64,000 bases of DNA from Actinomycetes bacterium. Its GTDB lineage: Bacteria > Actinomycetota > Acidimicrobiia > Acidimicrobiales > Ilumatobacteraceae. Under the pieces are notes generated by a model. The model made no database searches, was not told the DNA's origin, and was given only the letters and a program-made list of their open reading frames with translations. Below are positions 1 through 64,000 of the stretch, one piece after another. The number at the start of each line of letters is the position of its first letter. The first letter of the stretch is position 1. The stretch spans positions 1-64,000 of the forward strand of contig JAIXWJ010000037.1 in assembly GCA_027491335.1 (NCBI GenBank), read 5' to 3'. The position numbers and the translations under genes were made by a program.

Positions 1-682
1 CAACCCCATCATCAGCTACCAAGACGGCACCAACCGTGATCTCAAAGTGGCCGCCTGCACCAACCCCACCTGCACAACTGCCACCACCAGCACGATCGAC
101 ACCACCGGAAACGTCGGCTATTACACGTCGATCGCCATCGGCACCAACGGTTACCCCATCATCAGCTACAACGACTGGGACAACGGCGACCTGAAAGTGG
201 CCGCCTGCACCAACCCCACCTGCACCACCAGCACCAACACCGCGATCGACACCACCGGTGAAGTCGGCTATTACACGTCGATCGCCATCGGCACCAACGG
301 TTACCCCATCATCAGCTACTACGACGCAACCAACGGCGACCTGAAGATCGCGGCCTGCACCAATCCCACCTGCACCACCAGCAACATCACCCCCATCGAC
401 ACCACCGGTGAAGTCGGCTGGCACACGTCGATCGCCATCGGCACCAACGGCAACCCCATCATCAGCTACCAAGACGGCACCAACGCCGACCTGAAGGTCG
501 CCGCCTGCACCAACACCATCTGCACCACCAGCGTCAACACCACCCTGGACTCCACTGGCTTCGTCGGCTATCAGGCGTCGATCGCCATCGGACGCAACGG
601 CGTTCCCGTCATCAGCCACGTGGAACAACTTGATGCCGATCTGAAGGTTTCGTTCGCCTGGTGGCTGGCTGGCGGCCGCTGA
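1..682 (+). CDS. Secreted-type tandem-repeat protein, 3' part (5' end outside window)
   Basis: The reading frame is open from base 2, so the true start lies upstream. At least four 50-residue repeats are visible, each with the core SIAIGTNGxPIISYxD, then DLKVAACTN, then a second Cys in the pattern CTNPTC. The protein ends in a short non-repeat tail LKVSFAWWLAGGR. The repeated 'IISY-D...DLK' pattern resembles blade repeats of extracellular beta-propeller-like proteins; that assignment is an inference. The regularly spaced Cys pairs could form one disulfide per repeat, which would fit an exported protein. No signal peptide can be judged because the N-terminus is missing. The function is unknown. 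Confidence 0.75.
   Translation, partial: NPIISYQDGTNRDLKVAACTNPTCTTATTSTIDTTGNVGYYTSIAIGTNGYPIISYNDWDNGDLKVAACTNPTCTTSTNTAIDTTGEVGYYTSIAIGTNGYPIISYYDATNGDLKIAACTNPTCTTSNITPIDTTGEVGWHTSIAIGTNGNPIISYQDGTNADLKVAACTNTICTTSVNTTLDSTGFVGYQASIAIGRNGVPVISHVEQLDADLKVSFAWWLAGGR
50..649 (+). repeat. 150-bp tandem coding repeat, four units
   Basis: Units begin near 50, 200, 350 and 500, each 150 bp long and encoding 50 residues starting AACTN. Bases 1-49 are the end of a further upstream unit. The first three units are nearly identical at DNA level, while the last one diverges (for example GRNGVPVISH). This is the pattern expected of recent in-frame unit duplication or homogenisation. Confidence 0.9.
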
Positions 683-721
683 CCCCGCCGAATCACCGTT
701 TCGTCTGCGAGACTAAGGATC

Positions 722-1039
722 GTGCGCGAGATACTCGACGACATCGACCGTTGGAGGTCGGCGGGCAAGAAGGTGGCCGTCGCGCGCGTCATCAACATCG
801 AGGGCTCGGGGCCGCGTGATCCCGGTGCGGCCATGGCCGTCAACGAGGACGGCGAGGTCGCCGGCTCGGTGAGTGGCGGTTGTGTCGAAGGTGCCGTGGT
901 CAGCGAGGCACTCGGAATCATCCACGACGGTGGCCCCGGCAAGATGGTGTCGTTCGGCTACTCCGACGACGAAGCCTTCGCGGTGGGGCTCACCTGTGGT
1001 GGCATCATCCGGCTCTACATCGAACGACTCGACTGGTAG
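722..1039 (+). CDS. XdhC/CoxI-family protein, N-terminal domain only
   Basis: A 105-residue protein with a GTG start that matches only the XdhC_CoxI domain. It has the motif SVSGGCVEGAV at about residues 48-58 and LTCGG near residue 92. XdhC-type proteins bind molybdenum cofactor and help insert the sulfurated cofactor into xanthine dehydrogenase/CO dehydrogenase-type enzymes. Full XdhC proteins add a Rossmann domain, and here that half is on the next gene, whose GTG lies 4 bp after this stop. The two genes are almost certainly co-transcribed. No molybdo-hydroxylase structural gene is in view. Confidence 0.8.
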   Translation: MREILDDIDRWRSAGKKVAVARVINIEGSGPRDPGAAMAVNEDGEVAGSVSGGCVEGAVVSEALGIIHDGGPGKMVSFGYSDDEAFAVGLTCGGIIRLYIERLDW

Positions 1040-1043
1040 TTCC

Positions 1044-1856
1044 GTGTCGCTGTACGAGGAATTCCGCGCGCACGTTCGGGCGCAGACACCCGTGGCTCTG
1101 GCCACCATCGTCGAGGGTCCCGGCATCGGCGCGAAGTTGATGGTGTCCCGCACCAACGGCACCGAGGTGGTGACCGGATCGCTCGGTCATCCGGACCTCG
1201 ATCGCGTGGTGGCCCGCGACACCGCCGGAGAACTGGAAGCCGGCCGCACCGGTGTGCGTCACTACGGACCCGAAGGACAGGCGACACCCGAGGATTTGGT
1301 GGACACCCCCACCGTGGTGGTGTTCATCGAAAGTTTTTCGCCACCGCCCCAAATGTGGATCTTCGGTGCGGTGGACTTCACCGCCGCGTTAGGTCGCGTG
1401 GCCAAGGTGCTCGGCTATCGCGTGACCGTGTGCGATGCCCGCGAGATCTTCGCCACCAAACGACGATTCCCCATGGCCGATGAGGTGATGGTCACGTGGC
1501 CCACACCCATGTTCGAATCCCGCGGCCACACGCTCGGACCTCGCGACGCCGTGTGCATTCTCACTCACGATCCGAAGTTCGACGTGCCCGCGGTGCAGGG
1601 CGCACTGGCCACCAACGTGGGCTACATCGGAGTCATGGGCAGCCGCAAGACCCATGCCAAGCGACTGGAACGACTCGCCGAGGTGGGCGTGTCGTCGCCC
1701 GAACAGCTGTCGCGCTTGATGTCGCCCATCGGCCTCGACCTCGGCGGTCGCACGCCCGAGGAAACCGCCATCGCCATCTGCGCCGAAATCATCGCTCGCC
1801 GCACCGGCCACACGGCCACAAGCCTGAAACTGACCAGCGGCTCCATTCACTCCTGA
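1044..1856 (+). CDS. XdhC-family protein with C-terminal Rossmann domain
   Basis: 270 residues from a GTG start at 1044. An N-terminal part (about residues 1-95) resembles a divergent XdhC_CoxI domain. The C-terminal half is the XdhC Rossmann domain, with MWIFGAVDFTAALGRVAKVLGY and later YIGVMGSRKTHAKR, followed by the typical PIGLDLGGRTPEETAIAI segment. The family acts in molybdo-hydroxylase cofactor maturation. It follows the smaller XdhC gene by 4 bp. The first glycine-rich loop reads GAVDFTAAL rather than the common GaGHva.aL, which may affect nucleotide binding. The start could lie slightly further downstream, but this GTG gives the tightest operon spacing. Confidence 0.8.
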   Translation: MSLYEEFRAHVRAQTPVALATIVEGPGIGAKLMVSRTNGTEVVTGSLGHPDLDRVVARDTAGELEAGRTGVRHYGPEGQATPEDLVDTPTVVVFIESFSPPPQMWIFGAVDFTAALGRVAKVLGYRVTVCDAREIFATKRRFPMADEVMVTWPTPMFESRGHTLGPRDAVCILTHDPKFDVPAVQGALATNVGYIGVMGSRKTHAKRLERLAEVGVSSPEQLSRLMSPIGLDLGGRTPEETAIAICAEIIARRTGHTATSLKLTSGSIHS

Positions 1857-1908
1857 CGATCACTCGTGACGAATGCGTCACCCGATTGAGCCTCGGGAGG
1901 CGAACGCG

Positions 1909-3063
1909 TCAGACGTCGAGCACGACCAGATCGTGGTTCGCGTGATTCATGGAGTCCGGACCGTCGATGGTGGCCACCACGATGTCTTCCAGTCGCATAC
2001 CCCACTTGCCCGCCACGTAGATGCCGGGCTCCACGCTGAAGGCGTGACCCGCTTCGAGCGGCAACGTGTTGCCACTCACCATGTACGGATCCTCGTGCGC
2101 GTCCATCCCGATGCCGTGACCCGTGCGATGGATGAAGTACTCACCGAATCCGGCGTCGTCGATGATGGAACGAGCCGCTCGATCCACGTCCTCGCACGGC
2201 GTGCCCACGGTGGCGGCGCGCACCCCGGCGGCCTCGGCTTCCTTCAACACCGCGTACGCCTCGGCGATGTCGGCGGGAATCGGACCCAGATGAACGCAAC
2301 GCGTGATGTCGCTGCAGTAGCCGTTCATGGTGCCGCCGAAATCGCACAACACGATCTCGCCCCGCCGAATGACGCGCGAACCGGGATGATGATGCGGGCT
2401 GGCGGCGTTTTCGCCGGCGGCGACGATGGCGAAGTTCACGACGTCGTGCCCTTGGGCCAACAATCGCGCCGAAATGTCGGCCGACACCTGAGCCTCCGTG
2501 CGACCGACCATCTGAATCTCTCCGGCATGAAGCTGAGCCGCCACCCGATCGGCCGCGGCTCCGGCGGCCTTCAGAGCAGCGATCTCGGCGGCGTCCTTGC
2601 GCATACGGATGGGACCGAGCACGTCCACCGCGCGTCGATACGTGGACCCGGGCAACATGGGCATCAGGTCCACCAGAAAACGGGCCCACATCGTGTCGCC
2701 GATCGCCAACGTCTTGCCCGAGGATGACTTCTTCACCAGATCGGCGGTGATCGCCACCGGGTCCTCGGTCTCTCCCCATGGCACCATGGCGAACACGTCG
2801 GGCAGATGATTCACTCGAGGAGCTTCCAAACGTGGCACCACCAACGTGGCATCACCATCGACCGGAAGCACCAACATCGTGAGTCGTTCCAGCGGCATGG
2901 CGTGATAGCCCGTGAGGTACGGCATGTCCAGGCCGACGGACAGCAAGGTGACGTCCACGCCGTGCTCGCGCATGGCGCGTCGGGTGCGGTCGATGCGATC
3001 GACGAACACCGCGGCATCGGCACTCGGCGCGGAGACGATGGAATGACCACTCACGCCCGCCAA
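1909..3063 (-). CDS. M24-family Xaa-Pro peptidase-like protein
   Basis: 384 residues. The N-terminal half is a creatinase/prolidase-type domain and the C-terminal half a pita-bread metallopeptidase. All five metal ligands of family M24 can be placed: D241 (LCDFGG), D252 (YCSDITR), H316 (HRTGHGIG), E345 (VEPGIY) and E359 (LEDIV). The enzyme is expected to be a cytoplasmic dipeptidase or aminopeptidase acting next to proline, with two metal ions. It is the last gene of the minus-strand run that starts with lpdA, 19 bp after pirin. A start at residue 31 (MREHGVD) is possible but would shorten the N-domain. Confidence 0.88.
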   Translation of the reverse strand: MAGVSGHSIVSAPSADAAVFVDRIDRTRRAMREHGVDVTLLSVGLDMPYLTGYHAMPLERLTMLVLPVDGDATLVVPRLEAPRVNHLPDVFAMVPWGETEDPVAITADLVKKSSSGKTLAIGDTMWARFLVDLMPMLPGSTYRRAVDVLGPIRMRKDAAEIAALKAAGAAADRVAAQLHAGEIQMVGRTEAQVSADISARLLAQGHDVVNFAIVAAGENAASPHHHPGSRVIRRGEIVLCDFGGTMNGYCSDITRCVHLGPIPADIAEAYAVLKEAEAAGVRAATVGTPCEDVDRAARSIIDDAGFGEYFIHRTGHGIGMDAHEDPYMVSGNTLPLEAGHAFSVEPGIYVAGKWGMRLEDIVVATIDGPDSMNHANHDLVVLDV

Positions 3064-3082
3064 ACTACTGGCAGTCTCCGAT

Positions 3083-3967
3083 TCAGTTGCGATTGGTGCC
3101 GGGGCCGGTGGCCACGATCGAACCCAGTCGGCCGGCCTCGTAGTCCTCGAACGCTTGGATGATCTCCTCGCGGGTGTTCATGACGAACGGTCCGTATCTC
3201 GCGATGGGTTCGTTCAACGGTTCGCCGCCCAACAGCAACACCTCGCAATCGCGTTCCCCGGCGGCGACCGACACCGATCCCGATTCACGATCGCACACCG
3301 CCATGTGCCCCTCGTCGGCGTCGACTCCGTTCACCACGACACCGTTCACGAACGGGTGCACCAGCGCCGTGTGACCATCGGCAACATGCCAGTCGATGGA
3401 CTCTCCGGCCCGCAAAGACACGTGAGCGAACGTCACCGGACTGGTGGTGTCCACCACGCCGATCAGCCCGTCGACCTCGCCGGCGATCACCCGCAAGGTT
3501 CCGCCGCCGTCCAGTTCGCGCGTGGGGATGTCGTACGCCTCGTAACCCTGATAGCGCGGCGGGATCATCTTGTGAGCGGCACGCAGATTCACCCACAACT
3601 GGAACCCGTGCATGCGCCCGCCGAGTCGCATCATCTGGTTCGTCGGTAGCTCGCTGTGCACGATGCCGGCACCAGCGGTCATCCACTGCACCGCCCCCGG
3701 CGTGATGACGCCGAATCCGCCGTTGGAATCCCGGTGTTCGATCTCGCCGGCCAGCAAGTACGTGACCGTTTCGAAACCACGATGAGGGTGATCGGGTGCG
3801 CCCACCGCCTTGCCCGGCGCGTACTGCACCGGACCCATCTCGTCGAGCAACAAGAACGGATCGATGGCCGAAATCTCTCCGAGAGGAAAGGGTCGACGAA
3901 CGATGAACCCGCCGCCTTCGGCTTGGCGTTGCGCGGGGATGAGGCCGAGGACCTTGCGTCGGTTCAA
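3083..3967 (-). CDS. Pirin family protein
   Basis: 294 residues, the usual length for bacterial pirins (two cupin domains). The metal site of the N-terminal cupin is intact: H60 and H62 in DHPHRGFE, and H104 and E106 in GIVHSELP, with the same spacing as the human pirin ligands. The start ATG overlaps the lipB-lipA stop by four bases, so translation is probably coupled. Known roles differ within the family: quercetinase activity in some members, and in Serratia marcescens binding to and inhibition of the pyruvate dehydrogenase E1 component. Its place behind E2, E3 and lipoylation genes favours a link to 2-oxoacid dehydrogenase control here; that is an inference. Confidence 0.92.
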   Translation of the reverse strand: MNRRKVLGLIPAQRQAEGGGFIVRRPFPLGEISAIDPFLLLDEMGPVQYAPGKAVGAPDHPHRGFETVTYLLAGEIEHRDSNGGFGVITPGAVQWMTAGAGIVHSELPTNQMMRLGGRMHGFQLWVNLRAAHKMIPPRYQGYEAYDIPTRELDGGGTLRVIAGEVDGLIGVVDTTSPVTFAHVSLRAGESIDWHVADGHTALVHPFVNGVVVNGVDADEGHMAVCDRESGSVSVAAGERDCEVLLLGGEPLNEPIARYGPFVMNTREEIIQAFEDYEAGRLGSIVATGPGTNRN

Positions 3968-5601
3968 CGCTTGACCACCAAGGACACCGGAACCGTCGTC
4001 TCGGCGGCCTGCTTGGCGTGATAACTGGAGCGCGTGAGCGGACTGGACTCCACGTGCCCGATTCCCCAGCTCTCACCCACGCTCTTCCACCGGGCGAACT
4101 CGTCGGGATGAATCCATCGGGCCACCGGCAAATGATGCGAGGTCGGTCGCAGATACTGGCCGATGGTCACGATGTCGACGCCGATGCCCGCCAGATCGGC
4201 CAGACAGCCGTCGACCTCCTCGACGGTCTCGCCCATTCCCAACACCAATCCCGATTTCACCACGAGACCGGCCGACTTGGCTCGCGCCAACACGCCGAGG
4301 CTGCGCGCGTATCCGGCCGACGGTCGCACCGCGCGCTGCAGTCGAGCCACGGTCTCGATGTTGTGGTTGAACACGTCGGGACGCGCGGACACCAGCAGGT
4401 CGATCGACGGCCCATCGCCCTTGGCGTCGGACACCAACGTTTCCACCTTGGTGTGCGGATTGCGTTCTCGAATGACCCTCACGCACTCGGCCACGTGCGC
4501 GAATCCGCCGTCGGCCAGATCGTCGCGAGCCACCATCGTGAGCACCGCGTACGACAATCCCATGCGCTCGACGGCCTCGGCCACGCGCGCCGGCTCGTCG
4601 ATCGCGGGCGGCTCGGGCTTGCGGGTGTCCACCAGACAGAAGCCGCACGCGCGGGTGCATCGCTCCCCGAGCACCATGAAGGTGGCGGTGCCGTCCTTCC
4701 AGCATTCCGACAGGTTCGGACAACCCGCTTCTTCGCACACCGTCACCAGATCGAGGTCGGCCAATGTTCGCTTGATGCGCAACACATCTTCGCCGATGTT
4801 CACCCGCGGTCGCAGCCATTCGGGTTTGCGGTCGGCGATGTCGAGACCCGAGTCGACACCGGCATCGGCGAGCCGACCCAACAGGCGCACCGGTTCACCC
4901 GGACCCTCGCCGCGCGAGAATCGCGACAGATCCTCGGGTCGGTGCACCCAGGCCACGTCCTGACGATCGCTCGATCCGTCGCCCCACTTCTCGCTGGCCA
5001 GTCGCGCCACGATGTCCACGACCGACTTCATGTCGACGTCGAAACCCTCCTCGCGCAACGACGTGACCGGAAACTCGCCGATGCCGCAGGGAACGATGTG
5101 TTCGCGCATGTAGGTCATGTCGGGATCGATGTTCAACGCGAAACCGTGCATCGTGCGTCCGTGCGCCAGACGCACGCCGATCGCACTGATTTTGCGCACT
5201 CGGTCCGTGCCGACGTCGAGCCACACTCCGGCGTAACCCTCCATGCGGCCCGCACCCCGGACCCCGATCTCGGAGAGGGTGTCGATCACCAGTTGTTCGA
5301 CCTCGCACACGTGTTGCGACGCACCGATGGCGTTGTCGATATTCAATATGGGGTAGCCGACCAACTGTCCGGGACCGTGATACGTGATGTCACCGCCACG
5401 CTTGACCGCCACGAAGTCCGCGCCCACCGACGCCGGATCACACCGCAGATTCTTGTGCAGATCGGCGCGCGGGCCATGGGTGAAGACGTGCGGATGCTCG
5501 AGCAACAACAGATGCGACTCGGAACCGTTCTCGAACAGCGCGGTCTGCAACTCCAGCGCTTCGCGATAAGCGACGCGCCCGATCCAGCGAACGCGCAGCA
5601 T
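3964..5601 (-). CDS. lipB-lipA: Fused octanoyltransferase-lipoyl synthase (LipB-LipA)
   Basis: 545 residues in one uninterrupted frame. Residues 1 to about 225 are LipB, with RGGDITYHGPGQLVGYP at 68-84, the catalytic Lys137 (RKISAIGVR) and Cys172 (PCGIGEFP). Residues about 240-545 are LipA, a radical-SAM enzyme with the auxiliary cluster cysteines C289, C294 and C300 and the SAM-cluster motif C315-x3-C319-x2-C322. The C-terminal segment LTRSSYHA holds the Arg-Ser that caps the auxiliary cluster in LipA. LipB moves octanoate from acyl carrier protein to E2 or GcvH, and LipA then inserts two sulfurs. These are normally two proteins. The gene sits 3 bp after the E2 stop, its own substrate. The linker (about 222-245) is short and charged. 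Confidence 0.95.
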   Translation of the reverse strand: MLRVRWIGRVAYREALELQTALFENGSESHLLLLEHPHVFTHGPRADLHKNLRCDPASVGADFVAVKRGGDITYHGPGQLVGYPILNIDNAIGASQHVCEVEQLVIDTLSEIGVRGAGRMEGYAGVWLDVGTDRVRKISAIGVRLAHGRTMHGFALNIDPDMTYMREHIVPCGIGEFPVTSLREEGFDVDMKSVVDIVARLASEKWGDGSSDRQDVAWVHRPEDLSRFSRGEGPGEPVRLLGRLADAGVDSGLDIADRKPEWLRPRVNIGEDVLRIKRTLADLDLVTVCEEAGCPNLSECWKDGTATFMVLGERCTRACGFCLVDTRKPEPPAIDEPARVAEAVERMGLSYAVLTMVARDDLADGGFAHVAECVRVIRERNPHTKVETLVSDAKGDGPSIDLLVSARPDVFNHNIETVARLQRAVRPSAGYARSLGVLARAKSAGLVVKSGLVLGMGETVEEVDGCLADLAGIGVDIVTIGQYLRPTSHHLPVARWIHPDEFARWKSVGESWGIGHVESSPLTRSSYHAKQAAETTVPVSLVVKR

Positions 5602-5604
5602 GAT

Positions 5605-6957
5605 CTAGATCTCGCTCGACCAGTCGCGGGTCTCGAGGATTTCCTTCACTCGCACCAGGAAGCCGGCGGCGTAGGCGCCGTCGAAGGCTCGGTGGTCCCA
5701 GCTCATGGCCAAATGGCCGACCGGATGAATGGCGATGCTCTCGCCACCACCGGGAACCGACACCACGACCGGCTTACGAACGATGGCGTCGGTGGACAAG
5801 ATCGCCACCTGCGGTTGATTGATGATGGCCATGGTCAACACGCTGCCGGCCGAGCCGTTGTTGGAGATGGTGAAGGTGCCACCTTGGATTTCGTCCGGAC
5901 TCAGCTTGCGGCTCTTGGCGCGCGAGGCCAGATCACTGATCTCGCGAGCGATGGCGCGCAGACGCTTGCCCTCGGCACTGCGGATGACGGGCACCAAAAG
6001 ACCCTGTCCGTCGAGATCGACCGCGATGCCCAGATCGACGTAGCGATGCACCACCAGATCGGTGCCCGAAATGCTGGCGTTCATGTGCGGGAAGTCCACC
6101 AGCGCATCGACGACCGCGCGCGAGATGAACGGCAGGTACGTGAGGCTGAAACCCTCGGCCGACTTGAACTCGTCCTTGGTGCGCGCGCGGGTCTGGTCCA
6201 CGTTGAAGTAATCGACCTCGACCACGCTGAACGCGTGCGGGCTGACGCCTTTCGACATGACCATGTGCGATCCGGTGAGCTGACGAATCTTGGACAACGC
6301 CACCACGTCGTCGCGCTCGCCGACGCGCACCACCGGAGCGGCCGTGACCGGAGCGGCCGTCACCGAGGGCGCGGCGGGAGCAGCAGAGGCAACAGCAGGG
6401 GCGACGGACGGTGCCGGAGATGCGGCGGCCAGTTTGTCGATGTGATCCAGAACGTCTTCGCGCGTGATGCGACCGCCGGGCCCGGTGCCCGTGATGCTGT
6501 CGACGTTCACGTTGTGCTCGGCCACCAAGCGACGCACGACCGGCGAGAGCAGGCGGTTGTCGGATCCCGATGCTGCGGCGGGCGCAGGTGCAGGTGCGGG
6601 CGCGGGAGCCGGAGCCGGTGCAGGAGCCGGCGCAGGTGCGGCAACAGGAGCCGGAGCGGGAGCAGGAGCCGGTGCCGCAACGGGTTCCGGTGCCGGTGCC
6701 GGTGCGGGCGCAGGCGCCGAACCAGCGACACCCACCACCGCGATCACGGCACCCACCGGAACGGTGTCACCCTCGGGCACACGAATCTCGGTCAGCACGC
6801 CGGCGATCGGCGAAGGAACCTCGGTGTCCACTTTGTCGGTCGACACTTCGAACAACGGCTCGTCGGCGGCCACCGTGTCGCCCACCTTCTTGAACCACCG
6901 CGTGATGGTTCCTTCGGTGACCGTTTCGCCGAGTTGCGGGAGCGTTACCTCTGCCAT
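5605..6957 (-). CDS. sucB: Dihydrolipoamide acyltransferase (E2) of a 2-oxoacid dehydrogenase complex
   Basis: 450 residues. There is one lipoyl domain (1-78) with the lipoylated Lys42 in the motif STDKVDTEV. A long Ala-Pro linker follows (about 80-127), then a peripheral-subunit (E3) binding domain (about 134-172, LSPVVRRL to REDVLDHI), a second Ala/Pro/Val linker and the acyltransferase domain. The catalytic HRAFDG is at 422-427. The enzyme passes the acyl group from E1 to CoA. The sequence alone does not settle 2-oxoglutarate versus pyruvate or branched-chain substrate. E3 (lpdA) is immediately upstream and LipB-LipA immediately downstream, while no E1 gene is in the window. Confidence 0.9.
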   Translation of the reverse strand: MAEVTLPQLGETVTEGTITRWFKKVGDTVAADEPLFEVSTDKVDTEVPSPIAGVLTEIRVPEGDTVPVGAVIAVVGVAGSAPAPAPAPAPEPVAAPAPAPAPAPVAAPAPAPAPAPAPAPAPAPAPAAASGSDNRLLSPVVRRLVAEHNVNVDSITGTGPGGRITREDVLDHIDKLAAASPAPSVAPAVASAAPAAPSVTAAPVTAAPVVRVGERDDVVALSKIRQLTGSHMVMSKGVSPHAFSVVEVDYFNVDQTRARTKDEFKSAEGFSLTYLPFISRAVVDALVDFPHMNASISGTDLVVHRYVDLGIAVDLDGQGLLVPVIRSAEGKRLRAIAREISDLASRAKSRKLSPDEIQGGTFTISNNGSAGSVLTMAIINQPQVAILSTDAIVRKPVVVSVPGGGESIAIHPVGHLAMSWDHRAFDGAYAAGFLVRVKEILETRDWSSEI

Positions 6958-7018
6958 GACCGTGTCGTCCTTCGTTCGTCTTCGTTCGTGTTCGGGTTCG
7001 TGTTCGTGCGCGTGGTTG

Positions 7019-8494
7019 TTACGAGTTCAGGCTACGGCCCGTCATCGACAGGACGGTCTCACCGAACAACTCGCTCAAGCTCGGGTGGGGTTGCAAGAAC
7101 TCGGCCACTTCGGCGACCGTTGCTTCCCAGTTCACCGCCAAGTAGCCGCCCGACAATTGCTCGGTCACCCACGGCCCCACCATGTGGACGCCCAGGATCT
7201 GTCCGGCCGTCCCATCGGCGTTCTTCTTGGCGACGATCTTCACCAGTCCGTCGATCTCACCCAGAATCTGGGCTCGGCTGTTGGCACGGAACTGATGCTT
7301 ACCCACCACCACGTCGAGTCCGGCGGCCTTGGCCGCATCCTCTCCCGGACCGGCCCACGCCACCTCGGGATGGCAGTAGATCGCCCACGGAACACGGTCG
7401 TACGCGATGGGCAAGGGGTCCTCTCCCAACGAGTGCTTCACGGCCAGAATGGCTTCGGCATAGGCCACGTGAGCCAACTGCGGAGTGTTGATCAGGTCCC
7501 CGATGGCGTACACGCCGGGCTCACCGGTGCGACACCACGGGTCGACCTCGACGAAACCGCGATCGGTCACCACGACGCCGGTGCCCGCGAGACCAAGCAG
7601 ATCGGCGTACGGACGTCGACCAACCGACACCACCACCGCGTCGACTTCCAGGGTTTCACCCTCGCCGAAGGTCACCACGGTGCCACCCGAGGCGGTCGGG
7701 GCATGGCTCTTGACCGCGACACCGGTGCGAATGTCGATGTTCTTCTTCTTGAAGGACTTCACCACCACGTTGGCCACGTCGGTGTCGAGTCCGGGAAGAA
7801 TCTTGGGCAGACCCTCGAGAATGGTGACGCTCGCTCCGAGGTCGGCGAAGGTGGACGCGAACTCGCACCCGATGGCGCCTCCGCCGATCACCGCCACTCG
7901 CGCCGGAACATGATCCAGGTCGAGCACTTCGTCGCTGGTCATGATGGGACCACCGCGATCGAAGCCCGGAATGGTGCGCGGCACCGAACCGGCCGCCAGG
8001 ATCACGTGCGCACCTTGAACCGTCGCCTTGGAACCATCGGCCATGGCCACGTCGACGGTGCGGTTCGCACCCAACGATCCGGTGCCGTTGAACACCGTCA
8101 CCTTGCGGGCCTTGCACATGCCGCCGATGCCCTTGACGAGCCCGTCGACGATCTTGCGCTTGCGCGCCTGGGTGGTGGCGAAGTTCACCGACGGCGACGA
8201 GGCCTCGATACCGAAGTCCGAGGCGTGTGCCACGTGACGGAACACGGCCGCCGTCTCGAGGAACGCCTTGGCCGGAATGCATCCCCGGTTCAGGCAGGTG
8301 CCTCCGAGAGCATCGCGCTCGATCAGGGCCACGTTCACTCCGGCCGATGCCGCGTACAGCGCGGCTCCGTACCCACCGGGACCGCCACCGATCACCACCA
8401 GATCAAATTGCTCGGCCGTACGGACCACCTCCGACAATTGTGCGCCCGTGGCGCTGTGCTGTGTTTGCGCGCCCAAGGCGCCGTGTGGGGACAA
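7019..8494 (-). CDS. lpdA: Dihydrolipoyl dehydrogenase (E3)
   Basis: 491 residues. The FAD-binding motif VIGGGPGGYGAAL is at 34-46 and the redox-active disulfide C67/C72 is in GGTCLNRGCIP. An NAD-binding Rossmann motif reads VIGGGAIGCEFA, and the C-terminal catalytic pair H470/E475 is in PHPSLSE. The enzyme reoxidises dihydrolipoamide on E2 with NAD. The N-terminus is about 25 residues longer than usual. A GTG at 8428 (VVRTAEQFDLVVIGG) would give a standard length and may be the true start. It is the first gene of the lpdA-E2-lipBA-pirin-M24 run. The 61-bp gap to E2 holds a TTCGT-rich stretch. Confidence 0.93.
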   Translation of the reverse strand: MSPHGALGAQTQHSATGAQLSEVVRTAEQFDLVVIGGGPGGYGAALYAASAGVNVALIERDALGGTCLNRGCIPAKAFLETAAVFRHVAHASDFGIEASSPSVNFATTQARKRKIVDGLVKGIGGMCKARKVTVFNGTGSLGANRTVDVAMADGSKATVQGAHVILAAGSVPRTIPGFDRGGPIMTSDEVLDLDHVPARVAVIGGGAIGCEFASTFADLGASVTILEGLPKILPGLDTDVANVVVKSFKKKNIDIRTGVAVKSHAPTASGGTVVTFGEGETLEVDAVVVSVGRRPYADLLGLAGTGVVVTDRGFVEVDPWCRTGEPGVYAIGDLINTPQLAHVAYAEAILAVKHSLGEDPLPIAYDRVPWAIYCHPEVAWAGPGEDAAKAAGLDVVVGKHQFRANSRAQILGEIDGLVKIVAKKNADGTAGQILGVHMVGPWVTEQLSGGYLAVNWEATVAEVAEFLQPHPSLSELFGETVLSMTGRSLNS

Positions 8495-8586
8495 CGGTAG
8501 CCGTCAGCCGGGTCGGGTCACGGGGCTCATGACCCATTTCATGTACCGGACCCGCCATGTGTCGGGCCTGGCGTTTCACCTCGGGC

Positions 8587-9015
8587 TCAGGGGGCCCAAC
8601 GACGCAGTTCGCCACCGCGCTGATACGCCACGTACTGCTCGGCCTCGACCACCGGAAACCGCAGGGTGCAACGCACCGCGGACCCATCGGCGGGCACCAC
8701 CGTGGACCCATCGCAGGCGCCTTCGGCCACCGCCGCCGAGGGTTCGCTCAGTTCGCCGTCCCCCAACATGGACCAGCCCTCGAGCACCGCGGCGCCCGAC
8801 ACTCCGCCCATCTCCACGTCGACTTCCACCCCGGACGGATCGTTCCGGATCGCGTTCACCACGACCGACATGTCGCCGACCAATGCCTCGTCACCCAACT
8901 CCAGCACCGGCACATCGGTGCGGTCGTTGGCCACCTGGAACAGCTTGATGCCCCCGGCCAACAGAATCAGCAGGCCACAGCCCACCGATAGCAGCAACAA
9001 GGTGCGGGTCTTCAC
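8587..9015 (-). CDS. Membrane-anchored hypothetical protein
   Basis: 142 residues. A single hydrophobic segment (about 5-25, LLLLSVGCGLLILLAGG) follows a short basic start, so this is an uncleaved anchor or signal peptide. The rest is an extracytoplasmic acidic domain with two Cys near residues 99 and 115 that could pair. I recognise no family. It is read away from the divergent kup gene, with about 58 bp between the two starts. Confidence 0.6.
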   Translation of the reverse strand: MKTRTLLLLSVGCGLLILLAGGIKLFQVANDRTDVPVLELGDEALVGDMSVVVNAIRNDPSGVEVDVEMGGVSGAAVLEGWSMLGDGELSEPSAAVAEGACDGSTVVPADGSAVRCTLRFPVVEAEQYVAYQRGGELRRWAP

Positions 9016-9073
9016 GATGACGACACTACGTCCCGACCGACAGGACGAACCGCCCCCTGAGTAGCATCGGCGC

Positions 9074-11038
9074 GTGACTTCCGATCAAGAGTCGTCGCTC
9101 GATAGCCACGACTCCACCGACTCCCCGTCCACCGCCCCCCAATCCGCCGACCCCCACCGATCCGGCGACGATCATCACGGGGGCCACAAGGCGGGAATGG
9201 GCGCACTCGCGCTCGGCGCCCTCGGCATCGTGTACGGCGACATCGGCACCTCGCCGCTGTACGCGTTCCGCGAAGCCTTCGAACACCAGCACCTCGACGC
9301 CTCGAACCCCGTGTACGCCTTCGGTGTCGCGTCGTTGGCCTTTTGGGCCCTCGTCATCATCATCTCCATCAAGTACCTCACCTTCGTCATGAAGGCCGAC
9401 AATCACGGCGAGGGCGGAATCCTGGCCCTCACCGCCATGGTGATGCCCAAGGGCACCTTGCGAGGTCGCGGTCGCGTGGTGGTCGGTCTCGGCGTCTTCG
9501 GCACGGCGCTGCTCTACGGCGACGGACTCATCACGCCGGCCATCTCGGTGTTGAGCGCCGTCGAAGGCGTGAAGGAAGCCACCACCGCCCTCGACGACTT
9601 CATCATTCCCATCGCGGTGGTCATCCTGGCCGTGTTGTTCCTCGTGCAAAAGCGCGGAACCGCCGGCATCGGTCGGGTCTTCGGTCCGGTGATGATGGTG
9701 TGGTTCACGGTCCTCGGACTACTGGGTCTTTCTCAACTGCTGGAGGACGCCAGCGTCCTGAAGGCCGTCAACCCGATCTACGCGATCGACTTCTTCGCCG
9801 AATCGCCCATGAAGTCGTTCCTCACCTTGGGCTCCATCTTCCTCGTGGTCACGGGTGGTGAAGCGCTCTACGCCGACATGGGCCACTTCGGACGCCGACC
9901 CATTCTGTGGAGTTGGTACGGATTGGTTCTTCCCGGGTTGCTCCTGAACTACTTCGGACAAGCATCGCTCATCCTGAACGATCCCGAAGCGGTCGAGCGG
10001 CCCCTCTTCAAGATGGCTCCCGAGTGGGGCGTGTTGCCCCTCGTCGTGCTGGCCACCATGGCCACCGTCATCGCGTCACAGGCGCTCATCTCCGGCGCGT
10101 TCTCGCTCACCGTGCAGGCGGTTCAATTGGACTACTTGCCGCGCGTGAAGATCAGCCACACCTCGTCGTCGCATCGAGGACAGGTGTACGTGCCGCTCGT
10201 GAACTGGCTGTTGATGATCGGTTGCATCGGCTTGGTGGTCACCTTCCAGACCTCCAAGGCACTCGCGTCGGCCTACGGCATCGCCGTCACCTCCACCATG
10301 CTCGTCACCACGATGTTGTTCTACGAGGTGTGCCGAAACCGCTGGAACTGGCCCGTCTGGAAGGCCATGTTGGTGTGCGGTCCGTTGTTCGTGGTCGACG
10401 CCGCGTTCCTCGGCGCCAACATTCCCAAGATCCCGCACGGTGGCTGGTTCCCGTTGCTCGTGGCCATCGTGCTGCTCGCGCAGATGACCACGTGGCGTCG
10501 GGGTCGCCAACTGGTGGCGGCGCGCATCCACCGCGGCGAACGCCCCATCGTCGAGGTGCTCGACGAGCACATCGACGTGGCGCGGGTGTCGGGCACCGCG
10601 GTGTTCATGTTCAAGGACCTCGGCAAGGCTCCGCCGGCACTGGTGAACAACCTCAAGCACAACAAGGTCCTGCACAAGTGCACCCTCATCGTGGCCGTGC
10701 AGACCGCCGAGGTCCCCCGCGTGGATCCGAGCGAGCGAACCGAGGTCACCAAGGTCGAACCCGGCGTGTTCCAGATTCTCCTGCGCTTCGGCTTCATGGA
10801 AGAGCCCGACGTTGTCGCGGCACTGTCGAGCATCAATGAACGGGGTTTCGACTTCGATCCCAAGGAAGCCACGTACTTCCTCGGACACGAATCCATCGTC
10901 GCGGGCAAGGCCCCGGGCATGAACCCGGTGGCCGAGCACCTGTTCGTGGTGTTGAATCGCGGCGCCGACAGCGCCGGCCGATTCTTCAACTTGCCCAAGG
11001 ATCAGATCTTCGAGGTCGGCTCGCACGTCGAGATCTAG
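9074..11038 (+). CDS. kup: Kup-family potassium uptake transporter
   Basis: 654 residues from a GTG start. A polar N-terminal tail of about 40 residues (rich in Ser, Asp and His) precedes ALGALGIVYGDIGTSPLYAFRE, the hallmark first helix of Kup/HAK/KT transporters. About twelve membrane segments follow to about residue 470, then a cytoplasmic domain. Kup imports K+ with protons in the cytoplasmic membrane. The length and motif order are normal for bacterial Kup. The downstream epimerase gene starts 58 bp later and is probably a separate unit. Confidence 0.95.
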   Translation: MTSDQESSLDSHDSTDSPSTAPQSADPHRSGDDHHGGHKAGMGALALGALGIVYGDIGTSPLYAFREAFEHQHLDASNPVYAFGVASLAFWALVIIISIKYLTFVMKADNHGEGGILALTAMVMPKGTLRGRGRVVVGLGVFGTALLYGDGLITPAISVLSAVEGVKEATTALDDFIIPIAVVILAVLFLVQKRGTAGIGRVFGPVMMVWFTVLGLLGLSQLLEDASVLKAVNPIYAIDFFAESPMKSFLTLGSIFLVVTGGEALYADMGHFGRRPILWSWYGLVLPGLLLNYFGQASLILNDPEAVERPLFKMAPEWGVLPLVVLATMATVIASQALISGAFSLTVQAVQLDYLPRVKISHTSSSHRGQVYVPLVNWLLMIGCIGLVVTFQTSKALASAYGIAVTSTMLVTTMLFYEVCRNRWNWPVWKAMLVCGPLFVVDAAFLGANIPKIPHGGWFPLLVAIVLLAQMTTWRRGRQLVAARIHRGERPIVEVLDEHIDVARVSGTAVFMFKDLGKAPPALVNNLKHNKVLHKCTLIVAVQTAEVPRVDPSERTEVTKVEPGVFQILLRFGFMEEPDVVAALSSINERGFDFDPKEATYFLGHESIVAGKAPGMNPVAEHLFVVLNRGADSAGRFFNLPKDQIFEVGSHVEI

Positions 11039-11096
11039 ATGTCACCGTGTCGGCTCCGGTCTCGCACCCGAGCCAACACGGCCGTAGCCTGCGGAC

Positions 11097-12002
11097 ATGT
11101 CCCCCCGCACCATCGCCATCACCGGAGCCAGTGGCCTCATCGGTACGGCTCTCGCCCAGCACCTGACCTCGTCGGGTGATCGCGTCATTCGGTTCACCCG
11201 AACCGGCCCCAGTTCCGATTCCACCATCGCATGGGATCCGGCCGCCGGTCGCATCGACGCCGAGCGCCTTCGCGGCGTGGACGCGGTCGTGCACCTCGCC
11301 GGCGCCGGCATCGGCGACAAGCGTTGGACCACCGACTACAAGCGCGAGATCCTGGAGAGCCGCACCAAGAGCACGTCGCTTCTCGCCTCGGCGATGGCCG
11401 ATCTCGCCGACGGACCCAAGGTTCTGCTCTCCGGCTCGGCCATCGGGTACTACGGCGCGTCGCTCGACGCCGAGTTCGACGAGTCATCCTCGGCCGGATC
11501 CGGTTTCCTCGCCGACGTCTGCGTGCAGTGGGAGCAGAACGCCGACAAGGCCGTGGCGGCGGGCATCCGCACCGCCTTCCTGCGCACCGGAATCGTGCTC
11601 AGCCCCCGAGGCGGAGCGCTGAAGAAGTTGCTCCCCTTGTTCAAGTTGGGCGCCGGTGGCCGCATGGGTTCGGGACGTCAATGGCAGAGCTGGATTTCCA
11701 TCGACGACGAGATCTCGGCCATCGACCACCTCTTGCGCAACGACGTCAGTGGTGCCGTCAACCTGACCGCTCCGCTCCCCGTGACCCAGGCCGAGTTCAC
11801 CCGGGTTCTCGCCAAGGTCGTCAAGCGCCCGGCGTTGCTGCCGGTTCCGTCGTTCGGGCCCAAACTGCTTCTCGGTGGCGAACTGGCCGACGCACTGTTG
11901 TTCACCGGTCAGAAGGTGATGCCCAAGGTCCTGGAATCGAGCGGCTACTCGTTCATCCATCGCGACCTCGAGTCGGCGTTGCGTCACCTCTTGAAGCGTT
12001 GA
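11097..12002 (+). CDS. TIGR01777-type NAD(P)-dependent epimerase (YfcH-like)
   Basis: 301 residues. An N-terminal Rossmann motif [11 protein letters not shown] sits at about 9-19, followed by the family features [20 protein letters not shown] and [24 protein letters not shown]. The C-terminal DUF1731-type region has [17 protein letters not shown] at the end. These are extended SDR proteins of unknown substrate. The next gene starts 1 bp after this stop, so this heads a four-gene run with the FAD oxidoreductase, SRPBCC protein and nitroreductase. Confidence 0.9.
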
Positions 12003-12003
12003 C

Positions 12004-13254
12004 ATGACCGCACCCCTCCCCGAGCGCACCGACGTCGTGGTGGTCGGCGCCGGATTGGCTGGGTTGTCCGCGGCTCGACTGTTGCGCGAACGGGGCCACG
12101 AGGTCACGGTCCTCGAAGCCTCCGATGGCGTGGGCGGGCGCGTGCGCACCGACCACGTCGAAGGCTTCCTTCTCGATCGTGGCTTCCAAGTGTTGCTCAC
12201 CGCGTATCCGGAGATGGAACGTCAATTCGATGTCGGTGCGCTCGATCTGCGCGCCTTCGACCCCGGCGCGTTGGTGTGGATGAACGGACGTGGACACACC
12301 GTGTCCGATCCGTTCCGCAAGCCCACCACCCTCGTGGCCACCGCCACCGCACCGGTGGGCACGCCGATCGACAAGGGTCGTATCGCACTGCTTCGCGCCC
12401 GGGTGCGGCGAGGCGACGGTTCGCAGCTGCTGCGTGGCGATGACATCACCACCGCCGAGATGCTGCGTGACGCAGGGTTCTCCGACCGCATGTTGCAACG
12501 CTTCTTCCGGCCTCTGGTGGGCGGAATCCAACTGGACCCGAATCTCGACGCGTCGCGCCGGATGTTCGACGTGGTGTTCCGCATGTTGTCCATGGGCGAC
12601 GCCGCCGTTCCCGCCCGGGGAATGGGAGCGATCCCCGAGCAATTGGCGAACCGAATCGGCACCGATTCCATTCATCTGTCCACCCCGGTGACCGCCGTCC
12701 ACGCCGATGGCGTGGACGTGTCCGGTCGACGCATCGACGCTCGCGCGGTGTTGGTGGCCACCGAGGGTCCCGTGGCGGCGGCGATGCTCGGATTGCCCAC
12801 GGTGCGTTCGCGCTCCGTTTCCTGCGTTTACTTCGCCGCCGACGAAGCGCCCACGAAGTCGCGATACATCATTCTCGATGGCACCGCCGAGGGTCCGGCG
12901 TTGAACATCGCGGTGATGAGCAACATCAGCGCCCACTACGCCCCCACGGGCAGCCATTTGATCGCGGCCGCCGTTCCGGGCTCGTTGGATGAGAACCTCG
13001 AAGTGGACGTGCGCGAGCAGATGACCAGAATGTTCGGGCCACGGGCTCGAACGTGGAGACACGTGCGCACCTACCGCATCGCCCACGGCCAGCCCGATCA
13101 GAGCCCGCCGTTCTCGCCGAAGAAGCGAGTCCACCTACATGGCAACATCTTCGTGACCGGCGACCATCGCGACACCGCCTCCATTCAAGGGGCATTGTTC
13201 TCGGGTCGCCGCTCGGCCGACGCCGTGCATTCACATCTCATCCAATCTCGCTGA
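12004..13254 (+). CDS. NAD(P)/FAD-dependent amine-oxidase-like oxidoreductase
   Basis: 416 residues. The N-terminal dinucleotide motif [16 protein letters not shown] is at about 11-26. It is followed by [13 protein letters not shown], the GG-doublet of the phytoene desaturase/protoporphyrinogen oxidase/amine oxidase superfamily, and the C-terminal FAD motif [19 protein letters not shown]. It most likely oxidises a small or isoprenoid-like substrate, but the substrate cannot be read from sequence. It starts 1 bp after the TIGR01777 gene stop and is followed 11 bp later by the SRPBCC gene, so co-expression is very likely. Confidence 0.88.
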
Positions 13255-13265
13255 AGGAGCCAGTT

Positions 13266-13727
13266 ATGTCGACATCAAGCCCCAGAAATTCGGACCCCGC
13301 CAAGATCGTGTCCGTCACCGTGAAGGTGAACGCCGCACCGCAGACCATCTTCGACCTGCTCGCCGATCCGTCGAAGCACGGCGAGATCGACGGTTCCGGC
13401 TCGGTTCGCAATGCCCAGTCCTCGGCGCCGGCGCGCCTGTCGCTCGGCGCCAAGTTCGGCATGGACATGAAGCTCGGTGTGAACTACAAGATCACCAACG
13501 AGGTGGTGGAGTTCGACGAGCCACGGCGCATCGCTTGGCGGCACTTCGGGGGCCACGTGTGGCGCTACATCCTCGAGCCCGTCGACGGCGGCACGATGGT
13601 GACCGAACAGTTCGACTGGAACACGGCGAAGTCTCCGTTGATGATGCGCGTCATGAACTATCCGGCCAAGAATCGCGTCTCGATCGAGAAGACCTTGAAG
13701 CGGCTCGCCGATCGATTCTCGTCATGA
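13266..13727 (+). CDS. SRPBCC (START/polyketide-cyclase-like) family protein
   Basis: 153 residues from an ATG preceded by a good ribosome site (GAAGGAG, 8 bp upstream). The domain shows the typical opening VKVNAAPQTIFDLLADPSKHGEIDGSG and the central FDEPRRIAWRHFGGHVWRY. SRPBCC folds bind hydrophobic ligands, and the specific ligand is unknown. Its stop overlaps the next start (ATGA), so it is coupled to the nitroreductase. Confidence 0.87.
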   Translation: MSTSSPRNSDPAKIVSVTVKVNAAPQTIFDLLADPSKHGEIDGSGSVRNAQSSAPARLSLGAKFGMDMKLGVNYKITNEVVEFDEPRRIAWRHFGGHVWRYILEPVDGGTMVTEQFDWNTAKSPLMMRVMNYPAKNRVSIEKTLKRLADRFSS

Positions 13728-14302
13728 GCGTCGACCACCCGTCCAACGACCGTCATTCCATCGACGACCTCATTCGCGCGCGTCGCACCAACATGTTCGT
13801 CGACCGCGAGCGACCGTTGTCCGACGACGTGATCCACGAGTTGTGCGAACTCGCCACGTGGGCCCCCAACCACAAGCGCAACTGGCCCTGGCGGTTCGCC
13901 TCGGTCACCGGCGGCGGTCGCTCGCGTCTCGGACGGGTGGTCTCGAACGCGATGGCCGCCCATGGCGACGACCCCAACAAGGTCACCAAGGCCCTCACCA
14001 AGTACGAACGCACCCCGAACATCTTGATCATCGGTTCGATTGTCGGAGACACCGACGAGCGAACCGCCGAGAATCGTGATGCGGTCGCGGCGGCCGCACA
14101 GAACCTGATGCTGGCCGCCACCGCGCGAGGAATCGCCACCTACTGGGGCTCGTGTCCGCGAGGCTCGCACGAAGCCGTCGCCGACTTCGCCGGTTTCGAC
14201 CCCGGCACCCACATCGTGGGCATCTTCTACATGGGACACCAATCAGCAACGATGGAGGTTCCGGTGCGACCGGACCCCGTCATCAACGTGATCGACAACT
14301 GA
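13724..14302 (+). CDS. Nitroreductase family protein
   Basis: 192 residues. The start ATG overlaps the SRPBCC stop. The N-terminal RARRTNMFVDRERPLSDD and ELATWAPNHKRNWPWRF form the FMN-contacting pattern of small nitroreductases, and a late AQNLMLAATARGIATYWGS is the conserved middle helix. It is expected to be a cytosolic FMN enzyme using NAD(P)H; its natural substrate is unknown. Only 3 bp separate its stop from the stop of the converging mutase gene. Confidence 0.88.
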   Translation: MSVDHPSNDRHSIDDLIRARRTNMFVDRERPLSDDVIHELCELATWAPNHKRNWPWRFASVTGGGRSRLGRVVSNAMAAHGDDPNKVTKALTKYERTPNILIIGSIVGDTDERTAENRDAVAAAAQNLMLAATARGIATYWGSCPRGSHEAVADFAGFDPGTHIVGIFYMGHQSATMEVPVRPDPVINVIDN

Positions 14303-14305
14303 CGA

Positions 14306-15880
14306 TCAGGGCTGGTAGATCCCGAACACGCCGCGCAACGCGTCGCTGATCTCGCCGAGCGTGGCATCGGCCCGCAGAGCTTCCTTCATCGGGTACAGAA
14401 GGTTGTCGTTGGTGTTGGCCGCGGCCACCACGGCATCAAGGGCCGCTTTCACCTTGGCCTGATCGCGCGCGGCCTTGTATTCGCCCAGTCGCTTTTTCTG
14501 GCCGCGCTCGAGCGCCGGATCGATCGGGAACACCTCGGGCTCGGGGTCGTCGTCCACGCCGAACTTGTTCACGCCGACGATGACACGCTGATCGTCGTCG
14601 ATGGACTTCGCGTACTCGTAGGCGGCCTGTTCGATCTCGTCCATTTGGTAGCCGGCTTCGATGGCGGCCACGGCTCCACCCATCTCGTCGATGCGGGCGA
14701 TGTACTCCAACGCCAGTCGTTCGATCTCGTCGGTGAGCGTTTCCACCAAATAGCTGCCCGCCAAAGGATCGGGGGTGTCGGCGATGCCGCTCTCGTATCC
14801 GATGATCTGCTGCGTGCGCAGCGCGATGCGCGCGGCGCGTTCGGTGGGAAGGCTGAGAGCCTCGTCGAATCCGTTGGTGTGCAGACTCTGCGTTCCGCCC
14901 ATCACCGCGGCCATGCTCTGCAGGGCAACACGGACGATGTTGTTCTCGGGCTGCTGGGCGGTGAGCGTGCTTCCGCCGGTCTGGGTGTGGAAGCGCAGCA
15001 ACTTGCTGGACTCCTTCTTGGCCTTGAACCGATCGTTCATGAGGCGATACCAGATGCGACGCGAGGCGCGGAACTTGGCCACTTCCTCGAAGAAGTTGTT
15101 GTGCGCGTTCCAGAAGAACGACAGACGCGGTGCGAAGTCGTCCACGTCGAGTCCGGCCGCGATGGCGGCCTCGACGTACGCGATGCCGTTGGCGATGGTG
15201 AACGCGATTTCTTGAACCGCCGTGGAACCGGCTTCGCGAATGTGGTACCCGGAGATGGAAATGGTGTTCCACTTCGGAACGTGCTTGGCGCAGTACTCGA
15301 AGATGTCGGTGATGATGCGCATGCTCGGTCGCGGCGGATACACGTAGGTACCGCGAGCGATGTATTCCTTGAGCAGGTCGTTCTGAATGGTGCCGCTGAT
15401 GGCGGAGGACGCGACACCCTGTTCCTCGGCGACCAGCTCGTACATGAGCAGCAGAATCGCGCCGGTGGAGTTGATGGTCATCGACGTCGTGACCTTGTCG
15501 AGGGGCAGGTCCTTCAGCAGCAGACGCATGTCGGCCATGGAGTCGATGGCCACGCCCACCTTGCCCACCTCGCCCTCGGCGCGAGGGTGATCGGAGTCGT
15601 ACCCCATCTGGGTGGGCAGGTCGAACGCGCAGGACAAACCGGTCTGACCGGCGCCGAGCAGGAACTTGAATCGCTCGTTCGTGGACTCCGCGGTGCCGAA
15701 TCCGGCGTACTGACGCATCGTCCACAACTTGCCGCGATACATGGTCGGATACACGCCGCGCGTGTACGGGGGCTTGCCGGGCTCACCAAGCTGCGTGGCG
15801 GCATCGAAGCCCGCCAGATCGGCCTCGGTGTACAGGGGCTTGATTTCGATACCGGAGTCGGTGCGGATGTCGTCGCTCAT
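14306..15880 (-). CDS. Methylmalonyl-CoA mutase, catalytic (alpha-type) subunit without B12 domain
   Basis: 524 residues counted from MSDDIRTD (ATG at 15880); an upstream in-frame ATG at 15928 is less likely. The whole protein is the TIM-barrel acyl-CoA mutase domain and ends before any cobalamin domain, so a separate B12-binding subunit must exist elsewhere. Tyr58 (TMRQYAGF) and Arg176 ([10 protein letters not shown]) align with Tyr89 and Arg207 of Propionibacterium mutase, the residues that select methylmalonyl-CoA. Isobutyryl-CoA mutases have Phe and Gln there. It interconverts (R)-methylmalonyl-CoA and succinyl-CoA, linking propionate and odd-chain or branched acids to the TCA cycle. The cobalamin adenosyltransferase at 22400 could supply its cofactor. 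Confidence 0.92.
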
Positions 15881-15907
15881 CACCCCCGACTGTACGGGGC
15901 GCACCCG

Positions 15908-15946
15908 CCGATCACCTATCCCGATCACCCATCCCGATCACCTATC
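15908..15946. repeat. 13-bp tandem repeat, three copies
   Basis: The unit CCGATCACCYATC occurs three times head to tail in the 116-bp gap between ridA and the mutase gene. The gap shows nothing else. No function is assigned. Confidence 0.85.
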
Positions 15947-15996
15947 TCGGGCCGTGCGCGCCGAGTGGGTGCTGGCCACCCCACGCGCTTTTCGTT

Positions 15997-16380
15997 TCAG
16001 CGGGCGGCGACCAGGGCGATCTCCATGCGCCACTCGGGGCGAGCCAACGCCGGAACCGTCACCAACGTGCTGGCCGCTCGATGTCCGTCGAGCGCGGCGT
16101 CCCGGGCGGCCATCACCGGCCCCAACGGCTCCCCGGCGACCACGTATGTGGTGACCGAGACCACATCGTTCACCGTCATCTGCGCCGACTCGAGGATCGC
16201 CCGCAGGTTGTTCCAGATCGTGGCCGCCTGCTCCGCCAGATCCGCGGGCACCGAACCGTCGGCCGCGATGGGCACGACGCCCGAGGTGTGCAGAAGACGC
16301 GACGGACCCTCGCTCAGGATCGCATGAGCGTAATTGGCCGCGGTCGGCGCGATGCCCGGCGGGGCGATCTCGGAGTTCAT
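15997..16380 (-). CDS. ridA: RidA/YjgF-family protein
   Basis: 127 residues from MNSEIAPPGIAP (ATG at 16380). The family features are LLHTSGVVPIAADGSVPAD, QAATIWNNLRAILESA and the C-terminal ARPEWRMEIALVAAR, whose Arg and Glu are the usual positions for binding 2-iminoacids. RidA hydrolyses reactive enamine/imine intermediates in the cytosol. A longer upstream reading frame overlaps the divergent aldolase gene and was not used. The gene sits between the mutase and the divergently read aldolase. Confidence 0.88.
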   Translation of the reverse strand: MNSEIAPPGIAPTAANYAHAILSEGPSRLLHTSGVVPIAADGSVPADLAEQAATIWNNLRAILESAQMTVNDVVSVTTYVVAGEPLGPVMAARDAALDGHRAASTLVTVPALARPEWRMEIALVAAR

Positions 16381-16465
16381 GACGACGATTGTGACACCTC
16401 CGAGAGCCACGCCCCGAACGGCCCTGTGATCGGTCTCGACGAACGACGGGTCTAGTCTTCGTTCC

Positions 16466-17272
16466 GTGACCACCAACGCCGAATCCGCTCTCGCCGCCGC
16501 CGCCCAGGGCGGCAACGCCAACCTTCTCGCGATGCCGTCGTTCAACACGGTCGAAGAGGAGCGCGCCTACCGCAAGTCCCGCCTCGCCGGTGCGTTGCGC
16601 ATCTTCGGACGCATGGGGTTCGGTGAGGGCGTCGCCGGCCACATCACGGTGCGCGACCCCGAGAAGACCGACCACTTCTGGGTGAATCCCTTCGGCCTCA
16701 GCTTCCGCCACATGCGCGTGAGCGATTTGTTGCTCGTCAATCATCATGGCGAGGTGGTGGTGGGCGAACTGCCCGTCAATCGCGCGGCGTTCGTCATTCA
16801 CTCGGCGATCCACGCCGCTCGTCCCGACGTGATCGCCGCCGCCCACGCGCACTCGGTCCACGGCAAGGCCTTCAGCTCGCTCGGCATACCGCTCGATCCC
16901 ATCACGCAGGACGCCTGCATCTTCTACGAGGACCACGTGGTGATCTCCGAGCAGGGTGGCGCCGTGGTGTTCGACGTGGACGCCGGCAAGGAACTGGCGT
17001 CGATGTTCCCGAGCGGGAAGGCGGCCATTCACCAGAATCACGGCTTGTTCACCGTGGGTAGCACCGTCGAGGAAGCCGCCTACTGGTTCTTGTCGATGGA
17101 CCGTTCGTGTCAGGCGCAACTGCTCGCCATGGCCGCCGGCACGCCCAAGCACATCAAGCACGAGTACGCCGCCTACACCCGCGACCAGACGGGGCATTCG
17201 CTCGCGGGTTGGTTCCAGTTCCAGCCGTTGTGGCAAGAGATCTGCCGCACCGATCCCGAACTGTTCGACTGA
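16466..17272 (+). CDS. Class II aldolase/adducin family protein
   Basis: 268 residues from a GTG start. Zinc ligands of the family are visible: H127 and H129 in AAAHAHSVHG, and H189/H192 in IHQNHGLFTVG. It most resembles the group annotated as class II aldolase/adducin with an N-terminal EERAYRKSRLAGALRIFGRMG. Members cleave or decarboxylate sugar phosphates and other keto or hydroxy acids, and the substrate is unknown. It is followed 47 bp later by an EamA transporter on the same strand. Confidence 0.88.
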   Translation: MTTNAESALAAAAQGGNANLLAMPSFNTVEEERAYRKSRLAGALRIFGRMGFGEGVAGHITVRDPEKTDHFWVNPFGLSFRHMRVSDLLLVNHHGEVVVGELPVNRAAFVIHSAIHAARPDVIAAAHAHSVHGKAFSSLGIPLDPITQDACIFYEDHVVISEQGGAVVFDVDAGKELASMFPSGKAAIHQNHGLFTVGSTVEEAAYWFLSMDRSCQAQLLAMAAGTPKHIKHEYAAYTRDQTGHSLAGWFQFQPLWQEICRTDPELFD

Positions 17273-17319
17273 ACTCCGTCGATCACTCCCCCGCCCCCGG
17301 CTCGCCGGTCGGAAGGTTC

Positions 17320-18156
17320 ATGGCCACGGCGTCGCCGGAGGCCCTGTTCGTCCTGAGCGCGACGGCGCAATACATCGGCGCCGTCATCGCCATCGACCTG
17401 TTCGATCGGGTCGACCCCGCCACCGTGGCGTGGTTGCGCGTTTTCGGCGCGGCCGTCGCTCTGCTGTTGGTGTCGGGTCGCCATCTGTTGCGACCGTGGA
17501 CGCGCGCCGACTTCGTGGCGATGACCGTGTTCGGTGTTGCCACCGCGTTGATGAACACGTTCTTCTACCTCGCCATCGATCGCTTGCCCTTAGGCAAGGG
17601 TGTGGCCATCGAGTTCATCGGGCCCATCGCGGTGGCCGCGGTGCGCACGCGTTCGCGACGCAACGCCGTCGCGTTGATCCTGGCCGCCATCGGCGTGGCG
17701 GTGTTGTCCGGAGTCGAACTCGACGGCGAACCGCTGGGCCTGTTGTTCATCTTCCTCGCGTCGGCCATGTGGGCCACCTACATCGTGGTCGGGTCGAAGG
17801 TGGCCCAACAGAATCGCGGCGTGTCCGGATTGGGCTTCGGACTGTTGATCGGCGCGGTGGTCGTGACCCCGATCGGCGCACCATCCAGTGGACCGGTGTG
17901 GTCGTCGCCGCACCTCATCTTCTTGTGCATGTTCGTCGGAGTGATGTCGAACGCCATCGGATACGGCATCGATCAAGCGGTTCTTCGACGAATACCCATT
18001 CGAAGATTCAGCGTGCTGCTGGCGCTGTTGCCCGTGACCGCGACCGTGGTGGCTTTCATCGCCCTCGATCAACGACCGAGCGTCATCGACCTCGCGGGAA
18101 TGTCGTTGGTGTTGGCGGGCGTGATCGTTCAGGAGCGCGAGAAACTCGACGCCTGA
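17320..18156 (+). CDS. EamA/RhtA-type membrane transporter
   Basis: 278 residues from the ATG at 17320. It has about ten hydrophobic helices arranged as two repeated halves (DMT/EamA fold), with the pattern FFYLAIDRLPLGKGVAIEFIGP typical of RhtA-like amino-acid exporters. It ends in the short tail VIVQEREKLDA. It probably exports small amino acids or related metabolites. Longer starts overlapping the aldolase gene are possible but lack a ribosome site. It converges on the rhodanese-ThiF gene with 12 bp between stops. Confidence 0.85.
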   Translation: MATASPEALFVLSATAQYIGAVIAIDLFDRVDPATVAWLRVFGAAVALLLVSGRHLLRPWTRADFVAMTVFGVATALMNTFFYLAIDRLPLGKGVAIEFIGPIAVAAVRTRSRRNAVALILAAIGVAVLSGVELDGEPLGLLFIFLASAMWATYIVVGSKVAQQNRGVSGLGFGLLIGAVVVTPIGAPSSGPVWSSPHLIFLCMFVGVMSNAIGYGIDQAVLRRIPIRRFSVLLALLPVTATVVAFIALDQRPSVIDLAGMSLVLAGVIVQEREKLDA

Positions 18157-18168
18157 GAGCGTTCGGGA

Positions 18169-19335
18169 TCAGTGACCCATCCAGGGCGCGCACAAACCAT
18201 CGAGGTCACGAACCTGGATCTTGTCGCGATTCGCCCAGGTGACCGGGTTGGTCGGGTCGGCTTGCAACTTGAAGGTGCGGAAGCTCATCTCGATGGTGTC
18301 CACCGCCAGAATGCGACCGATCAATCCCTCTCCCAGTTCGAGCAGGATCTTGATGGTCTCGAGGGCCTGGATGGAGCCGATGATGCCGGGCAGAACGCCG
18401 AGCACGCCGGCTTCGGCGCACGACGGAGCCAGTTCGGCCGGCGGCGGCTCGGGCACCATGTCGCGATACGTCGGGCCCTGCTTCGGATGGAACACCGACA
18501 CCATTCCCTCGAAACGGAAGATCGATCCGTGCACCACGGGGATTCCCAACTTCACGCTGGCGTCGTTCAACAAGTAGCGCGACGGGAAGTTGTCGGCGCC
18601 ATCGACGATCACGTCGTATCCGGCGATGATGTCCATGATGTTCTCGGCCGACAGGCGCGTGTCGTAGGTGACCACGTTGACGTCGGGGTTCAACAGCGTC
18701 AACGTCTTCTTCGCCGAATCCACCTTGCGGTCGCCGATGCGATCCATGTTGTGCAGGATCTGACGTTGCAGATTGCTGGCATCCACCTCGTCCATGTCGA
18801 CGATTCCCAACGTGCCCACACCCGCGGCCGCCAGATACAACGCCGCCGGTGATCCGAGTCCGCCCGCGCCGAGCAGCAGCACCTTGCTGTCCAACAACTT
18901 GGCCTGACCCTCCACGCCCACCTCGGGCAACAGGAGGTGGCGCTTGTAACGATTGCTCTGTTCGGCGGTGAGCGACGCCGGCGCCTTCCACAGGCGTCCT
19001 TCGTCCTTCCACTTGCCGTAGCCACCGGCCATCGACAACACCTTGCCGTATCCCAACTCGCCCAGGGTCTTGGCGGCGAAGGCGCTGCGCACACCACCGG
19101 CGCAGTACACGATGACCGTCGAGTCCTTGTCGAGAATGCGACCTTCCACCTGCGCCTCGAGATGACCGCGCGGGATGTGCAACGCGCCCACCAAGGCGCC
19201 CTCGGCGTGCTCGTCGGGTTCGCGCACGTCGAGCACGGTCACGCCACCGGCATCGATCAGGGTCTGGGCGGCCGCGGTGTCGATCTCGGTGATCTCGGAC
19301 TTGGCCGCGGCTAGAAGGTCTCGGAACGTCGCCAT
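18169..19335 (-). CDS. Rhodanese-ThiF/MoeB adenylyltransferase fusion
   Basis: 388 residues. Residues 1 to about 115 are a rhodanese domain with the active Cys78 (VYCAGGVRS). Residues about 125-388 are a ThiF/MoeB E1-like domain with GAGGLGS at 156-162, the acidic D180 (GIVDMD) and the catalytic-type Cys306 (APSCAEAG). Such proteins adenylate and thiocarboxylate sulfur-carrier proteins (MoaD, ThiS, CysO type) for molybdopterin, thiamine or cysteine synthesis. In the common actinobacterial MoeZ the rhodanese follows the ThiF domain; here it comes first. The zinc CxxC pairs of E. coli MoeB are absent. Confidence 0.88.
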   Translation of the reverse strand: MATFRDLLAAAKSEITEIDTAAAQTLIDAGGVTVLDVREPDEHAEGALVGALHIPRGHLEAQVEGRILDKDSTVIVYCAGGVRSAFAAKTLGELGYGKVLSMAGGYGKWKDEGRLWKAPASLTAEQSNRYKRHLLLPEVGVEGQAKLLDSKVLLLGAGGLGSPAALYLAAAGVGTLGIVDMDEVDASNLQRQILHNMDRIGDRKVDSAKKTLTLLNPDVNVVTYDTRLSAENIMDIIAGYDVIVDGADNFPSRYLLNDASVKLGIPVVHGSIFRFEGMVSVFHPKQGPTYRDMVPEPPPAELAPSCAEAGVLGVLPGIIGSIQALETIKILLELGEGLIGRILAVDTIEMSFRTFKLQADPTNPVTWANRDKIQVRDLDGLCAPWMGH

Positions 19336-19418
19336 ACCGAAAGCCTACCGGTTTGGTCGGGAATTCACTCGGCCCACCTCGATCGGGATGGACGTGCCGC
19401 GTTCGGTGGCTCGAATAG

Positions 19419-20207
19419 TCAGGTGGCCCGGAACACCAGAGTCGGAAGCAACTCGCTGATGTCACCGCGCAGACTGGCCGAGGCGTACTGGTCACGTTCG
19501 GTGGGCTGGCCGTTGATGATCACCGTTCGCGCTCCGGCCGCCTTGGCTCGGGCGATGGTGTTGGCCGCGGGCGTGACACCGAGCGACGTGCCGATGGCCA
19601 AGAACAGATCGCAGGCCTCCGATGCGACCATGGCCGCGCCGATGGTCTCCTCGTCGAGAGGCTCACCGAACAAAACGACGTCGCGCTTCATCACTCCCCC
19701 GCACAGCAAGCAACGCGGATCATGGTCACCCGCGGCCACACGCTCGACCGTCTCCTCCACGGGTCGGCGATCACCACAACCGAAACAACGCGAGAAGCGC
19801 CACGTGCCGTGCAGCTCGTGCACCACCTCGGGCGAATTGCCCGCCGCGATGTGCAAGCCATCGACGTTCTGCGTGGCGAGCCCCAACAACTTGCCGCGAC
19901 GCTCGAGTTCGACCAACGCCAGATGGCCCACGTTGGGGGTGATGTTCCCCATTCGACGATCGAGCGCCGCGCGCCAACCAGCGCGTCGGGCTTCTTCGTC
20001 TTCGAGGTAATAACGAACGTGCGAAGCCCGCTCCGCACCGGGGTTCAACGTCCAGAGTCCGTTCGGTCCCCGGAAATCCGGAACTCCCGAACCGGTGGAG
20101 ATGCCGGCTCCGGTGAGCACGGTGATCCGCTCCGCGTTGGCGACCCAACCAACGATCTCGTCGAACAACGGATCGTCGATCGAGGTGGCGATGGGGTGAG
20201 ACGTCAC
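19419..20207 (-). CDS. NAD-dependent protein deacylase (sirtuin)
   Basis: 262 residues from the GTG at 20207 (VTSHPIATS). The NAD site GAGISTGSGVPDFRG is at 33-47, TQNVDGLH is the nicotinamide/His loop and HELHGT follows. Four zinc cysteines form two pairs (CFGCGD and CLLCGG), then VLFGE. The enzyme removes acyl groups from lysines using NAD. It is of the GAGIST-GSG type without the Tyr/Arg pair I would need to call it a desuccinylase. An ATG further upstream (20315) would add a Gly/Arg-rich tail and overlap the divergent gene region. Confidence 0.9.
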   Translation of the reverse strand: MTSHPIATSIDDPLFDEIVGWVANAERITVLTGAGISTGSGVPDFRGPNGLWTLNPGAERASHVRYYLEDEEARRAGWRAALDRRMGNITPNVGHLALVELERRGKLLGLATQNVDGLHIAAGNSPEVVHELHGTWRFSRCFGCGDRRPVEETVERVAAGDHDPRCLLCGGVMKRDVVLFGEPLDEETIGAAMVASEACDLFLAIGTSLGVTPAANTIARAKAAGARTVIINGQPTERDQYASASLRGDISELLPTLVFRAT

Positions 20208-20307
20208 GGCATCAGTCTCCCACCTCTCGCCAATGGCTCGCCACCCGCACCCACCCCCGCTTCGATCCCGTCTCGATCCCGATTCGGCCCGATCCACCGG
20301 AGGCACC

Positions 20308-20841
20308 ATGACCACACGTGCATCACGTACGCCCGCGATCTCGTCCCGCGATCAACTCGTCGTCGTGCCGTGGCGCGATCCACTCATCGAACGTCTCGGC
20401 CACGACGCTCTCGGCGACTACGTCGAATTGTTCTGGCTCGGCGTGCTCGGACCCACCGCCACCTGGTTGTTGCGCCGACTCGCGGTGATCGCGGTGGCGC
20501 ATCCCGAAGGTCATCGCGTGGATCTGCCCGCTCTGGCATCGGCACTCGGACTCGGCTGGGACTCGAATCGCGCGAGCGCCTTCGGCCGTGCGTTGCAGCG
20601 CTTGGTGATGTTCGGCATGGCCCGAAAGGTGGACGATGCCGTGGCGGTGCGAACCGTGGTTCCGCCGTTGAGCGTGCGTCACCTCGCCCGACTACCCGAA
20701 CATCTGCAGCGAGCCCATGCCCTGTGGAGCGACACCGACAACACGATTTCGCTCGCCCTCGCGTTCGATCTCGACACCGATATCGACATCGACATCGAGC
20801 CGGACGAGCCGTCGGCGTCGGTCAGCGCTTCGGCTTGCTGA
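20308..20841 (+). CDS. Conserved-looking hypothetical protein
   Basis: 177 residues from an ATG with a strong GGAGG ribosome site 7 bp upstream. The body is a compact, partly helical domain (RDQLVVVPWRDPLIERLGHDALG, then FWLGVLGPTATWLLRRLA). The layout of helices plus GRALQRLVMFGMARK and AVRTVVPPLSVRHL would suit a small winged-helix DNA-binding or adaptor protein. The C-terminus turns into an Asp-rich tail (DLDTDIDIDIEPDE). The last 20 bp overlap the convergent pepA gene. I do not recognise a named family. Confidence 0.65.
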   Translation: MTTRASRTPAISSRDQLVVVPWRDPLIERLGHDALGDYVELFWLGVLGPTATWLLRRLAVIAVAHPEGHRVDLPALASALGLGWDSNRASAFGRALQRLVMFGMARKVDDAVAVRTVVPPLSVRHLARLPEHLQRAHALWSDTDNTISLALAFDLDTDIDIDIEPDEPSASVSASAC

Positions 20842-22279
20842 AGTTCAGAGCCAAATCGATGAGCAGTCGCGTGCCGAAGCCCGTGGCGCCGCGGCTGAGC
20901 CACCCATCGTCGCCGTCCATGCTCATGGGGCCGGCGATGTCGAGGTGCGCCCACGGCACGTCCGCGGTGAACTCCGACAGGAACAACGCCGCGGTGATGG
21001 CGCCGGCGTACGGTCCACCGATGTTGCGCATGTCGGCCACGTTGGAATCCAGCAGACGGCGATAGTCGCGCTCGAGCGGCAACTGCCACACCGGCTCGTC
21101 GGCGCGGCTCGCCGAGTTCTTCACCTGATCGATGAAGGCGTCGTTGGTTCCGAGTACTCCGGCGATCTTGGTGCCCAGGGCGGCCATGCAGGCTCCGGTG
21201 AGGGTCGCGATGTCGACCATGGCGTCGGGCTTGTCCTCCACGCCGAGCGACAAGCCGTCGGCCAGCACCAAACGACCCTCGGCATCGGTGTTGTGAATCT
21301 CGGCGGTCTTGCCGTTGCGGAACGTGAGTACGTCGCCCATGGCCACCGCGCTTCCCGACGGACGGTTGTCGGTGCACATCAGATAGCCGGTGACCTTGGT
21401 GCGACAACGCAGAGCCTTCAACGCGCTCATGGCCGACAACACGGCGGCGGCACCCGACATGTCCATCTTCATGTTGGCGTGGCTGGCGTCGCTCGGCTTC
21501 AAGCTGATTCCACCGGAGTCGTAGGTGATGCCCTTGCCCACCATGACGAGGTGGCCCGTGGCACCGGTCGGGTTGTAGGTCAACTTCACCATTCGCGCCG
21601 GTTCGGTGGATCCACGATTGACGCCCAACAATCCGCCACAACCCATGACGGCCAACTTGTCGTTGTCGAACACCTCGACCTCGAGACCGGATTCCTTCGC
21701 CATGGCCACCGCGCGATCGGCGAGCATGCGCGCCGTGAGGTACGCCGGCGGGGTGTTGGCCAGATCGCGTGCCGTCCACGCCGCCGCGGCCGTCACGCGG
21801 CCCCGATCCACTCCGGAATCGCATCCCTTGCCCCGAGAGCCGGTCGCCACGACCGACAGCGTGACCGCCGGATTCTCGACACCCGACTTGAGGTCGGTGT
21901 ACCGGTACGACGCCAGGACGAAGCCCTCGACCACGGCCTGGGCCGCCGAACGAGCGTCGAGCGAAACGGCGTCGGCCAACGTGGTGGCCACCGACGCGCG
22001 ACGCGACGCCGCCCGTGCGAGTGCCGCGGCCGAACGACGAATCGTCGCCACGGTCGCCTTGCGCGCGTCACCGATGCCCACCGCGATGATGGTCGCACCC
22101 GAGGTCGCCGGCACGACCAACGTCTGGCCCACCTTGCCCTCGAAGCCGTGAGTGGTCAGGGCCGCGCGCGACAAGCCCAACTGACGCGGCACGGCGCCGG
22201 TGACACCGACGGGAATTCCGATCACCTCGGCGTTCTTGGGGATCGAACGGACGGACTCGACGGTGACGTTGTTGGCCAT
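20822..22279 (-). CDS. pepA: Leucyl aminopeptidase (M17)
   Basis: 485 residues. The C-terminal catalytic domain has both signature stretches, VGKGITYDSGGISLKPS (metal Lys and Asp) and NTDAEGRLVLADGL (metal Asp and Glu, bicarbonate Arg). It is a cytosolic two-metal hexameric aminopeptidase that removes N-terminal hydrophobic residues. The N-terminal domain (1 to about 160) is divergent, as is usual. The start MANNVTVESVRSIP is well placed. The gene reads toward the hypothetical gene and overlaps its 3' end. Confidence 0.93.
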   Translation of the reverse strand: MANNVTVESVRSIPKNAEVIGIPVGVTGAVPRQLGLSRAALTTHGFEGKVGQTLVVPATSGATIIAVGIGDARKATVATIRRSAAALARAASRRASVATTLADAVSLDARSAAQAVVEGFVLASYRYTDLKSGVENPAVTLSVVATGSRGKGCDSGVDRGRVTAAAAWTARDLANTPPAYLTARMLADRAVAMAKESGLEVEVFDNDKLAVMGCGGLLGVNRGSTEPARMVKLTYNPTGATGHLVMVGKGITYDSGGISLKPSDASHANMKMDMSGAAAVLSAMSALKALRCRTKVTGYLMCTDNRPSGSAVAMGDVLTFRNGKTAEIHNTDAEGRLVLADGLSLGVEDKPDAMVDIATLTGACMAALGTKIAGVLGTNDAFIDQVKNSASRADEPVWQLPLERDYRRLLDSNVADMRNIGGPYAGAITAALFLSEFTADVPWAHLDIAGPMSMDGDDGWLSRGATGFGTRLLIDLALNFSKPKR

Positions 22280-22347
22280 GAGCCAAGTTTACGACCGAGT
22301 TCGTTCACCACCCCCAGCGAAGGGATTCGCTAAGCGGGCTCGACGCG

Positions 22348-22383
22348 CTGGTTCGACGTTCTGGTTCGACGTTCTGGTTCGAC
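22348..22383. repeat. 13-bp tandem repeat, nearly three copies
   Basis: CTGGTTCGACGTT is repeated twice in full, then as CTGGTTCGAC. It lies in the 120-bp gap between pepA (starting at 22279, minus) and the adenosyltransferase stop. No hairpin or T-tract accompanies it. Confidence 0.85.
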
Positions 22384-22399
22384 AGGGTCGCGGACGACC

Positions 22400-22948
22400 T
22401 CAGGTGACGCGACGAACGGGCAGGGATTCACCCTCCTGCCAACGCGCCATGGTCCACAACAAGTCGGAGAGGCGATTCAGATACGGAACCACCTGCGACG
22501 GCGGCGGAGCCGCCATGAGTGCATGACGCTCGGCGCGGCGCACGACGGTGCGAGCGATGTCGAGCCAACCCGACACCTTGTTGCCTCCGGGAACCACGAA
22601 CTCGGTGGGACGATCGAAGCGAGTGTCGAGTTCGTCGATCATCTTCTCGAGACGATCGACCATCCCGGACTCCACGCAGGTCGCCCCGGGCTCGAGTTTC
22701 GAACGATTCTCCGGCAACGTGGCCAACTCGGCCATCAGCACCCACAGATCGCGCATGATCGGGATGAGGAGACTCTCCAACTCCGAACCGGCTCCGGATT
22801 CGGCGCGCGCCATCCCGATGACGGCTTGGGCCTCATCGACAGTTCCGTAGGCCCGAGGAAGTTGGCTGTCCTTGGGAACCCGGCCCCCGTAGAAGAGACC
22901 CGTGGTGCCGTCATCACCATCACGGGTATACACACGCACCTTGGACAC
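22400..22948 (-). CDS. PduO-type cob(I)alamin adenosyltransferase
   Basis: 182 residues from the GTG at 22948 (VSKVRVYTRDGDDGTTGLF). The N-terminal ATP site (YTRDGDDGTTGLFYGGRVPK) and the RTVVRRAER and VVPYLNRLSDLLW motifs identify the PduO/MMAB class. It transfers adenosine from ATP to cob(I)alamin, making adenosylcobalamin, which the mutase at 14306 needs. It is divergent from metH, with 110 bp between starts. An upstream extension to 23086 overlaps metH and is not credible. Confidence 0.92.
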   Translation of the reverse strand: MSKVRVYTRDGDDGTTGLFYGGRVPKDSQLPRAYGTVDEAQAVIGMARAESGAGSELESLLIPIMRDLWVLMAELATLPENRSKLEPGATCVESGMVDRLEKMIDELDTRFDRPTEFVVPGGNKVSGWLDIARTVVRRAERHALMAAPPPSQVVPYLNRLSDLLWTMARWQEGESLPVRRVT

Positions 22949-23058
22949 GAGAGGGACGCTACAAGGGTGTGACCGACGACGAGAGGTTGGGCGCGACATC
23001 CTCGTGCGAAAACCCGATGAACCCCCGCCACACCGTGCGTAGGAGTAGCGTTTCGTCG

Positions 23059-26000
23059 ATGTCCCGACAGCCGTACCTCGAAGCACTGAACGAACGCGTC
23101 ATCGTGTTCGATGGCGCATTCGGCACCTTCGTGCAAGGACTCGACCTCGGACCCGACGACTTCGGCGGCGCCTCCCTCGAGGGCTGCAACGAGATGCTGT
23201 GCCTCACCCGACCCGATGTGATTCGCCGGATGCACTCGGCGTTTCTCGACGTCGGCGTCGACGCGCTCGAAACCGCCAGCTTCGGCAGCTTCTCCACCGT
23301 GCTCACCGAGTACAACATCCCCGAGCAGGCCCACGAACTGAACGTGGCCGCCGCGCGACTGGCCCGCGAGACGGCCAACGATTACGAAGGCGACGGACGT
23401 TCTCGTTACGTTGCCGGATCCATCGGACCGGGAACCAAGTTGCCGAGCCTCGGCCACATCCGCTTCGCCGAGCTTCGCGACGCCTACGTCGAGCAGGCCC
23501 GCGGACTGCTGGTGGGCGGCGTCGATCTGTTCCTCATCGAGACCTGCATGGACCTTCTGCAGATCAAGGCCGCCATGATCGCTTGTCGTCGCGCCATGGT
23601 CGCCGAGGGACGTCAGGTGCCCATTCAGGTGCAGGTCACGATGGAAACCACCGGACGCATGTTGGTGGGCTCGGAAATCGGGGCCGCACTCACGGCGATC
23701 GGCGCGATGCGTCCCGACGTGTTCGGGATCAACTGCGCCACCGGTCCCGCCGAGATGCAGGAACACCTGCGATATCTCAGCCAGTACGCCACCATGCCCA
23801 TCAGCGTGTTGCCCAACGCCGGATTGCCGAGCGTCGTCGACGGTCGCACCCACTACGACCTCACGCCCGACAAGTTGGCCGAGTTCCATCGCCACCACGT
23901 CACCGACCTCGGTGTCGGCGTTGTGGGTGGCTGTTGCGGCACCACGCCGGCGCACCTGAAAGCCGTCGTCGATGCGGTGCGCGGACTCGAGGCTCCCCGT
24001 CGTTCGGCCATCATCGAACCGAGCGTGTCGTCCATCTACTCGTCGGTGCCCGTGAAGCAGGACAACTCGTTCCTCATCATCGGCGAGCGCACCAACACCA
24101 ACGGTTCCAAGGCTTTCCGTGAGGCCATGATCGCCGGCGACTGGGACAACTGCACGAAGATGGCCACCGAGCAGATCCGCGAGGGGGCGCACGTTCTCGA
24201 CGTGTGCGTCGACTACGTGGGTCGCGACGGAGTCGTCGACATGGACGAGATCGCCTCGCGCTTCGGAACCCAAGCCAGCGTGCCGCTGGTCCTCGACTCC
24301 ACCGAACCTCAGGTGATGGAGGCCGGGCTCATGCACATCGGCGGCCGGGCCATCTTGAACTCGGCCAACCTCGAGGACGGTGAGGAACCGGGCAGTCGTC
24401 TCGACCGCGTGTTCTCCTTGGCCCGCGAATACGGGTGCGCCGTGGTGTGCCTGCTGATCGACGAGAAGGGTCAGGCCCGCGACGTCGAATGGAAGTTGGA
24501 GATCGCCCATCGACTGCATCGCATCGCCGTCGATCGCTACGGGCTGTCGGCCAGCGATCTGATCTTCGACGCGCTCACCTTTCCGCTGTCCACCGGCGAC
24601 GACGACCTGCGTCTCGACGCCAAGCACACCATCGACGCCATCCGACGGATCAAAACCGAAATCCCCGGTTGCTTCACCACTCTCGGCGTTTCCAACGTCA
24701 GCTTCGGCCTGAAGCCCGCCGCTCGACACGCACTCAACAGCGTGTTCCTGCACGAGTGCGTCACGGCCGGACTCGATTCCGCCATCGTGCACGCCGGCAA
24801 GATCGTCCCCTTGGCTCGCATGCCAGAGGAACACAAGCAGATCTGTCTGGATCTCATCTACGACCGACGTTCGGGTGATTACGACCCGCTCAAGAAGTTG
24901 CTCGAGGTGTTCGCCGACGTCACCACGGTGGCCACGGTGCGCGAGGATCGATCGGGTTGGACCGTCGAGCAACTGTTGAAGCAGCGCATCATCGACGGCG
25001 ACCGCGAGGGCCTGACCGACGAACTCGACGCGGCCATGGCCTCCGGACTGGCGCCGCTCACCATCGTCAACGACATTCTCCTCGACGGCATGAAGGTGGT
25101 CGGCGAGCTGTTCGGGTCGGGCCAGATGCAGCTGCCCTTCGTTCTGCAGAGCGCCGAGACCATGAAGACCGCCGTGGCGCACCTCGAGCCGCACATGGAG
25201 AAGGTCGGCGACTCGTCCTCCAAGGGCAAGTTGGTGTTGGCCACCGTGAAAGGTGACGTGCACGACATCGGCAAGAACCTGGTCGACATCATCGGCCCCA
25301 ACCACTGCTACGAGGTGCACAACCTCGGCATCAAGATCCCCATCTCCGAGATGGTGCAGAAGGTCAAGGAAGTGGGCGCCGACGCGCTCGGCATGAGCGG
25401 CCTGCTCGTGAAGAGCACCTTGATCATGCGCGAGAACCTGATGGAGATGAACGACCTCGGGCTCGCCGACGTTCCGGTGCTGCTGGGCGGAGCGGCGCTC
25501 ACGCGCACGTACGTGGAGAAGGATCTGCGCGAGGTGTACAACGGCCGCGTCTTCTACGGTCGCGACGCGTTCGAGGGTCTGGCCACTCTCGACAAGTTGA
25601 TGGACATCAAGCGCACGGGAACCGACGATCCGGACTTCGGTCGAGTGCCCTCCGGTCGCGTGTTGCCGGCTCGATCGGGCACCGCGAAGGAAGCGGTCGA
25701 GATCCCCGCTCGATCACCCGAAGTGGCTGGCGACAATCAGGTGTTCGAGCCTCCCTTCCTCGGCACCCGAATCGTGAAGGGCATCCCCTTGGACGACATC
25801 GTCCAATTCGTCAACGAGACCGCGCTGTTCCGCAATCAATGGCAGTTCCGGCCGGAGGGCGACGAAACGGACGAGGACTTCAAGACGCGTCTTCGCGCCC
25901 GACTGCGCCAAGAGTTGGCCCAAGCGAAGGCCGCCGGTTTCCTCGTGCCGCAAGTGGTGTACGGCTACTTCTGCGTGAACTCCGATGGTGATGATCTCGT

Positions 26001-26532
26001 GGTGTGGAGCGACGCCACGCGAACCACCGAGATCGAGCGCTTCCACTACCCGCGCCAGAGCGAGTCGCCGTTCATGTGCATCGCCGACTTCTTCCGAGCC
26101 ATCGACCAGGGTCCGGACTACGCCGCGTTCCACATCGTCACCATGGGGAACGCGGTCAGCGAGGAAGCGGCCCGACTGTTCGCGGCGAACGAGTACCAGA
26201 AGTACATGATCGTGCACGGTCTCGGCGTGGAGATGGCCGAAGCCCTCGCCGAGTTGTGGCACAAGCGCATTCGCGAGGAATGGGGCTTCGTCGCCGAGGA
26301 CGGACCGTCGATCGGTGGCTTGTTCCGCCAGCAGTATCGCGGTGGGCGTTACTCGTGGGGATACCCCGCGTGTCCGGACCTCGAGGACAACGCCACGGTG
26401 GCGCGACTCCTCGAAGCCGGTCGTCTGGGCATCGAGGTCAGCGAGGAAACCGGCTGGCAGTACCAGCCCGAACAGACCACCTCGGCGATCATCTGTCATC
26501 ACCCGCAGGCCAAGTACTTCGTCGCGCGCTGA
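23059..26532 (+). CDS. metH: Cobalamin-dependent methionine synthase
   Basis: 1157 residues from the ATG at 23059, close to the usual 1200. The homocysteine-binding domain (about 1-310) has the zinc ligands C226 (INCATGP) and C292/C293 (GGCCGTTP). The pterin-binding domain (about 335-620) includes IGERTNTNGSKAF. Then come the helical cap and the B12 domain with the cobalt-ligand His735 in DVHDIGKN. The C-terminal AdoMet reactivation domain shows RYSWGYPACPDLED. It methylates homocysteine from 5-methyltetrahydrofolate in the cytosol. A segment at about residues 850-910 (RVLPARSGTAKEAVEIPARS) is Pro/Arg-rich and looks like an interdomain linker. In-frame ATGs further upstream exist but overlap the divergent gene. 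Confidence 0.96.
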   Translation: MSRQPYLEALNERVIVFDGAFGTFVQGLDLGPDDFGGASLEGCNEMLCLTRPDVIRRMHSAFLDVGVDALETASFGSFSTVLTEYNIPEQAHELNVAAARLARETANDYEGDGRSRYVAGSIGPGTKLPSLGHIRFAELRDAYVEQARGLLVGGVDLFLIETCMDLLQIKAAMIACRRAMVAEGRQVPIQVQVTMETTGRMLVGSEIGAALTAIGAMRPDVFGINCATGPAEMQEHLRYLSQYATMPISVLPNAGLPSVVDGRTHYDLTPDKLAEFHRHHVTDLGVGVVGGCCGTTPAHLKAVVDAVRGLEAPRRSAIIEPSVSSIYSSVPVKQDNSFLIIGERTNTNGSKAFREAMIAGDWDNCTKMATEQIREGAHVLDVCVDYVGRDGVVDMDEIASRFGTQASVPLVLDSTEPQVMEAGLMHIGGRAILNSANLEDGEEPGSRLDRVFSLAREYGCAVVCLLIDEKGQARDVEWKLEIAHRLHRIAVDRYGLSASDLIFDALTFPLSTGDDDLRLDAKHTIDAIRRIKTEIPGCFTTLGVSNVSFGLKPAARHALNSVFLHECVTAGLDSAIVHAGKIVPLARMPEEHKQICLDLIYDRRSGDYDPLKKLLEVFADVTTVATVREDRSGWTVEQLLKQRIIDGDREGLTDELDAAMASGLAPLTIVNDILLDGMKVVGELFGSGQMQLPFVLQSAETMKTAVAHLEPHMEKVGDSSSKGKLVLATVKGDVHDIGKNLVDIIGPNHCYEVHNLGIKIPISEMVQKVKEVGADALGMSGLLVKSTLIMRENLMEMNDLGLADVPVLLGGAALTRTYVEKDLREVYNGRVFYGRDAFEGLATLDKLMDIKRTGTDDPDFGRVPSGRVLPARSGTAKEAVEIPARSPEVAGDNQVFEPPFLGTRIVKGIPLDDIVQFVNETALFRNQWQFRPEGDETDEDFKTRLRARLRQELAQAKAAGFLVPQVVYGYFCVNSDGDDLVVWSDATRTTEIERFHYPRQSESPFMCIADFFRAIDQGPDYAAFHIVTMGNAVSEEAARLFAANEYQKYMIVHGLGVEMAEALAELWHKRIREEWGFVAEDGPSIGGLFRQQYRGGRYSWGYPACPDLEDNATVARLLEAGRLGIEVSEETGWQYQPEQTTSAIICHHPQAKYFVAR

Positions 26533-26557
26533 CCGACGCCCGTGGCACGGGTGTTGA

Positions 26558-27304
26558 ATGGCGATCATGAAGAACTCCGGTGCGAAGAAGTGGTTGGTTC
26601 GTGGTGCCGTACTCGTCGTGGTGGGTGTCGGTTTGGTGTACGGCGGAATCCTGCTCTGGACCAAAGTCATCGACCCTCCGGAGGATCGCTTCGACTCCGA
26701 CGATCTGGCCGCCGTCGTCGACGTCACCACGACCGTCGCTGACTCCTCCGGTTCCACGACCATTCCCACCCCCGATGGCGACGAACTCTCGGGACTGTGG
26801 ATGGTGACCGACGGATCCGAGGTCGGGTACCGCGTGAAGGAGGTTCTCGGTGGCGTCGACACCGAGGGCGTGGGTCGCACCGACGACGTGTCGGGAACAC
26901 TCACCATTGAGGGGACGTCCATCATCGAGACCACCTTCGAAGTGGCCGTCGCCACCATCACGAGCGACAGCACCCGCCGCGATTCGCAGTTCGCCGGTCC
27001 GATCATGGAGACCGCCGTGCATCCCACCGCGACGTTCCAACTGACCCAACCCATCGAACTCGGTTCCATCCCCGCGCCTGGCACCACGGTCACAGCGATC
27101 GCCATGGGTGAACTGACGATGCACGGCGTCACCCGCGACGTTTCGTTCGAGGTGAGCGCGCGCATGGACAACGGTGTCATCGGCGTGCTGGGCAGTATCG
27201 AGGTTCTGTTCTCCGACTACGAGATCGACAACCCGTCCAACGGTTTCGTCACCACCGGCGACACCGGCCTCATCGAATTCGTGCTGGCTTTCGCGCGCGC
27301 CTAA
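26558..27304 (+). CDS. Membrane-anchored YceI-family protein
   Basis: 248 residues. A basic start and one hydrophobic helix (about 12-34) anchor the protein, a Thr/Ser/Pro-rich linker follows, and a YceI lipocalin-like barrel runs from about residue 78 (GLWMVTDGSEVGYRVKE) to the end. Key features are TRRDSQFAGPIMETAVHPTATF and GELTMHGVTRDVSF. YceI barrels bind isoprenoid or other amphiphilic ligands, and no ligand can be assigned. It begins 25 bp after metH. Its stop overlaps the stop of the convergent ABC exporter by four bases. Confidence 0.85.
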   Translation: MAIMKNSGAKKWLVRGAVLVVVGVGLVYGGILLWTKVIDPPEDRFDSDDLAAVVDVTTTVADSSGSTTIPTPDGDELSGLWMVTDGSEVGYRVKEVLGGVDTEGVGRTDDVSGTLTIEGTSIIETTFEVAVATITSDSTRRDSQFAGPIMETAVHPTATFQLTQPIELGSIPAPGTTVTAIAMGELTMHGVTRDVSFEVSARMDNGVIGVLGSIEVLFSDYEIDNPSNGFVTTGDTGLIEFVLAFARA

Positions 27305-29103
27305 ACGTTCGGCTGACTGGCTTCCCACGCCGAGGCCAATGCCGCGTAACGACCACCGAGAGCCACCAGTTCGTCGTGCGAACCGAGCTCGACCAGCTCC
27401 CCATGGTCCACCACCGCGATTCGATCGGCTCGGCGCACGGTGGACAATCGATGCGCGACCACGATGACGGTGCGTCCGTTCATGAGGCTTTCGAGTGCGC
27501 GCTCGACCACGGCCTCGGTGCCGGGATCCAGATTGGACGTGGCTTCGTCCAGGACCAAAACGGCGGGGTCGACCAAAGCGGCGCGCGCCAAAGCCACCAG
27601 TTGGCGCTCGCCGGCCGACAAGCGTGAGCCTCGTTCGCGCACCTCGGTGTCCAGGCCTTCGGGGAACTCGAGGAAACGCTCGAGGGCGCCGATGGACGCC
27701 ATTGCCCGCTCGACGTCGACGTCCGACGCGTCCGATCGGGCGATGCGCACGTTCTCGCGAATGGTGCCGCCGAAACAGAATCCCTCCTGAGGCACCACCA
27801 CGATGCGACGCCGTAGATCGCTCATCGACGACTGCCGCAGATCCACACCACCGAAGCTCACGGTGCCCGACGATCCGTCGACCATGCTGGGGTCGTACAA
27901 GCGCGCCATCAACTTGGCCAATGTGGACTTGCCGGCACCCGTCGGACCCACCAGCGCCAGACGCTCGCCGTCGGCGACGCTGATGGACACGTTCCGAAGC
28001 GCCGGGCGGTCGGCAGTCTCGTAGGAGAACGTCACGTCGACGACGTCGATGGCACCACGCGTCGGCAACGCCGTGGGATGTTCCACCTCGTCGACGTCGG
28101 GCTTGGCGTCCACGATGAGGAACAACTTGTGCAACGCCGCGGTGGACGATTGCACGGTGTTGTACAGCTGACTCAACTGTTGGACCGGGTCGAAGAGGTT
28201 GGCGAGCAACAGGATGAACGCCGTCACGGTGCCGATGCTGACCGCGTCACGATGAACCAACCAACCACCAATCCCGATGATCGCGCCGGTGGCGGCGATA
28301 CCCGCGAACTCGACCAGTCCGAAGTACCACGTGCTCACCCTCACGCTGTGCATGTGCGAGTCGAAGAGCGCCCGATTCGTCGAATGGAAACGACGTGATC
28401 GCGCGTCCTGCTGCCCGTAGGCCTGGATCACTCGAACCCCGGTGATGCCCTCCTGAAGCGTGGACAAGTTGTCGCCCACCTTCTCGCGCACGTCGAGATA
28501 CGCACGATTCGATTGCTTCTGGAAGCGGATCGAGGCCAGAACCAGCAGCGGCAACACGATCATGGCCACCAACGCCAACTGCCACGACATCACGAACAGC
28601 ACGACGACCGCCAACAACAGCAACAGGAACGCCGACACGAACTGGAGCAGGCCGAATTGAATGAGTTCGCCCATGGACTCGATGTCGTTGGTCATGCGCG
28701 AAACCAGGACGCCCGCCTTCTCGCGATCGAAGAACGCCATCGACTGCCGCTGCAGGCGACCGAACACCGTCAGGCGCAAACTGCGCAGGAAACCCTCACC
28801 GGCCCGATTGATGGCCAGATACTGCAGACGGCCCACCACGTAACCGAAAGCGGTGATCGCCAGGTACACGACGATCAACCAGTTCAACACCCGCCCGTTG
28901 CCGTCCTTGATGCCATGGTCGATGGCGTACCTCAACAGCAAGGGCCCGGCCAGCGTGACGAGCGTGCTGACGAGGACCAACGCCAATGCGGAATGCAGGA
29001 TGCGACGTTGAGGGCGCGCCATGTCGTACGAACGGCGCAGGGTTCGCAACGTTTGAACGCGGTCGAGACGATCCTCGTCGCTGGTGGCCGCCATGCCCCA
29101 CAT
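27301..29103 (-). CDS. ABC exporter half, consensus ATPase site (TMD-NBD)
   Basis: 600 residues with six membrane helices (about 35-320) and a nucleotide-binding domain (about 350-600). Walker A is GPTGAGKST and Walker B ends LVLDEATSN with the catalytic Glu. The H-loop is VIVVAHRLST, but the signature reads LSAGERQ instead of LSGGQ. The start abuts the stop of the upstream half-transporter, so the two form a heterodimeric exporter. A second ATG (29094) gives MAATSDED. The exported compound (lipid, drug or peptide) cannot be read from sequence. Confidence 0.92.
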   Translation of the reverse strand: MWGMAATSDEDRLDRVQTLRTLRRSYDMARPQRRILHSALALVLVSTLVTLAGPLLLRYAIDHGIKDGNGRVLNWLIVVYLAITAFGYVVGRLQYLAINRAGEGFLRSLRLTVFGRLQRQSMAFFDREKAGVLVSRMTNDIESMGELIQFGLLQFVSAFLLLLLAVVVLFVMSWQLALVAMIVLPLLVLASIRFQKQSNRAYLDVREKVGDNLSTLQEGITGVRVIQAYGQQDARSRRFHSTNRALFDSHMHSVRVSTWYFGLVEFAGIAATGAIIGIGGWLVHRDAVSIGTVTAFILLLANLFDPVQQLSQLYNTVQSSTAALHKLFLIVDAKPDVDEVEHPTALPTRGAIDVVDVTFSYETADRPALRNVSISVADGERLALVGPTGAGKSTLAKLMARLYDPSMVDGSSGTVSFGGVDLRQSSMSDLRRRIVVVPQEGFCFGGTIRENVRIARSDASDVDVERAMASIGALERFLEFPEGLDTEVRERGSRLSAGERQLVALARAALVDPAVLVLDEATSNLDPGTEAVVERALESLMNGRTVIVVAHRLSTVRRADRIAVVDHGELVELGSHDELVALGGRYAALASAWEASQPNV

Positions 29104-30996
29104 TCAGACCACGTCCTCTTCGTCCGTTCGACGATCGATCGCGCGACGCACGGCCCGCTTGCTTTCGACGAGCGTGTTCGAGGCGTCAGGTCCCGGGGAC
29201 GGGGAATCGTCGTCGCCGTCCTCGTCGCGCACGGCCCAAGCCGCCAGAACCTGTCGATAACGGTCGTTGGTGGCCAAGAGTTCGTCGTGGGTTCCGACCG
29301 CGACGGCGCGACCACCGTCGAGAAGCACCACGGTGTCGGCCAGGGCGATCGTTCCGGGACGATGCGCGATGACGATGGTGGTGCGACCGCGCATGACCGT
29401 GGCCATCGCCTCGCGGATCTCGTGCTCTTTGCTCGGGTCCACCGCCGACGTCGCGTCGTCGAGCACCAGCACGCGCGGTTCGGCCACGATGGCCCGCGCA
29501 ATGGCGATGCGCTGGCGTTGGCCACCCGAGAGCGAGTAGCCGCGCTCCCCCAGGATGGTGTCGTAGCCCTCGGGCAACCGCGTGATGAATTCGTGAGCCC
29601 CCGCCAGTCGAGCGGCTTCGCGCACCACGTCGTCCGACGCTCCCGGACGCGCGAATGCGATGTTGTCGCGCACGGAATCATGGAACAGGAACGTTTCCTC
29701 GAAGACGATGCCCACCGCCGATCGCAGATCGGCCAGTGAGGTTGACCGCACGTCGACCCCGTCGATCTCGATGGACCCGGAATTCACGTCGTGGAACCGG
29801 GTGAGTAGTCGAACGAGAGTCGACTTGCCCGAACCGGTGGCACCCACCAACGCCACCGCGTGCCCGGCCGGAATGGTCAGGTCGAAACCGTCGAGCACCG
29901 GCTCGGCGCCCTCGTAGGCGAACACGACATCACGGAATCGCACCGCACCCACGGCGCGCTCGGTGGTGGCCGTCGGCAAGTGCGTGGGCGTCTCGGGGTC
30001 CACGACGGCCGACGGCGTGCTCAGCACCTCGTTCACGCGCATGAGTGCCACCGACGCGCGTTGACCCAATGCCACGGTCATGGCCAGATTGCGCAGGGGC
30101 CAGATGAGCATCGTGATGTACGCGTTGAACTTCACCAGGTCACCCACGGTCATGTCGCCATCGATCACGCGATGACCACCGATCCCGAGCACCGCCACCA
30201 ATCCGAGTGCCGGGAGCACGTCGAGCGCCGGGAGGAATCGACTGCGAATGCGCGCCGCTTCGAGCGACACGCGCTGAATGTCGTCGGCTTCGGTGTTCAC
30301 CTTGGAGAACTGCACTCCCTCGGCACCGAAGCCCTTGATCACGCGCACACCGGACACGCTCTCCTCGACGACGGTGGCCAACTGTGCTTGCTCCTGCTGC
30401 ACCGCCAGCACCGCGGGATGAATACGACGCGAGAAACGGCTGGCCAAAACGTTGACGAGCGGCAATGGTGCCAGCGCGAACAACGCGAGATACGGCTGCG
30501 ACAGGAACAACAGCACGACGACCGCGATGATCATGGCCAGATTGGACAAGGTGATCGGGATCATCACCACGAAGGCCTGGAGTTGCTGCAGGTCCGATGA
30601 CGCGCGACTCATCAACTGTCCGGTCTGAGTGCGATCGTGGTATCCGACATGCAAGCGCAGCAGGTGATCGAAGATCTGTTCGCGCAGACGGGTCTCGATC
30701 CAACGGCTCTCCCGGAAGGCCACCCACCGGCGAAAAGCCGTGAAGATGCCCGCGATCACTCCGGCGGCCACCACGAGACCGGTCCAGAAAAGCAGACTCC
30801 CGTTGCCTTCGATGCCTCGGTCGATGCCGAGCTTGGTGATCTGGGGCACCGACACTTTGCCCACGGCCCACAACAGGCCCACGACCACTCCGACGATCAG
30901 GCCACGTCGTTGCTCCATGAGCACCCGCCGCAAAAGCCTCCACCCGTCTCGGGTCGCCTGCGTCTCGGGGGTGTCCACCGCTCCGAAACTACTCAC
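29104..30996 (-). CDS. ABC exporter half, degenerate ATPase site (TMD-NBD)
   Basis: 630 residues with six membrane helices and a C-terminal nucleotide-binding domain. Walker A is GATGSGKST and the signature is canonical LSGGQRQ. Walker B reads LVLDDATSA, with Asp where the catalytic Glu is expected, and the H-loop is TIVIAHRPGT. This is the usual pattern of the non-hydrolysing partner in heterodimeric exporters such as TM287/288 and BmrCD. The acidic C-terminal tail (DEDGDDDSPSPG) extends past the NBD. It is the first gene of the two-gene minus-strand operon. Confidence 0.92.
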   Translation of the reverse strand: MSSFGAVDTPETQATRDGWRLLRRVLMEQRRGLIVGVVVGLLWAVGKVSVPQITKLGIDRGIEGNGSLLFWTGLVVAAGVIAGIFTAFRRWVAFRESRWIETRLREQIFDHLLRLHVGYHDRTQTGQLMSRASSDLQQLQAFVVMIPITLSNLAMIIAVVVLLFLSQPYLALFALAPLPLVNVLASRFSRRIHPAVLAVQQEQAQLATVVEESVSGVRVIKGFGAEGVQFSKVNTEADDIQRVSLEAARIRSRFLPALDVLPALGLVAVLGIGGHRVIDGDMTVGDLVKFNAYITMLIWPLRNLAMTVALGQRASVALMRVNEVLSTPSAVVDPETPTHLPTATTERAVGAVRFRDVVFAYEGAEPVLDGFDLTIPAGHAVALVGATGSGKSTLVRLLTRFHDVNSGSIEIDGVDVRSTSLADLRSAVGIVFEETFLFHDSVRDNIAFARPGASDDVVREAARLAGAHEFITRLPEGYDTILGERGYSLSGGQRQRIAIARAIVAEPRVLVLDDATSAVDPSKEHEIREAMATVMRGRTTIVIAHRPGTIALADTVVLLDGGRAVAVGTHDELLATNDRYRQVLAAWAVRDEDGDDDSPSPGPDASNTLVESKRAVRRAIDRRTDEEDVV

Positions 30997-31082
30997 TCCC
31001 CTCGCGAGGACACCGGCTCATTCCCCCGCGTCGCACCCCCGTGTCACACCCCAGTGCCACACCCCTTGGGCAGGCTCTGGTC

Positions 31083-31379
31083 ATGATCACGAACCAGCCG
31101 CACACCCCCGACATGAACATGAACCCGAACCTCATCCCGAACACGACCACAAACACGACCACAAGCACGAACGACAACAACGTCGCGTCCACGGATCGCG
31201 CCAACGAACAACTCACCCTCGACGGCTTCACCGATCCCCTCGACGGCATCGATCCGCGCTTCATCCTCTCCGACGAGACGTGCCGCATCGGACGCAAGTA
31301 CCTCGCCGAAATGCGCCGCATTCTCGCGAACGGACGCGCACTGGCCGCCCAGCATGACGGTCGGGCGCAGGCCGCCTGA
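31083..31379 (+). CDS. Small hypothetical protein, Asn/Thr-rich N-terminus
   Basis: 98 residues from the ATG at 31083. The first half is low-complexity (Asn, Thr, Met and Pro, with NTTTNTTTST), encoded by short repeats. The second half (from LTLDGFTDPLDG) ends in an amphipathic helix ETCRIGRKYLAEMRRILANGRALAAQ. No family is recognised. It lies alone between the exporter promoter and the converging LLM gene; GC-rich codon use supports coding, but weakly. Confidence 0.45.
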   Translation: MITNQPHTPDMNMNPNLIPNTTTNTTTSTNDNNVASTDRANEQLTLDGFTDPLDGIDPRFILSDETCRIGRKYLAEMRRILANGRALAAQHDGRAQAA

Positions 31380-31400
31380 CCCGCCCGACACGATTCAACG

Positions 31401-32387
31401 TCAGCCAGCGGTCGGCGACAGAGCCTTCACGGACTCCCAGTAATTCAACTCGGGGTCCAGGCCCAAGATCGCCAACGAACTGGTGGTGACGCCGTTGGCA
31501 AAGTACTCGTCGATCTTGGCTCGGCAATGAGCGGGCGAACCATGAATCAAGATGTCGTCCACCACCTCGTCGGGAATCGCGGCCAAAGCGGCCTTGCGGT
31601 CGCCGGCCTTCCAGTGATCCCACATCGGTTGCAGGAGCTCGCCACGGCCGAGCCAACGATGGAATTCCGCGTACACCGGCACGTTCAAATACGCCGCGAT
31701 GGCGAACCGACCGGCGGCCCGCACCACCTCGGTGTTCTCCGACGGACACACGAAGATGCGAGCCACGATCTCGCGCTGCTCCCCACCGGCGGCATCGTGA
31801 ACCACCGCGGCCACCTTGGACACGTCGGATGGAGACAACCAGTTGATGATGGCACCATCGCTCTCGCGGCCCGCGAGCCTCAACATGCCCTCACGCAATG
31901 CCGCCACCAGGATCTTGGGCTTGTGCTCGGGCCGCACGCCCAACTTGAACCCGTTCACCTCGAAGGTGTCGTACTTCTTGGCCACCTTCTCCCCCGACAA
32001 CGCGTCGTTCAAGAAGCGCACCACGTCGCGCACCTTCTTGTACGGCTCCACGAACGGAATGCCGTTCCACCGTTCGACAATGACGTTGCTGCTTGATCCG
32101 ATGCCGATGGCGAAACGACCCGGGGCGGCGTCGGCCATGCTCGCCACGCTCTGAGCGAAGCAAGCTGGTGACCGGGTGTAGGCCGGGATGATCGCGGTAC
32201 CCAGGCGCAACCGTGGTTCCCACGCGGCCGCCATCGCCAAGGGCGTGAATCCGTCGGCCCCGTCGGACTCGGCCGACCAGATGTCGGAGTAGCCCATGTC
32301 GGCCAACTCCACCAATCGTTCACGGTGCGAATGCAGATGGCCGGGCAAAGGAACGGTCATGCCGTTGCGACGAGGTAGTGGAGTCAT
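31401..32387 (-). CDS. LLM-class (F420-type) oxidoreductase
   Basis: 328 residues from MTPLPRRNG (ATG at 32387). It is a luciferase-like TIM barrel with LVELADMGYSDIWSAE, RLRLGTAIIPAYTRSP and APGRFAIGIGSSSNVIVERWNG, the pattern of the F420-dependent mer/Fgd-like group. It is likely a cytosolic flavin- or F420-dependent hydride transfer enzyme with an unknown substrate. The frame continues open upstream to 32900, but that part overlaps the thioesterase gene and is a shadow. The thioesterase stop lies 14 bp upstream, so the two are probably one operon. Confidence 0.85.
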   Translation of the reverse strand: MTPLPRRNGMTVPLPGHLHSHRERLVELADMGYSDIWSAESDGADGFTPLAMAAAWEPRLRLGTAIIPAYTRSPACFAQSVASMADAAPGRFAIGIGSSSNVIVERWNGIPFVEPYKKVRDVVRFLNDALSGEKVAKKYDTFEVNGFKLGVRPEHKPKILVAALREGMLRLAGRESDGAIINWLSPSDVSKVAAVVHDAAGGEQREIVARIFVCPSENTEVVRAAGRFAIAAYLNVPVYAEFHRWLGRGELLQPMWDHWKAGDRKAALAAIPDEVVDDILIHGSPAHCRAKIDEYFANGVTTSSLAILGLDPELNYWESVKALSPTAG

Positions 32388-32401
32388 GGTGCCATTCTTG
32401 C

Positions 32402-33244
32402 TCACTCGCGGCCCTTCGACCGCGGGCCGGGGCCCGGCATGTCGCGCCAGAAGCGCACGATGCAGCTTTGGCTGGCCGTGGCCATCAAGGTGCCGTCCTC
32501 GGCGAACATGTGCACCAATCCGTGTCCGAATCCGCGCTGAACCATGTGAATGCGGATGTCGAGCAACACCCACTCGGTGGGCACGAGGCGACCGATGCGC
32601 AAGGTGTTGTCGAGGCTGTTGCCTCCACCACGAATGCCCAAGGCTTGACCCACGCCCATCGGCACGAAGTCGCCCAGAATGGCCAACGTCGATGCGTCCA
32701 CGCCTTCGATGACCTCGGGGATGCGGGTCCACATCAACACTTGGCCGTCGCTCTGCGTGCCATCGAGCTCCGACAACTCCTCGCGGCCCTTCACGATGCG
32801 CTGATCCATGCGACCGCTGATGGTGCCCGACCAATCCAGAACGTGGGGTCGCTCCGTGCACTCCAACGGCGCGGGCACGTCGAGCGGCATCGATTCCCAT
32901 TGGCCGACCTCGTCGAGCTCGCGATCACCGAGAGCGGCGTTCACCGTGAGGATCTCGCGGTCCCCCACGTGGCACACCGCGCGCGCCTGACTGATCTGAT
33001 GACCGGTGACCGCCAACGTGACGTCGATGTCCATCACCTCACCGGGCTTGGCGTACGACAGGTACTGGCCCGTCGCCCACACCGCGCGCCGACCCGAGGT
33101 GCGTTCCATGGCCGCGATGGCCGCACCCAAACCGCAACCTCCGAACAAGAAGCCGCCCCCGGTGGAGATGCCCGGAACCACCGGCAGAACCCAGCGATAC
33201 GGGTTGTGCGTGGGCTCGAGACCGAGAAACTGCCGACTATCCAT
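32402..33244 (-). CDS. Acyl-CoA thioesterase-like double hot-dog protein
   Basis: 280 residues from MDSRQFLGLEP (ATG at 33244). The N-terminal half carries FLFGGCGLGAAIAAME and ATGQYLSYAKPGEVMDIDV. The C-terminal half carries ILGDFVPMGVGQALGIRGGGNSLDN and ASQSCIVRFW. The arrangement matches TesB-like tandem hot-dog thioesterases, which hydrolyse acyl-CoA. It is followed 14 bp later by the LLM oxidoreductase and is divergent from the amidase. Confidence 0.8.
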   Translation of the reverse strand: MDSRQFLGLEPTHNPYRWVLPVVPGISTGGGFLFGGCGLGAAIAAMERTSGRRAVWATGQYLSYAKPGEVMDIDVTLAVTGHQISQARAVCHVGDREILTVNAALGDRELDEVGQWESMPLDVPAPLECTERPHVLDWSGTISGRMDQRIVKGREELSELDGTQSDGQVLMWTRIPEVIEGVDASTLAILGDFVPMGVGQALGIRGGGNSLDNTLRIGRLVPTEWVLLDIRIHMVQRGFGHGLVHMFAEDGTLMATASQSCIVRFWRDMPGPGPRSKGRE

Positions 33245-33294
33245 CGACCATGACTCTAGATGGGCACTCCGACTGGGCACTAGCGTCGCCGTTC

Positions 33295-34722
33295 ATGGCT
33301 GTGACTCATGGCGCCCCATCCAATCTCGACACGTGGAAGGGAGATGCTTGCTCGTTGGTCGACGCGTTTCGACGCGGTGAACGATCACCGTTGGAGGAAC
33401 TCGACGCGTCGTTGGCCGCCATCGCCGCGAGCGACCTCAACGCGTTTTCCTTTCTCGATCCCGAGCGCGCTCGCGCCAGCGCAGCGCGTGCCGATGTCTC
33501 GCTTCCGTTCGGTGGTCTTCCCATCGGTGTGAAAGAACTCGATCAGGTGACGGGTTGGCCCGACACCGAGGCGTGCGCGGTATTCGCCGATCGCAAGGCG
33601 ACCCACACCTCGGTGATGGTTCAGCGTCTCGAGGCCGCCGGTGCCGTGCTGGCCGGCCTGACGACGGCCAGTGAGTTCGGTGGAGTGAACGTGACCCGCA
33701 CCGTGTTGAACGGCGCCACGCACAATCCGTGGCGTCAGGGACGCACCCCGGGCGGTTCGTCGGGTGGAAGCGCGTCGGCGGTGGCCGGCGGCCTCGTCAC
33801 GTTGGCGACGGCCGGTGACGGTGGTGGGTCCATTCGTATTCCGGCCGGATTCACCGGCTTGGTGGGCTTGAAGGCCACGTTCGGTCGCATCCCCCGCGCG
33901 CCCCACACCCAACTGGGAAATCTCACGGTGAACACCGGATGCGTGTCACGAAGCGTTCGCGACACGGCGCGATGGTTCGACGTGTGCGCCGGTCGTGATG
34001 GGCGCGATCCGTTGAGCCTCGCCGACACCGATCCGTGGGAGCCGCGACTCGGAACGTTCCTCGACACGTTGCGCGGGAAGCGCGTCGCCGTCGTCCCCGA
34101 CTGGGGCGGAGCGGTGATCTCACCGGCGATGTGGGACGTGCTCTCCACGCGCATCGATGGCCTGATCGCCGATTTCGGTTGGAAGCGCGTCGACATCGAC
34201 ACCTCATTGCCGAGCATGGGAGCGGCCTGGAGCATCAGCGGCATGATCGAGATCCACGCCGCGCTCGCCGAACACTGGCCCGCGTGCGCCGACATCTTGA
34301 CCCCCGAAATGCGTTTCGGACTCGAATCGACCATCGGTCGCTACGGCGCCGAGGCGCGAGCTCGCATCGAATCGCGACGCACTGCGTTGAACGAACGCAT
34401 GGCCGAAATCCTCGACTCCAACGCCGGTGTGGACTTCGTGCTGACCGCCAGCAATCCCGACGTCGCCTTCGACGCCGAGGGTCCGTTGCCGTCGCAGTTC
34501 GGAGGCGTGCACGGCGGAGCCGGCAACAACGGACGACTCACGTTCCCCGCGAACCTCTATGGCAACCCGGCCATCTCCATCCCCGCCGGCGAGGTGGACG
34601 GCCTACCGGTCGGACTGCAAGTGGTGTCGCGCCACTTCACCGAACAACTTCTTTTGGACATTGCTCTTCACGTGGAGCGCACCAACCCGTGGCCTTTGGT
34701 GGCTCCGGGCAGTCCCCGGTGA
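33295..34722 (+). CDS. Amidase signature family protein
   Basis: 475 residues from MAVTHGAPS (ATG at 33295; an ATG at 33250 is possible). The catalytic triad is complete: Lys80 (PIGVKELD), the cis-Ser155 (TPGGSSGGSAS) and the nucleophile Ser179 (GDGGGSIRIPAG). The family hydrolyses amides of diverse carboxylates. The GatA role is unlikely because no gatB or gatC is adjacent and the C-terminal part is short. The next gene, an MFS transporter, starts inside the stop codon (GTGA), which suggests coupled uptake or export of a substrate. Confidence 0.9.
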   Translation: MAVTHGAPSNLDTWKGDACSLVDAFRRGERSPLEELDASLAAIAASDLNAFSFLDPERARASAARADVSLPFGGLPIGVKELDQVTGWPDTEACAVFADRKATHTSVMVQRLEAAGAVLAGLTTASEFGGVNVTRTVLNGATHNPWRQGRTPGGSSGGSASAVAGGLVTLATAGDGGGSIRIPAGFTGLVGLKATFGRIPRAPHTQLGNLTVNTGCVSRSVRDTARWFDVCAGRDGRDPLSLADTDPWEPRLGTFLDTLRGKRVAVVPDWGGAVISPAMWDVLSTRIDGLIADFGWKRVDIDTSLPSMGAAWSISGMIEIHAALAEHWPACADILTPEMRFGLESTIGRYGAEARARIESRRTALNERMAEILDSNAGVDFVLTASNPDVAFDAEGPLPSQFGGVHGGAGNNGRLTFPANLYGNPAISIPAGEVDGLPVGLQVVSRHFTEQLLLDIALHVERTNPWPLVAPGSPR

Positions 34723-36110
34723 TCGACGCTCGACCCGAACCCGCGGTCCATCGCCGAACGTTGGCGGTCGGCCTCGTGTTGTCCACGTCGCTGGTCGCCT
34801 TCGAGGTGACGTCGGTTCTCACGGCTCTGCCCACCATCTCCGACGAACTCGACGGTGACTCGCTCTATGGCGCGACCCTGGCGGCGTACATGTTGGCGAA
34901 CCTCGTCGGTCTCGTGGCCGCGGGAGAACAAGCGGATCGACACGGACCTCGCCGTCCGTTCATCGTGTGCATCGCCATCTTCGTCGTTGGACTCATCCTG
35001 GCCGGCGTGGCCAACGACATGATCGTGGTGTTGCTCGGTCGAGTCGTTCAAGGCGCGGGCGCGGGCGGTCTGGCACCCATCACGTTCGCTCTCATCGGCA
35101 AGGTGTGGCCCGCGGACGGTCGCGCCACCATCTTGGCGTGGGTGTCGGCCGGCTGGGTGCTGCCCAGTCTCATCGCTCCGGGTTTGGCGGGCTGGATCAC
35201 CAACGAGATCGACTGGCGTTGGGTGTTCATCGGGATCGCGCCACTCGCGCTCGTCACCGCGGCGGTCGTCGTGTCGGCCATGGGTTCACTGCCACCGGAT
35301 CCGCATCTCCGCGCGGCCCGCGATCGAACCAGTCGGGTGCCTTTGGCGTTGCGATTGTCTCTCGGCGTCGGTCTGATCATCGCCGGCGTTCAATCGTCGA
35401 ACGCTGTCCTCGCCATCTCGGCCACGGTCGCCGGTGTGGCGCTAGGCGTGCCCTCGTTTCGTCGACTCATGCCCGATGGTGTTCTGCGCGCTCGGCCCGG
35501 ACTACCCGCGATCCTGGCGTGTCGCACGTTGGCGACCGCGGCGTTCCTCGGCGCCGATTCGTTCATCCCGCTGGCGGCCGACCGCATTCATGGAGCATCG
35601 GCCACGGCCCAAGGCTTCGTGATCATCGGGGCCGCGTTGGCCTGGAGCGTGGGTTCGGCCCTCAGCAGTCGTCGGTCATCGGCCCGCACGAACCTGGCCC
35701 GATCGTCGCAGGGTGGCTTCGTCCTGCTCATCATCGGCCTGGCCGGGGTCATGCCCGTGTTGTCGGCCGATTGGTCCTTGGTGGCCACCTTCGCCACGTG
35801 GTCCGTGGCCGGACTCGGAATGGGTTTTCTCTTCGTCCCCACGTCGGCGGCGGCACTCGAGTACGCCGACAGCGGCAACGAGGGCACCATCGGCAGTCAG
35901 ATCAATCTGGCCGACAACGTGGGCTTCGCGCTCATGGGCGGTCTCGGCGGCGCCACCGTCGCCGCGTCCGATCGCACCCAATGGCCTCTCTCGCACGCGC
36001 TGGCCTCGAACCTGATGCTGGCCATCCTGTTCGCACTGGTGGGTCTGGTGCTCGCTCGAGGCATTTCGCGACGACCCTCATCGGGCATCATGTCGCATGG
36101 CAACAAGTGA
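34719..36110 (+). CDS. MFS transporter (drug/proton antiporter type)
   Basis: 463 residues from a GTG overlapping the amidase stop. It has 12-14 hydrophobic helices. Helix 1 reads VAFEVTSVLTALPTI, followed by loop motif GEQADRHGPRRPF (motif A) and LLGRVVQGAGAGGLAP, typical of the DHA2/EmrB-like group. Its last 14 bases overlap the CoA-transferase start. It is likely a proton-driven exporter in the cytoplasmic membrane. Confidence 0.87.
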   Translation: MIDARPEPAVHRRTLAVGLVLSTSLVAFEVTSVLTALPTISDELDGDSLYGATLAAYMLANLVGLVAAGEQADRHGPRRPFIVCIAIFVVGLILAGVANDMIVVLLGRVVQGAGAGGLAPITFALIGKVWPADGRATILAWVSAGWVLPSLIAPGLAGWITNEIDWRWVFIGIAPLALVTAAVVVSAMGSLPPDPHLRAARDRTSRVPLALRLSLGVGLIIAGVQSSNAVLAISATVAGVALGVPSFRRLMPDGVLRARPGLPAILACRTLATAAFLGADSFIPLAADRIHGASATAQGFVIIGAALAWSVGSALSSRRSSARTNLARSSQGGFVLLIIGLAGVMPVLSADWSLVATFATWSVAGLGMGFLFVPTSAAALEYADSGNEGTIGSQINLADNVGFALMGGLGGATVAASDRTQWPLSHALASNLMLAILFALVGLVLARGISRRPSSGIMSHGNK

Positions 36111-37302
36111 CGACGTTTCCGTTCCCACCGGCCCCTTGACCGGAATCAAGGTGCTCGACTTGTCCGTGATGATCTCGGGTCCGCTCGCCGGCATGATGCT
36201 GGCCGATCAGGGGGCCGATGTCATCAAGGTGGAGTCACCCGGTCTGGGCGACTTCATGCGCTACCTCGGTTCCTCGAAGGGTGGCATGACCGGCATCTTC
36301 CTCAACAACAACCGTGGCAAGCGTTCGATCGTGATCGATCTCAAGAAACCCGAAGGCATCGCGTTGTTGAAGCAACTCGCCGCGACCGCCGACGTCGTCA
36401 TCCAGAACTTCCGACCCGGTGCCGTCGAGCGATTGGGCATCGGCTTCGAGGATCTTCGCGCGGTCAACCCGCGATTGATTTACTGCAGCATCAGCGGATA
36501 CGGACCCGACGGGCCCTCGAGCGGACATCGCGTGTACGACAACGTCATCCAAGCGGCCTCCGGACTCGCCGGAGTGCAGACCGATCCCCGCAACGGCGAA
36601 CCGTCGCTGTTCCGCACGCTCATTTGCGACAAGATCACATCGCTCACCGCCGCACAAGCGATCTCGGCGGCCTTGTACGCGCGATCGGCGGGCCACGCCG
36701 AGGGACAACACATCGTGCTCGCCATGCTCGACGCCGCGGTCGCGTTCATGTGGCCCGATTCCGGCATGGACGCGGTGTTGCTCGACGCCGACGCGCATCG
36801 CACCCCCACCATCGGCGAGAACTACGGCATCACCCGACTGAAGGATGGTTTCGCCGCGGTGTCGGTGGTGAGCGACGACGAATTCCGCGGTCTGTGCACC
36901 ACCTACGGTCGACCGGAGTTGGCCGACGATCCGCGCTTTTCCACGATGCTGGCCCGCACCCAGAACGCATCGCAGTTGGTGCCGCTCATGACCGAACTGA
37001 ACGCCACCATGTACGCCGAGGACTTCGTGCGACGAGCGCAGGCCAACGACGTGCCCGCCGCATCGGTGGTTCGCATCCCCGATCTTCCTTCCCAACCCCA
37101 GATCGTCAACAACGCGGTGTTCGTGGAACGCGAGCACCCCACGGCCGGCCGGGTGCGCGAGCCCCGTCCGGCGGCGCGTTTCTCGGCGACGCCCGCTCGG
37201 GTCGGAGACTTCGCCCCATCGGCCGGGCAGCACAGCGACGACGTGGTGGCCGAAATCGGCCTCGACCCCGTCGCCTTGCGCGCGGCCGGCGTCATCCACT
37301 GA
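36097..37302 (+). CDS. CaiB/BaiF family (class III) CoA transferase
   Basis: 401 residues. The family opening LTGIKVLDLSVMISGPLAGMMLADQGADVIKVE, split here as LTGIKVLDLSVMISGPLAG then ADVIKVESPG, is clear. FLNNNRGKRSIVIDLKKPEG follows, and the nucleophile-position Asp178 is in LICDKITSL. It transfers CoA between carboxylic acids through an aspartyl-CoA anhydride. The gene overlaps the MFS gene and ends about 90 bp before the prepilin cluster. The substrate is unknown; formyl-, carnitine- and 2-methylacyl-type enzymes share these features. Confidence 0.9.
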   Translation: MATSDDVSVPTGPLTGIKVLDLSVMISGPLAGMMLADQGADVIKVESPGLGDFMRYLGSSKGGMTGIFLNNNRGKRSIVIDLKKPEGIALLKQLAATADVVIQNFRPGAVERLGIGFEDLRAVNPRLIYCSISGYGPDGPSSGHRVYDNVIQAASGLAGVQTDPRNGEPSLFRTLICDKITSLTAAQAISAALYARSAGHAEGQHIVLAMLDAAVAFMWPDSGMDAVLLDADAHRTPTIGENYGITRLKDGFAAVSVVSDDEFRGLCTTYGRPELADDPRFSTMLARTQNASQLVPLMTELNATMYAEDFVRRAQANDVPAASVVRIPDLPSQPQIVNNAVFVEREHPTAGRVREPRPAARFSATPARVGDFAPSAGQHSDDVVAEIGLDPVALRAAGVIH

Positions 37303-37391
37303 GTTCGCGCGCCGTTCGTCTTGACGAAACCCTGACGAAGGGCCGACAAACGTCGGCCGATACCCGTGCGGACACGAGACGGGACCGGCTG

Positions 37392-37895
37392 ATGGCGAGA
37401 AAAGCGACGACGGACGAGGGCTCCAGCCTCGTGGAGACGGTGATCGCCGTGTCGTTGATGGGCCTGGTGGTGGCCGGTGTTCTCGGGGCCATGTGGTCGT
37501 CGGTTCGTCTGTCGCGATTCTCCGACGACCAAGCCAAGGTGGAAGCGGTCCTGGGCAGTGCCGCGGACCGATTGGCCAACTACGCGTACATCCCCTGCCC
37601 CACGATCTCCGGAAACGGTGGCTATCTGCCCATCGTCCAAGCCGCCGCCGGCACGGTGGATTGGCCCACTTCCACCGTCACCCTCGTCTCGTTGCGCTAC
37701 TGGTTACCCACGTCGGCGTCGGAGGGAACGTGGGCCACCACCAACGGCTTGTCGGGAACTCAGTGCAACGAGTCGGCATCGCTCACCACGGCTCGCACGC
37801 TGCAGCTGATCACCATCTCGGTGACGTCGCCATCGGGCTACAGCAAACAACTCGAGGTGGTGAAGAACAATGTCTTTCCCCGCATCATCTCGTGA
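37392..37895 (+). CDS. Type IV prepilin-like protein
   Basis: 167 residues from the ATG at 37392. There is a short charged leader, then the prepilin peptidase site G10^SSLVETVIAVSLMGLV with Glu at mature position 5. A hydrophobic helix to about residue 30 and a small globular domain with two or three Cys (C58 in IPCPTIS, later TQCNES) follow. This is a pilin or pseudopilin of the GspI/PilV kind by position and size. Its 3' end overlaps the vWA prepilin gene by 26 bp. Confidence 0.82.
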   Translation: MARKATTDEGSSLVETVIAVSLMGLVVAGVLGAMWSSVRLSRFSDDQAKVEAVLGSAADRLANYAYIPCPTISGNGGYLPIVQAAAGTVDWPTSTVTLVSLRYWLPTSASEGTWATTNGLSGTQCNESASLTTARTLQLITISVTSPSGYSKQLEVVKNNVFPRIIS

Positions 37896-39576
37896 CTCTC
37901 GTGATCGGGGCATGACCCTCGTCGAGTTGCTCATCACGGTCACCATCCTCGGGATCATCATGTCGTCGTTGGCCGCGGCCGTCATCGTGATGCTTCGCGC
38001 CGAGGCGCCCACCCGTGATCGCATCGCCGAGTCGAAGGACGTCACCTTCCTGCAAGCATGGATTCCCACCGATCTGGCCTCGGCCGTGTCGCGAAACACC
38101 GATCCACTGCACCAACCGGCCGCCGCATCACCGCTGCCGGGAACGAACGTGATCACCATCTCGCGGCCCGACCTCTCGAACCCCGCGTCGACCACCTACG
38201 TGACGATCAGTTATCGCTACGTGCAGGACGGTGACGAGTGGCAACTCCGGCGCTACGAGATTCGCAACGCCACCGGACCCGATCCCGACGTCACGCAGGT
38301 GGGGGTGGCCCACGAATTGGCGGCCCCACCAGCCACGTGGTCTCCTTCGCAAGCGCCCGTGCACGCGGTTCGGGTGACGGCACGAAACCAAGTGGTGCTT
38401 CGGCCCATCGGCGAGGACATCGACGTCACCTTCGCCAGCGGCGAGGTGTTCACCACCGGCGGCGCGGGTCTGTCGTCGGAGGATCAGTTGCCCACGAACT
38501 ACAGCGGAGGAATCGTCGATCCCGCCGCGCCACCGAGCCGGTGTGGCGGGACGGTGACCATCGTCCTCGACACGTCCTCGTCCGTTCCGTCGCAGAATGG
38601 TCAGACCGCTCTCGTCAACGCGGCCCTCGGCTTCATCGATGCCTACACCGGCACCCCGACCTTCATGCGAATCGTCGGATTCGACGTGTCCGCGTACTCG
38701 TATTATCCGACGACCGCCGGGCAGTACGTGAACATCCTCAATCCGTCGACGTCACTCACGGCCATGCGCAACAAGGTCGACGCACAGGACACGTCCGCGG
38801 GACGCTGGGGCGGCGGCACCAACTGGGAGGATGGACTCTGGCAGGCGTTCAGAACCACGGCGGGCACACCATTCGCGCAACTCCCCGAGTTGGTGGTGTT
38901 CGTGTCCGATGGTGAACCCAATCGCAATCGCACCAACCTGCCGAACGATGGCGACACCCGTTACAACTCGACGGACCTGTCGCGCGCCGTCACCGCGGCG
39001 AACTACGGGCGAGGAACCGGCGCCCGAGTCGTCGGCGTTCTCGTCGGCAACGACGCCAGCACCACGAATCAGGACCGAATGCGCAACGTCGTGGGCCCGA
39101 TCACATGGAACGGATCCGGCCCCACGAATCTGGGCAACGCCGCCGCGGCCGACTTCTTCCTTCCCGCCAACTCGGCGTCCTTCGCCCAGTTGGGGAACGT
39201 GTTGCGCGCGATCAGCGCCGCCCAATGCGGTGGAACCGTGACCGTGCAGAAGCGCATCGAAGTGAACGGTTCGCTCGTCGATGCCGCCGGCGTGTGGAAC
39301 TACACCACCGACGTGGGCGTTCGGGAACTCGACCATTCGACGTCGTCGTCGATCACGTTCGACTACACCTTCGCCTCGGGAACGACGAGTCGAGTCGTGC
39401 GCATCGGCGAGACACCGGTGTCCGGATACACCTTCGTGCGCGCCGAGTGCAGTTCCGGTGGCGTGCCGCTACCGGCCGGTCGCATCTCGGCTCCCACCGA
39501 TGGCACCTCCGGAGTGGTCGTCACCCTCACCCCCGACGAAGCGGTGTCCTGTCTCATGATCTCGAGGCCCTCATGA
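37870..39576 (+). CDS. Modular prepilin with von Willebrand A domain
   Basis: 568 residues. The prepilin motif G14^MTLVELLITVTILG has Glu19 at mature position 5 and is followed by a pilin-type N-domain (to about 215). A vWA domain spans about 226-450 with a full MIDAS: D234/S236/S238 (LDTSSS), T317 (GGGTNWED) and D347 (VSDGEPN). Cys225 and Cys453 sit just outside the domain, each in CGGTVT, and could close it by a disulfide. Residues about 454-566 look like a prealbumin/Ig-type beta domain with Cys527 and Cys561. Modular minor pilins with vWA heads are known adhesins in Streptococcus sanguinis (PilB). It probably sits at a pilus tip. Confidence 0.88.
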   Translation: MSFPASSRDSRDRGMTLVELLITVTILGIIMSSLAAAVIVMLRAEAPTRDRIAESKDVTFLQAWIPTDLASAVSRNTDPLHQPAAASPLPGTNVITISRPDLSNPASTTYVTISYRYVQDGDEWQLRRYEIRNATGPDPDVTQVGVAHELAAPPATWSPSQAPVHAVRVTARNQVVLRPIGEDIDVTFASGEVFTTGGAGLSSEDQLPTNYSGGIVDPAAPPSRCGGTVTIVLDTSSSVPSQNGQTALVNAALGFIDAYTGTPTFMRIVGFDVSAYSYYPTTAGQYVNILNPSTSLTAMRNKVDAQDTSAGRWGGGTNWEDGLWQAFRTTAGTPFAQLPELVVFVSDGEPNRNRTNLPNDGDTRYNSTDLSRAVTAANYGRGTGARVVGVLVGNDASTTNQDRMRNVVGPITWNGSGPTNLGNAAAADFFLPANSASFAQLGNVLRAISAAQCGGTVTVQKRIEVNGSLVDAAGVWNYTTDVGVRELDHSTSSSITFDYTFASGTTSRVVRIGETPVSGYTFVRAECSSGGVPLPAGRISAPTDGTSGVVVTLTPDEAVSCLMISRPS

Positions 39577-41033
39577 ACCGCGACACTCGAGACTCCGGAT
39601 CGGCGCTGTTGATGGTGATGATCCTGATGGTCGTGGGTGGCGTGATCGCCACCGGACTCTTGACGTATTCCCAGGCGGTGATTCGAGCTCGTCCCGCACT
39701 GCACGAACGCATCACCGGTGCCGAGGCCGTGAAGTCCGGCACCCGTATGGCCATCACGTTGCAGCGCGAGTTCGGGCCGTCCGATTGCTTCACTCGGTCC
39801 GTTCGTTGGACGATCGCCGACACCGCGGTCACGGCCACGTGTTCCTCTCTCTCCAGCTACACCACCGGCCGGGGACGAATCGGAACGATCATCACCGCCA
39901 ACGGTGGAGGTCCCTCCAACATCGTGACGCCGAGTTGGGCCGGGAACGTGTCGACGGCGTTGCTGGGCGACGTGTCGATCAACACCGGCGCACTCGGATC
40001 GTCATCGTCGAGTCTTCTGTCCCGCGGTGCGGCTGGTGCGTTCGTCTGGACCCCCACGAACACCGGTTGGTGGCAGATGGTGGGCGACCTCGACGGATCC
40101 ACCCGCGCGTATCCCGCACTCCCCCAAGTGCCCAGCTACTCGCGACCGGGGTCGCAAGCCGCGATCGGCTCGTGCGTTCTCTACTACCCGGGTCGCTATT
40201 TGGGGACCACTCCCATGACGTTGACCGGCGGCACGCATTACTTCGCCTCCGGCGTGTACTACTTCGAACGACCGATCGTCGTCTCGGGCGGTGCGCAGGT
40301 GGTGTTCGGAGAGGGCCTTCACTCCGGATGCGCCGTCGATGCTCAGGCGGCCTACGCCAGCACCGCGCCCAAGAGCCACGAGATCACCGGCAAGGGTGCC
40401 ACGATCCTGCTGGGTGACGTCGCCACCCTCACGGTTCAGGAATCATCGGTGCGCATCAATCGACGGGTGTCGACGGCGTCCACCCGTGGCAGCGAAGGAG
40501 TGTCGATCCGTACGGTCAACTTCGGACAGTCGAACGCGTCGGTGACGATTCCGGCCGACACGGTGCTGCTGGCCGATGGCTCCACTTCTCCGGTCGCGAC
40601 GCATTCGATCGTCCCCATCGCCAACTCGAGCCCGGTGTCGTATCGCACTTCCTCGCTCGTGCCGGCAACCGCGTGGGCGATCGACGTCCGACTGAGTGGG
40701 TCCAACGTGTCGGCGAATCGATTCATCGCCGATGGATACGTCTTCGTTCCCAACGCCGGCGTACGCGTGACCGGCAACTCATCGGCGTACGCGTTGTCCA
40801 GCACCGGCGGCGTGGTGGCCATGCGCGTCGAGCACTCGATGAACACCGCCCCCTCGGTGGCGAACAACTACGCCACCGGCATCGTGTCCGAGACGATTCA
40901 ACGACGCGTGCGGTTGTCGGTGATCGAGGACTCCGACATGGACTCCGGAGCGCCTGGTGCGGTCTCGACCGCGGTGCTCGAGGTGCACTCCGATCGCAGT
41001 TACGCGATCAACTCCTGGGTGATCGACCCGTGA
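39573..41033 (+). CDS. Prepilin-like protein, PilX/GspK-type N-terminus, beta-rich
   Basis: 486 residues from an ATG overlapping the previous stop (ATGA). The leader MNRDTRDSG^SALLMVMILMVVGG has a cleavable glycine but Met, not Glu, at mature position 5, as in PilX/GspK-type minor pilins. The rest is Ser/Thr/Gly-rich and beta-strand-like, with GGTHYFASGVYYFERPIVVSGGAQVVFGEG-type short turns that would suit a beta-helix (I give only the pattern, not a fold call). With the two upstream genes it forms a minor-pilin set. Confidence 0.75.
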   Translation: MNRDTRDSGSALLMVMILMVVGGVIATGLLTYSQAVIRARPALHERITGAEAVKSGTRMAITLQREFGPSDCFTRSVRWTIADTAVTATCSSLSSYTTGRGRIGTIITANGGGPSNIVTPSWAGNVSTALLGDVSINTGALGSSSSSLLSRGAAGAFVWTPTNTGWWQMVGDLDGSTRAYPALPQVPSYSRPGSQAAIGSCVLYYPGRYLGTTPMTLTGGTHYFASGVYYFERPIVVSGGAQVVFGEGLHSGCAVDAQAAYASTAPKSHEITGKGATILLGDVATLTVQESSVRINRRVSTASTRGSEGVSIRTVNFGQSNASVTIPADTVLLADGSTSPVATHSIVPIANSSPVSYRTSSLVPATAWAIDVRLSGSNVSANRFIADGYVFVPNAGVRVTGNSSAYALSSTGGVVAMRVEHSMNTAPSVANNYATGIVSETIQRRVRLSVIEDSDMDSGAPGAVSTAVLEVHSDRSYAINSWVIDP

Positions 41034-41040
41034 CGACGAA

Positions 41041-41916
41041 TCAGCCGGCCAACACCGCGCGGGCCACCAGATCGGTGCCGAACGCGGTGAGGATCGCCAG
41101 ATACATGAGTCCGGTGGCGGCCATGACCGCCGAGTAGGCCCGCTCTTGCAGCGCCTTCAGGGTGACCACCGCCAACACACCGGTGGTGATCGCACAGGCC
41201 GCCCAGAACCATCCCAGCTGTCCGCTCCAGCCATCGTCCACCGTGCCGGAGAACACGCTGAACATTCCGGTGGGCACGAGCATCACCGCCACTTCGATCG
41301 GCCACACCCATAGGAACGCCTTCACGATCTCGTTGACGTGTCGGCGCGGCAAACCCGGCTGCACGAGATACCAATGACCGAGCAACATCGCGTCGCTCAC
41401 CAGACCGAGAAACACCGCGCCGGTGATGATTCGCACGACCGCCAACACGTCGGCGCCCCCGGCGGCGACGCCGGCGGCCACGAGAACGGGCACCCCGAGG
41501 ATCACGGGCAACAAGTCGAGTCGCGGATCGAACTCCGGGCCCACCACGGAATCACGGGCCGACGCCGCGCGTTCGATGCCGGTCATTCGCGCCACGCGCT
41601 CGGAGCGTTCGTCGTGTTGCTCGAGAAAACCGCGCACCCCGGCTCGCCGACGAGAGATGCTTTGCACCAAAGGCACCAGACACGCGATGGCCACGGCGAC
41701 GCCACCGACATTGCGGATGGCCTCGGCGTCGCCATCGAACGACGTGCCGGCGAAGAGAATCGCACCGACCGCCATGACGAGATACGTGCCCCGCAGAAGC
41801 CAGCCGTATCCCAATCCGACCTCACGATGACGCGTGGTGAACCAGCATCCGAACATTCCACCGATCGCCCATTGCAACAGCACCGTGGTGGCATCGAGCT
41901 GAATCACGTCCGACAC
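41041..41916 (-). CDS. Multi-pass membrane protein, unknown family
   Basis: 291 residues from the GTG at 41916 (VSDVIQLDATTVLLQW). It has about eight hydrophobic helices, with a cytoplasmic loop in the middle rich in Arg/Glu (FLEQHDERSERVARMTGIERA). No motif I recognise is present. It converges on the pilin cluster with 7 bp between stops and is divergent from a lipoprotein gene. Upstream in-frame sequence to 42384 overlaps that lipoprotein gene on the other strand and is not used. Confidence 0.65.
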   Translation of the reverse strand: MSDVIQLDATTVLLQWAIGGMFGCWFTTRHREVGLGYGWLLRGTYLVMAVGAILFAGTSFDGDAEAIRNVGGVAVAIACLVPLVQSISRRRAGVRGFLEQHDERSERVARMTGIERAASARDSVVGPEFDPRLDLLPVILGVPVLVAAGVAAGGADVLAVVRIITGAVFLGLVSDAMLLGHWYLVQPGLPRRHVNEIVKAFLWVWPIEVAVMLVPTGMFSVFSGTVDDGWSGQLGWFWAACAITTGVLAVVTLKALQERAYSAVMAATGLMYLAILTAFGTDLVARAVLAG

Positions 41917-41961
41917 GCTACGACCACCCGACTCGTTCGGGACGCACCGTAGGCTGATCGC

Positions 41962-42645
41962 GTGACACCGGCCATACCCCGTCGATTCCGAGTCGCTCGT
42001 GCGATGACTCCGATCGCGATCATGGTCTTCGCGCTGTCGTCGTGCTTCACCGGGGCGCGACCCACGCTCGAACCGGTCGACACCATCGTCATGGTGGACG
42101 ACCCCGCGGCGTCCGCCGTACTCGACATCCTCGGATCGACGCCCACGTCGACTTCGTTCACCGTTAGCTACGAGATCGTCACCAATTTCGGGGGTCTCAC
42201 GACCCTGGCCGTCGTCGCCGTCGACGAGATCCTCGGCACGAGCGTTGAGATCGCGGAGACGCGCTACCTGTTCACCGCCGAGGGCACCACCTCGACCTGC
42301 TCGACGACGACGTTCGAGTGCGTCAACGGCATCGACGAGACGCGCGTCTCCGATCGCCAACTGACGTCGACGTTCTTCAAGCAATCCGCCATCGAGCGAA
42401 TTCGCCAGGACACTCGCGTAGCCGTGGCTCCGGCCAACGGTCGTGAAGACTCGACGATCGCCGACCGCACGAGCGTGTGTGCCGACTTCTCGGTGGTCGA
42501 CTCACAAGGTGCCGCGCGCACCAAGACGTACTGCGCTCTCGCGGACTACGCGGTGATCTCGACGATGGAGACGGCCGATCTCTCGGTGCGAGCCGTGGCC
42601 GTCGAGGATTCGATCGACACCGCGCGCTTCCAGCCGCCCGCCTGA
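41962..42645 (+). CDS. Predicted lipoprotein of unknown function
   Basis: 227 residues from a GTG start. A basic N-region and hydrophobic stretch (PIAIMVFALSSC) end in the lipobox LSSC, so a lipid-anchored extracytoplasmic protein is likely. The mature part is small, beta-rich and contains paired Cys (TCSTTTFEC, later VCAD and YCAL). I recognise no family. It is divergent from the membrane protein gene and converges on the NlpC/P60 gene with 7 bp between stops. Confidence 0.65.
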   Translation: MTPAIPRRFRVARAMTPIAIMVFALSSCFTGARPTLEPVDTIVMVDDPAASAVLDILGSTPTSTSFTVSYEIVTNFGGLTTLAVVAVDEILGTSVEIAETRYLFTAEGTTSTCSTTTFECVNGIDETRVSDRQLTSTFFKQSAIERIRQDTRVAVAPANGREDSTIADRTSVCADFSVVDSQGAARTKTYCALADYAVISTMETADLSVRAVAVEDSIDTARFQPPA

Positions 42646-42652
42646 GAAAACG

Positions 42653-43372
42653 TCATTCCGTCGGATCCCCGACTTTGCTCCGCTTCATCGAACGATTCCC
42701 GAGGAACTTGATCTCGACGTGACGACCGGGATACGGCGAGTGAATGATCGCCTGACCGACTCCGAGCCACATCATGACGTGACCCGGATAGCGAACCAGA
42801 TCGCCGGCTTGAGCGGTGGCGAACGTGCGTGGCTCGGCCGCGCGTATCTGCGCGGTGGAGTTACGCGGCAATTGGAATCCCGCCATCGACCACGCGAAGG
42901 TGGTCAGTCCCGAACAGTCGAACCCGACACCGGGAAGCGATGCGTTGCGCTTGTACGGAACCCCGAGTTGCGTCAATGCTCCGAGCACCGCCAATTGATG
43001 CTCCAGATCCGCCCGCGCCCACGCTTGCTCGAACTGCTCTCCCGGCGTCCACAATCGCAAACCGACCTTGGCGGCCAACTCCGATCGCGCGGCCACGTAC
43101 GCGGACGACAACTGTCCGCCACCGGCGACATCGATGCGCAACAACGCCAAGGCCCGCGCCGCGTCGTCGGCGATGGGATCGTTCAGACGCACGACCGCGG
43201 GCGCCGATGACGGGGCCGCGGCATTCGCGACCGACACCTCGCCCCAAACCGGCACCAGGAGCAGTGTCGCCAGCAGAGCCACGCCCGCTCGCACCAGTCG
43301 GGGTCGGCCGTGCCACCGTCCCCGTTGGGTGACCCGGGAGACCTCGGTAGCGACGTGGTCCGGTGTGGGCAT
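42653..43372 (-). CDS. Exported NlpC/P60 (C40) peptidoglycan hydrolase
   Basis: 239 residues from MPTPDHVATE (ATG at 43372; an ATG at 43414 adds 14 residues). An N-terminal signal segment (RAGVALLATLLLVPVWG, then ANAAAPSS) precedes a helical spacer and the C40 domain. The nucleophile Cys is in VGFDCSGLTTFAWS and the His in YPGHVMMWLG. Such enzymes cut D-Glu-diaminopimelate bonds in the cell wall. An inverted repeat lies 25 bp upstream. The basic C-terminal tail (GNRSMKRSKVG) is short. Confidence 0.85.
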   Translation of the reverse strand: MPTPDHVATEVSRVTQRGRWHGRPRLVRAGVALLATLLLVPVWGEVSVANAAAPSSAPAVVRLNDPIADDAARALALLRIDVAGGGQLSSAYVAARSELAAKVGLRLWTPGEQFEQAWARADLEHQLAVLGALTQLGVPYKRNASLPGVGFDCSGLTTFAWSMAGFQLPRNSTAQIRAAEPRTFATAQAGDLVRYPGHVMMWLGVGQAIIHSPYPGRHVEIKFLGNRSMKRSKVGDPTE

Positions 43373-43396
43373 CCCGTCACGATAGGTAGAGGCATT

Positions 43397-43425
43397 TCGC
43401 AACACAACCGTCATATTTGTTGCGA
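43397..43425. promoter_or_regulatory. Perfect 8-bp dyad in the divergent NlpC/MobA-like promoter region
   Basis: TCGCAACA (43397-43404) and TGTTGCGA (43418-43425) are exact inverted copies. Their centres are 21 bp apart, about two helical turns, which is the geometry of a dimeric repressor site. They lie 25 bp upstream of the NlpC start and about 90 bp before the MobA-like gene. Which gene it controls is unknown. Confidence 0.4.
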
Positions 43426-43513
43426 GAACGACACATTTCCAGTCGGTTCGTCACGAAGATCCCCACCGAGATCACAAAACCGCAGGTCACAGGGCACGGC
43501 CACACGGCAAGAT

Positions 43514-44161
43514 GTGACCGTGAACGCCGGTGTGAATTCGACGATGCCGAATGTGGCGGTTGTGCCGGATGTGGCGGATGTGCCGGACGTGGCGGTGTTG
43601 CCGGGCGTGGGGGTGTTGCTGGCCGCGGGTGCCGGATCGCGCTTCACGGGTCCAACGCACAAGCTCTTGGCGCCTCTGGGCGACCGAACCGTCGTCGAGG
43701 CTTCCCTGGCCTCGGTGCTCGCCGCCGGCTTTTCCACCGTCGTCGTCGTCACCGGCGCCGTCACGATTCCCTTGTCCATCCTCGATCATCCCGGAGTCGT
43801 CGTGGCCCACAACTCCGACTGGGCGCAGGGTCAGGCCACCTCGATCGCCGTCGGCCTCCGCGCGGTGCGCGACCTCGGCTCGCGGGTCGCGGTCATCGGA
43901 TTGGGCGACCAACCCTTCGTCACTCCCTCGGCGTGGCGCGCGGTGGCTCGCACCGAATCCCCCATTGCCGTGGCCACCTACGACGGCGAGCGCGGCAATC
44001 CCGTTCGCCTCACCGACGACGTCTGGTCCTTGTTACCAACGACCGGAGACGTGGGCGCTCGGGCCCTCATGCGCCTGCGCCCCGAACTGGTTCGCGAAGT
44101 AGCCTGCGAGGGTTCCGCGGCTGACATCGACACGCAGGAGGATCTCGCCCCATGGACCTGA
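43514..44161 (+). CDS. MobA-like nucleotidyltransferase
   Basis: 215 residues from a GTG at 43514 (an ATG at 43544 is an alternative). After a short Val/Pro/Asp repeat tail comes the nucleotidyltransferase loop LLAAGAGSRFTGPTHKLLAPLGDRTVVE and a metal-site Asp in IGLGDQPFVTP. This matches the NTP-transferase/MobA-like family that attaches CMP or GMP to molybdopterin or works with XdhC and CoxG. It overlaps the CoxG gene by 10 bp, so it is likely a molybdo-hydroxylase maturation gene. The N-terminal repeat VPDVADVPDVAVLPGVGV is unusual. Confidence 0.82.
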   Translation: MTVNAGVNSTMPNVAVVPDVADVPDVAVLPGVGVLLAAGAGSRFTGPTHKLLAPLGDRTVVEASLASVLAAGFSTVVVVTGAVTIPLSILDHPGVVVAHNSDWAQGQATSIAVGLRAVRDLGSRVAVIGLGDQPFVTPSAWRAVARTESPIAVATYDGERGNPVRLTDDVWSLLPTTGDVGARALMRLRPELVREVACEGSAADIDTQEDLAPWT

Positions 44162-44871
44162 ACCATTCGATCACCGTCAATCAATCGATCGCCGAGACCT
44201 GGAAGATCCTCACCGATCTCGAGCGCATCGCCCCCTGTCTGCCCGGCGCCCAACTGCAAGAGATCGACGGTGACGTGTACAAGGGCGTCGTGAAGATCAA
44301 GGTCGGTCCCATCGTGGCCACCTTCAAGGGCGAGGCCCAGTTCGCCGAGCGCGACGACGTCAACTTCAAGGCCAGCTTGAAGGCCTCCGGTCGCGACACC
44401 GGCGGCAAGGGCAACGCTTCGGCCACCATCACCGCCCAACTGACGGCGCTCTCGGAGACCTCCACCGTGTGCAACGTGGTCACCGACCTCGCGATCACCG
44501 GCAAGGTGGCTCAGTTCGGCCGCGGCGCCATGGCCGACATCAGCGAGAAGCTCATCGCGCAGTTCGCCGACAATCTGAACACGCTCATCGACACCGAGGG
44601 CGCCACGGCACCGTCGACGACCGCAACCGACTCCGCCCCCTCGACGGGCGCGACGACCGCGGCAACATCAGCGGCAACGTCATCGGCCGCCGACACCTCG
44701 GGCGAACTTCCCAAGGTGCGCAAGATCGAAGGTCCGGCCGCCGAGCCGTTGAACCTGCAGGACGTGGCCGGTGGCGCGATGATGAAGCGCATCCTTCCGT
44801 TGCTGGCCGGTCTCGCGGCCCTGGGCTTGTTCCTGAAGCGAGTGTTCTCGCGCCGCCGCAAGCAGGCCTGA
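44152..44871 (+). CDS. coxG: CoxG (CO dehydrogenase subunit G)-type SRPBCC protein
   Basis: 239 residues. The START-like domain (about 1-150) shows NQSIAETWKILTDLERIAPCLPGAQL and KIKVGPIVATFKGEAQF. A Thr/Ala-rich linker and a C-terminal hydrophobic helix (ILPLLAGLAALGLFLKRVF) followed by a basic RRRK tail anchor it to the membrane. CoxG helps place form I CO dehydrogenase-like enzymes at the membrane in known systems. Structural coxMSL genes are not in the window. It overlaps the MobA-like gene. Confidence 0.85.
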   Translation: MDLNHSITVNQSIAETWKILTDLERIAPCLPGAQLQEIDGDVYKGVVKIKVGPIVATFKGEAQFAERDDVNFKASLKASGRDTGGKGNASATITAQLTALSETSTVCNVVTDLAITGKVAQFGRGAMADISEKLIAQFADNLNTLIDTEGATAPSTTATDSAPSTGATTAATSAATSSAADTSGELPKVRKIEGPAAEPLNLQDVAGGAMMKRILPLLAGLAALGLFLKRVFSRRRKQA

Positions 44872-44906
44872 GTCGTCGTCCGCATTCACGCGAATCGCCG
44901 ACGGTC

Positions 44907-45380
44907 ATGAATCATCGTCGCGAACCCGATGCCGCCGATGTCGATGCGGTCACTCGTCTGCTCGGACGACGACCGAACAGTTGGTTCGAGGTCGTCGTGC
45001 GTTCGGCGACCGGTGAGCCGATGGTGTTGCGCAACGCGCCGTTCATGGACGACGGAACTCCCATGCCCACCCGATTCTGGTTGTGCGATCCGGTCATCAC
45101 CGTGGCGGTCAGTCGACTCGAGGCCGACGGCGGAGTGAACCGAGCCGAAGCCGAGGTGGACGTCGACGAGTTGGCCGCCGCTCACCTTCGGTACGCCGCC
45201 GAACGCGACGCCGACATCGCGACCGATCACGTCGGGCCCCGACCATCGGGGGGCGTGGCCGGCACCCGCGTGGGCGTGAAGTGTCTGCACGCGCACTACG
45301 CCTGGCATTTGGCCGGTGGCGACGACCCGGTCGGGCGTTGGGTCGAACGACGACTCGCCGCGCTCGAGGGAGTCGATTGA
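44907..45380 (+). CDS. DUF501 protein
   Basis: 157 residues. The family signature is clear: PTRFWLCDPVITVAVSRLEADGGV, then GVAGTRVGVKCLHAHYAWHLAGGDDPVG. DUF501 proteins are widespread in Actinomycetota, next to ppx, and their function is unknown. The gene ends 1 bp before the ppx ATG, which keeps the known pairing. The usual upstream neighbours eno and a divisome septum gene (FtsB-like) are absent here. Confidence 0.9.
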   Translation: MNHRREPDAADVDAVTRLLGRRPNSWFEVVVRSATGEPMVLRNAPFMDDGTPMPTRFWLCDPVITVAVSRLEADGGVNRAEAEVDVDELAAAHLRYAAERDADIATDHVGPRPSGGVAGTRVGVKCLHAHYAWHLAGGDDPVGRWVERRLAALEGVD

Positions 45381-45381
45381 C

Positions 45382-46314
45382 ATGCCCGTGGCCGCCATCG
45401 ACATCGGAACCAACTCCACGAATCTGTTGGTCGTGGGCGACGACGGATCGACCATTCGGCGCGTCGTCGACGTGACACGACTCGGCTCCGGCGTCGATCG
45501 GACCGGATCGCTCGCGTCGGACGCCATCGATCGCACCGTGGCGTGCCTCGGCCGGTACGCGACGATCATCGCCGACGTCGGTGCCGGTGATGTCGGGCGC
45601 GTGCCATTGCGCATCTCCGCGTCCAGTGCGTGTCGGGATGCCACCAATCGTGACGAGTTCTTCGAACGTGTCGTGAACGTGTTCGGACGACCACCACAAC
45701 TGATCAGTGGCGACGACGAGGCCCGCCTCGCCTACCGCGGGGCGGTCTCGGGCCTGCAACTCGACCCCATGGGTCACGTCGTTGTCGACATCGGTGGCGG
45801 ATCCACGGAGTTCGCGTACGGCGACGTCGAACTTCGTCACACGCACAGCATCGACGTCGGCGCGGTCCGCCTCACCGAACGTCACCTCGAACACGACCCG
45901 CCCCGACCCGAGGAATTGTTGAACGCCATCGGCGACGTGCAGGACCTGTTCGACGACATGATTCGCGCGATCCCGGCCATGGCCGGTGCGCGTCAACTCA
46001 TCGGCGTCGCCGGCACCATCGTCACCGCCGCGGCCGTCGAGATCGGAATGACCACTTTCGATTCCGCCCGCGTGCACGGATTCCGCTTCGAACGAGGCGC
46101 GGTCGAGGACGTGTTCCGCACCTTGGCCACCGAGCCGTTGGCCGATCGCGTGCACAATCCGGGGCTACCGCGCGAACGCGCCGACGTGATCGTCGGTGGT
46201 CTCTGCGTGTTGGTGGGGCTTTTGCGTCGCTGGGACGCCGACGAGATCGTGGTGTCGTCCCGCAACATTCTGGACGGCATGTGTGCTGAACTTCTGGAAG
46301 AGTCCGCACGATGA
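45382..46314 (+). CDS. Ppx/GppA-family phosphatase
   Basis: 310 residues, the single-domain actinobacterial size. The ASKHA phosphate motifs are AAIDIGTNSTNLLVV at 4-18 and VVVDIGGGSTEFAYGD at about 140, with ISGDDEARLAYRGA between. It is expected to hydrolyse polyphosphate or pppGpp-type nucleotides; the Ppx-versus-GppA role is not fixed by sequence. It follows DUF501 and overlaps the GNAT gene by four bases. Confidence 0.9.
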   Translation: MPVAAIDIGTNSTNLLVVGDDGSTIRRVVDVTRLGSGVDRTGSLASDAIDRTVACLGRYATIIADVGAGDVGRVPLRISASSACRDATNRDEFFERVVNVFGRPPQLISGDDEARLAYRGAVSGLQLDPMGHVVVDIGGGSTEFAYGDVELRHTHSIDVGAVRLTERHLEHDPPRPEELLNAIGDVQDLFDDMIRAIPAMAGARQLIGVAGTIVTAAAVEIGMTTFDSARVHGFRFERGAVEDVFRTLATEPLADRVHNPGLPRERADVIVGGLCVLVGLLRRWDADEIVVSSRNILDGMCAELLEESAR

Positions 46315-46934
46315 GCCACCACGACATTCACCCCGCGCGCACCGCCGCCGTTCGTCTGTACGGCCGTCGAGTCGTGCTGCGACCCCTGGTGCCACCGGAC
46401 TTCGCCGCCTGGTCCGAGGTGCGTCGCCGCAATCACGATTGGCTCACCGTCTGGGAACCGTCGCGCCCCGCCCACTCCCCCGATCCGAGCACCGACCGCG
46501 AGGCGTTCTCGGCGCGATGCGCACTTCGCGACCGCGAGCGCCAAAGCGGAACCGCATACGCCTTCGGAGTGTTCGTCGACAACGCGTTCGCCGGCGAAGT
46601 GAACCTCAACAACGTGGTGCGCGGGGCCATGATGGGCGGCTCGGTGGGTTACTGGATCGACCAAGCGCGTGCCGGCCGTTCGTACACATCGGAGTCCGTC
46701 GTGGTGCTCGCTCGCTACGCGTTCGAGGAATTGGGTTTGCATCGCCTCGAGATTTGCATCGTGCCCCGCAACGCCAACTCCCATCGCGTGGTGGCCAAAA
46801 TCGGCCTGCGCAACGAGGGCACCGCCGAGCGCTTCCTCGAGATCAACGGCACGTGGGAGGACCACGTGCGTTACGGATTCACGTCCGAAGAGTGGTCGGC
46901 GCGTCGCGACGAACTCGCGGCCGCCTGGTTGTAG
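46311..46934 (+). CDS. GNAT acetyltransferase (RimJ/RimL type)
   Basis: 207 residues from an ATG overlapping the ppx stop. It has the N-terminal VVLRPLVPPDFAAWSEVRRRNHDWLTVWEP and the acetyl-CoA-binding area MMGGSVGYWIDQARAGRSYTSES, followed by FEELGLHRLEICIVPRNANSHRV-type spacing, broken here as LGLHRLEICIV and PRNANSHRVVAK. It probably acetylates an N-terminus (ribosomal protein S5/L12-like) or a small amine. It closes the DUF501-Ppx-GNAT run. Confidence 0.87.
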   Translation: MSHHDIHPARTAAVRLYGRRVVLRPLVPPDFAAWSEVRRRNHDWLTVWEPSRPAHSPDPSTDREAFSARCALRDRERQSGTAYAFGVFVDNAFAGEVNLNNVVRGAMMGGSVGYWIDQARAGRSYTSESVVVLARYAFEELGLHRLEICIVPRNANSHRVVAKIGLRNEGTAERFLEINGTWEDHVRYGFTSEEWSARRDELAAAWL

Positions 46935-46941
46935 GTCAGCC

Positions 46942-47262
46942 TCAGGCCGATTGGGCCCAGTTGCGGTAGGCCGCGGCCTTCTGCCGACGCACCACGGTGC
47001 GACGCTTCCACTCCTTGACCTTCCAGTGCCGCAACTTGCGACCGCTCTCGAGCTTCTTGGCGGCGCGTTCCGCATCGTGATGATGCGCCGGCTTCCATTC
47101 GGTGCCGGGTTCGTCGGCGTCGTCGGGCTCGAGTCCGTGACTCACCATGTCGGCGAGCTCGTGCAACTCGCTCTTCACCCGGTGACGCTCGCCGTGGGCG
47201 TGGGCCCGCAACTCGGCTCTCGGTAGCGGTACCGCTTCCTGGCTTCGATGGCGCTTGCTCAT
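46942..47262 (-). CDS. Small basic hypothetical protein
   Basis: 106 residues from MSKRHRSQEA (ATG at 47262), preceded by a strong AAGGAGGG ribosome site. It is very rich in Lys, Arg and His (KPAHHHDAERAAKKLESGRK, then WKRRTVVRRQK) and has no hydrophobic helix. Nucleic-acid binding is possible but unsupported. It converges on the GNAT gene with a 7-bp gap between stops. Confidence 0.6.
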   Translation of the reverse strand: MSKRHRSQEAVPLPRAELRAHAHGERHRVKSELHELADMVSHGLEPDDADEPGTEWKPAHHHDAERAAKKLESGRKLRHWKVKEWKRRTVVRRQKAAAYRNWAQSA

Positions 47263-47364
47263 CGGTCCCTCCTTTGGTTCCGTTGAACTCCCCTTGAGCG
47301 AAACGTACAACACTTTCGCCGAATTGCAAGGGCGGATTGGCGGGACGGATGTAGCCAGTTGTCG

Positions 47365-47380
47365 ACGGACGAACGTCCGT
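47365..47380 (-). terminator. Small hairpin downstream of the crotonase gene
   Basis: ACGGAC and GTCCGT form a 6-bp stem with a 4-base loop just after the crotonase stop on the minus strand. There is no T-tract, so it may be an intrinsic terminator remnant or only an mRNA end structure. Confidence 0.25.
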
Positions 47381-47386
47381 GATTGA

Positions 47387-48160
47387 TCAGGACTTCTTCG
47401 ACGAAATCTGCGACTGCAACGCCTTGATGCGTTCCTCGAAGAATGGCTGACGCGTGCTCCACAACTGCGGGGTCAGCTCGCGGGCCACGGCGTCGGGATG
47501 CTCGCTCACATCGGCCATGGCCTTGATCGTCTTCTTCGTCTCGATCACCAACTCGCGCGGTGCGGACGCCGCCCGAGCGGCCATCGCGTGAGCAACGTCC
47601 AACAACTGATCGTCCTCCACGCATCGGTGCACGATGCCGAGTCGTTCCGCTTCGGTTCCGTCCACCACCTCTCCGAAGATCACGGTGGCCATCGTCGTCT
47701 GCGGTCCGGCGATGCGTCGCAACATCCAGGTGTGTCCGCCGCCGGGGTGAATACCGATCTGCAGGAATCGGGTGTCGAATCGAGCGCGTCGCGCCGCGAT
47801 ACGCAGGTCGCATCCGAGCGCGAGGTTCATTCCGGCCCCAACGGCGGCGCCGTTCACCGCCGCGATGGTCGGCAGTTCACTGCGCGCGATGCGCAGGAAG
47901 CCTTCGTAGATGTTGCCCAAACTCTCGGCCGTGCTGGTTTGCAGATTGCCCAGATTCGCTCCCGCGCAAAACGCCGGTGCCGTGCCGGTGACCACGATGG
48001 CCCCGATCGCCGAATCCGATTCGACGCGATCCATGACCGCCACGATCTCGGCCACCAATGGGGCGGTGAGCGTGTTGCGCTCGGCGGGATTGTTCAAGGT
48101 GATGGTGGCGACGCCATCGGCGACGTCGAGAAGGACGAGAGGACTGTTCGATTCGGTCAC
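47387..48160 (-). CDS. Crotonase (enoyl-CoA hydratase-like), catalytic Glu pair absent
   Basis: 257 residues. The fold is clear: VTGTAPAFCAGANLGNL and TIAAVNGAAVGAGMNLALGCDLRIA form the oxyanion-hole motifs. Yet the two catalytic glutamates of enoyl-CoA hydratase are replaced: Asn112 at the first position (GAGMNLAL) and Phe132 at the second (FDTRFLQ). The rest, FLQIGIHPGGGHTWMLRR, is a pattern seen in other actinobacterial crotonases. It may do isomerase, hydrolase or dehydratase chemistry rather than simple hydration. Confidence 0.85.
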   Translation of the reverse strand: MTESNSPLVLLDVADGVATITLNNPAERNTLTAPLVAEIVAVMDRVESDSAIGAIVVTGTAPAFCAGANLGNLQTSTAESLGNIYEGFLRIARSELPTIAAVNGAAVGAGMNLALGCDLRIAARRARFDTRFLQIGIHPGGGHTWMLRRIAGPQTTMATVIFGEVVDGTEAERLGIVHRCVEDDQLLDVAHAMAARAASAPRELVIETKKTIKAMADVSEHPDAVARELTPQLWSTRQPFFEERIKALQSQISSKKS

Positions 48161-48204
48161 CGGAGCATTCTCGCAGACGCGTCGAGCGTGCCTAGTGTTG
48201 GTGC

Positions 48205-48897
48205 ATGTCGAATGGCGAGAGCGACGAGGCCGCGCTGAAGGCCCGCAAGAGTCGCCCGGCCGCCACGGTGATCCTCACGAGAATCGCCGAGCACTCCCCG
48301 TGCGGCTTGGAGGTGTTGCTGTTGCGCCGCAGCGACGTGGGCGCCTTCGCCGGCATGTGGGTGTTTCCCGGTGGACGCGTGGACGACGCCGACGAAGGAC
48401 ACGACGACTATTCCCGAGCCATGTCGGCCGCCATCCGCGAGGCTCACGAGGAAGTGTCGGCCCGGGTCGATCGAGCGGCTCTCGCCCCGTGGAGCCACTG
48501 GACGCCCCCGTTGTCGGCGCCGGCCCGCTTCAAAACCTGGTTCTTCGTGGCCGCCCACGATGACGGAGACATCGCGATCGACAACCACGAGATCGTCGAC
48601 TATCGCTGGATGGCTCCCGATCGGGCACTGGCCGCCGCGCTCCCGATGGCTCCTCCCACCATCGTCACCCTTCACGAACTGCACGAGGCGGGAGACCACC
48701 AAACCATTCGTCGCGGACGAGTCGACCCGCCCGCGTACGTCACCCGACCCGGCCGCACCGCCGATGGTCAGGACGTGATGATGTGGAACGGCGACGCCGG
48801 ATACGAATCCGGTGACGCCGACCTCGACGGACCCCGCAATCGACTGGTGATGCTGAACGGATTCGGTGGCACCGATTGGATCTACGTGCGTGCCTGA
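48205..48897 (+). CDS. Nudix hydrolase
   Basis: 230 residues. The Nudix box is present with an insertion: FPGGRVDDADEG at about 54-65, then AAIREAHEEVSA at about 75-86 containing REAHEE, seven residues further on than the consensus spacing. This layout is typical of the larger NUDT19-like CoA or nucleotide hydrolases. It hydrolyses a nucleoside diphosphate linked to another moiety, here unknown. It lies divergent from the crotonase gene. Confidence 0.85.
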   Translation: MSNGESDEAALKARKSRPAATVILTRIAEHSPCGLEVLLLRRSDVGAFAGMWVFPGGRVDDADEGHDDYSRAMSAAIREAHEEVSARVDRAALAPWSHWTPPLSAPARFKTWFFVAAHDDGDIAIDNHEIVDYRWMAPDRALAAALPMAPPTIVTLHELHEAGDHQTIRRGRVDPPAYVTRPGRTADGQDVMMWNGDAGYESGDADLDGPRNRLVMLNGFGGTDWIYVRA

Positions 48898-48951
48898 GAG
48901 TTCCCGACCGGGCGGAACGCGAGCGCGATCGAGCAAGTAGCGTCGTCATCG

Positions 48952-49548
48952 ATGATCGACCATGTCTTCACCGACGTCATCAGCGCGCTTCGCGATGGGT
49001 TCGAACGCGCCTTCCTCGAGCGCCAAGCCTTCGAGGAGCACTTTCAGGTCGACGTGATGCTGGGCGACATCACCTGGGAAACGAGCTACGGATTGCCGGG
49101 CGAAGGTTTGCCACCGCGCGTGGTCGCCCACGTCACGTTCGACTGGCCGTCGTGGAGCCAGACCGCCTATCGCCGTTGGTACGTGGATGAGAAGCTCGAC
49201 GAACAACCGTCCATCGAGATGGAAGTCGTGCTGCGCATCCAACGCATCAAGGACCAGCCCGATCTCGCGCTCGTGCGCACGTTTCTTCCGCAACTCAGTC
49301 CCCTCATCGGCGATGGGCGACTCGAGCGAGCCGGACTCACCTTGGAGACCACGCATCTGGACGACGACGATCTCGTCGAGCACGCGGTGGAAGTCACCTA
49401 CGAGGGCCTCTACGAACTGTCCGAGGAGTCGTTGGCCGATGGTGCCAGCACGTTGCTCGACGACCATTTCGGGGCTCTCGGTGGTTGGGTGGCCGCCATG
49501 CTCGTGAAGATGGGCGACGTGAAGTACACCTTCTTGCCCGCCGATTGA
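48952..49548 (+). CDS. Hypothetical protein, 198 residues
   Basis: 198 residues from the ATG at 48952, read between the Nudix and crotonase genes. It has no signal peptide or membrane helix. It is acidic with Trp/Tyr-rich strands (DITWETSYGLPGEGLPPRV, then FDWPSWSQTAYRRWYVDE), and the first 20 residues form a likely amphipathic helix. Codon use matches its neighbours. I recognise no family. The stop leads directly into a repeat tract (49547-49606). Confidence 0.65.
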   Translation: MIDHVFTDVISALRDGFERAFLERQAFEEHFQVDVMLGDITWETSYGLPGEGLPPRVVAHVTFDWPSWSQTAYRRWYVDEKLDEQPSIEMEVVLRIQRIKDQPDLALVRTFLPQLSPLIGDGRLERAGLTLETTHLDDDDLVEHAVEVTYEGLYELSEESLADGASTLLDDHFGALGGWVAAMLVKMGDVKYTFLPAD

Positions 49549-49606
49549 CGTCACCCCGTCGACGTCACCTTGTCGACGACCAATCTTGTCGACGACCAAA
49601 ATTGAC
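49547..49606. repeat. Four degenerate 14-16-bp tandem units upstream of crotonase
   Basis: Units start GACG: two of 14 bp (GACGTCACCCCGTC and GACGTCACCTTGTC) and two of 16 bp (GACGACCAATCTTGTC and GACGACCAAAATTGAC). They fill the gap between the 198-residue hypothetical gene and the crotonase at 49642. Confidence 0.75.
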
Positions 49607-49641
49607 GACGACCCGAATCAAGCAACGAAAGAGAGTCGAAC

Positions 49642-50442
49642 ATGGCACTACTCACCGAACCCGACAGCGTCGTTCTCCTCGACGTCGACGAGCGCATCGC
49701 CACCATCACCTTGAACCGTCCGGCGGCTCGCAACGCGTTGTCTTCGGACGTACTGAAGCTGATTCCACGGCTGATGAAGCAAGCCGACGCGAGCGACGAC
49801 GTGGACGTGATCATCCTCACCGGTTCGGATCCGGCGTTCTGTGCCGGTCTCGATCTGAAGGAATTGGGGTCATCGGGCAAGAACCTCGGGTCCGGATCGG
49901 GCGCCGATGGCCGCCCCAATTCCGATGGCGTGCGCGGGCCCTTCCCCGGATTGACCAAGCCGCTCATCGGGGCGGTGAACGGCGTGGCCATCACCGGCGG
50001 TTTCGAGTTGGCGCTGAACTGCGACTTTCTGGTGGCGTCCGAACACGCCAAGTTCGGTGACACCCATGCCCGAGTCGGCGTGATGCCCGGTTGGGGCCTG
50101 ACGGTGCTGCTCCCCCAGGCCGTCGGGGTGCGACGGGCCCGCGAGATGAGCATGACCGGAAACTTCATGCTGGCCGACGAGGCCCTGGCCCGTGGGCTGG
50201 TGAATCACGTCGTTCCCCATCAGGACTTAATGCCCTTCACCCGCCGATTGGCCCTCGACATCGTCGGAAACGACCAGCCCGGGGTGCGCCAGATCCGGGC
50301 CACGTACGCCGCGATCCACGCCGAGGCCCAGGGCTGGGAGATCGAGGCCCTCGACGGCGCCCGCTGGCGCGAATCCCAGTTTTCCCCCGAAAAGGTGGCC
50401 GCCCGCCGCGAGGCCATCCAGAACCGTGGACGCCACCAATAA
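49642..50442 (+). CDS. Enoyl-CoA hydratase/crotonase family protein
   Basis: 266 residues. The oxyanion-hole motifs are ILTGSDPAFCAGLDLKELG and LIGAVNGVAITGGFELALNCDF. The first catalytic-position Glu is present (E122), while the second is His142 in FGDTHARVGVMPGWG. This layout is shared by several actinobacterial EchA proteins. It may hydrate enoyl-CoA or perform a related step. It lies just upstream of the BMP lipoprotein gene, after which a promoter-sized gap of about 105 bp follows. Confidence 0.87.
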   Translation: MALLTEPDSVVLLDVDERIATITLNRPAARNALSSDVLKLIPRLMKQADASDDVDVIILTGSDPAFCAGLDLKELGSSGKNLGSGSGADGRPNSDGVRGPFPGLTKPLIGAVNGVAITGGFELALNCDFLVASEHAKFGDTHARVGVMPGWGLTVLLPQAVGVRRAREMSMTGNFMLADEALARGLVNHVVPHQDLMPFTRRLALDIVGNDQPGVRQIRATYAAIHAEAQGWEIEALDGARWRESQFSPEKVAARREAIQNRGRHQ

Positions 50443-50548
50443 TCCACCATCACGCGACGTCACCGATAGGTATGTACTCATGGGGTAAGGTTTCGCATCC
50501 AATTCGTCGGACACCCCCGTTCGGCGACCTAGGGGAGGAAACAACCAC

Positions 50549-51598
50549 ATGCGCAAGAATGCACGACTGCTGACAGCTTCGCTGGCGGCTCTCGGCCTCT
50601 TCGCCGCGGCTTGCGGCGGCGATGACGGCGGATCAACCAGCACCGAGGCTCCGGTCTCGTCCGATGCACCCGCGACCGACGGCTTCATCGCCGGTATCGC
50701 GTTCGACACCGGTGGCCGCGGCGACGGCACCTTCAACGACTCGGCTGCCCTCGGTGGCGAGTGCGCCGCCGAAGCGACCGGCGCGGAAATCAAGGAACTC
50801 GAGGCGAACGTCGACGAGGACCGCAAGGCCAACCTCGAGCTGTTGGTCGAAGGTGGCGCCAAGGTCATCGTGGGTGTGGGCTTCATGTTCACCGATCCCA
50901 TGACCGAAATTGCCGCCGCCAACCCCGACGTGTCCTTCGGCATCGTCGACTCGGTGGTCGAGGCCGACAACGTGTCGAGCCTGGTGTTCGCCGAGGAGCA
51001 GGGCTCGTTCCTGGTCGGTGCGGCCGCCGCGCTGAAGAGCGAGTCGGGCACCATCGGCTTCATCGGTGGTCAGGAGATCGACCTCATCAAGAAGTTCGAG
51101 GCCGGTTACACGGCTGGCGCCAAGTACATCAACCCCGACATCGTCGTGGAAGTTGCGTACCTCGGACCCGCAGGTGACAACAGCGCTTGGGGCAACGTCG
51201 ACGGCGCCAAGGAAATCGCCGCCGGCTGGTACGCCGCTGGTGCCGACATCATCTACACCGCCGCCGGCGGTTCGGGTGCGGGCACCATTCAGGCCGCCAT
51301 CGAGGCCGACGCGTGGGCGATCGGCGTGGACAGCGACCAGTACCTCACCTCCGGTGACCCCGAGGCTCAGAAGCACATCCTCACCTCGATGCTGAAGCGC
51401 GTCGACGTGGCCGTGTGCGAGACCATCAAGGCCGTCGCCGGTGGCGACACCTCGGGTGGCTTCAAGACCTTCGACCTCAGCAATGACGGCGTGGGCTACG
51501 CCACCTCCGGTGGATACGTCGACGACATCGCGGCTCAGCTCGACGAGATCAAGGCCAAGATCGTGGCCGGCGAGATCGAGGTCCCCAAGGCTCCCTGA
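50549..51598 (+). CDS. BMP-family nucleoside-binding lipoprotein
   Basis: 349 residues with an N-terminal lipoprotein signal (lipobox FAAAC, Cys22 after the hydrophobic stretch) and a Gly/Thr/Ser-rich linker. The BMP/PnrA-type substrate-binding domain shows GIAFDTGGRGDGTFNDSA, SFGIVDSVVE, EEQGSFLVGAAAAL and DNSAWGNVDGAKEIA. The family binds nucleosides for ABC import. An exact 13-bp hairpin lies 40 bp after its stop, before the transporter ATPase gene. A strong GGGGAGG ribosome site precedes the ATG. Confidence 0.92.
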   Translation: MRKNARLLTASLAALGLFAAACGGDDGGSTSTEAPVSSDAPATDGFIAGIAFDTGGRGDGTFNDSAALGGECAAEATGAEIKELEANVDEDRKANLELLVEGGAKVIVGVGFMFTDPMTEIAAANPDVSFGIVDSVVEADNVSSLVFAEEQGSFLVGAAAALKSESGTIGFIGGQEIDLIKKFEAGYTAGAKYINPDIVVEVAYLGPAGDNSAWGNVDGAKEIAAGWYAAGADIIYTAAGGSGAGTIQAAIEADAWAIGVDSDQYLTSGDPEAQKHILTSMLKRVDVAVCETIKAVAGGDTSGGFKTFDLSNDGVGYATSGGYVDDIAAQLDEIKAKIVAGEIEVPKAP

Positions 51599-51637
51599 TC
51601 AGGAACCAGCGGACTAGATCCGCGATCAGCACTACGC

Positions 51638-51666
51638 GAGAGCCCGGGTCGTCGACCCGGGCTCTC
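51638..51666 (+). terminator. Perfect 13-bp hairpin between BMP gene and its ABC ATPase
   Basis: GAGAGCCCGGGTC and GACCCGGGCTCTC are exact inverted copies around a 3-base loop. No clear T-tract follows (TGCTATAA). It could be an attenuator or an mRNA-stabilising end that lets the binding protein be made in excess over the membrane parts; either role is an inference. Confidence 0.65.
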
Positions 51667-51699
51667 TGCTATAACTGGTCGATCACTTCGAGGGGAACC

Positions 51700-53253
51700 A
51701 TGTCGGAACAACCGCAAACGCGCGGCGACTTCGCGGTCGAATTGCGTGGAATCACCAAGACCTTCCCCGGCGTCATCGCCAACCACAACGTGAACCTGAC
51801 GGTGCGACCCGGCACCATTCACGCCATCGTGGGCGAGAACGGCGCCGGCAAGTCCACGCTGATGAAGACCTTGTACGGGATGCACCAACCCGACGAGGGA
51901 ACGATCGTGGTGAACGGCTCCTCTCGAACCTTCCGTTCCCCCACCGATGCCATCGCCACCGGAATCGGAATGGTTCACCAGCACTTCATGCTGGCCGACA
52001 ATCTCACGATCACCGAGAACATCATCCTGGGCAACGAGCCCACGACGTCGCGCGGACGCATCGATTTCACCGCCGCCCACGACAGCATTCGCCGACTCAT
52101 GTCCACCCTCGGGGTGGACTTCGACTTGGATGCCCCGGTGTCCAGCCTCGGCGTGGGACAACGCCAACGCGTCGAGATCCTGAAGGTGTTGTACCGGGGA
52201 GCTCGCATCCTGATCCTCGATGAGCCCACCGCCGTTCTGGTGCCGCAGGAAGTCACCGAACTCTTCGTCACCCTGAAGCGCTTGGTCGCCGAAGGTGCCA
52301 CGGTGATCTTCATCTCGCACAAACTCGACGAAGTTCTGGCGAACTGCGACGAGATCACCGTCATCCGCCAGGGAACCACCGTGGCCCACACCACACCACG
52401 GGAAACCGACCGCCGCGGATTGGCCGAGTTGATGGTGGGCAGCGATCTCCCCGATCCGTCGGGTCGTGAGACATCCGTCGGAGACACCGTGTTGCTGCAG
52501 GTGTCCGGGCTCGACGTCGCCGGAACGGTCGCGGGTTCGAAGCTGGCGCTCGATGACGTGTCGTTGCGGGTGCACGCCGGTGAGATTGTCGGCATCGCCG
52601 GAGTGGAAGGCAACGGACAATTCGAGTTGTGCGAAGCGATCCTCGGGCTGACACCCGCCGTTCGCGGTTCGGTCACCCTCGAGAACCGCGACATCTCCGA
52701 TGCGCCGACTCGCGAGCGCATCGGCGCGGGATTGTCGTACATCCCCTTCGATCGACATCGCGAGGGATTGCTGCTCGACGCCCCTCTGTGGGAGAACACC
52801 TATCTCGGCCGTGAGGACGACCCGGCACTCTCGTCGCGCGTGTTCACTCGTCGTCGCGCGATCGAGGCCGACAGTCGGACCATCATCGAACGATTCGGTG
52901 TGCGCACACCGAACGAGCACGTTCCGGCTTTCGCTCTCTCGGGCGGCAATCAGCAAAAGCTCGTCGTGGGACGCGAGATGGCCAGCAACCCCAAAGTGCT
53001 CTTGGCCGCCCATCCCACACGGGGCGTCGATGTCGGTGCTCAAGCCGCCATCTGGGACGAACTCCGTCACGCTCGCGACAACGGCCTGGGCGTGTTGTTG
53101 GTCAGCGCCGACCTCGAAGAGCTCATCGGATTGAGCGACACCATTCTCGTGATGTTCGATGGTCGCATCACCGCCGAACTGGATCCGGCCAATGCCACAC
53201 CAGAGTTGCTCGGCACCTACATGACCGGAGAAGTGCAGGGGGCTCGTTCGTGA
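51700..53253 (+). CDS. ABC nucleoside-importer ATPase, two NBDs
   Basis: 517 residues with two tandem ATPase domains, as in YufO/RbsA-type importers. NBD1 has Walker A GENGAGKST and Walker B ILILDEPTAV with signature-like LGVGQRQRVEIL. NBD2 is degenerate in Walker A (GVEGNGQFE) and carries LSGGNQQK and AHPTRGVDVG. It powers uptake with the two permeases downstream. The permease start at 53250 overlaps this stop. Preceding sequence carries a CGAGGGGAA ribosome-type site. Confidence 0.93.
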   Translation: MSEQPQTRGDFAVELRGITKTFPGVIANHNVNLTVRPGTIHAIVGENGAGKSTLMKTLYGMHQPDEGTIVVNGSSRTFRSPTDAIATGIGMVHQHFMLADNLTITENIILGNEPTTSRGRIDFTAAHDSIRRLMSTLGVDFDLDAPVSSLGVGQRQRVEILKVLYRGARILILDEPTAVLVPQEVTELFVTLKRLVAEGATVIFISHKLDEVLANCDEITVIRQGTTVAHTTPRETDRRGLAELMVGSDLPDPSGRETSVGDTVLLQVSGLDVAGTVAGSKLALDDVSLRVHAGEIVGIAGVEGNGQFELCEAILGLTPAVRGSVTLENRDISDAPTRERIGAGLSYIPFDRHREGLLLDAPLWENTYLGREDDPALSSRVFTRRRAIEADSRTIIERFGVRTPNEHVPAFALSGGNQQKLVVGREMASNPKVLLAAHPTRGVDVGAQAAIWDELRHARDNGLGVLLVSADLEELIGLSDTILVMFDGRITAELDPANATPELLGTYMTGEVQGARS

Positions 53254-54362
53254 ACCGTCAGAAACTGCAGCGCATGCTGGTGACGTCGGCCAGTTCGCTC
53301 ATCGCGATCATCGTGGCTCTCGCCATCTGTGCCGTCATCTTGCTCATCACCGGCAAGGACCCCGTGAAGGCCTTCTCCACCCTCTTTGGCGCGGCCGGCG
53401 AGACCAAGGTGCTGCAGGGCATGCTCAATCGCGCCACACCACTCATGATCTCGGCCGCCGCCGTGGCCATCGGCTTCAAGATGAATCTGTTCAACATCGG
53501 CGTGGAAGGTCAGATGCGCGTGGCGCTGCTGTCCACCGCCGTCATCGGTGGTGCCGTGAATCTTCCCGCCCCGCTGCACATCGCCTTCTGCTTCGTGGTG
53601 GCCATGGCCACCGGTGCGATCTGGGCCGGCATCGCCGGTTGGCTGAAGGTGAAGCGCAACGTCAACGAAGTGATCTCCACGATCATGTTGAACTTCATCG
53701 CGCTCAGCGCGGTGGCGTGGTCGTTCGACACCTTCTTCCGCGCCAACAAGGAAGGCGAGTCCACCAGCGTGCTGGTGAAGACCAAGGACCTTCCCACGAC
53801 CGCATGGTTCCCCGACATCGTCGATCGCCGACTGAACGGCATGTTGATCATCGCCATTTTGATTCTCATCTTGTTCTGGGTCCTGGTGTGGAAGACCAAG
53901 TTCGGTTTCCAGCTTCGAGCCTCCGGAGCCAACTCCGGAGCGGCCCGCGCCACCGGAGTCGACCCCAAACGCATGGTTCTCGTCTCCATGCTGATCTCGG
54001 GCGCGATCGCCGGTCTGGTGGGAATGCGGGCTCTGATGGGCGATGTTCACGCGTATCAGAACAACCTGGCCGAACAACAGGGTTTCAACGGCATCGCCGT
54101 GGCCCTGTTGGGCCGAAACCATCCGGCCGGCATCTTCTTCTCGGCGCTTCTGTTCGGCTTCCTCGGCGAGGCCTCAGGTCGACTGCAACTGGAGGACATC
54201 CCCAAGGAGATCGTCACCATCATGACCGGCATCATCGTGCTGGCGGTCGTGATCATCAACGAGGCGGTCAAACGATGGGATGACCGACGCATCCAACGAC
54301 GCGCCGCGGCCATGGTCGACGAGAAGTTGGCGAACGAGAAGAAGGTCGAGGCGGCGTCATGA
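53250..54362 (+). CDS. ABC nucleoside-importer permease, first
   Basis: 370 residues from a GTG overlapping the ATPase stop. It has about ten hydrophobic helices of the BPD_transp_2 (YufP-like) family, including NLFNIGVEGQMRVALLS and ATGVDPKRMVLVSMLISGAIAGLVG, split here as ATGVDPKRMVLV and SGAIAGLVG. A long charged C-terminus (EAVKRWDDRRIQRRAAAMV) is cytoplasmic. It pairs with the next permease. Confidence 0.9.
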   Translation: MNRQKLQRMLVTSASSLIAIIVALAICAVILLITGKDPVKAFSTLFGAAGETKVLQGMLNRATPLMISAAAVAIGFKMNLFNIGVEGQMRVALLSTAVIGGAVNLPAPLHIAFCFVVAMATGAIWAGIAGWLKVKRNVNEVISTIMLNFIALSAVAWSFDTFFRANKEGESTSVLVKTKDLPTTAWFPDIVDRRLNGMLIIAILILILFWVLVWKTKFGFQLRASGANSGAARATGVDPKRMVLVSMLISGAIAGLVGMRALMGDVHAYQNNLAEQQGFNGIAVALLGRNHPAGIFFSALLFGFLGEASGRLQLEDIPKEIVTIMTGIIVLAVVIINEAVKRWDDRRIQRRAAAMVDEKLANEKKVEAAS

Positions 54363-55624
54363 GTCGCATCTCCTTTTTGTCATCCTTGAGCCCAGCGCGA
54401 CGGGCGATCCTGATGTCGCTGGGCTTCGTCTTGTTGTTGTCGATGGTGCGAATCCTCACCAACAGCGACGACCTCACCAGCTCCGGAACGATCTCGTCGA
54501 CGCTTCGCGTGGCCACTCCGATCCTGCTCGCCGGTCTCGCCGGTTTGTGGGCCGAGCGCGCCGGAATCGTGAACATCGGCATCGAAGGAATGATGATCGT
54601 CGGCGCGTGGCTGGGCGGCTTCGGAGCATGGAAGTGGGGATCGTGGGCCGGCATCGGCTTGGCGCTCGTCGGCGGAGCCCTGGTGGGCCTCATTCACGCG
54701 TTGGCCACGGTTCGATTCAACGTCGACCACGTGGTGTCGGGTATCGCCATCAACATCCTGGCCGGTGGTGCCACCGAGTATCTGTCCATCATCGCGTTCA
54801 AGGGCCAGGACGGTGGTGGCGAAAGCCAATCACCCAACGGCAAGGGGGGCTACGGCACCTTCGACATGCCGTTCCTGAGCGGTGGCCACATCGGCGATTG
54901 GAAAACGCCGGACATTCTGGGATGGATCGAGAAAAAGCGCGACATTCCCCTCATACCCGACCTGGCGGCGTTCGCTCGTGGTTTGTCGAGCGACGTGTAC
55001 ATCCCCACGCTGGTGGCTCTGTCCATCGTCCCCCTGACGGCATGGGTCTTGTGGCGCACGCGTTGGGGACTGCGTCTGCGATCGAGCGGCGAGTCGCCGC
55101 GCGCCGGTGAGAGCCTCGGTGTGGCGGTGGTTCGCTTGCGCTACCAAGCCATGGCGATCAGTGGTTCGTTGGCCGCCTTCGGAGGCGCTTACTTGTCGTG
55201 CGTGCTCACCAGCACCTATCGGCAGGGGCAAACCGGAGGTCGTGGTTTCATCGGTTTGGCCACCACCATCTTCGGAAACTGGAATCCCGTCGGAGTGCTT
55301 CGCGGGGCGATCCTGTTCGGCTTCCCCACCGCACTGAAGTTCCGCGACGCCAAGAACGTGCCCGCGTTGCTGTTGGTGGCGGCCATCGTGCTCGCACTGA
55401 TCACCGCGTTGCTCGTGTCGCGCCGCAAGTCGATGGCCGCCATCGGAACCGCGTTCGGATCGGCGCTGGCATTGTTCACCTGGATCACCGTCGACGAGGT
55501 TCCCTCGGAGTTCGTGGCCGCCACGCCGTACATCGTGACCATCATCGTGCTGGCCGGAGCTCGGCAACAGTTGCGCCCGCCGGCGCACGCCGGACAGTCG
55601 TACCGCCCCGGCGAGAATCACTGA
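54359..55624 (+). CDS. ABC nucleoside-importer permease, second
   Basis: 421 residues overlapping the previous stop by four bases. It belongs to the same family (YufQ-like), with AERAGIVNIGIEGMMIVGA as the conserved early motif and GRGFIGLATTIFGNWNP late. A loop of about 70 residues between helices (GQDGGGESQSPNGKGGYGT onward) is large and polar. It completes the BMP-ATPase-permease-permease importer. Confidence 0.9.
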   Translation: MSRISFLSSLSPARRAILMSLGFVLLLSMVRILTNSDDLTSSGTISSTLRVATPILLAGLAGLWAERAGIVNIGIEGMMIVGAWLGGFGAWKWGSWAGIGLALVGGALVGLIHALATVRFNVDHVVSGIAINILAGGATEYLSIIAFKGQDGGGESQSPNGKGGYGTFDMPFLSGGHIGDWKTPDILGWIEKKRDIPLIPDLAAFARGLSSDVYIPTLVALSIVPLTAWVLWRTRWGLRLRSSGESPRAGESLGVAVVRLRYQAMAISGSLAAFGGAYLSCVLTSTYRQGQTGGRGFIGLATTIFGNWNPVGVLRGAILFGFPTALKFRDAKNVPALLLVAAIVLALITALLVSRRKSMAAIGTAFGSALALFTWITVDEVPSEFVAATPYIVTIIVLAGARQQLRPPAHAGQSYRPGENH

Positions 55625-55641
55625 CTCGCGCGGCGCGCGAG
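55625..55641. terminator. GC-rich 7-bp hairpin between converging permease and queF
   Basis: CTCGCGC and GCGCGAG are inverted copies with a 3-base loop, starting at the base after the permease stop. There is no T-tract. It could end transcription in either direction. Confidence 0.3.
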
Positions 55642-55667
55642 CCGAGCCCGCACGTCGAGCCCGCGGA

Positions 55668-56075
55668 TCAGCGGAAGTCGCCCAACACGGCGACGGCGCG
55701 AACCTCGATGCCGCCCCGCGGGCGTTGCGTCAGCGTCACCCGAACGCCGGACGGCTGGGCGGTGTCCATGATCTCGCCGGCGATTTCGGCGGACAACGCC
55801 TCGGCGAAGACCGCCCGATCGCGGAAACTCCAGAGATACAGCTTCAGGCTCTTGGACTCCACGCACCAGTTCCGCGGCCGATACTCGATGACGAGATGCG
55901 AGAGATCCGGTTGCCGCGTCACGGGGCACATCGACGCCAGCTCGTCGGTGGTGAACGTCACCACCGACACGTTGGCGGGAGCGGGGAAAACCTCGACGTG
56001 CTCGATCGCCTCGCGAACAGTTGCGCCCAGAACGGTCAGGCGGTCATGGGTGTTGTCGGTCGCGTTGTCGTTCAT
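55668..56075 (-). CDS. queF: NADPH-dependent preQ0 reductase (QueF), unimodular type
   Basis: 135 residues from MNDNATDNTH (ATG at 56075). The thioimide-forming Cys50 (SMCPVT), proton-donor Asp57 (RQPDLSH) and the QueF motif ESKSLKLYLWSFRD at about 73-86 are all present. It reduces 7-cyano-7-deazaguanine (preQ0) to preQ1 for queuosine tRNA modification. It is slightly shorter than the Bacillus enzyme. It converges on the nucleoside permease, and no other que gene is seen here. Confidence 0.88.
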   Translation of the reverse strand: MNDNATDNTHDRLTVLGATVREAIEHVEVFPAPANVSVVTFTTDELASMCPVTRQPDLSHLVIEYRPRNWCVESKSLKLYLWSFRDRAVFAEALSAEIAGEIMDTAQPSGVRVTLTQRPRGGIEVRAVAVLGDFR

Positions 56076-56151
56076 CGCCCCACAGCGTATGGGTCTTTCG
56101 TCATGCACGCACCCACGTCCGAGCGGGGATGGGTCGCCCTAGAATTCGGTC

Positions 56152-57042
56152 ATGGGACAGGTCCTCTCCGACTCACAGATCGCCGATTACGACCGCGACG
56201 GATTCCTGGTGATCCCCGACTTCGCCGACGTCTCCGCATGCCGAGCATTGAAGGCGCGGGCCGAGGAAATCCTGCGGGAGTTCGACCCCGAGTCCCACCG
56301 AAGTGTCTTCACCACCAACGAGCAGAGTCGCCACGCCGATCGCGAGTTCATCGAATCTGCCAACGGCATTCATTGCTTCTTCGAGGAAGAGGCCTTCGAC
56401 GAAGAAGGTCGACTTCGCCAACCCAAGGAGTTGAGCGTCAACAAGATCGGTCATGCCATGCACGATCTCGATCCCGTCTTCGCGGACTTCACCTACACGG
56501 ACAAGCTGGCCGGCGTGGCGGCCGACATCGGCATGCCCGACGCCTTGGCTCTGCAGAGCATGTACATCTGCAAGCAACCCCGCATCGGCGGCGAGGTCGG
56601 ATGCCACCAGGACGCCACGTTCCTGTACACCGATCCCGTGACGGTCACCGGTTTCTGGTTCGCCATCGAGGACGCCACCCTGGAGAACGGGTGCTTGTGG
56701 GCGTTGCCCGGTGGTCACCGCACCACGTTGCGCAAGAAGTTCGTGCGCAACGCCGCCAACGACGGCGCCACCTTCGACGTGCTCGATCCCGCGCCGTTGC
56801 CCGAGGCCCCCGGCAACCTGGTTCCCCTTGAAGTGCCCGCGGGCACCATGATCGTTCTGCACGGATTGCTACCGCACTGGAGCGACGTGAACCGCAGCGA
56901 CAAGAGTCGGCACGCGTACTCGCTTCACTGCATCTCGTCGGCGGCCGAGTATCCGTCGTGGAATTGGTTGCAGCGCTCGGCCGAGTTGCCGTTGCGGTCC
57001 TTGAACAACACGGGTACGAGCGAAACGGTGGGTGCGAAGTGA
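56152..57042 (+). CDS. Phytanoyl-CoA dioxygenase (PhyH) family protein
   Basis: 296 residues. The iron-binding HxD is in [11 protein letters not shown] and the distal His in LLPHWSDVN, with a following Arg in [10 protein letters not shown] for 2-oxoglutarate. It is expected to hydroxylate a substrate using Fe(II), O2 and 2-oxoglutarate. Its stop overlaps the adenosine deaminase start (GTGA), so its product or substrate may belong to nucleoside metabolism; that is an inference. The gene is divergent from queF. Confidence 0.87.
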
Positions 57043-58121
57043 GCGAAGTTCTGAAGCGGGCACCCAAGGTGTTGTTGCACGATCACCTCGACGGCGGTCT
57101 GAGGCCCGAGACCGTGATCGATTTGGCCGCCGAATACGGTTACCGCGGTCTACCCACCACCGACGTGGCCGACCTTTCGAAGTGGTTCCATCGCGGCGCC
57201 AAGCGCAACGACCTCGTGCTGTACCTCGAGACCTTCGCTCACACCGTTGGTGTGATGCAGGACAAGGACGCCATCGAGCGCGTGTCCTACGAGTGCGCAC
57301 GGGATCTGGCCGAGGACGGCGTGGTGTACGCCGAAGTGCGCATGGCTCCCGAACTGTGCACGGAAAAGGGCCTCACCCTCGACGAGGTGATGCAGGCCAT
57401 CATGGACGGTTTCAACCGCGGTTCGAGCGGCACCGACCTCACGATCTACGCCATCTGTTCGGCGATGCGCACGGCACGACGCAGTCTGGAGATCGCCGAG
57501 TTGGCCGTGCGGTGGCGCGATCGGGGTGTGGTGGGCTTCGACATCGCCGGCGCCGAGGCGGGCCATCCCCCCACTCGCCACCTCGAGGCCTTCAACCACG
57601 TGCAGCGCGAGAACTTCCACTCCACCATTCATGCCGGTGAGGCTTTCGGCCTTCCGAGCATCTGGGAGGCCGTGCAGTTGTGCGGCGCCGAGCGCTTGGG
57701 TCACGGTGTGCGCATCATCGACGACATCAGCGGACCCGAGGGAGCCGAGGAACTCGGGCGCCTGGCGGCGTTCGTGCGGGATCGGCGCATCCCCCTCGAA
57801 CTGTGCCCCACCAGCAACGTGAACACCGGCGTGTGCGCCTCCATCGCCGAGCACCCCATCGGCTTGTTGCGGCGCCTGCGCTTTCGGGTCACGGTGAACA
57901 CCGACAATCGCCTGATGAGCGATACCGGCATGACCAAGGAGTTCTCGCAACTGAGCGAGGCCTTCGGATGGGGGCTGGACGACTTCGAGTGGATGACCCT
58001 GAACGCCATGAAGAGCGCCTTCGCCCCCTTCCCCGAGCGGCTCCGGATCATCAACGGCATCATCAAGCCGCGATACGCCCTGCTTCGGGCCGAGCTCGCC
58101 ATGGGGACCCAGACCCGCTGA
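57039..58121 (+). CDS. add: Adenosine deaminase
   Basis: 360 residues from a GTG overlapping the PhyH stop. The zinc motif LLHDHLDGG is at the N-terminus. Late motifs are the zinc His/catalytic Glu in TIHAGEAFG, then RLGHGVR and VNTDNRLMS (metal Asp). It deaminates adenosine to inosine. Together with Upp and the BMP importer it points to nucleoside salvage. Upp follows 17 bp after the stop. Confidence 0.92.
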
Positions 58122-58138
58122 TCGGCAAGAATGGGCCC

Positions 58139-58774
58139 ATGCCCGTCGAAGTCACCGTCGTCTCACACCCGCTCATCGCCGATTCGCTGACCCGCATTCG
58201 CGACGTCAACACCCCCAACGCCCTGTTCCGTCAGGAACTGGAGCGCGTGGGCACGCTGTTGTTGGCCGAGGCCACCCGCGATCTGCCCACGAACGAGGTG
58301 ACCGTGCAGACACCTCTCACCACCACAACCGGACGCGCCCTGTCGAGTCAGCCCGTCGTCGTGCCCGTGCTGCGCGCCGGACTCGGCTTCGTGCACGCGG
58401 CCCAGGAACTGATGCCCAACGCCGACGTCGGATTCGTCGGTATCAGCCGCGACGAGAAGACCTTCGAGCCCAAGCCGTACGTCAACAAGCTCCCCGAGAC
58501 GTTGGCCGGACGAACCTGCATTGTGCTGGACCCCATGCTCGCCACCGGAGGATCACTGGCCCACGCGTGCGAGTTGTTGATGGAACGCAATCCCACCGGA
58601 CCCATCACCGTCATCTGTGTGTTGGCCGCCCCCGAGGGCATCGAGTATCTGCGGGGCACCGGTCTGAACCTGCGAATCTTCACGGCGTCCATCGACGAAC
58701 GCCTGAACGAGAACGCCTTCATCGTGCCGGGATTGGGCGACGCGGGCGATCGCCAATTCGGCGCCCCGCACTGA
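58139..58774 (+). CDS. upp: Uracil phosphoribosyltransferase
   Basis: 211 residues from the ATG at 58139 (an ATG at 58130 is possible). The PRPP-binding loop is CIVLDPMLATGGS, and the VVPVLRAGLGFV and YVNKLPETL segments match Upp. The C-terminal PGLGDAGDRQFG is the uracil-binding end. It makes UMP from uracil and PRPP. It is the last gene of the PhyH-add-upp run, and a 20-bp tandem repeat follows. Confidence 0.93.
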   Translation: MPVEVTVVSHPLIADSLTRIRDVNTPNALFRQELERVGTLLLAEATRDLPTNEVTVQTPLTTTTGRALSSQPVVVPVLRAGLGFVHAAQELMPNADVGFVGISRDEKTFEPKPYVNKLPETLAGRTCIVLDPMLATGGSLAHACELLMERNPTGPITVICVLAAPEGIEYLRGTGLNLRIFTASIDERLNENAFIVPGLGDAGDRQFGAPH

Positions 58775-58777
58775 CCC

Positions 58778-58854
58778 GTCACATCGGGGGCCCACACGTC
58801 ACATCGGGGGCCCACACGTCACATCGGGGGCCCGCACGTCACATCGGGGGCCCG
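58778..58854. repeat. 20-bp tandem repeat, four copies, between upp and SDR
   Basis: GTCACATCGGGGGCCCACAC-type units repeat with an exact 20-bp period. The last two units change one base (CCCGCAC). The SDR gene ends inside the array: its final codons GGPPM and stop are part of the last unit. No spacers of differing sequence are present. Confidence 0.95.
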
Positions 58855-59732
58855 CCCCATGCGGGCACTCCGCTGGACGAATCTCCGAACAGCTGACCCT
58901 TGGCCGCCGCCAAGTCCTCGACGGTCCATTGCTTGCCACCCGCGCTGACCGAACCAGCGATCTCGGCCGGCCGCATGCGGTGCACCTGATCGCCCAGCAC
59001 GATGAACGTCTGCGCGTTGATGTCGGCCGCCAGATCGCTGGCGAGGAACGCCACCATCGGACTGATATTGGCCGGGTCGTACTTGTCGAAACCGGTCTCC
59101 GGCTTGGCGAACTTGGGGTTCACCTCGGTCATTGGTGTGCGAGCGCGCGGGGCGATGCAGTTCACCGTGACGTTGTAGCGACTCAGCTCGCGAGCCAGGA
59201 TCGTCGTCATCGTGATGATGCCACCCTTGGCCGAGCCGTAGTTGCCCTGACCGGGTCCACCGAACAAACCGCTCTCGCTGGTGGTGTTGATGATGCGACG
59301 CGCGGGCAAACCACCCTCGGTGCCCTCGAGTTCCTTGGCCTTGTTGCGCCAATGCAACGCGGCGAAGTGCGCGGGGGCGAAGTGTCCCTTCAGGTGAACG
59401 CTCACCACGCTGTCGAACTGTGCCTCTTCCATGGAGAAGCTCATGGCGTCACGAATGAAACCGGCGTTGTTCACCAGAATGTGCAGATCACCGAACTCGC
59501 GAATCGCCGTGGCCACCAACGACTCGGCGAACGACCAATCGGTCACGCTGCCTTTGCAGGCCACGGCGCGTCCACCGGCGGAGTTGATCGCCGCGGCCAC
59601 TTCGTCGGCCAGATCCGACAGATCGTTCACCACCACGCTGGCACCCTCGCGCGCCAAGAGTTCGGCGTGACACCGCCCCACTCCCTGACCCGCTCCGGTC
59701 ACGATCGCCACTTTGCCCGTCAATACACCCAT
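58839..59732 (-). CDS. Short-chain dehydrogenase/reductase
   Basis: 297 residues from MGVLTGKVA (ATG at 59732). The NAD(P) loop TGAGQGVGRCH, the LVNNAG motif and the Ser/Tyr/Lys set in TTSESGLFGGPGQGNYGSAKGG are complete. It resembles the longer hydroxyacyl-CoA or 17-beta-HSD4-type SDRs. The C-terminal tail (about 230-297) is longer than a standard SDR. It is divergent from the next SDR gene with a palindromic site between, and converges on upp. Confidence 0.9.
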   Translation of the reverse strand: MGVLTGKVAIVTGAGQGVGRCHAELLAREGASVVVNDLSDLADEVAAAINSAGGRAVACKGSVTDWSFAESLVATAIREFGDLHILVNNAGFIRDAMSFSMEEAQFDSVVSVHLKGHFAPAHFAALHWRNKAKELEGTEGGLPARRIINTTSESGLFGGPGQGNYGSAKGGIITMTTILARELSRYNVTVNCIAPRARTPMTEVNPKFAKPETGFDKYDPANISPMVAFLASDLAADINAQTFIVLGDQVHRMRPAEIAGSVSAGGKQWTVEDLAAAKGQLFGDSSSGVPAWGGPPM

Positions 59733-59754
59733 CTGCCACGACTCCGATTTCGAC

Positions 59755-59777
59755 GTTTCTGATACCGTTTCAAAAAC
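59755..59777. promoter_or_regulatory. 23-bp imperfect palindrome in the divergent SDR promoter
   Basis: GTTTCTGATACCGTTTCAAAAAC pairs 9 of 11 mirrored positions around C59766, and it is AT-richer than its surroundings. It sits 23 bp upstream of the minus-strand SDR start and about 30 bp upstream of the plus-strand SDR ATG. TetR-family operators have this size and shape. No regulator gene is in the window. Confidence 0.5.
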
Positions 59778-59808
59778 TAGTCGTCGAAGGGCGCGACCCG
59801 GCATACGG

Positions 59809-60732
59809 ATGAACGCCGCGATGGACGCAGTGATGAACGCCGTGATGAACGCCGAAGGGGGGTCGAGTTTGTCCGAAGCCACGCGACCCGTCGCCCTGGT
59901 GACCGGGGCCAGTCGTGGTATCGGTCGCGCCATCGCCATCGCTCTGGCCGAGTCCGGCCATGATCTGGTGATCACCGGTCGTACCGTCGTCGAAGGCTCG
60001 GCCATCAACCCCGCCACCGGACACGCCTTGCCGGGAAGCTTGCGCTCCACGGCCGAGGCCATCGAACGACATGGTGGGCGCGCTCACTGCGTGGCCGCCG
60101 ACATCTTGGATCTCGACGACGTCGAGGCCTCGTTCGCGCGCTGCCTCGCCGCGGCCGGTCGCATCGACGTTCTCGTCAACAACGCCGTGTACGTCGGACC
60201 GGGCAACGACGTGTTTCTCGCCGACGGCTCCCCCGACGACCTCATTCGACGCGTCACCGGGAACCTCACCTCCCCGCTTCTGCTCACGCGAGCGTTCGTG
60301 CGACACCTCATGTCCACGGATCGCGTGGCCGGCGCCGCCATCATCGACGTCACCAGCGACGCGGGCCAGCGCACCCCCGAGTCCCCGGCCGGGCACGGTG
60401 GCTGGTCCTTGGCCTATGCCGCCACCAAGGCCGGCTTTCACCGCATCGCCGACATGATCGTCGTCGAACACCCCTCCATTCGGGCCATCAACGTGAACCC
60501 GGGCTTCGTGGCCACCGAACGAGTGCTCGATTCCGGCTCCGATCTGGAGTGGGTGGCCCGACACGGAGTTCCGCCCTCGGTGGTGGGGCGGGCGGTGGCG
60601 ACGATTTTGGCCGATCCGGATGTTCCCAATGGTGGCTACGTTCACGCCCAGCCCTACTTGCGCCGACGCCTCGGCGACGATGAGTATGAAGCATTCCTCG
60701 ATGCCGCGAAAGCAGGAGATGATGTCCACTGA
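59809..60732 (+). CDS. Short-chain dehydrogenase/reductase, second
   Basis: 307 residues from the ATG at 59809. The loop TGASRGIGRAI, NNAV (not NNAG) and YAATKAGFH are visible. The first 20 residues are a repeat-like MNAAMDAVMNAVMNAEGGSS. A TTG start at 59869 with a GGGGGG ribosome site gives a normal SDR beginning (SEATRPVALVTGAS) and may be correct. It probably oxidises or reduces a hydroxy-acyl intermediate. Its stop overlaps the amidohydrolase start. Confidence 0.82.
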   Translation: MNAAMDAVMNAVMNAEGGSSLSEATRPVALVTGASRGIGRAIAIALAESGHDLVITGRTVVEGSAINPATGHALPGSLRSTAEAIERHGGRAHCVAADILDLDDVEASFARCLAAAGRIDVLVNNAVYVGPGNDVFLADGSPDDLIRRVTGNLTSPLLLTRAFVRHLMSTDRVAGAAIIDVTSDAGQRTPESPAGHGGWSLAYAATKAGFHRIADMIVVEHPSIRAINVNPGFVATERVLDSGSDLEWVARHGVPPSVVGRAVATILADPDVPNGGYVHAQPYLRRRLGDDEYEAFLDAAKAGDDVH

Positions 60733-61942
60733 CACGTACGTGATCGGACCCACCAACTACGACATTCTTCTGCCCGAACCCGAGATGGCGCCGGTGCACT
60801 ACACCTTGATCTCCGTCGACGACCATCTCGTCGAACCCCCGCACATGTTCGACGGTCGACTGCCGTCGGCGTTGCAGGACAAGGCGCCGCGTCTGATCGA
60901 AAACGAGCGCGGCCATCAGGTGTGGACCTTCGACGGCCAGATCTTCAGCCAGGTCGGAATGAACGCCGTCGCCGGACGCAAGCAAGAGCTTCGCTCATTG
61001 GAGCCCGCCCGCTTCGAAGACATGCGCCCCGGCTGCTGGAACATCCACGAGCGCATCAAGGACATGGACCTCATCGGTTGCTGGGCCTCGCTCAACTTCC
61101 CGTCGCAGGTGACCGGCTTCGCCGGACGCGTGTTCAGCGCTTGCAGCGACCCCGAGGTCGGCTTGGCCACGATGCGCGCGTGGAACGACTGGCTCTACGA
61201 GGAGTGGTGGCAGCCCTACCCCGAGCGCATCATCCCGTGCGGCATCACGTGGTTGGCGCCCGGACCCGACGGATCGGCCCGTCTGGGAGCCGACGAGATT
61301 CGACGCAACGCCGCGCGCGGTTTCACGTCGGTCACCCTTCCCGAGCGCCCGCACAACATCGGCTGTCCCAGCCTCTTCAGCGGTTGGTGGGATCCCATCA
61401 TCGAGGCCTGCGTCGAAACGGACACCGTTATCTCGCTCCACGTGGGGTCGTCGGGCATGTACGCCATGCCCAGTGACGCTCCCGCCCTTCAGTTGGGTGC
61501 CACGTTGTTCGGACAGTTGTCGTTGACCGCCTGCGCCGAGTGGCTGTGGAGTGGTTACGCCTACAAGTACCCCGAGCTGAAGATCGCCATGAGCGAAGGT
61601 GGCATCGGTTGGGTGCCCATGTTGCTCGATCGTCTCGAGAATGTGGTCGATCGCAGCGGTTACGGCGCCGGCTGGGATTTGCGCCCGGCCGAGGTGCTGC
61701 GTCGCAACTTCTGGTTCTGCACCATCGACGATCCCTCCACGATCGATCTTCACGACGTCATCGGCGACGACCACATCATGGTCGAGGTGGATTACCCGCA
61801 CGGCGACAGCACGTGGCCGAACACGCAGTCCATTCTCCGCGACGCCTGGGGCCACCTGTCGCCGGCGCTGTTGCGCAAGTTGTGCTGCGAGAACGCCGCC
61901 GCGTTGTATCGACAGCCTCTCCCTGCGCGCATCGTCCCGTGA
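60722..61942 (+). CDS. Amidohydrolase-2 family hydrolase or decarboxylase
   Basis: 406 residues from MSTDTYVIG (ATG at 60722; a neighbouring ATG at 60719). The family opening SVDDHLVEPPHMF and the late metal Asp in VEVDYPHGDSTWPNT identify the Amidohydro_2 group, which includes decarboxylases and lactone or ring-cleavage hydrolases. It overlaps the SDR gene by 11 bp and the acyl-CoA synthetase by four. It is probably a degradative step in the same pathway. Confidence 0.88.
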   Translation: MSTDTYVIGPTNYDILLPEPEMAPVHYTLISVDDHLVEPPHMFDGRLPSALQDKAPRLIENERGHQVWTFDGQIFSQVGMNAVAGRKQELRSLEPARFEDMRPGCWNIHERIKDMDLIGCWASLNFPSQVTGFAGRVFSACSDPEVGLATMRAWNDWLYEEWWQPYPERIIPCGITWLAPGPDGSARLGADEIRRNAARGFTSVTLPERPHNIGCPSLFSGWWDPIIEACVETDTVISLHVGSSGMYAMPSDAPALQLGATLFGQLSLTACAEWLWSGYAYKYPELKIAMSEGGIGWVPMLLDRLENVVDRSGYGAGWDLRPAEVLRRNFWFCTIDDPSTIDLHDVIGDDHIMVEVDYPHGDSTWPNTQSILRDAWGHLSPALLRKLCCENAAALYRQPLPARIVP

Positions 61943-63594
61943 GCACCATCGCCGATCTGTTGCGCGATCGTCTCGGTGACGATCACCCCGGATACGTCTT
62001 CGAAAACACCCACACCTCGTGGGACGAGGTGGTTCGGGAGTCGACGCGCCGCGCGTCGTTCCTGCGCGAGCACCTGGACCCCACCGCCAAGCCCCACGTG
62101 GGTGTGCTCTTGGAGAACACTCCCGAGTACCTGTATTGGATCGGCGCGGCGGCCATCACCGGCTCGTGCATCGTGGGCATCAACCCCACTCGACGCGGCG
62201 CGGAGTTGGCGCGCGACGTGCGCCACACCGACTGCCAGATGATCGTCACCGACGCCGCCGGACGTTCGACGTTCGATGGCCTCGACTGCGGCGTCTCTCC
62301 CGACGCGTTCATGGACGTCGACGCCGTGCGCCCGATGTTGCCGGCCTTCGATGCCGACCTTCTGTCGTCCAGTTCACCGGACGGCTCGCTGCCACTCTTC
62401 TTGCTCTTCACGTCGGGATCCACCAGCGCACCCAAGGCCGTGGTGTGCACCAATGAACGAATGGCCACGACCGCCGTGCGCGCCGGCCAGATCTACGGCG
62501 TCGTTCGCGACCAGGTGTGCTATAGCCCGATGCCGTTGTTCCATGGCAATGCCCTCATGGCGTGCTGGGGTCCGGCGCTGGCCGTCGGAGCCACTCTCGT
62601 TCTGCGTCGCAAATTCTCGGCCAGTGGTTTCCTCGAGGACGTGCGTGCTTATGGATGCACGTATTTCACGTACGTCGGTCGCACGATCGCCTACGTGCTC
62701 GGCCAACCACCCACGGAATTCGATCGCGATCATCGACTGCGCCTCGGATTCGGCACCGAGGCCAGCGCGCTGGACCGAGAGCGATTCCTCGAACGTTTCG
62801 GGTGCGAACTGGTCGAGGGGTACGGATCCAGCGAGAGTGTGGTGGCCATCATCCGCACCCCCGACACTCCGGCCAATGCTCTTGGTCGCGAGCGACCCGA
62901 CATGGCCGGCAAGGTCATCATCGTCGATCCGGCCACCGACGCCGAGTGTCCGCGAGTCGTCTTCGACGAGCATGGCGCAATCACCAACCCGGAGTGCATC
63001 GGAGAGATCGTGAACACCTCGGGCGGCTCCACCTTCGAGGGGTACTACAACAACCCCGAGGCATCCAGCGAACGAGTGCGCAACGGTTGGTACTGGACGG
63101 GCGACCTTGGTTTCCGGGACGACGACGGCTTCTTCTATTTCGCCGGGCGCAGCGCGGATTGGTTGCGCGTCGACAGCGAGAACTTCGCCGGTGCCCCGGT
63201 GGAGAACATCATCAGTCGCTTCCCCGGCGTGGTGATGGCGGCGGTGTACCCGGTTCCGGACCCCGTCACCGGCGACATGGTGATGGCGGCCATCGAGATG
63301 AACTCCTCCACCAATTTCGATCCCGTCGCGTTCGACGACTTCCTCGACTCTCAGCGCGACCTCGGGACGAAGTGGTCACCACGAATCGTTCGCATCACCA
63401 CGGCCATGCCCTTGACCGCGAACAACAAGGTGCACAAGCCACCGTTGCGAGCGGAGAAATGGCGCACCACCGAGACCTTGTACTGGCGACCGCTACGTGG
63501 CGAGCGTTTGCGTCCGATGACCGCCGATGACGTCGCCGCGCTCGAACGGGCTTTCGCCGACAACAAGCGCACCCACGTTCTCAGCGGGCCCTGA
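61939..63594 (+). CDS. Acyl-CoA synthetase (AMP-binding)
   Basis: 551 residues from a GTG overlapping the amidohydrolase stop. The adenylate-forming motifs are FTSGSTSAPKAVV (P-loop), YGSSES (A5), YWTGDLGFRDDDG (A7), AGRSADWLRVDSENF (A8-type) and the C-terminal catalytic Lys in NKVHKPPL. It activates a carboxylic acid (likely aromatic, steroid side-chain or branched) with ATP and CoA. It ends the plus-strand operon and converges on the NTF2-like gene with a 6-bp gap. Confidence 0.9.
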   Translation: MSTIADLLRDRLGDDHPGYVFENTHTSWDEVVRESTRRASFLREHLDPTAKPHVGVLLENTPEYLYWIGAAAITGSCIVGINPTRRGAELARDVRHTDCQMIVTDAAGRSTFDGLDCGVSPDAFMDVDAVRPMLPAFDADLLSSSSPDGSLPLFLLFTSGSTSAPKAVVCTNERMATTAVRAGQIYGVVRDQVCYSPMPLFHGNALMACWGPALAVGATLVLRRKFSASGFLEDVRAYGCTYFTYVGRTIAYVLGQPPTEFDRDHRLRLGFGTEASALDRERFLERFGCELVEGYGSSESVVAIIRTPDTPANALGRERPDMAGKVIIVDPATDAECPRVVFDEHGAITNPECIGEIVNTSGGSTFEGYYNNPEASSERVRNGWYWTGDLGFRDDDGFFYFAGRSADWLRVDSENFAGAPVENIISRFPGVVMAAVYPVPDPVTGDMVMAAIEMNSSTNFDPVAFDDFLDSQRDLGTKWSPRIVRITTAMPLTANNKVHKPPLRAEKWRTTETLYWRPLRGERLRPMTADDVAALERAFADNKRTHVLSGP

Positions 63595-63600
63595 ACCCCG

Positions 63601-64000
63601 TCAGCCGTTGTTGGCGGCCCAGGTCTGCCAGGACTCGATGCACTCGGGCAACTCGCCACGTCCGGTCTGACTGCGCGGCCAGTTGGCATCGGGCAAGCCG
63701 ACCGGCGGATTGGCCATGTCGTGTCCGTACCAGAGCAAATGACGACGCCTCGCGAACAGCCAACGACCGTCGACGCGCTTGTAGGTGTCGTGATATTGGA
63801 TCTGGTGGATGATCCATCGACCTTCGGTGTCCTCGATCTCGCCGCGGCAACTCACCACGCCGGTGGCGTTGTCGGCGTCGGACACGTCGATGACGTGATT
63901 ACCCACCATCAGGATCACCCGACCGAGCGAACCCATTTGCGCGTCGAAACTGAGACGCAACGCATCGGTGCCCGAGGTTTCGCGGGTCACCTTGATGTCG
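63601..64000 (-). CDS. NTF2-like (SnoaL-type) protein, 5' end outside window
   Basis: At least 133 residues are in view, and the frame is open to the window edge. It has the pattern of SnoaL/NTF2-like barrels: VILMVGNHVIDVSDADNATGVVSCRG, split as VILMVGNHVIDVSDAD and ATGVVSCRG, then YHDTYKRVDGRWLFARRRHLLWYG near the end. These proteins act as isomerases, dehydratases or ligand-binding barrels in catabolic loci. A GTG at 63990 is unlikely to be the start because a full barrel needs about 40 more residues. Confidence 0.8.
   Translation of the reverse strand, partial: DIKVTRETSGTDALRLSFDAQMGSLGRVILMVGNHVIDVSDADNATGVVSCRGEIEDTEGRWIIHQIQYHDTYKRVDGRWLFARRRHLLWYGHDMANPPVGLPDANWPRSQTGRGELPECIESWQTWAANNG

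Follow-up and report, generated by a model that had tools for sequence, protein, structure and literature searches.

Gene W, a single open frame on the plus strand at positions 37870-39576 of the window (the whole 64,000-nucleotide stretch of DNA analysed here), is predicted to encode a modular prepilin of 568 residues, in which a pilin module is followed by a von Willebrand A (vWA) domain and a C-terminal beta domain, and it lies between genes V and X in a conserved operon of three genes, V-W-X (37392-41033). In the reading that we favour, to which we give a probability of roughly two in three, V, W and X form the tip of a retractable type IV pilus, with W as a vWA-headed minor pilin that either binds a ligand or senses contact; a freshwater actinobacterium, and with it about a quarter of its family, would probably use such a tip to hold on to surfaces or to sense them. 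The operon is laid out as follows:

37392-37895, plus strand: gene V, small prepilin of 167 residues, GspI/PilV-like, leader ...DEG^SSLVE with Glu at mature position +5
37870-39576, plus strand: gene W, modular prepilin of 568 residues (pilin module, vWA, C-terminal beta domain)
37870-37911, plus strand: W leader peptide, residues 1-14, MSFPASSRDSRDRG, predicted cut after G14 (N_methyl; D12 and G14 conserved)
37912-38463, plus strand: W pilin module, residues 15-198, N-terminal helix up to residue 70 and beta-sheet after it (AlphaFold)
38464-38538, plus strand: W linker, residues 199-223, low confidence (pLDDT <50)
38545-39228, plus strand: W vWA domain, residues 226-453 (Pfam VWA, AlphaFold model, Foldseek)
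38569-38583, plus strand: W metal-site motif DTSSS, i.e. D234, S236 and S238, invariant in alignment A1
38818-38820, plus strand: W metal-site T317, invariant in A1
38908-38910, plus strand: W metal-site D347, invariant in A1
39229-39573, plus strand: W C-terminal beta-sandwich, prealbumin/SpaA-like, residues 454-568 (SpaA_4 in 10 of 21 members; model strands 456-567)
39573-41033, plus strand: gene X, large PilX/GspK-like protein of 486 residues, leader ...DSG^SALLM without Glu5

The earlier note had described this frame as a type IV prepilin stalk joined to a vWA domain and a C-terminal beta domain, and all of the residues that it named (G14, E19, D234/S236/S238, T317 and D347) are in place. 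The N_methyl motif scores over its Pfam cut-off (E 3.9e-7) and sets the cleavage after G14, with the Glu (E19) at mature position +5. The Pfam VWA match of W itself is slightly below the cut-off (E 6.1e-4; 20.5 bits vs 23.8), and that to SpaA_4, which has a prealbumin-like fold, has an E of 0.011 over residues 470-563; when the 21 members of alignment A1 (W and 20 homologues) are scanned, VWA is found in 17 (best E 1.2e-10) and SpaA_4 in 10 (best E 8.8e-6), so that the domain calls rest on more than one weak match. A codon-usage caller placed the start further in, at an ATG (37912) that encodes mature residue 1. The upstream start, 37870, is favoured on the conservation of the basic leader and its closing D-x-G, D12 and G14 being near-invariant among the homologues. 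A spurious long open frame or a fusion of frames was considered and ruled out, as the architecture repeats in dozens of genomes and is under strong purifying selection. As judged from sequence and model, W appears to be a modular type IV pilin, i.e. one with an N_methyl motif and, on its pilin module, an extra domain that is not specific to pili.

The AlphaFold model of W, computed on A1 (mean pLDDT 72), has a helix at 17-70, pilin strands at 92-198, a loose linker at 199-223, an alternating alpha/beta vWA fold at 227-453 and a C-terminal beta-sandwich, with the leader and helix residues 40-56 as its low-confidence parts. The vWA fold beside the pilin N-helix, which had been predicted from the letters, is thus seen in the model, and Foldseek against the PDB agrees with it: the SpaC pilus adhesin ranks second (E 3.6e-8) and S. 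sanguinis PilB (7b7p) third (E 1.2e-7), together with many integrin I-domains (TMt about 0.7). The whole-query TM of these matches is low, at about 0.3, as expected of several loosely joined domains, which means that they back the vWA rather than the full arrangement. A phmmer search of W against the PDB gave no matches, and 7b7p was absent among the matches listed at E<=0.01 in the W profile search.

The overall identity of the W homologues drops to 27-40%, and all five metal-site residues (D234/S236/S238, T317 and D347) are invariant in 20 of 20 of them, at identities down to 27%; on these alignments, the conservation of the metal-site residues is not due to chance. The dN/dS of the whole of W is 0.07-0.12 against the closest orthologues, and against the two closest (Nei-Gojobori) it amounts to 0.013 and 0.038 for the vWA and to 0.09-0.16 for the pilin and C-terminal parts, the vWA being the most constrained part of W in the closest pairs (ratios against more distant orthologues are unreliable, since synonymous change is saturated). 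Such strong conservation of the vWA suggests a ligand that stays the same, or a mechanical function, rather than an arms race. In the vWA prepilins of three genomes (L053, L057 and L059, of G338, G232 and G102, respectively), repeat-rich inserts of a few hundred residues (YQRSFH..., ...YTAPFTTWTSITQSAYNSGNT...) lie inside the vWA, after the V392 strand, where they could form long arms near the metal site.

The three genes of the operon are tightly packed, the W start overlapping the V end by 26 nt and the X start overlapping the W stop (ATGA). V adjoins W in every complete locus examined, and, truncated contigs aside, the relatives that were read share the order V-W-X. G10 and E15 of V are invariant in 17 sequences, and its HMM matches are weak and of the ComGE/GspI type (E 0.04-0.13); the models of the named minor-pilin families (PilV/W/X, GspI/J/K) gave weak matches for V and W and none for X. 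V and W retain Gly-1 and Glu+5, and X is without Glu5 in 18 of 18 sequences. The operon therefore resembles the PilVWX/GspIJK set, as far as its sequences tell, in gene adjacency and in the Glu5 pattern, which is kept in the I- and J-like members and absent from the K-like one. In the HIJK complex, published work puts the minor pilin that lacks Glu5 at the very tip, as its cap (PMC10191384, PMC7541494), and this precedent makes the tip position likely, independent of the size of any head. In the complete genome G006 (L054 and L063), two neighbouring V-W-X operons were observed, each with a vWA-bearing W.

Type IV pilus machinery, for which the earlier note had asked to look elsewhere in the genome, was found on contig C46, at locus L021, a different contig from that of the V-W-X operon:

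L021 7619-8821: PilB
L021 8833-10044: PilC
L021 10047-10811, minus strand: PilD
L021 10862-11965: PilT
L021 12182-12523, minus strand: major pilin

PilT is over the NCBIfam cut-off, and PilD, an A24 prepilin peptidase, is over that of Pfam; the PilB- and PilC-like matches are strong but under the equivalog cut-offs, and the major pilin is an N_methyl pilin. A Tad (type IVc) cluster (L020 3627-6862) is carried by the same contig. The conserved synteny that had been proposed is borne out in relatives, where the V-W-X order and the proximity to pilT are kept: in 15 genomes the distance between W and pilT is 2.3-4.6 kb, and the cluster of G102, with genes assigned by sequence inspection and the PilT match, reads major pilin, V, W, X, one other gene, PilT, PilD and PilC. 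Across the family, W is present in 60 of 222 genomes (best E below 1e-40; some partial) and PilT in 56, with 48 genomes having both, 12 only W (many of these being incomplete MAGs), 8 only PilT and 154 neither (Fisher p 8e-29, uncorrected for phylogeny or genome size); G251, from the same genus as the window and 97% complete, has neither. A GTDB contig scan for W returned 12 close relatives, all on MAG contigs. Among the matches listed (397 genomes across the phylum), full-length matches to W are confined to Ilumatobacteraceae, and the same fusion elsewhere in the phylum is unsupported, as the listed matches outside the family span either the pilin module or the vWA and never the whole protein. 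G095 has the vWA and the C-terminal part without the stem. A V-W-X operon 75% identical to that in the window also occurs on two MAG contigs, L014 and L015, whose title, Bifidobacterium breve, is probably a wrong label for Acidimicrobiia.

In the model that we favour, W would be a low-abundance (minor) pilin, cut by PilD after G14, that may join V and X in a complex of the PilV-PilW-PilX/GspI-GspJ-GspK type, which would start assembly and remain at the tip; the fibre, a retractable type IV pilus, would be built by the PilB/PilC/PilD/PilT of contig C46. At the tip, the linker would hold the vWA, with its predicted Mg/Mn site, away from the fibre, allowing it to bind a ligand or a surface, following which PilT-driven retraction may pull the cell to its target or signal contact.

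The slow evolution of the vWA relative to the rest of W, unlike a typical host-range adhesin, would also suit a PilY1-like mechanosensor or a priming or cork part, which changes shape under force or stops retraction and has no specific partner; in P. aeruginosa and M. xanthus the PilY1 vWA is tied to surface sensing and retraction arrest (PMC7541494, PMC8806160). We consider a role of this kind unlikely, given that the heads found on related stems are of the adhesion type, which points to ligand binding. The N-terminal stem recurs, in similar form, in prepilins elsewhere in the G006 chromosome, with Big_9 and an ice-binding-like adhesive domain as heads, and in G185, with eleven fn3 domains, and X homologues bear PA14 or TIG domains (L051 8283-11309; L054 14619-18437), so that the head of the third tip protein varies too. 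A function mainly in DNA uptake, with Thermus ComZ/PilA2 as the parallel for a V-W-X tip that acts as the DNA receptor, is decidedly improbable. ComEC is present in the window's genome (C76:22938, E 1.2e-45), but it is widespread; the X model (helix 9-67 with a beta-rich body after it) hints at a beta-rich insert placed ahead of the final pilin strands, as in ComZ (PMC6561018), but this model is poor (pLDDT 60), and Foldseek of X matched no solved structure at E<=0.001. The vWA metal site, moreover, is typical of protein ligands, and although the lack of a PilM match would suit a Com pilus, PilT is present, which Com pili do not have (PMC10191384).

PilM was not found, with no match over the cut-off in 13 family genomes with PilT-bearing pilus systems (including G000, G006, G321 and G134) and with the four weak matches that were read being MreB by sequence; PilN gave none over the cut-off either, in a search whose control reached its cut-off in no more than 2 genomes out of 14. 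Type IVa pili have PilMNO and Com pili have neither PilMNO nor PilT (PMC10191384), whereas PilT is present here, and the combination of PilT with an undetected PilM means that the pilus cannot be filed cleanly as type IVa or Com; a divergence of PilM beyond the reach of Pfam is possible, and the system may depart from the textbook type IVa pilus. As a tentative and rather doubtful extension, the pilus could be retractable and PilM-less, with a V-W-X tip that has interchangeable heads (vWA, Ig-like, fn3, ice-binding-like, PA14, TIG) on two pilin stems, W and X. If this is true, a head-swapping tip would replace PilY1, in a pilus type intermediate between Com and type IVa; the PilY1 beta-propeller (PF05567) had no match in the genome, but the controls were silent too. 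That the operon serves the Tad pilus of the same genome could be argued from the TadA-type ATPase (E 1.7e-68) and the platform-like, Flp-like and TadE-like genes that share a contig with the PilB set. The leaders of W and V are, however, of the N_methyl/Glu5 type of T4a/Com pilins, and the operon adjoins pilT, pilD, pilC and the major pilin in relatives and follows PilT across the family, so that the Tad system was rejected as the home of W and its chance of being so is put as very slight indeed.

The metal-dependent, ligand-binding pilus tip that the earlier note had predicted is partly supported, by the fold, the machinery, the synteny and, as regards the tip, the operon context, which the note had missed; the novelty is narrower than its title suggests. 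The vWA modular minor pilin of S. sanguinis, which it had cited, belongs to a published class, and a count across bacteria arrived at 264 modular pilin architectures, some of those illustrated being actinobacterial (PMC8179133). Our literature search found no paper on vWA minor pilins of type IV pili in Actinobacteria or Acidimicrobiia; type IVa and Tad genes have been reported, without pilin detail, in UBA5794 (Acidimicrobiia) (PMC12008989), and earlier work on actinobacterial type IV pili had dealt with the Tad type (PMC6916266). What is new is the taxon, the VWX-type operon and the swapping of heads on a shared stem, and the present case is that of a vWA on the W pilin of such an operon, with a prealbumin-like third domain, conserved in one actinobacterial family. 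Little is known of how actinobacterial plankton make contact with particles, algae and each other, and W offers a concrete candidate for a tip subunit linked to a retraction motor. The shared stem with its different heads also allows the idea of the "grafted module" to be compared within one family.

Among known systems, S. sanguinis PilB (7b7p; PMC8179133) is like W in being a large minor pilin of a monoderm and in joining a prepilin module, a linker and a vWA with a five-residue metal site. It differs in that no sequence relation to W, such as would mark an orthologue, is detectable and in that W has a further beta domain at its C-terminus and is part of a V-W-X operon; in S. sanguinis, PilA/PilB/PilC stand in for the four-pilin set. 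In P. aeruginosa and M. xanthus, PilY1/PilC1 with PilVWX/FimU likewise displays a vWA at the tip on a minor-pilin complex. There, however, the vWA belongs to PilY1, a protein of its own with a beta-propeller and no pilin part, as used by other bacteria, whereas here it is fused directly to the W minor pilin. With GspI-GspJ-GspK and Thermus PilA2-ComZ the operon shares neighbouring genes and a Glu5 that is present in the I- and J-like subunits and missing from the large K-like one; unlike in GspIJK, the vWA is on the J-like subunit, and a beta-solenoid in the K-like body (X) is a hint only. Finally, SpaC and RrgA are like W in having a vWA metal-site head, that of a Gram-positive pilus-tip adhesin, but theirs are covalent sortase pili, which are assembled in an unrelated way.
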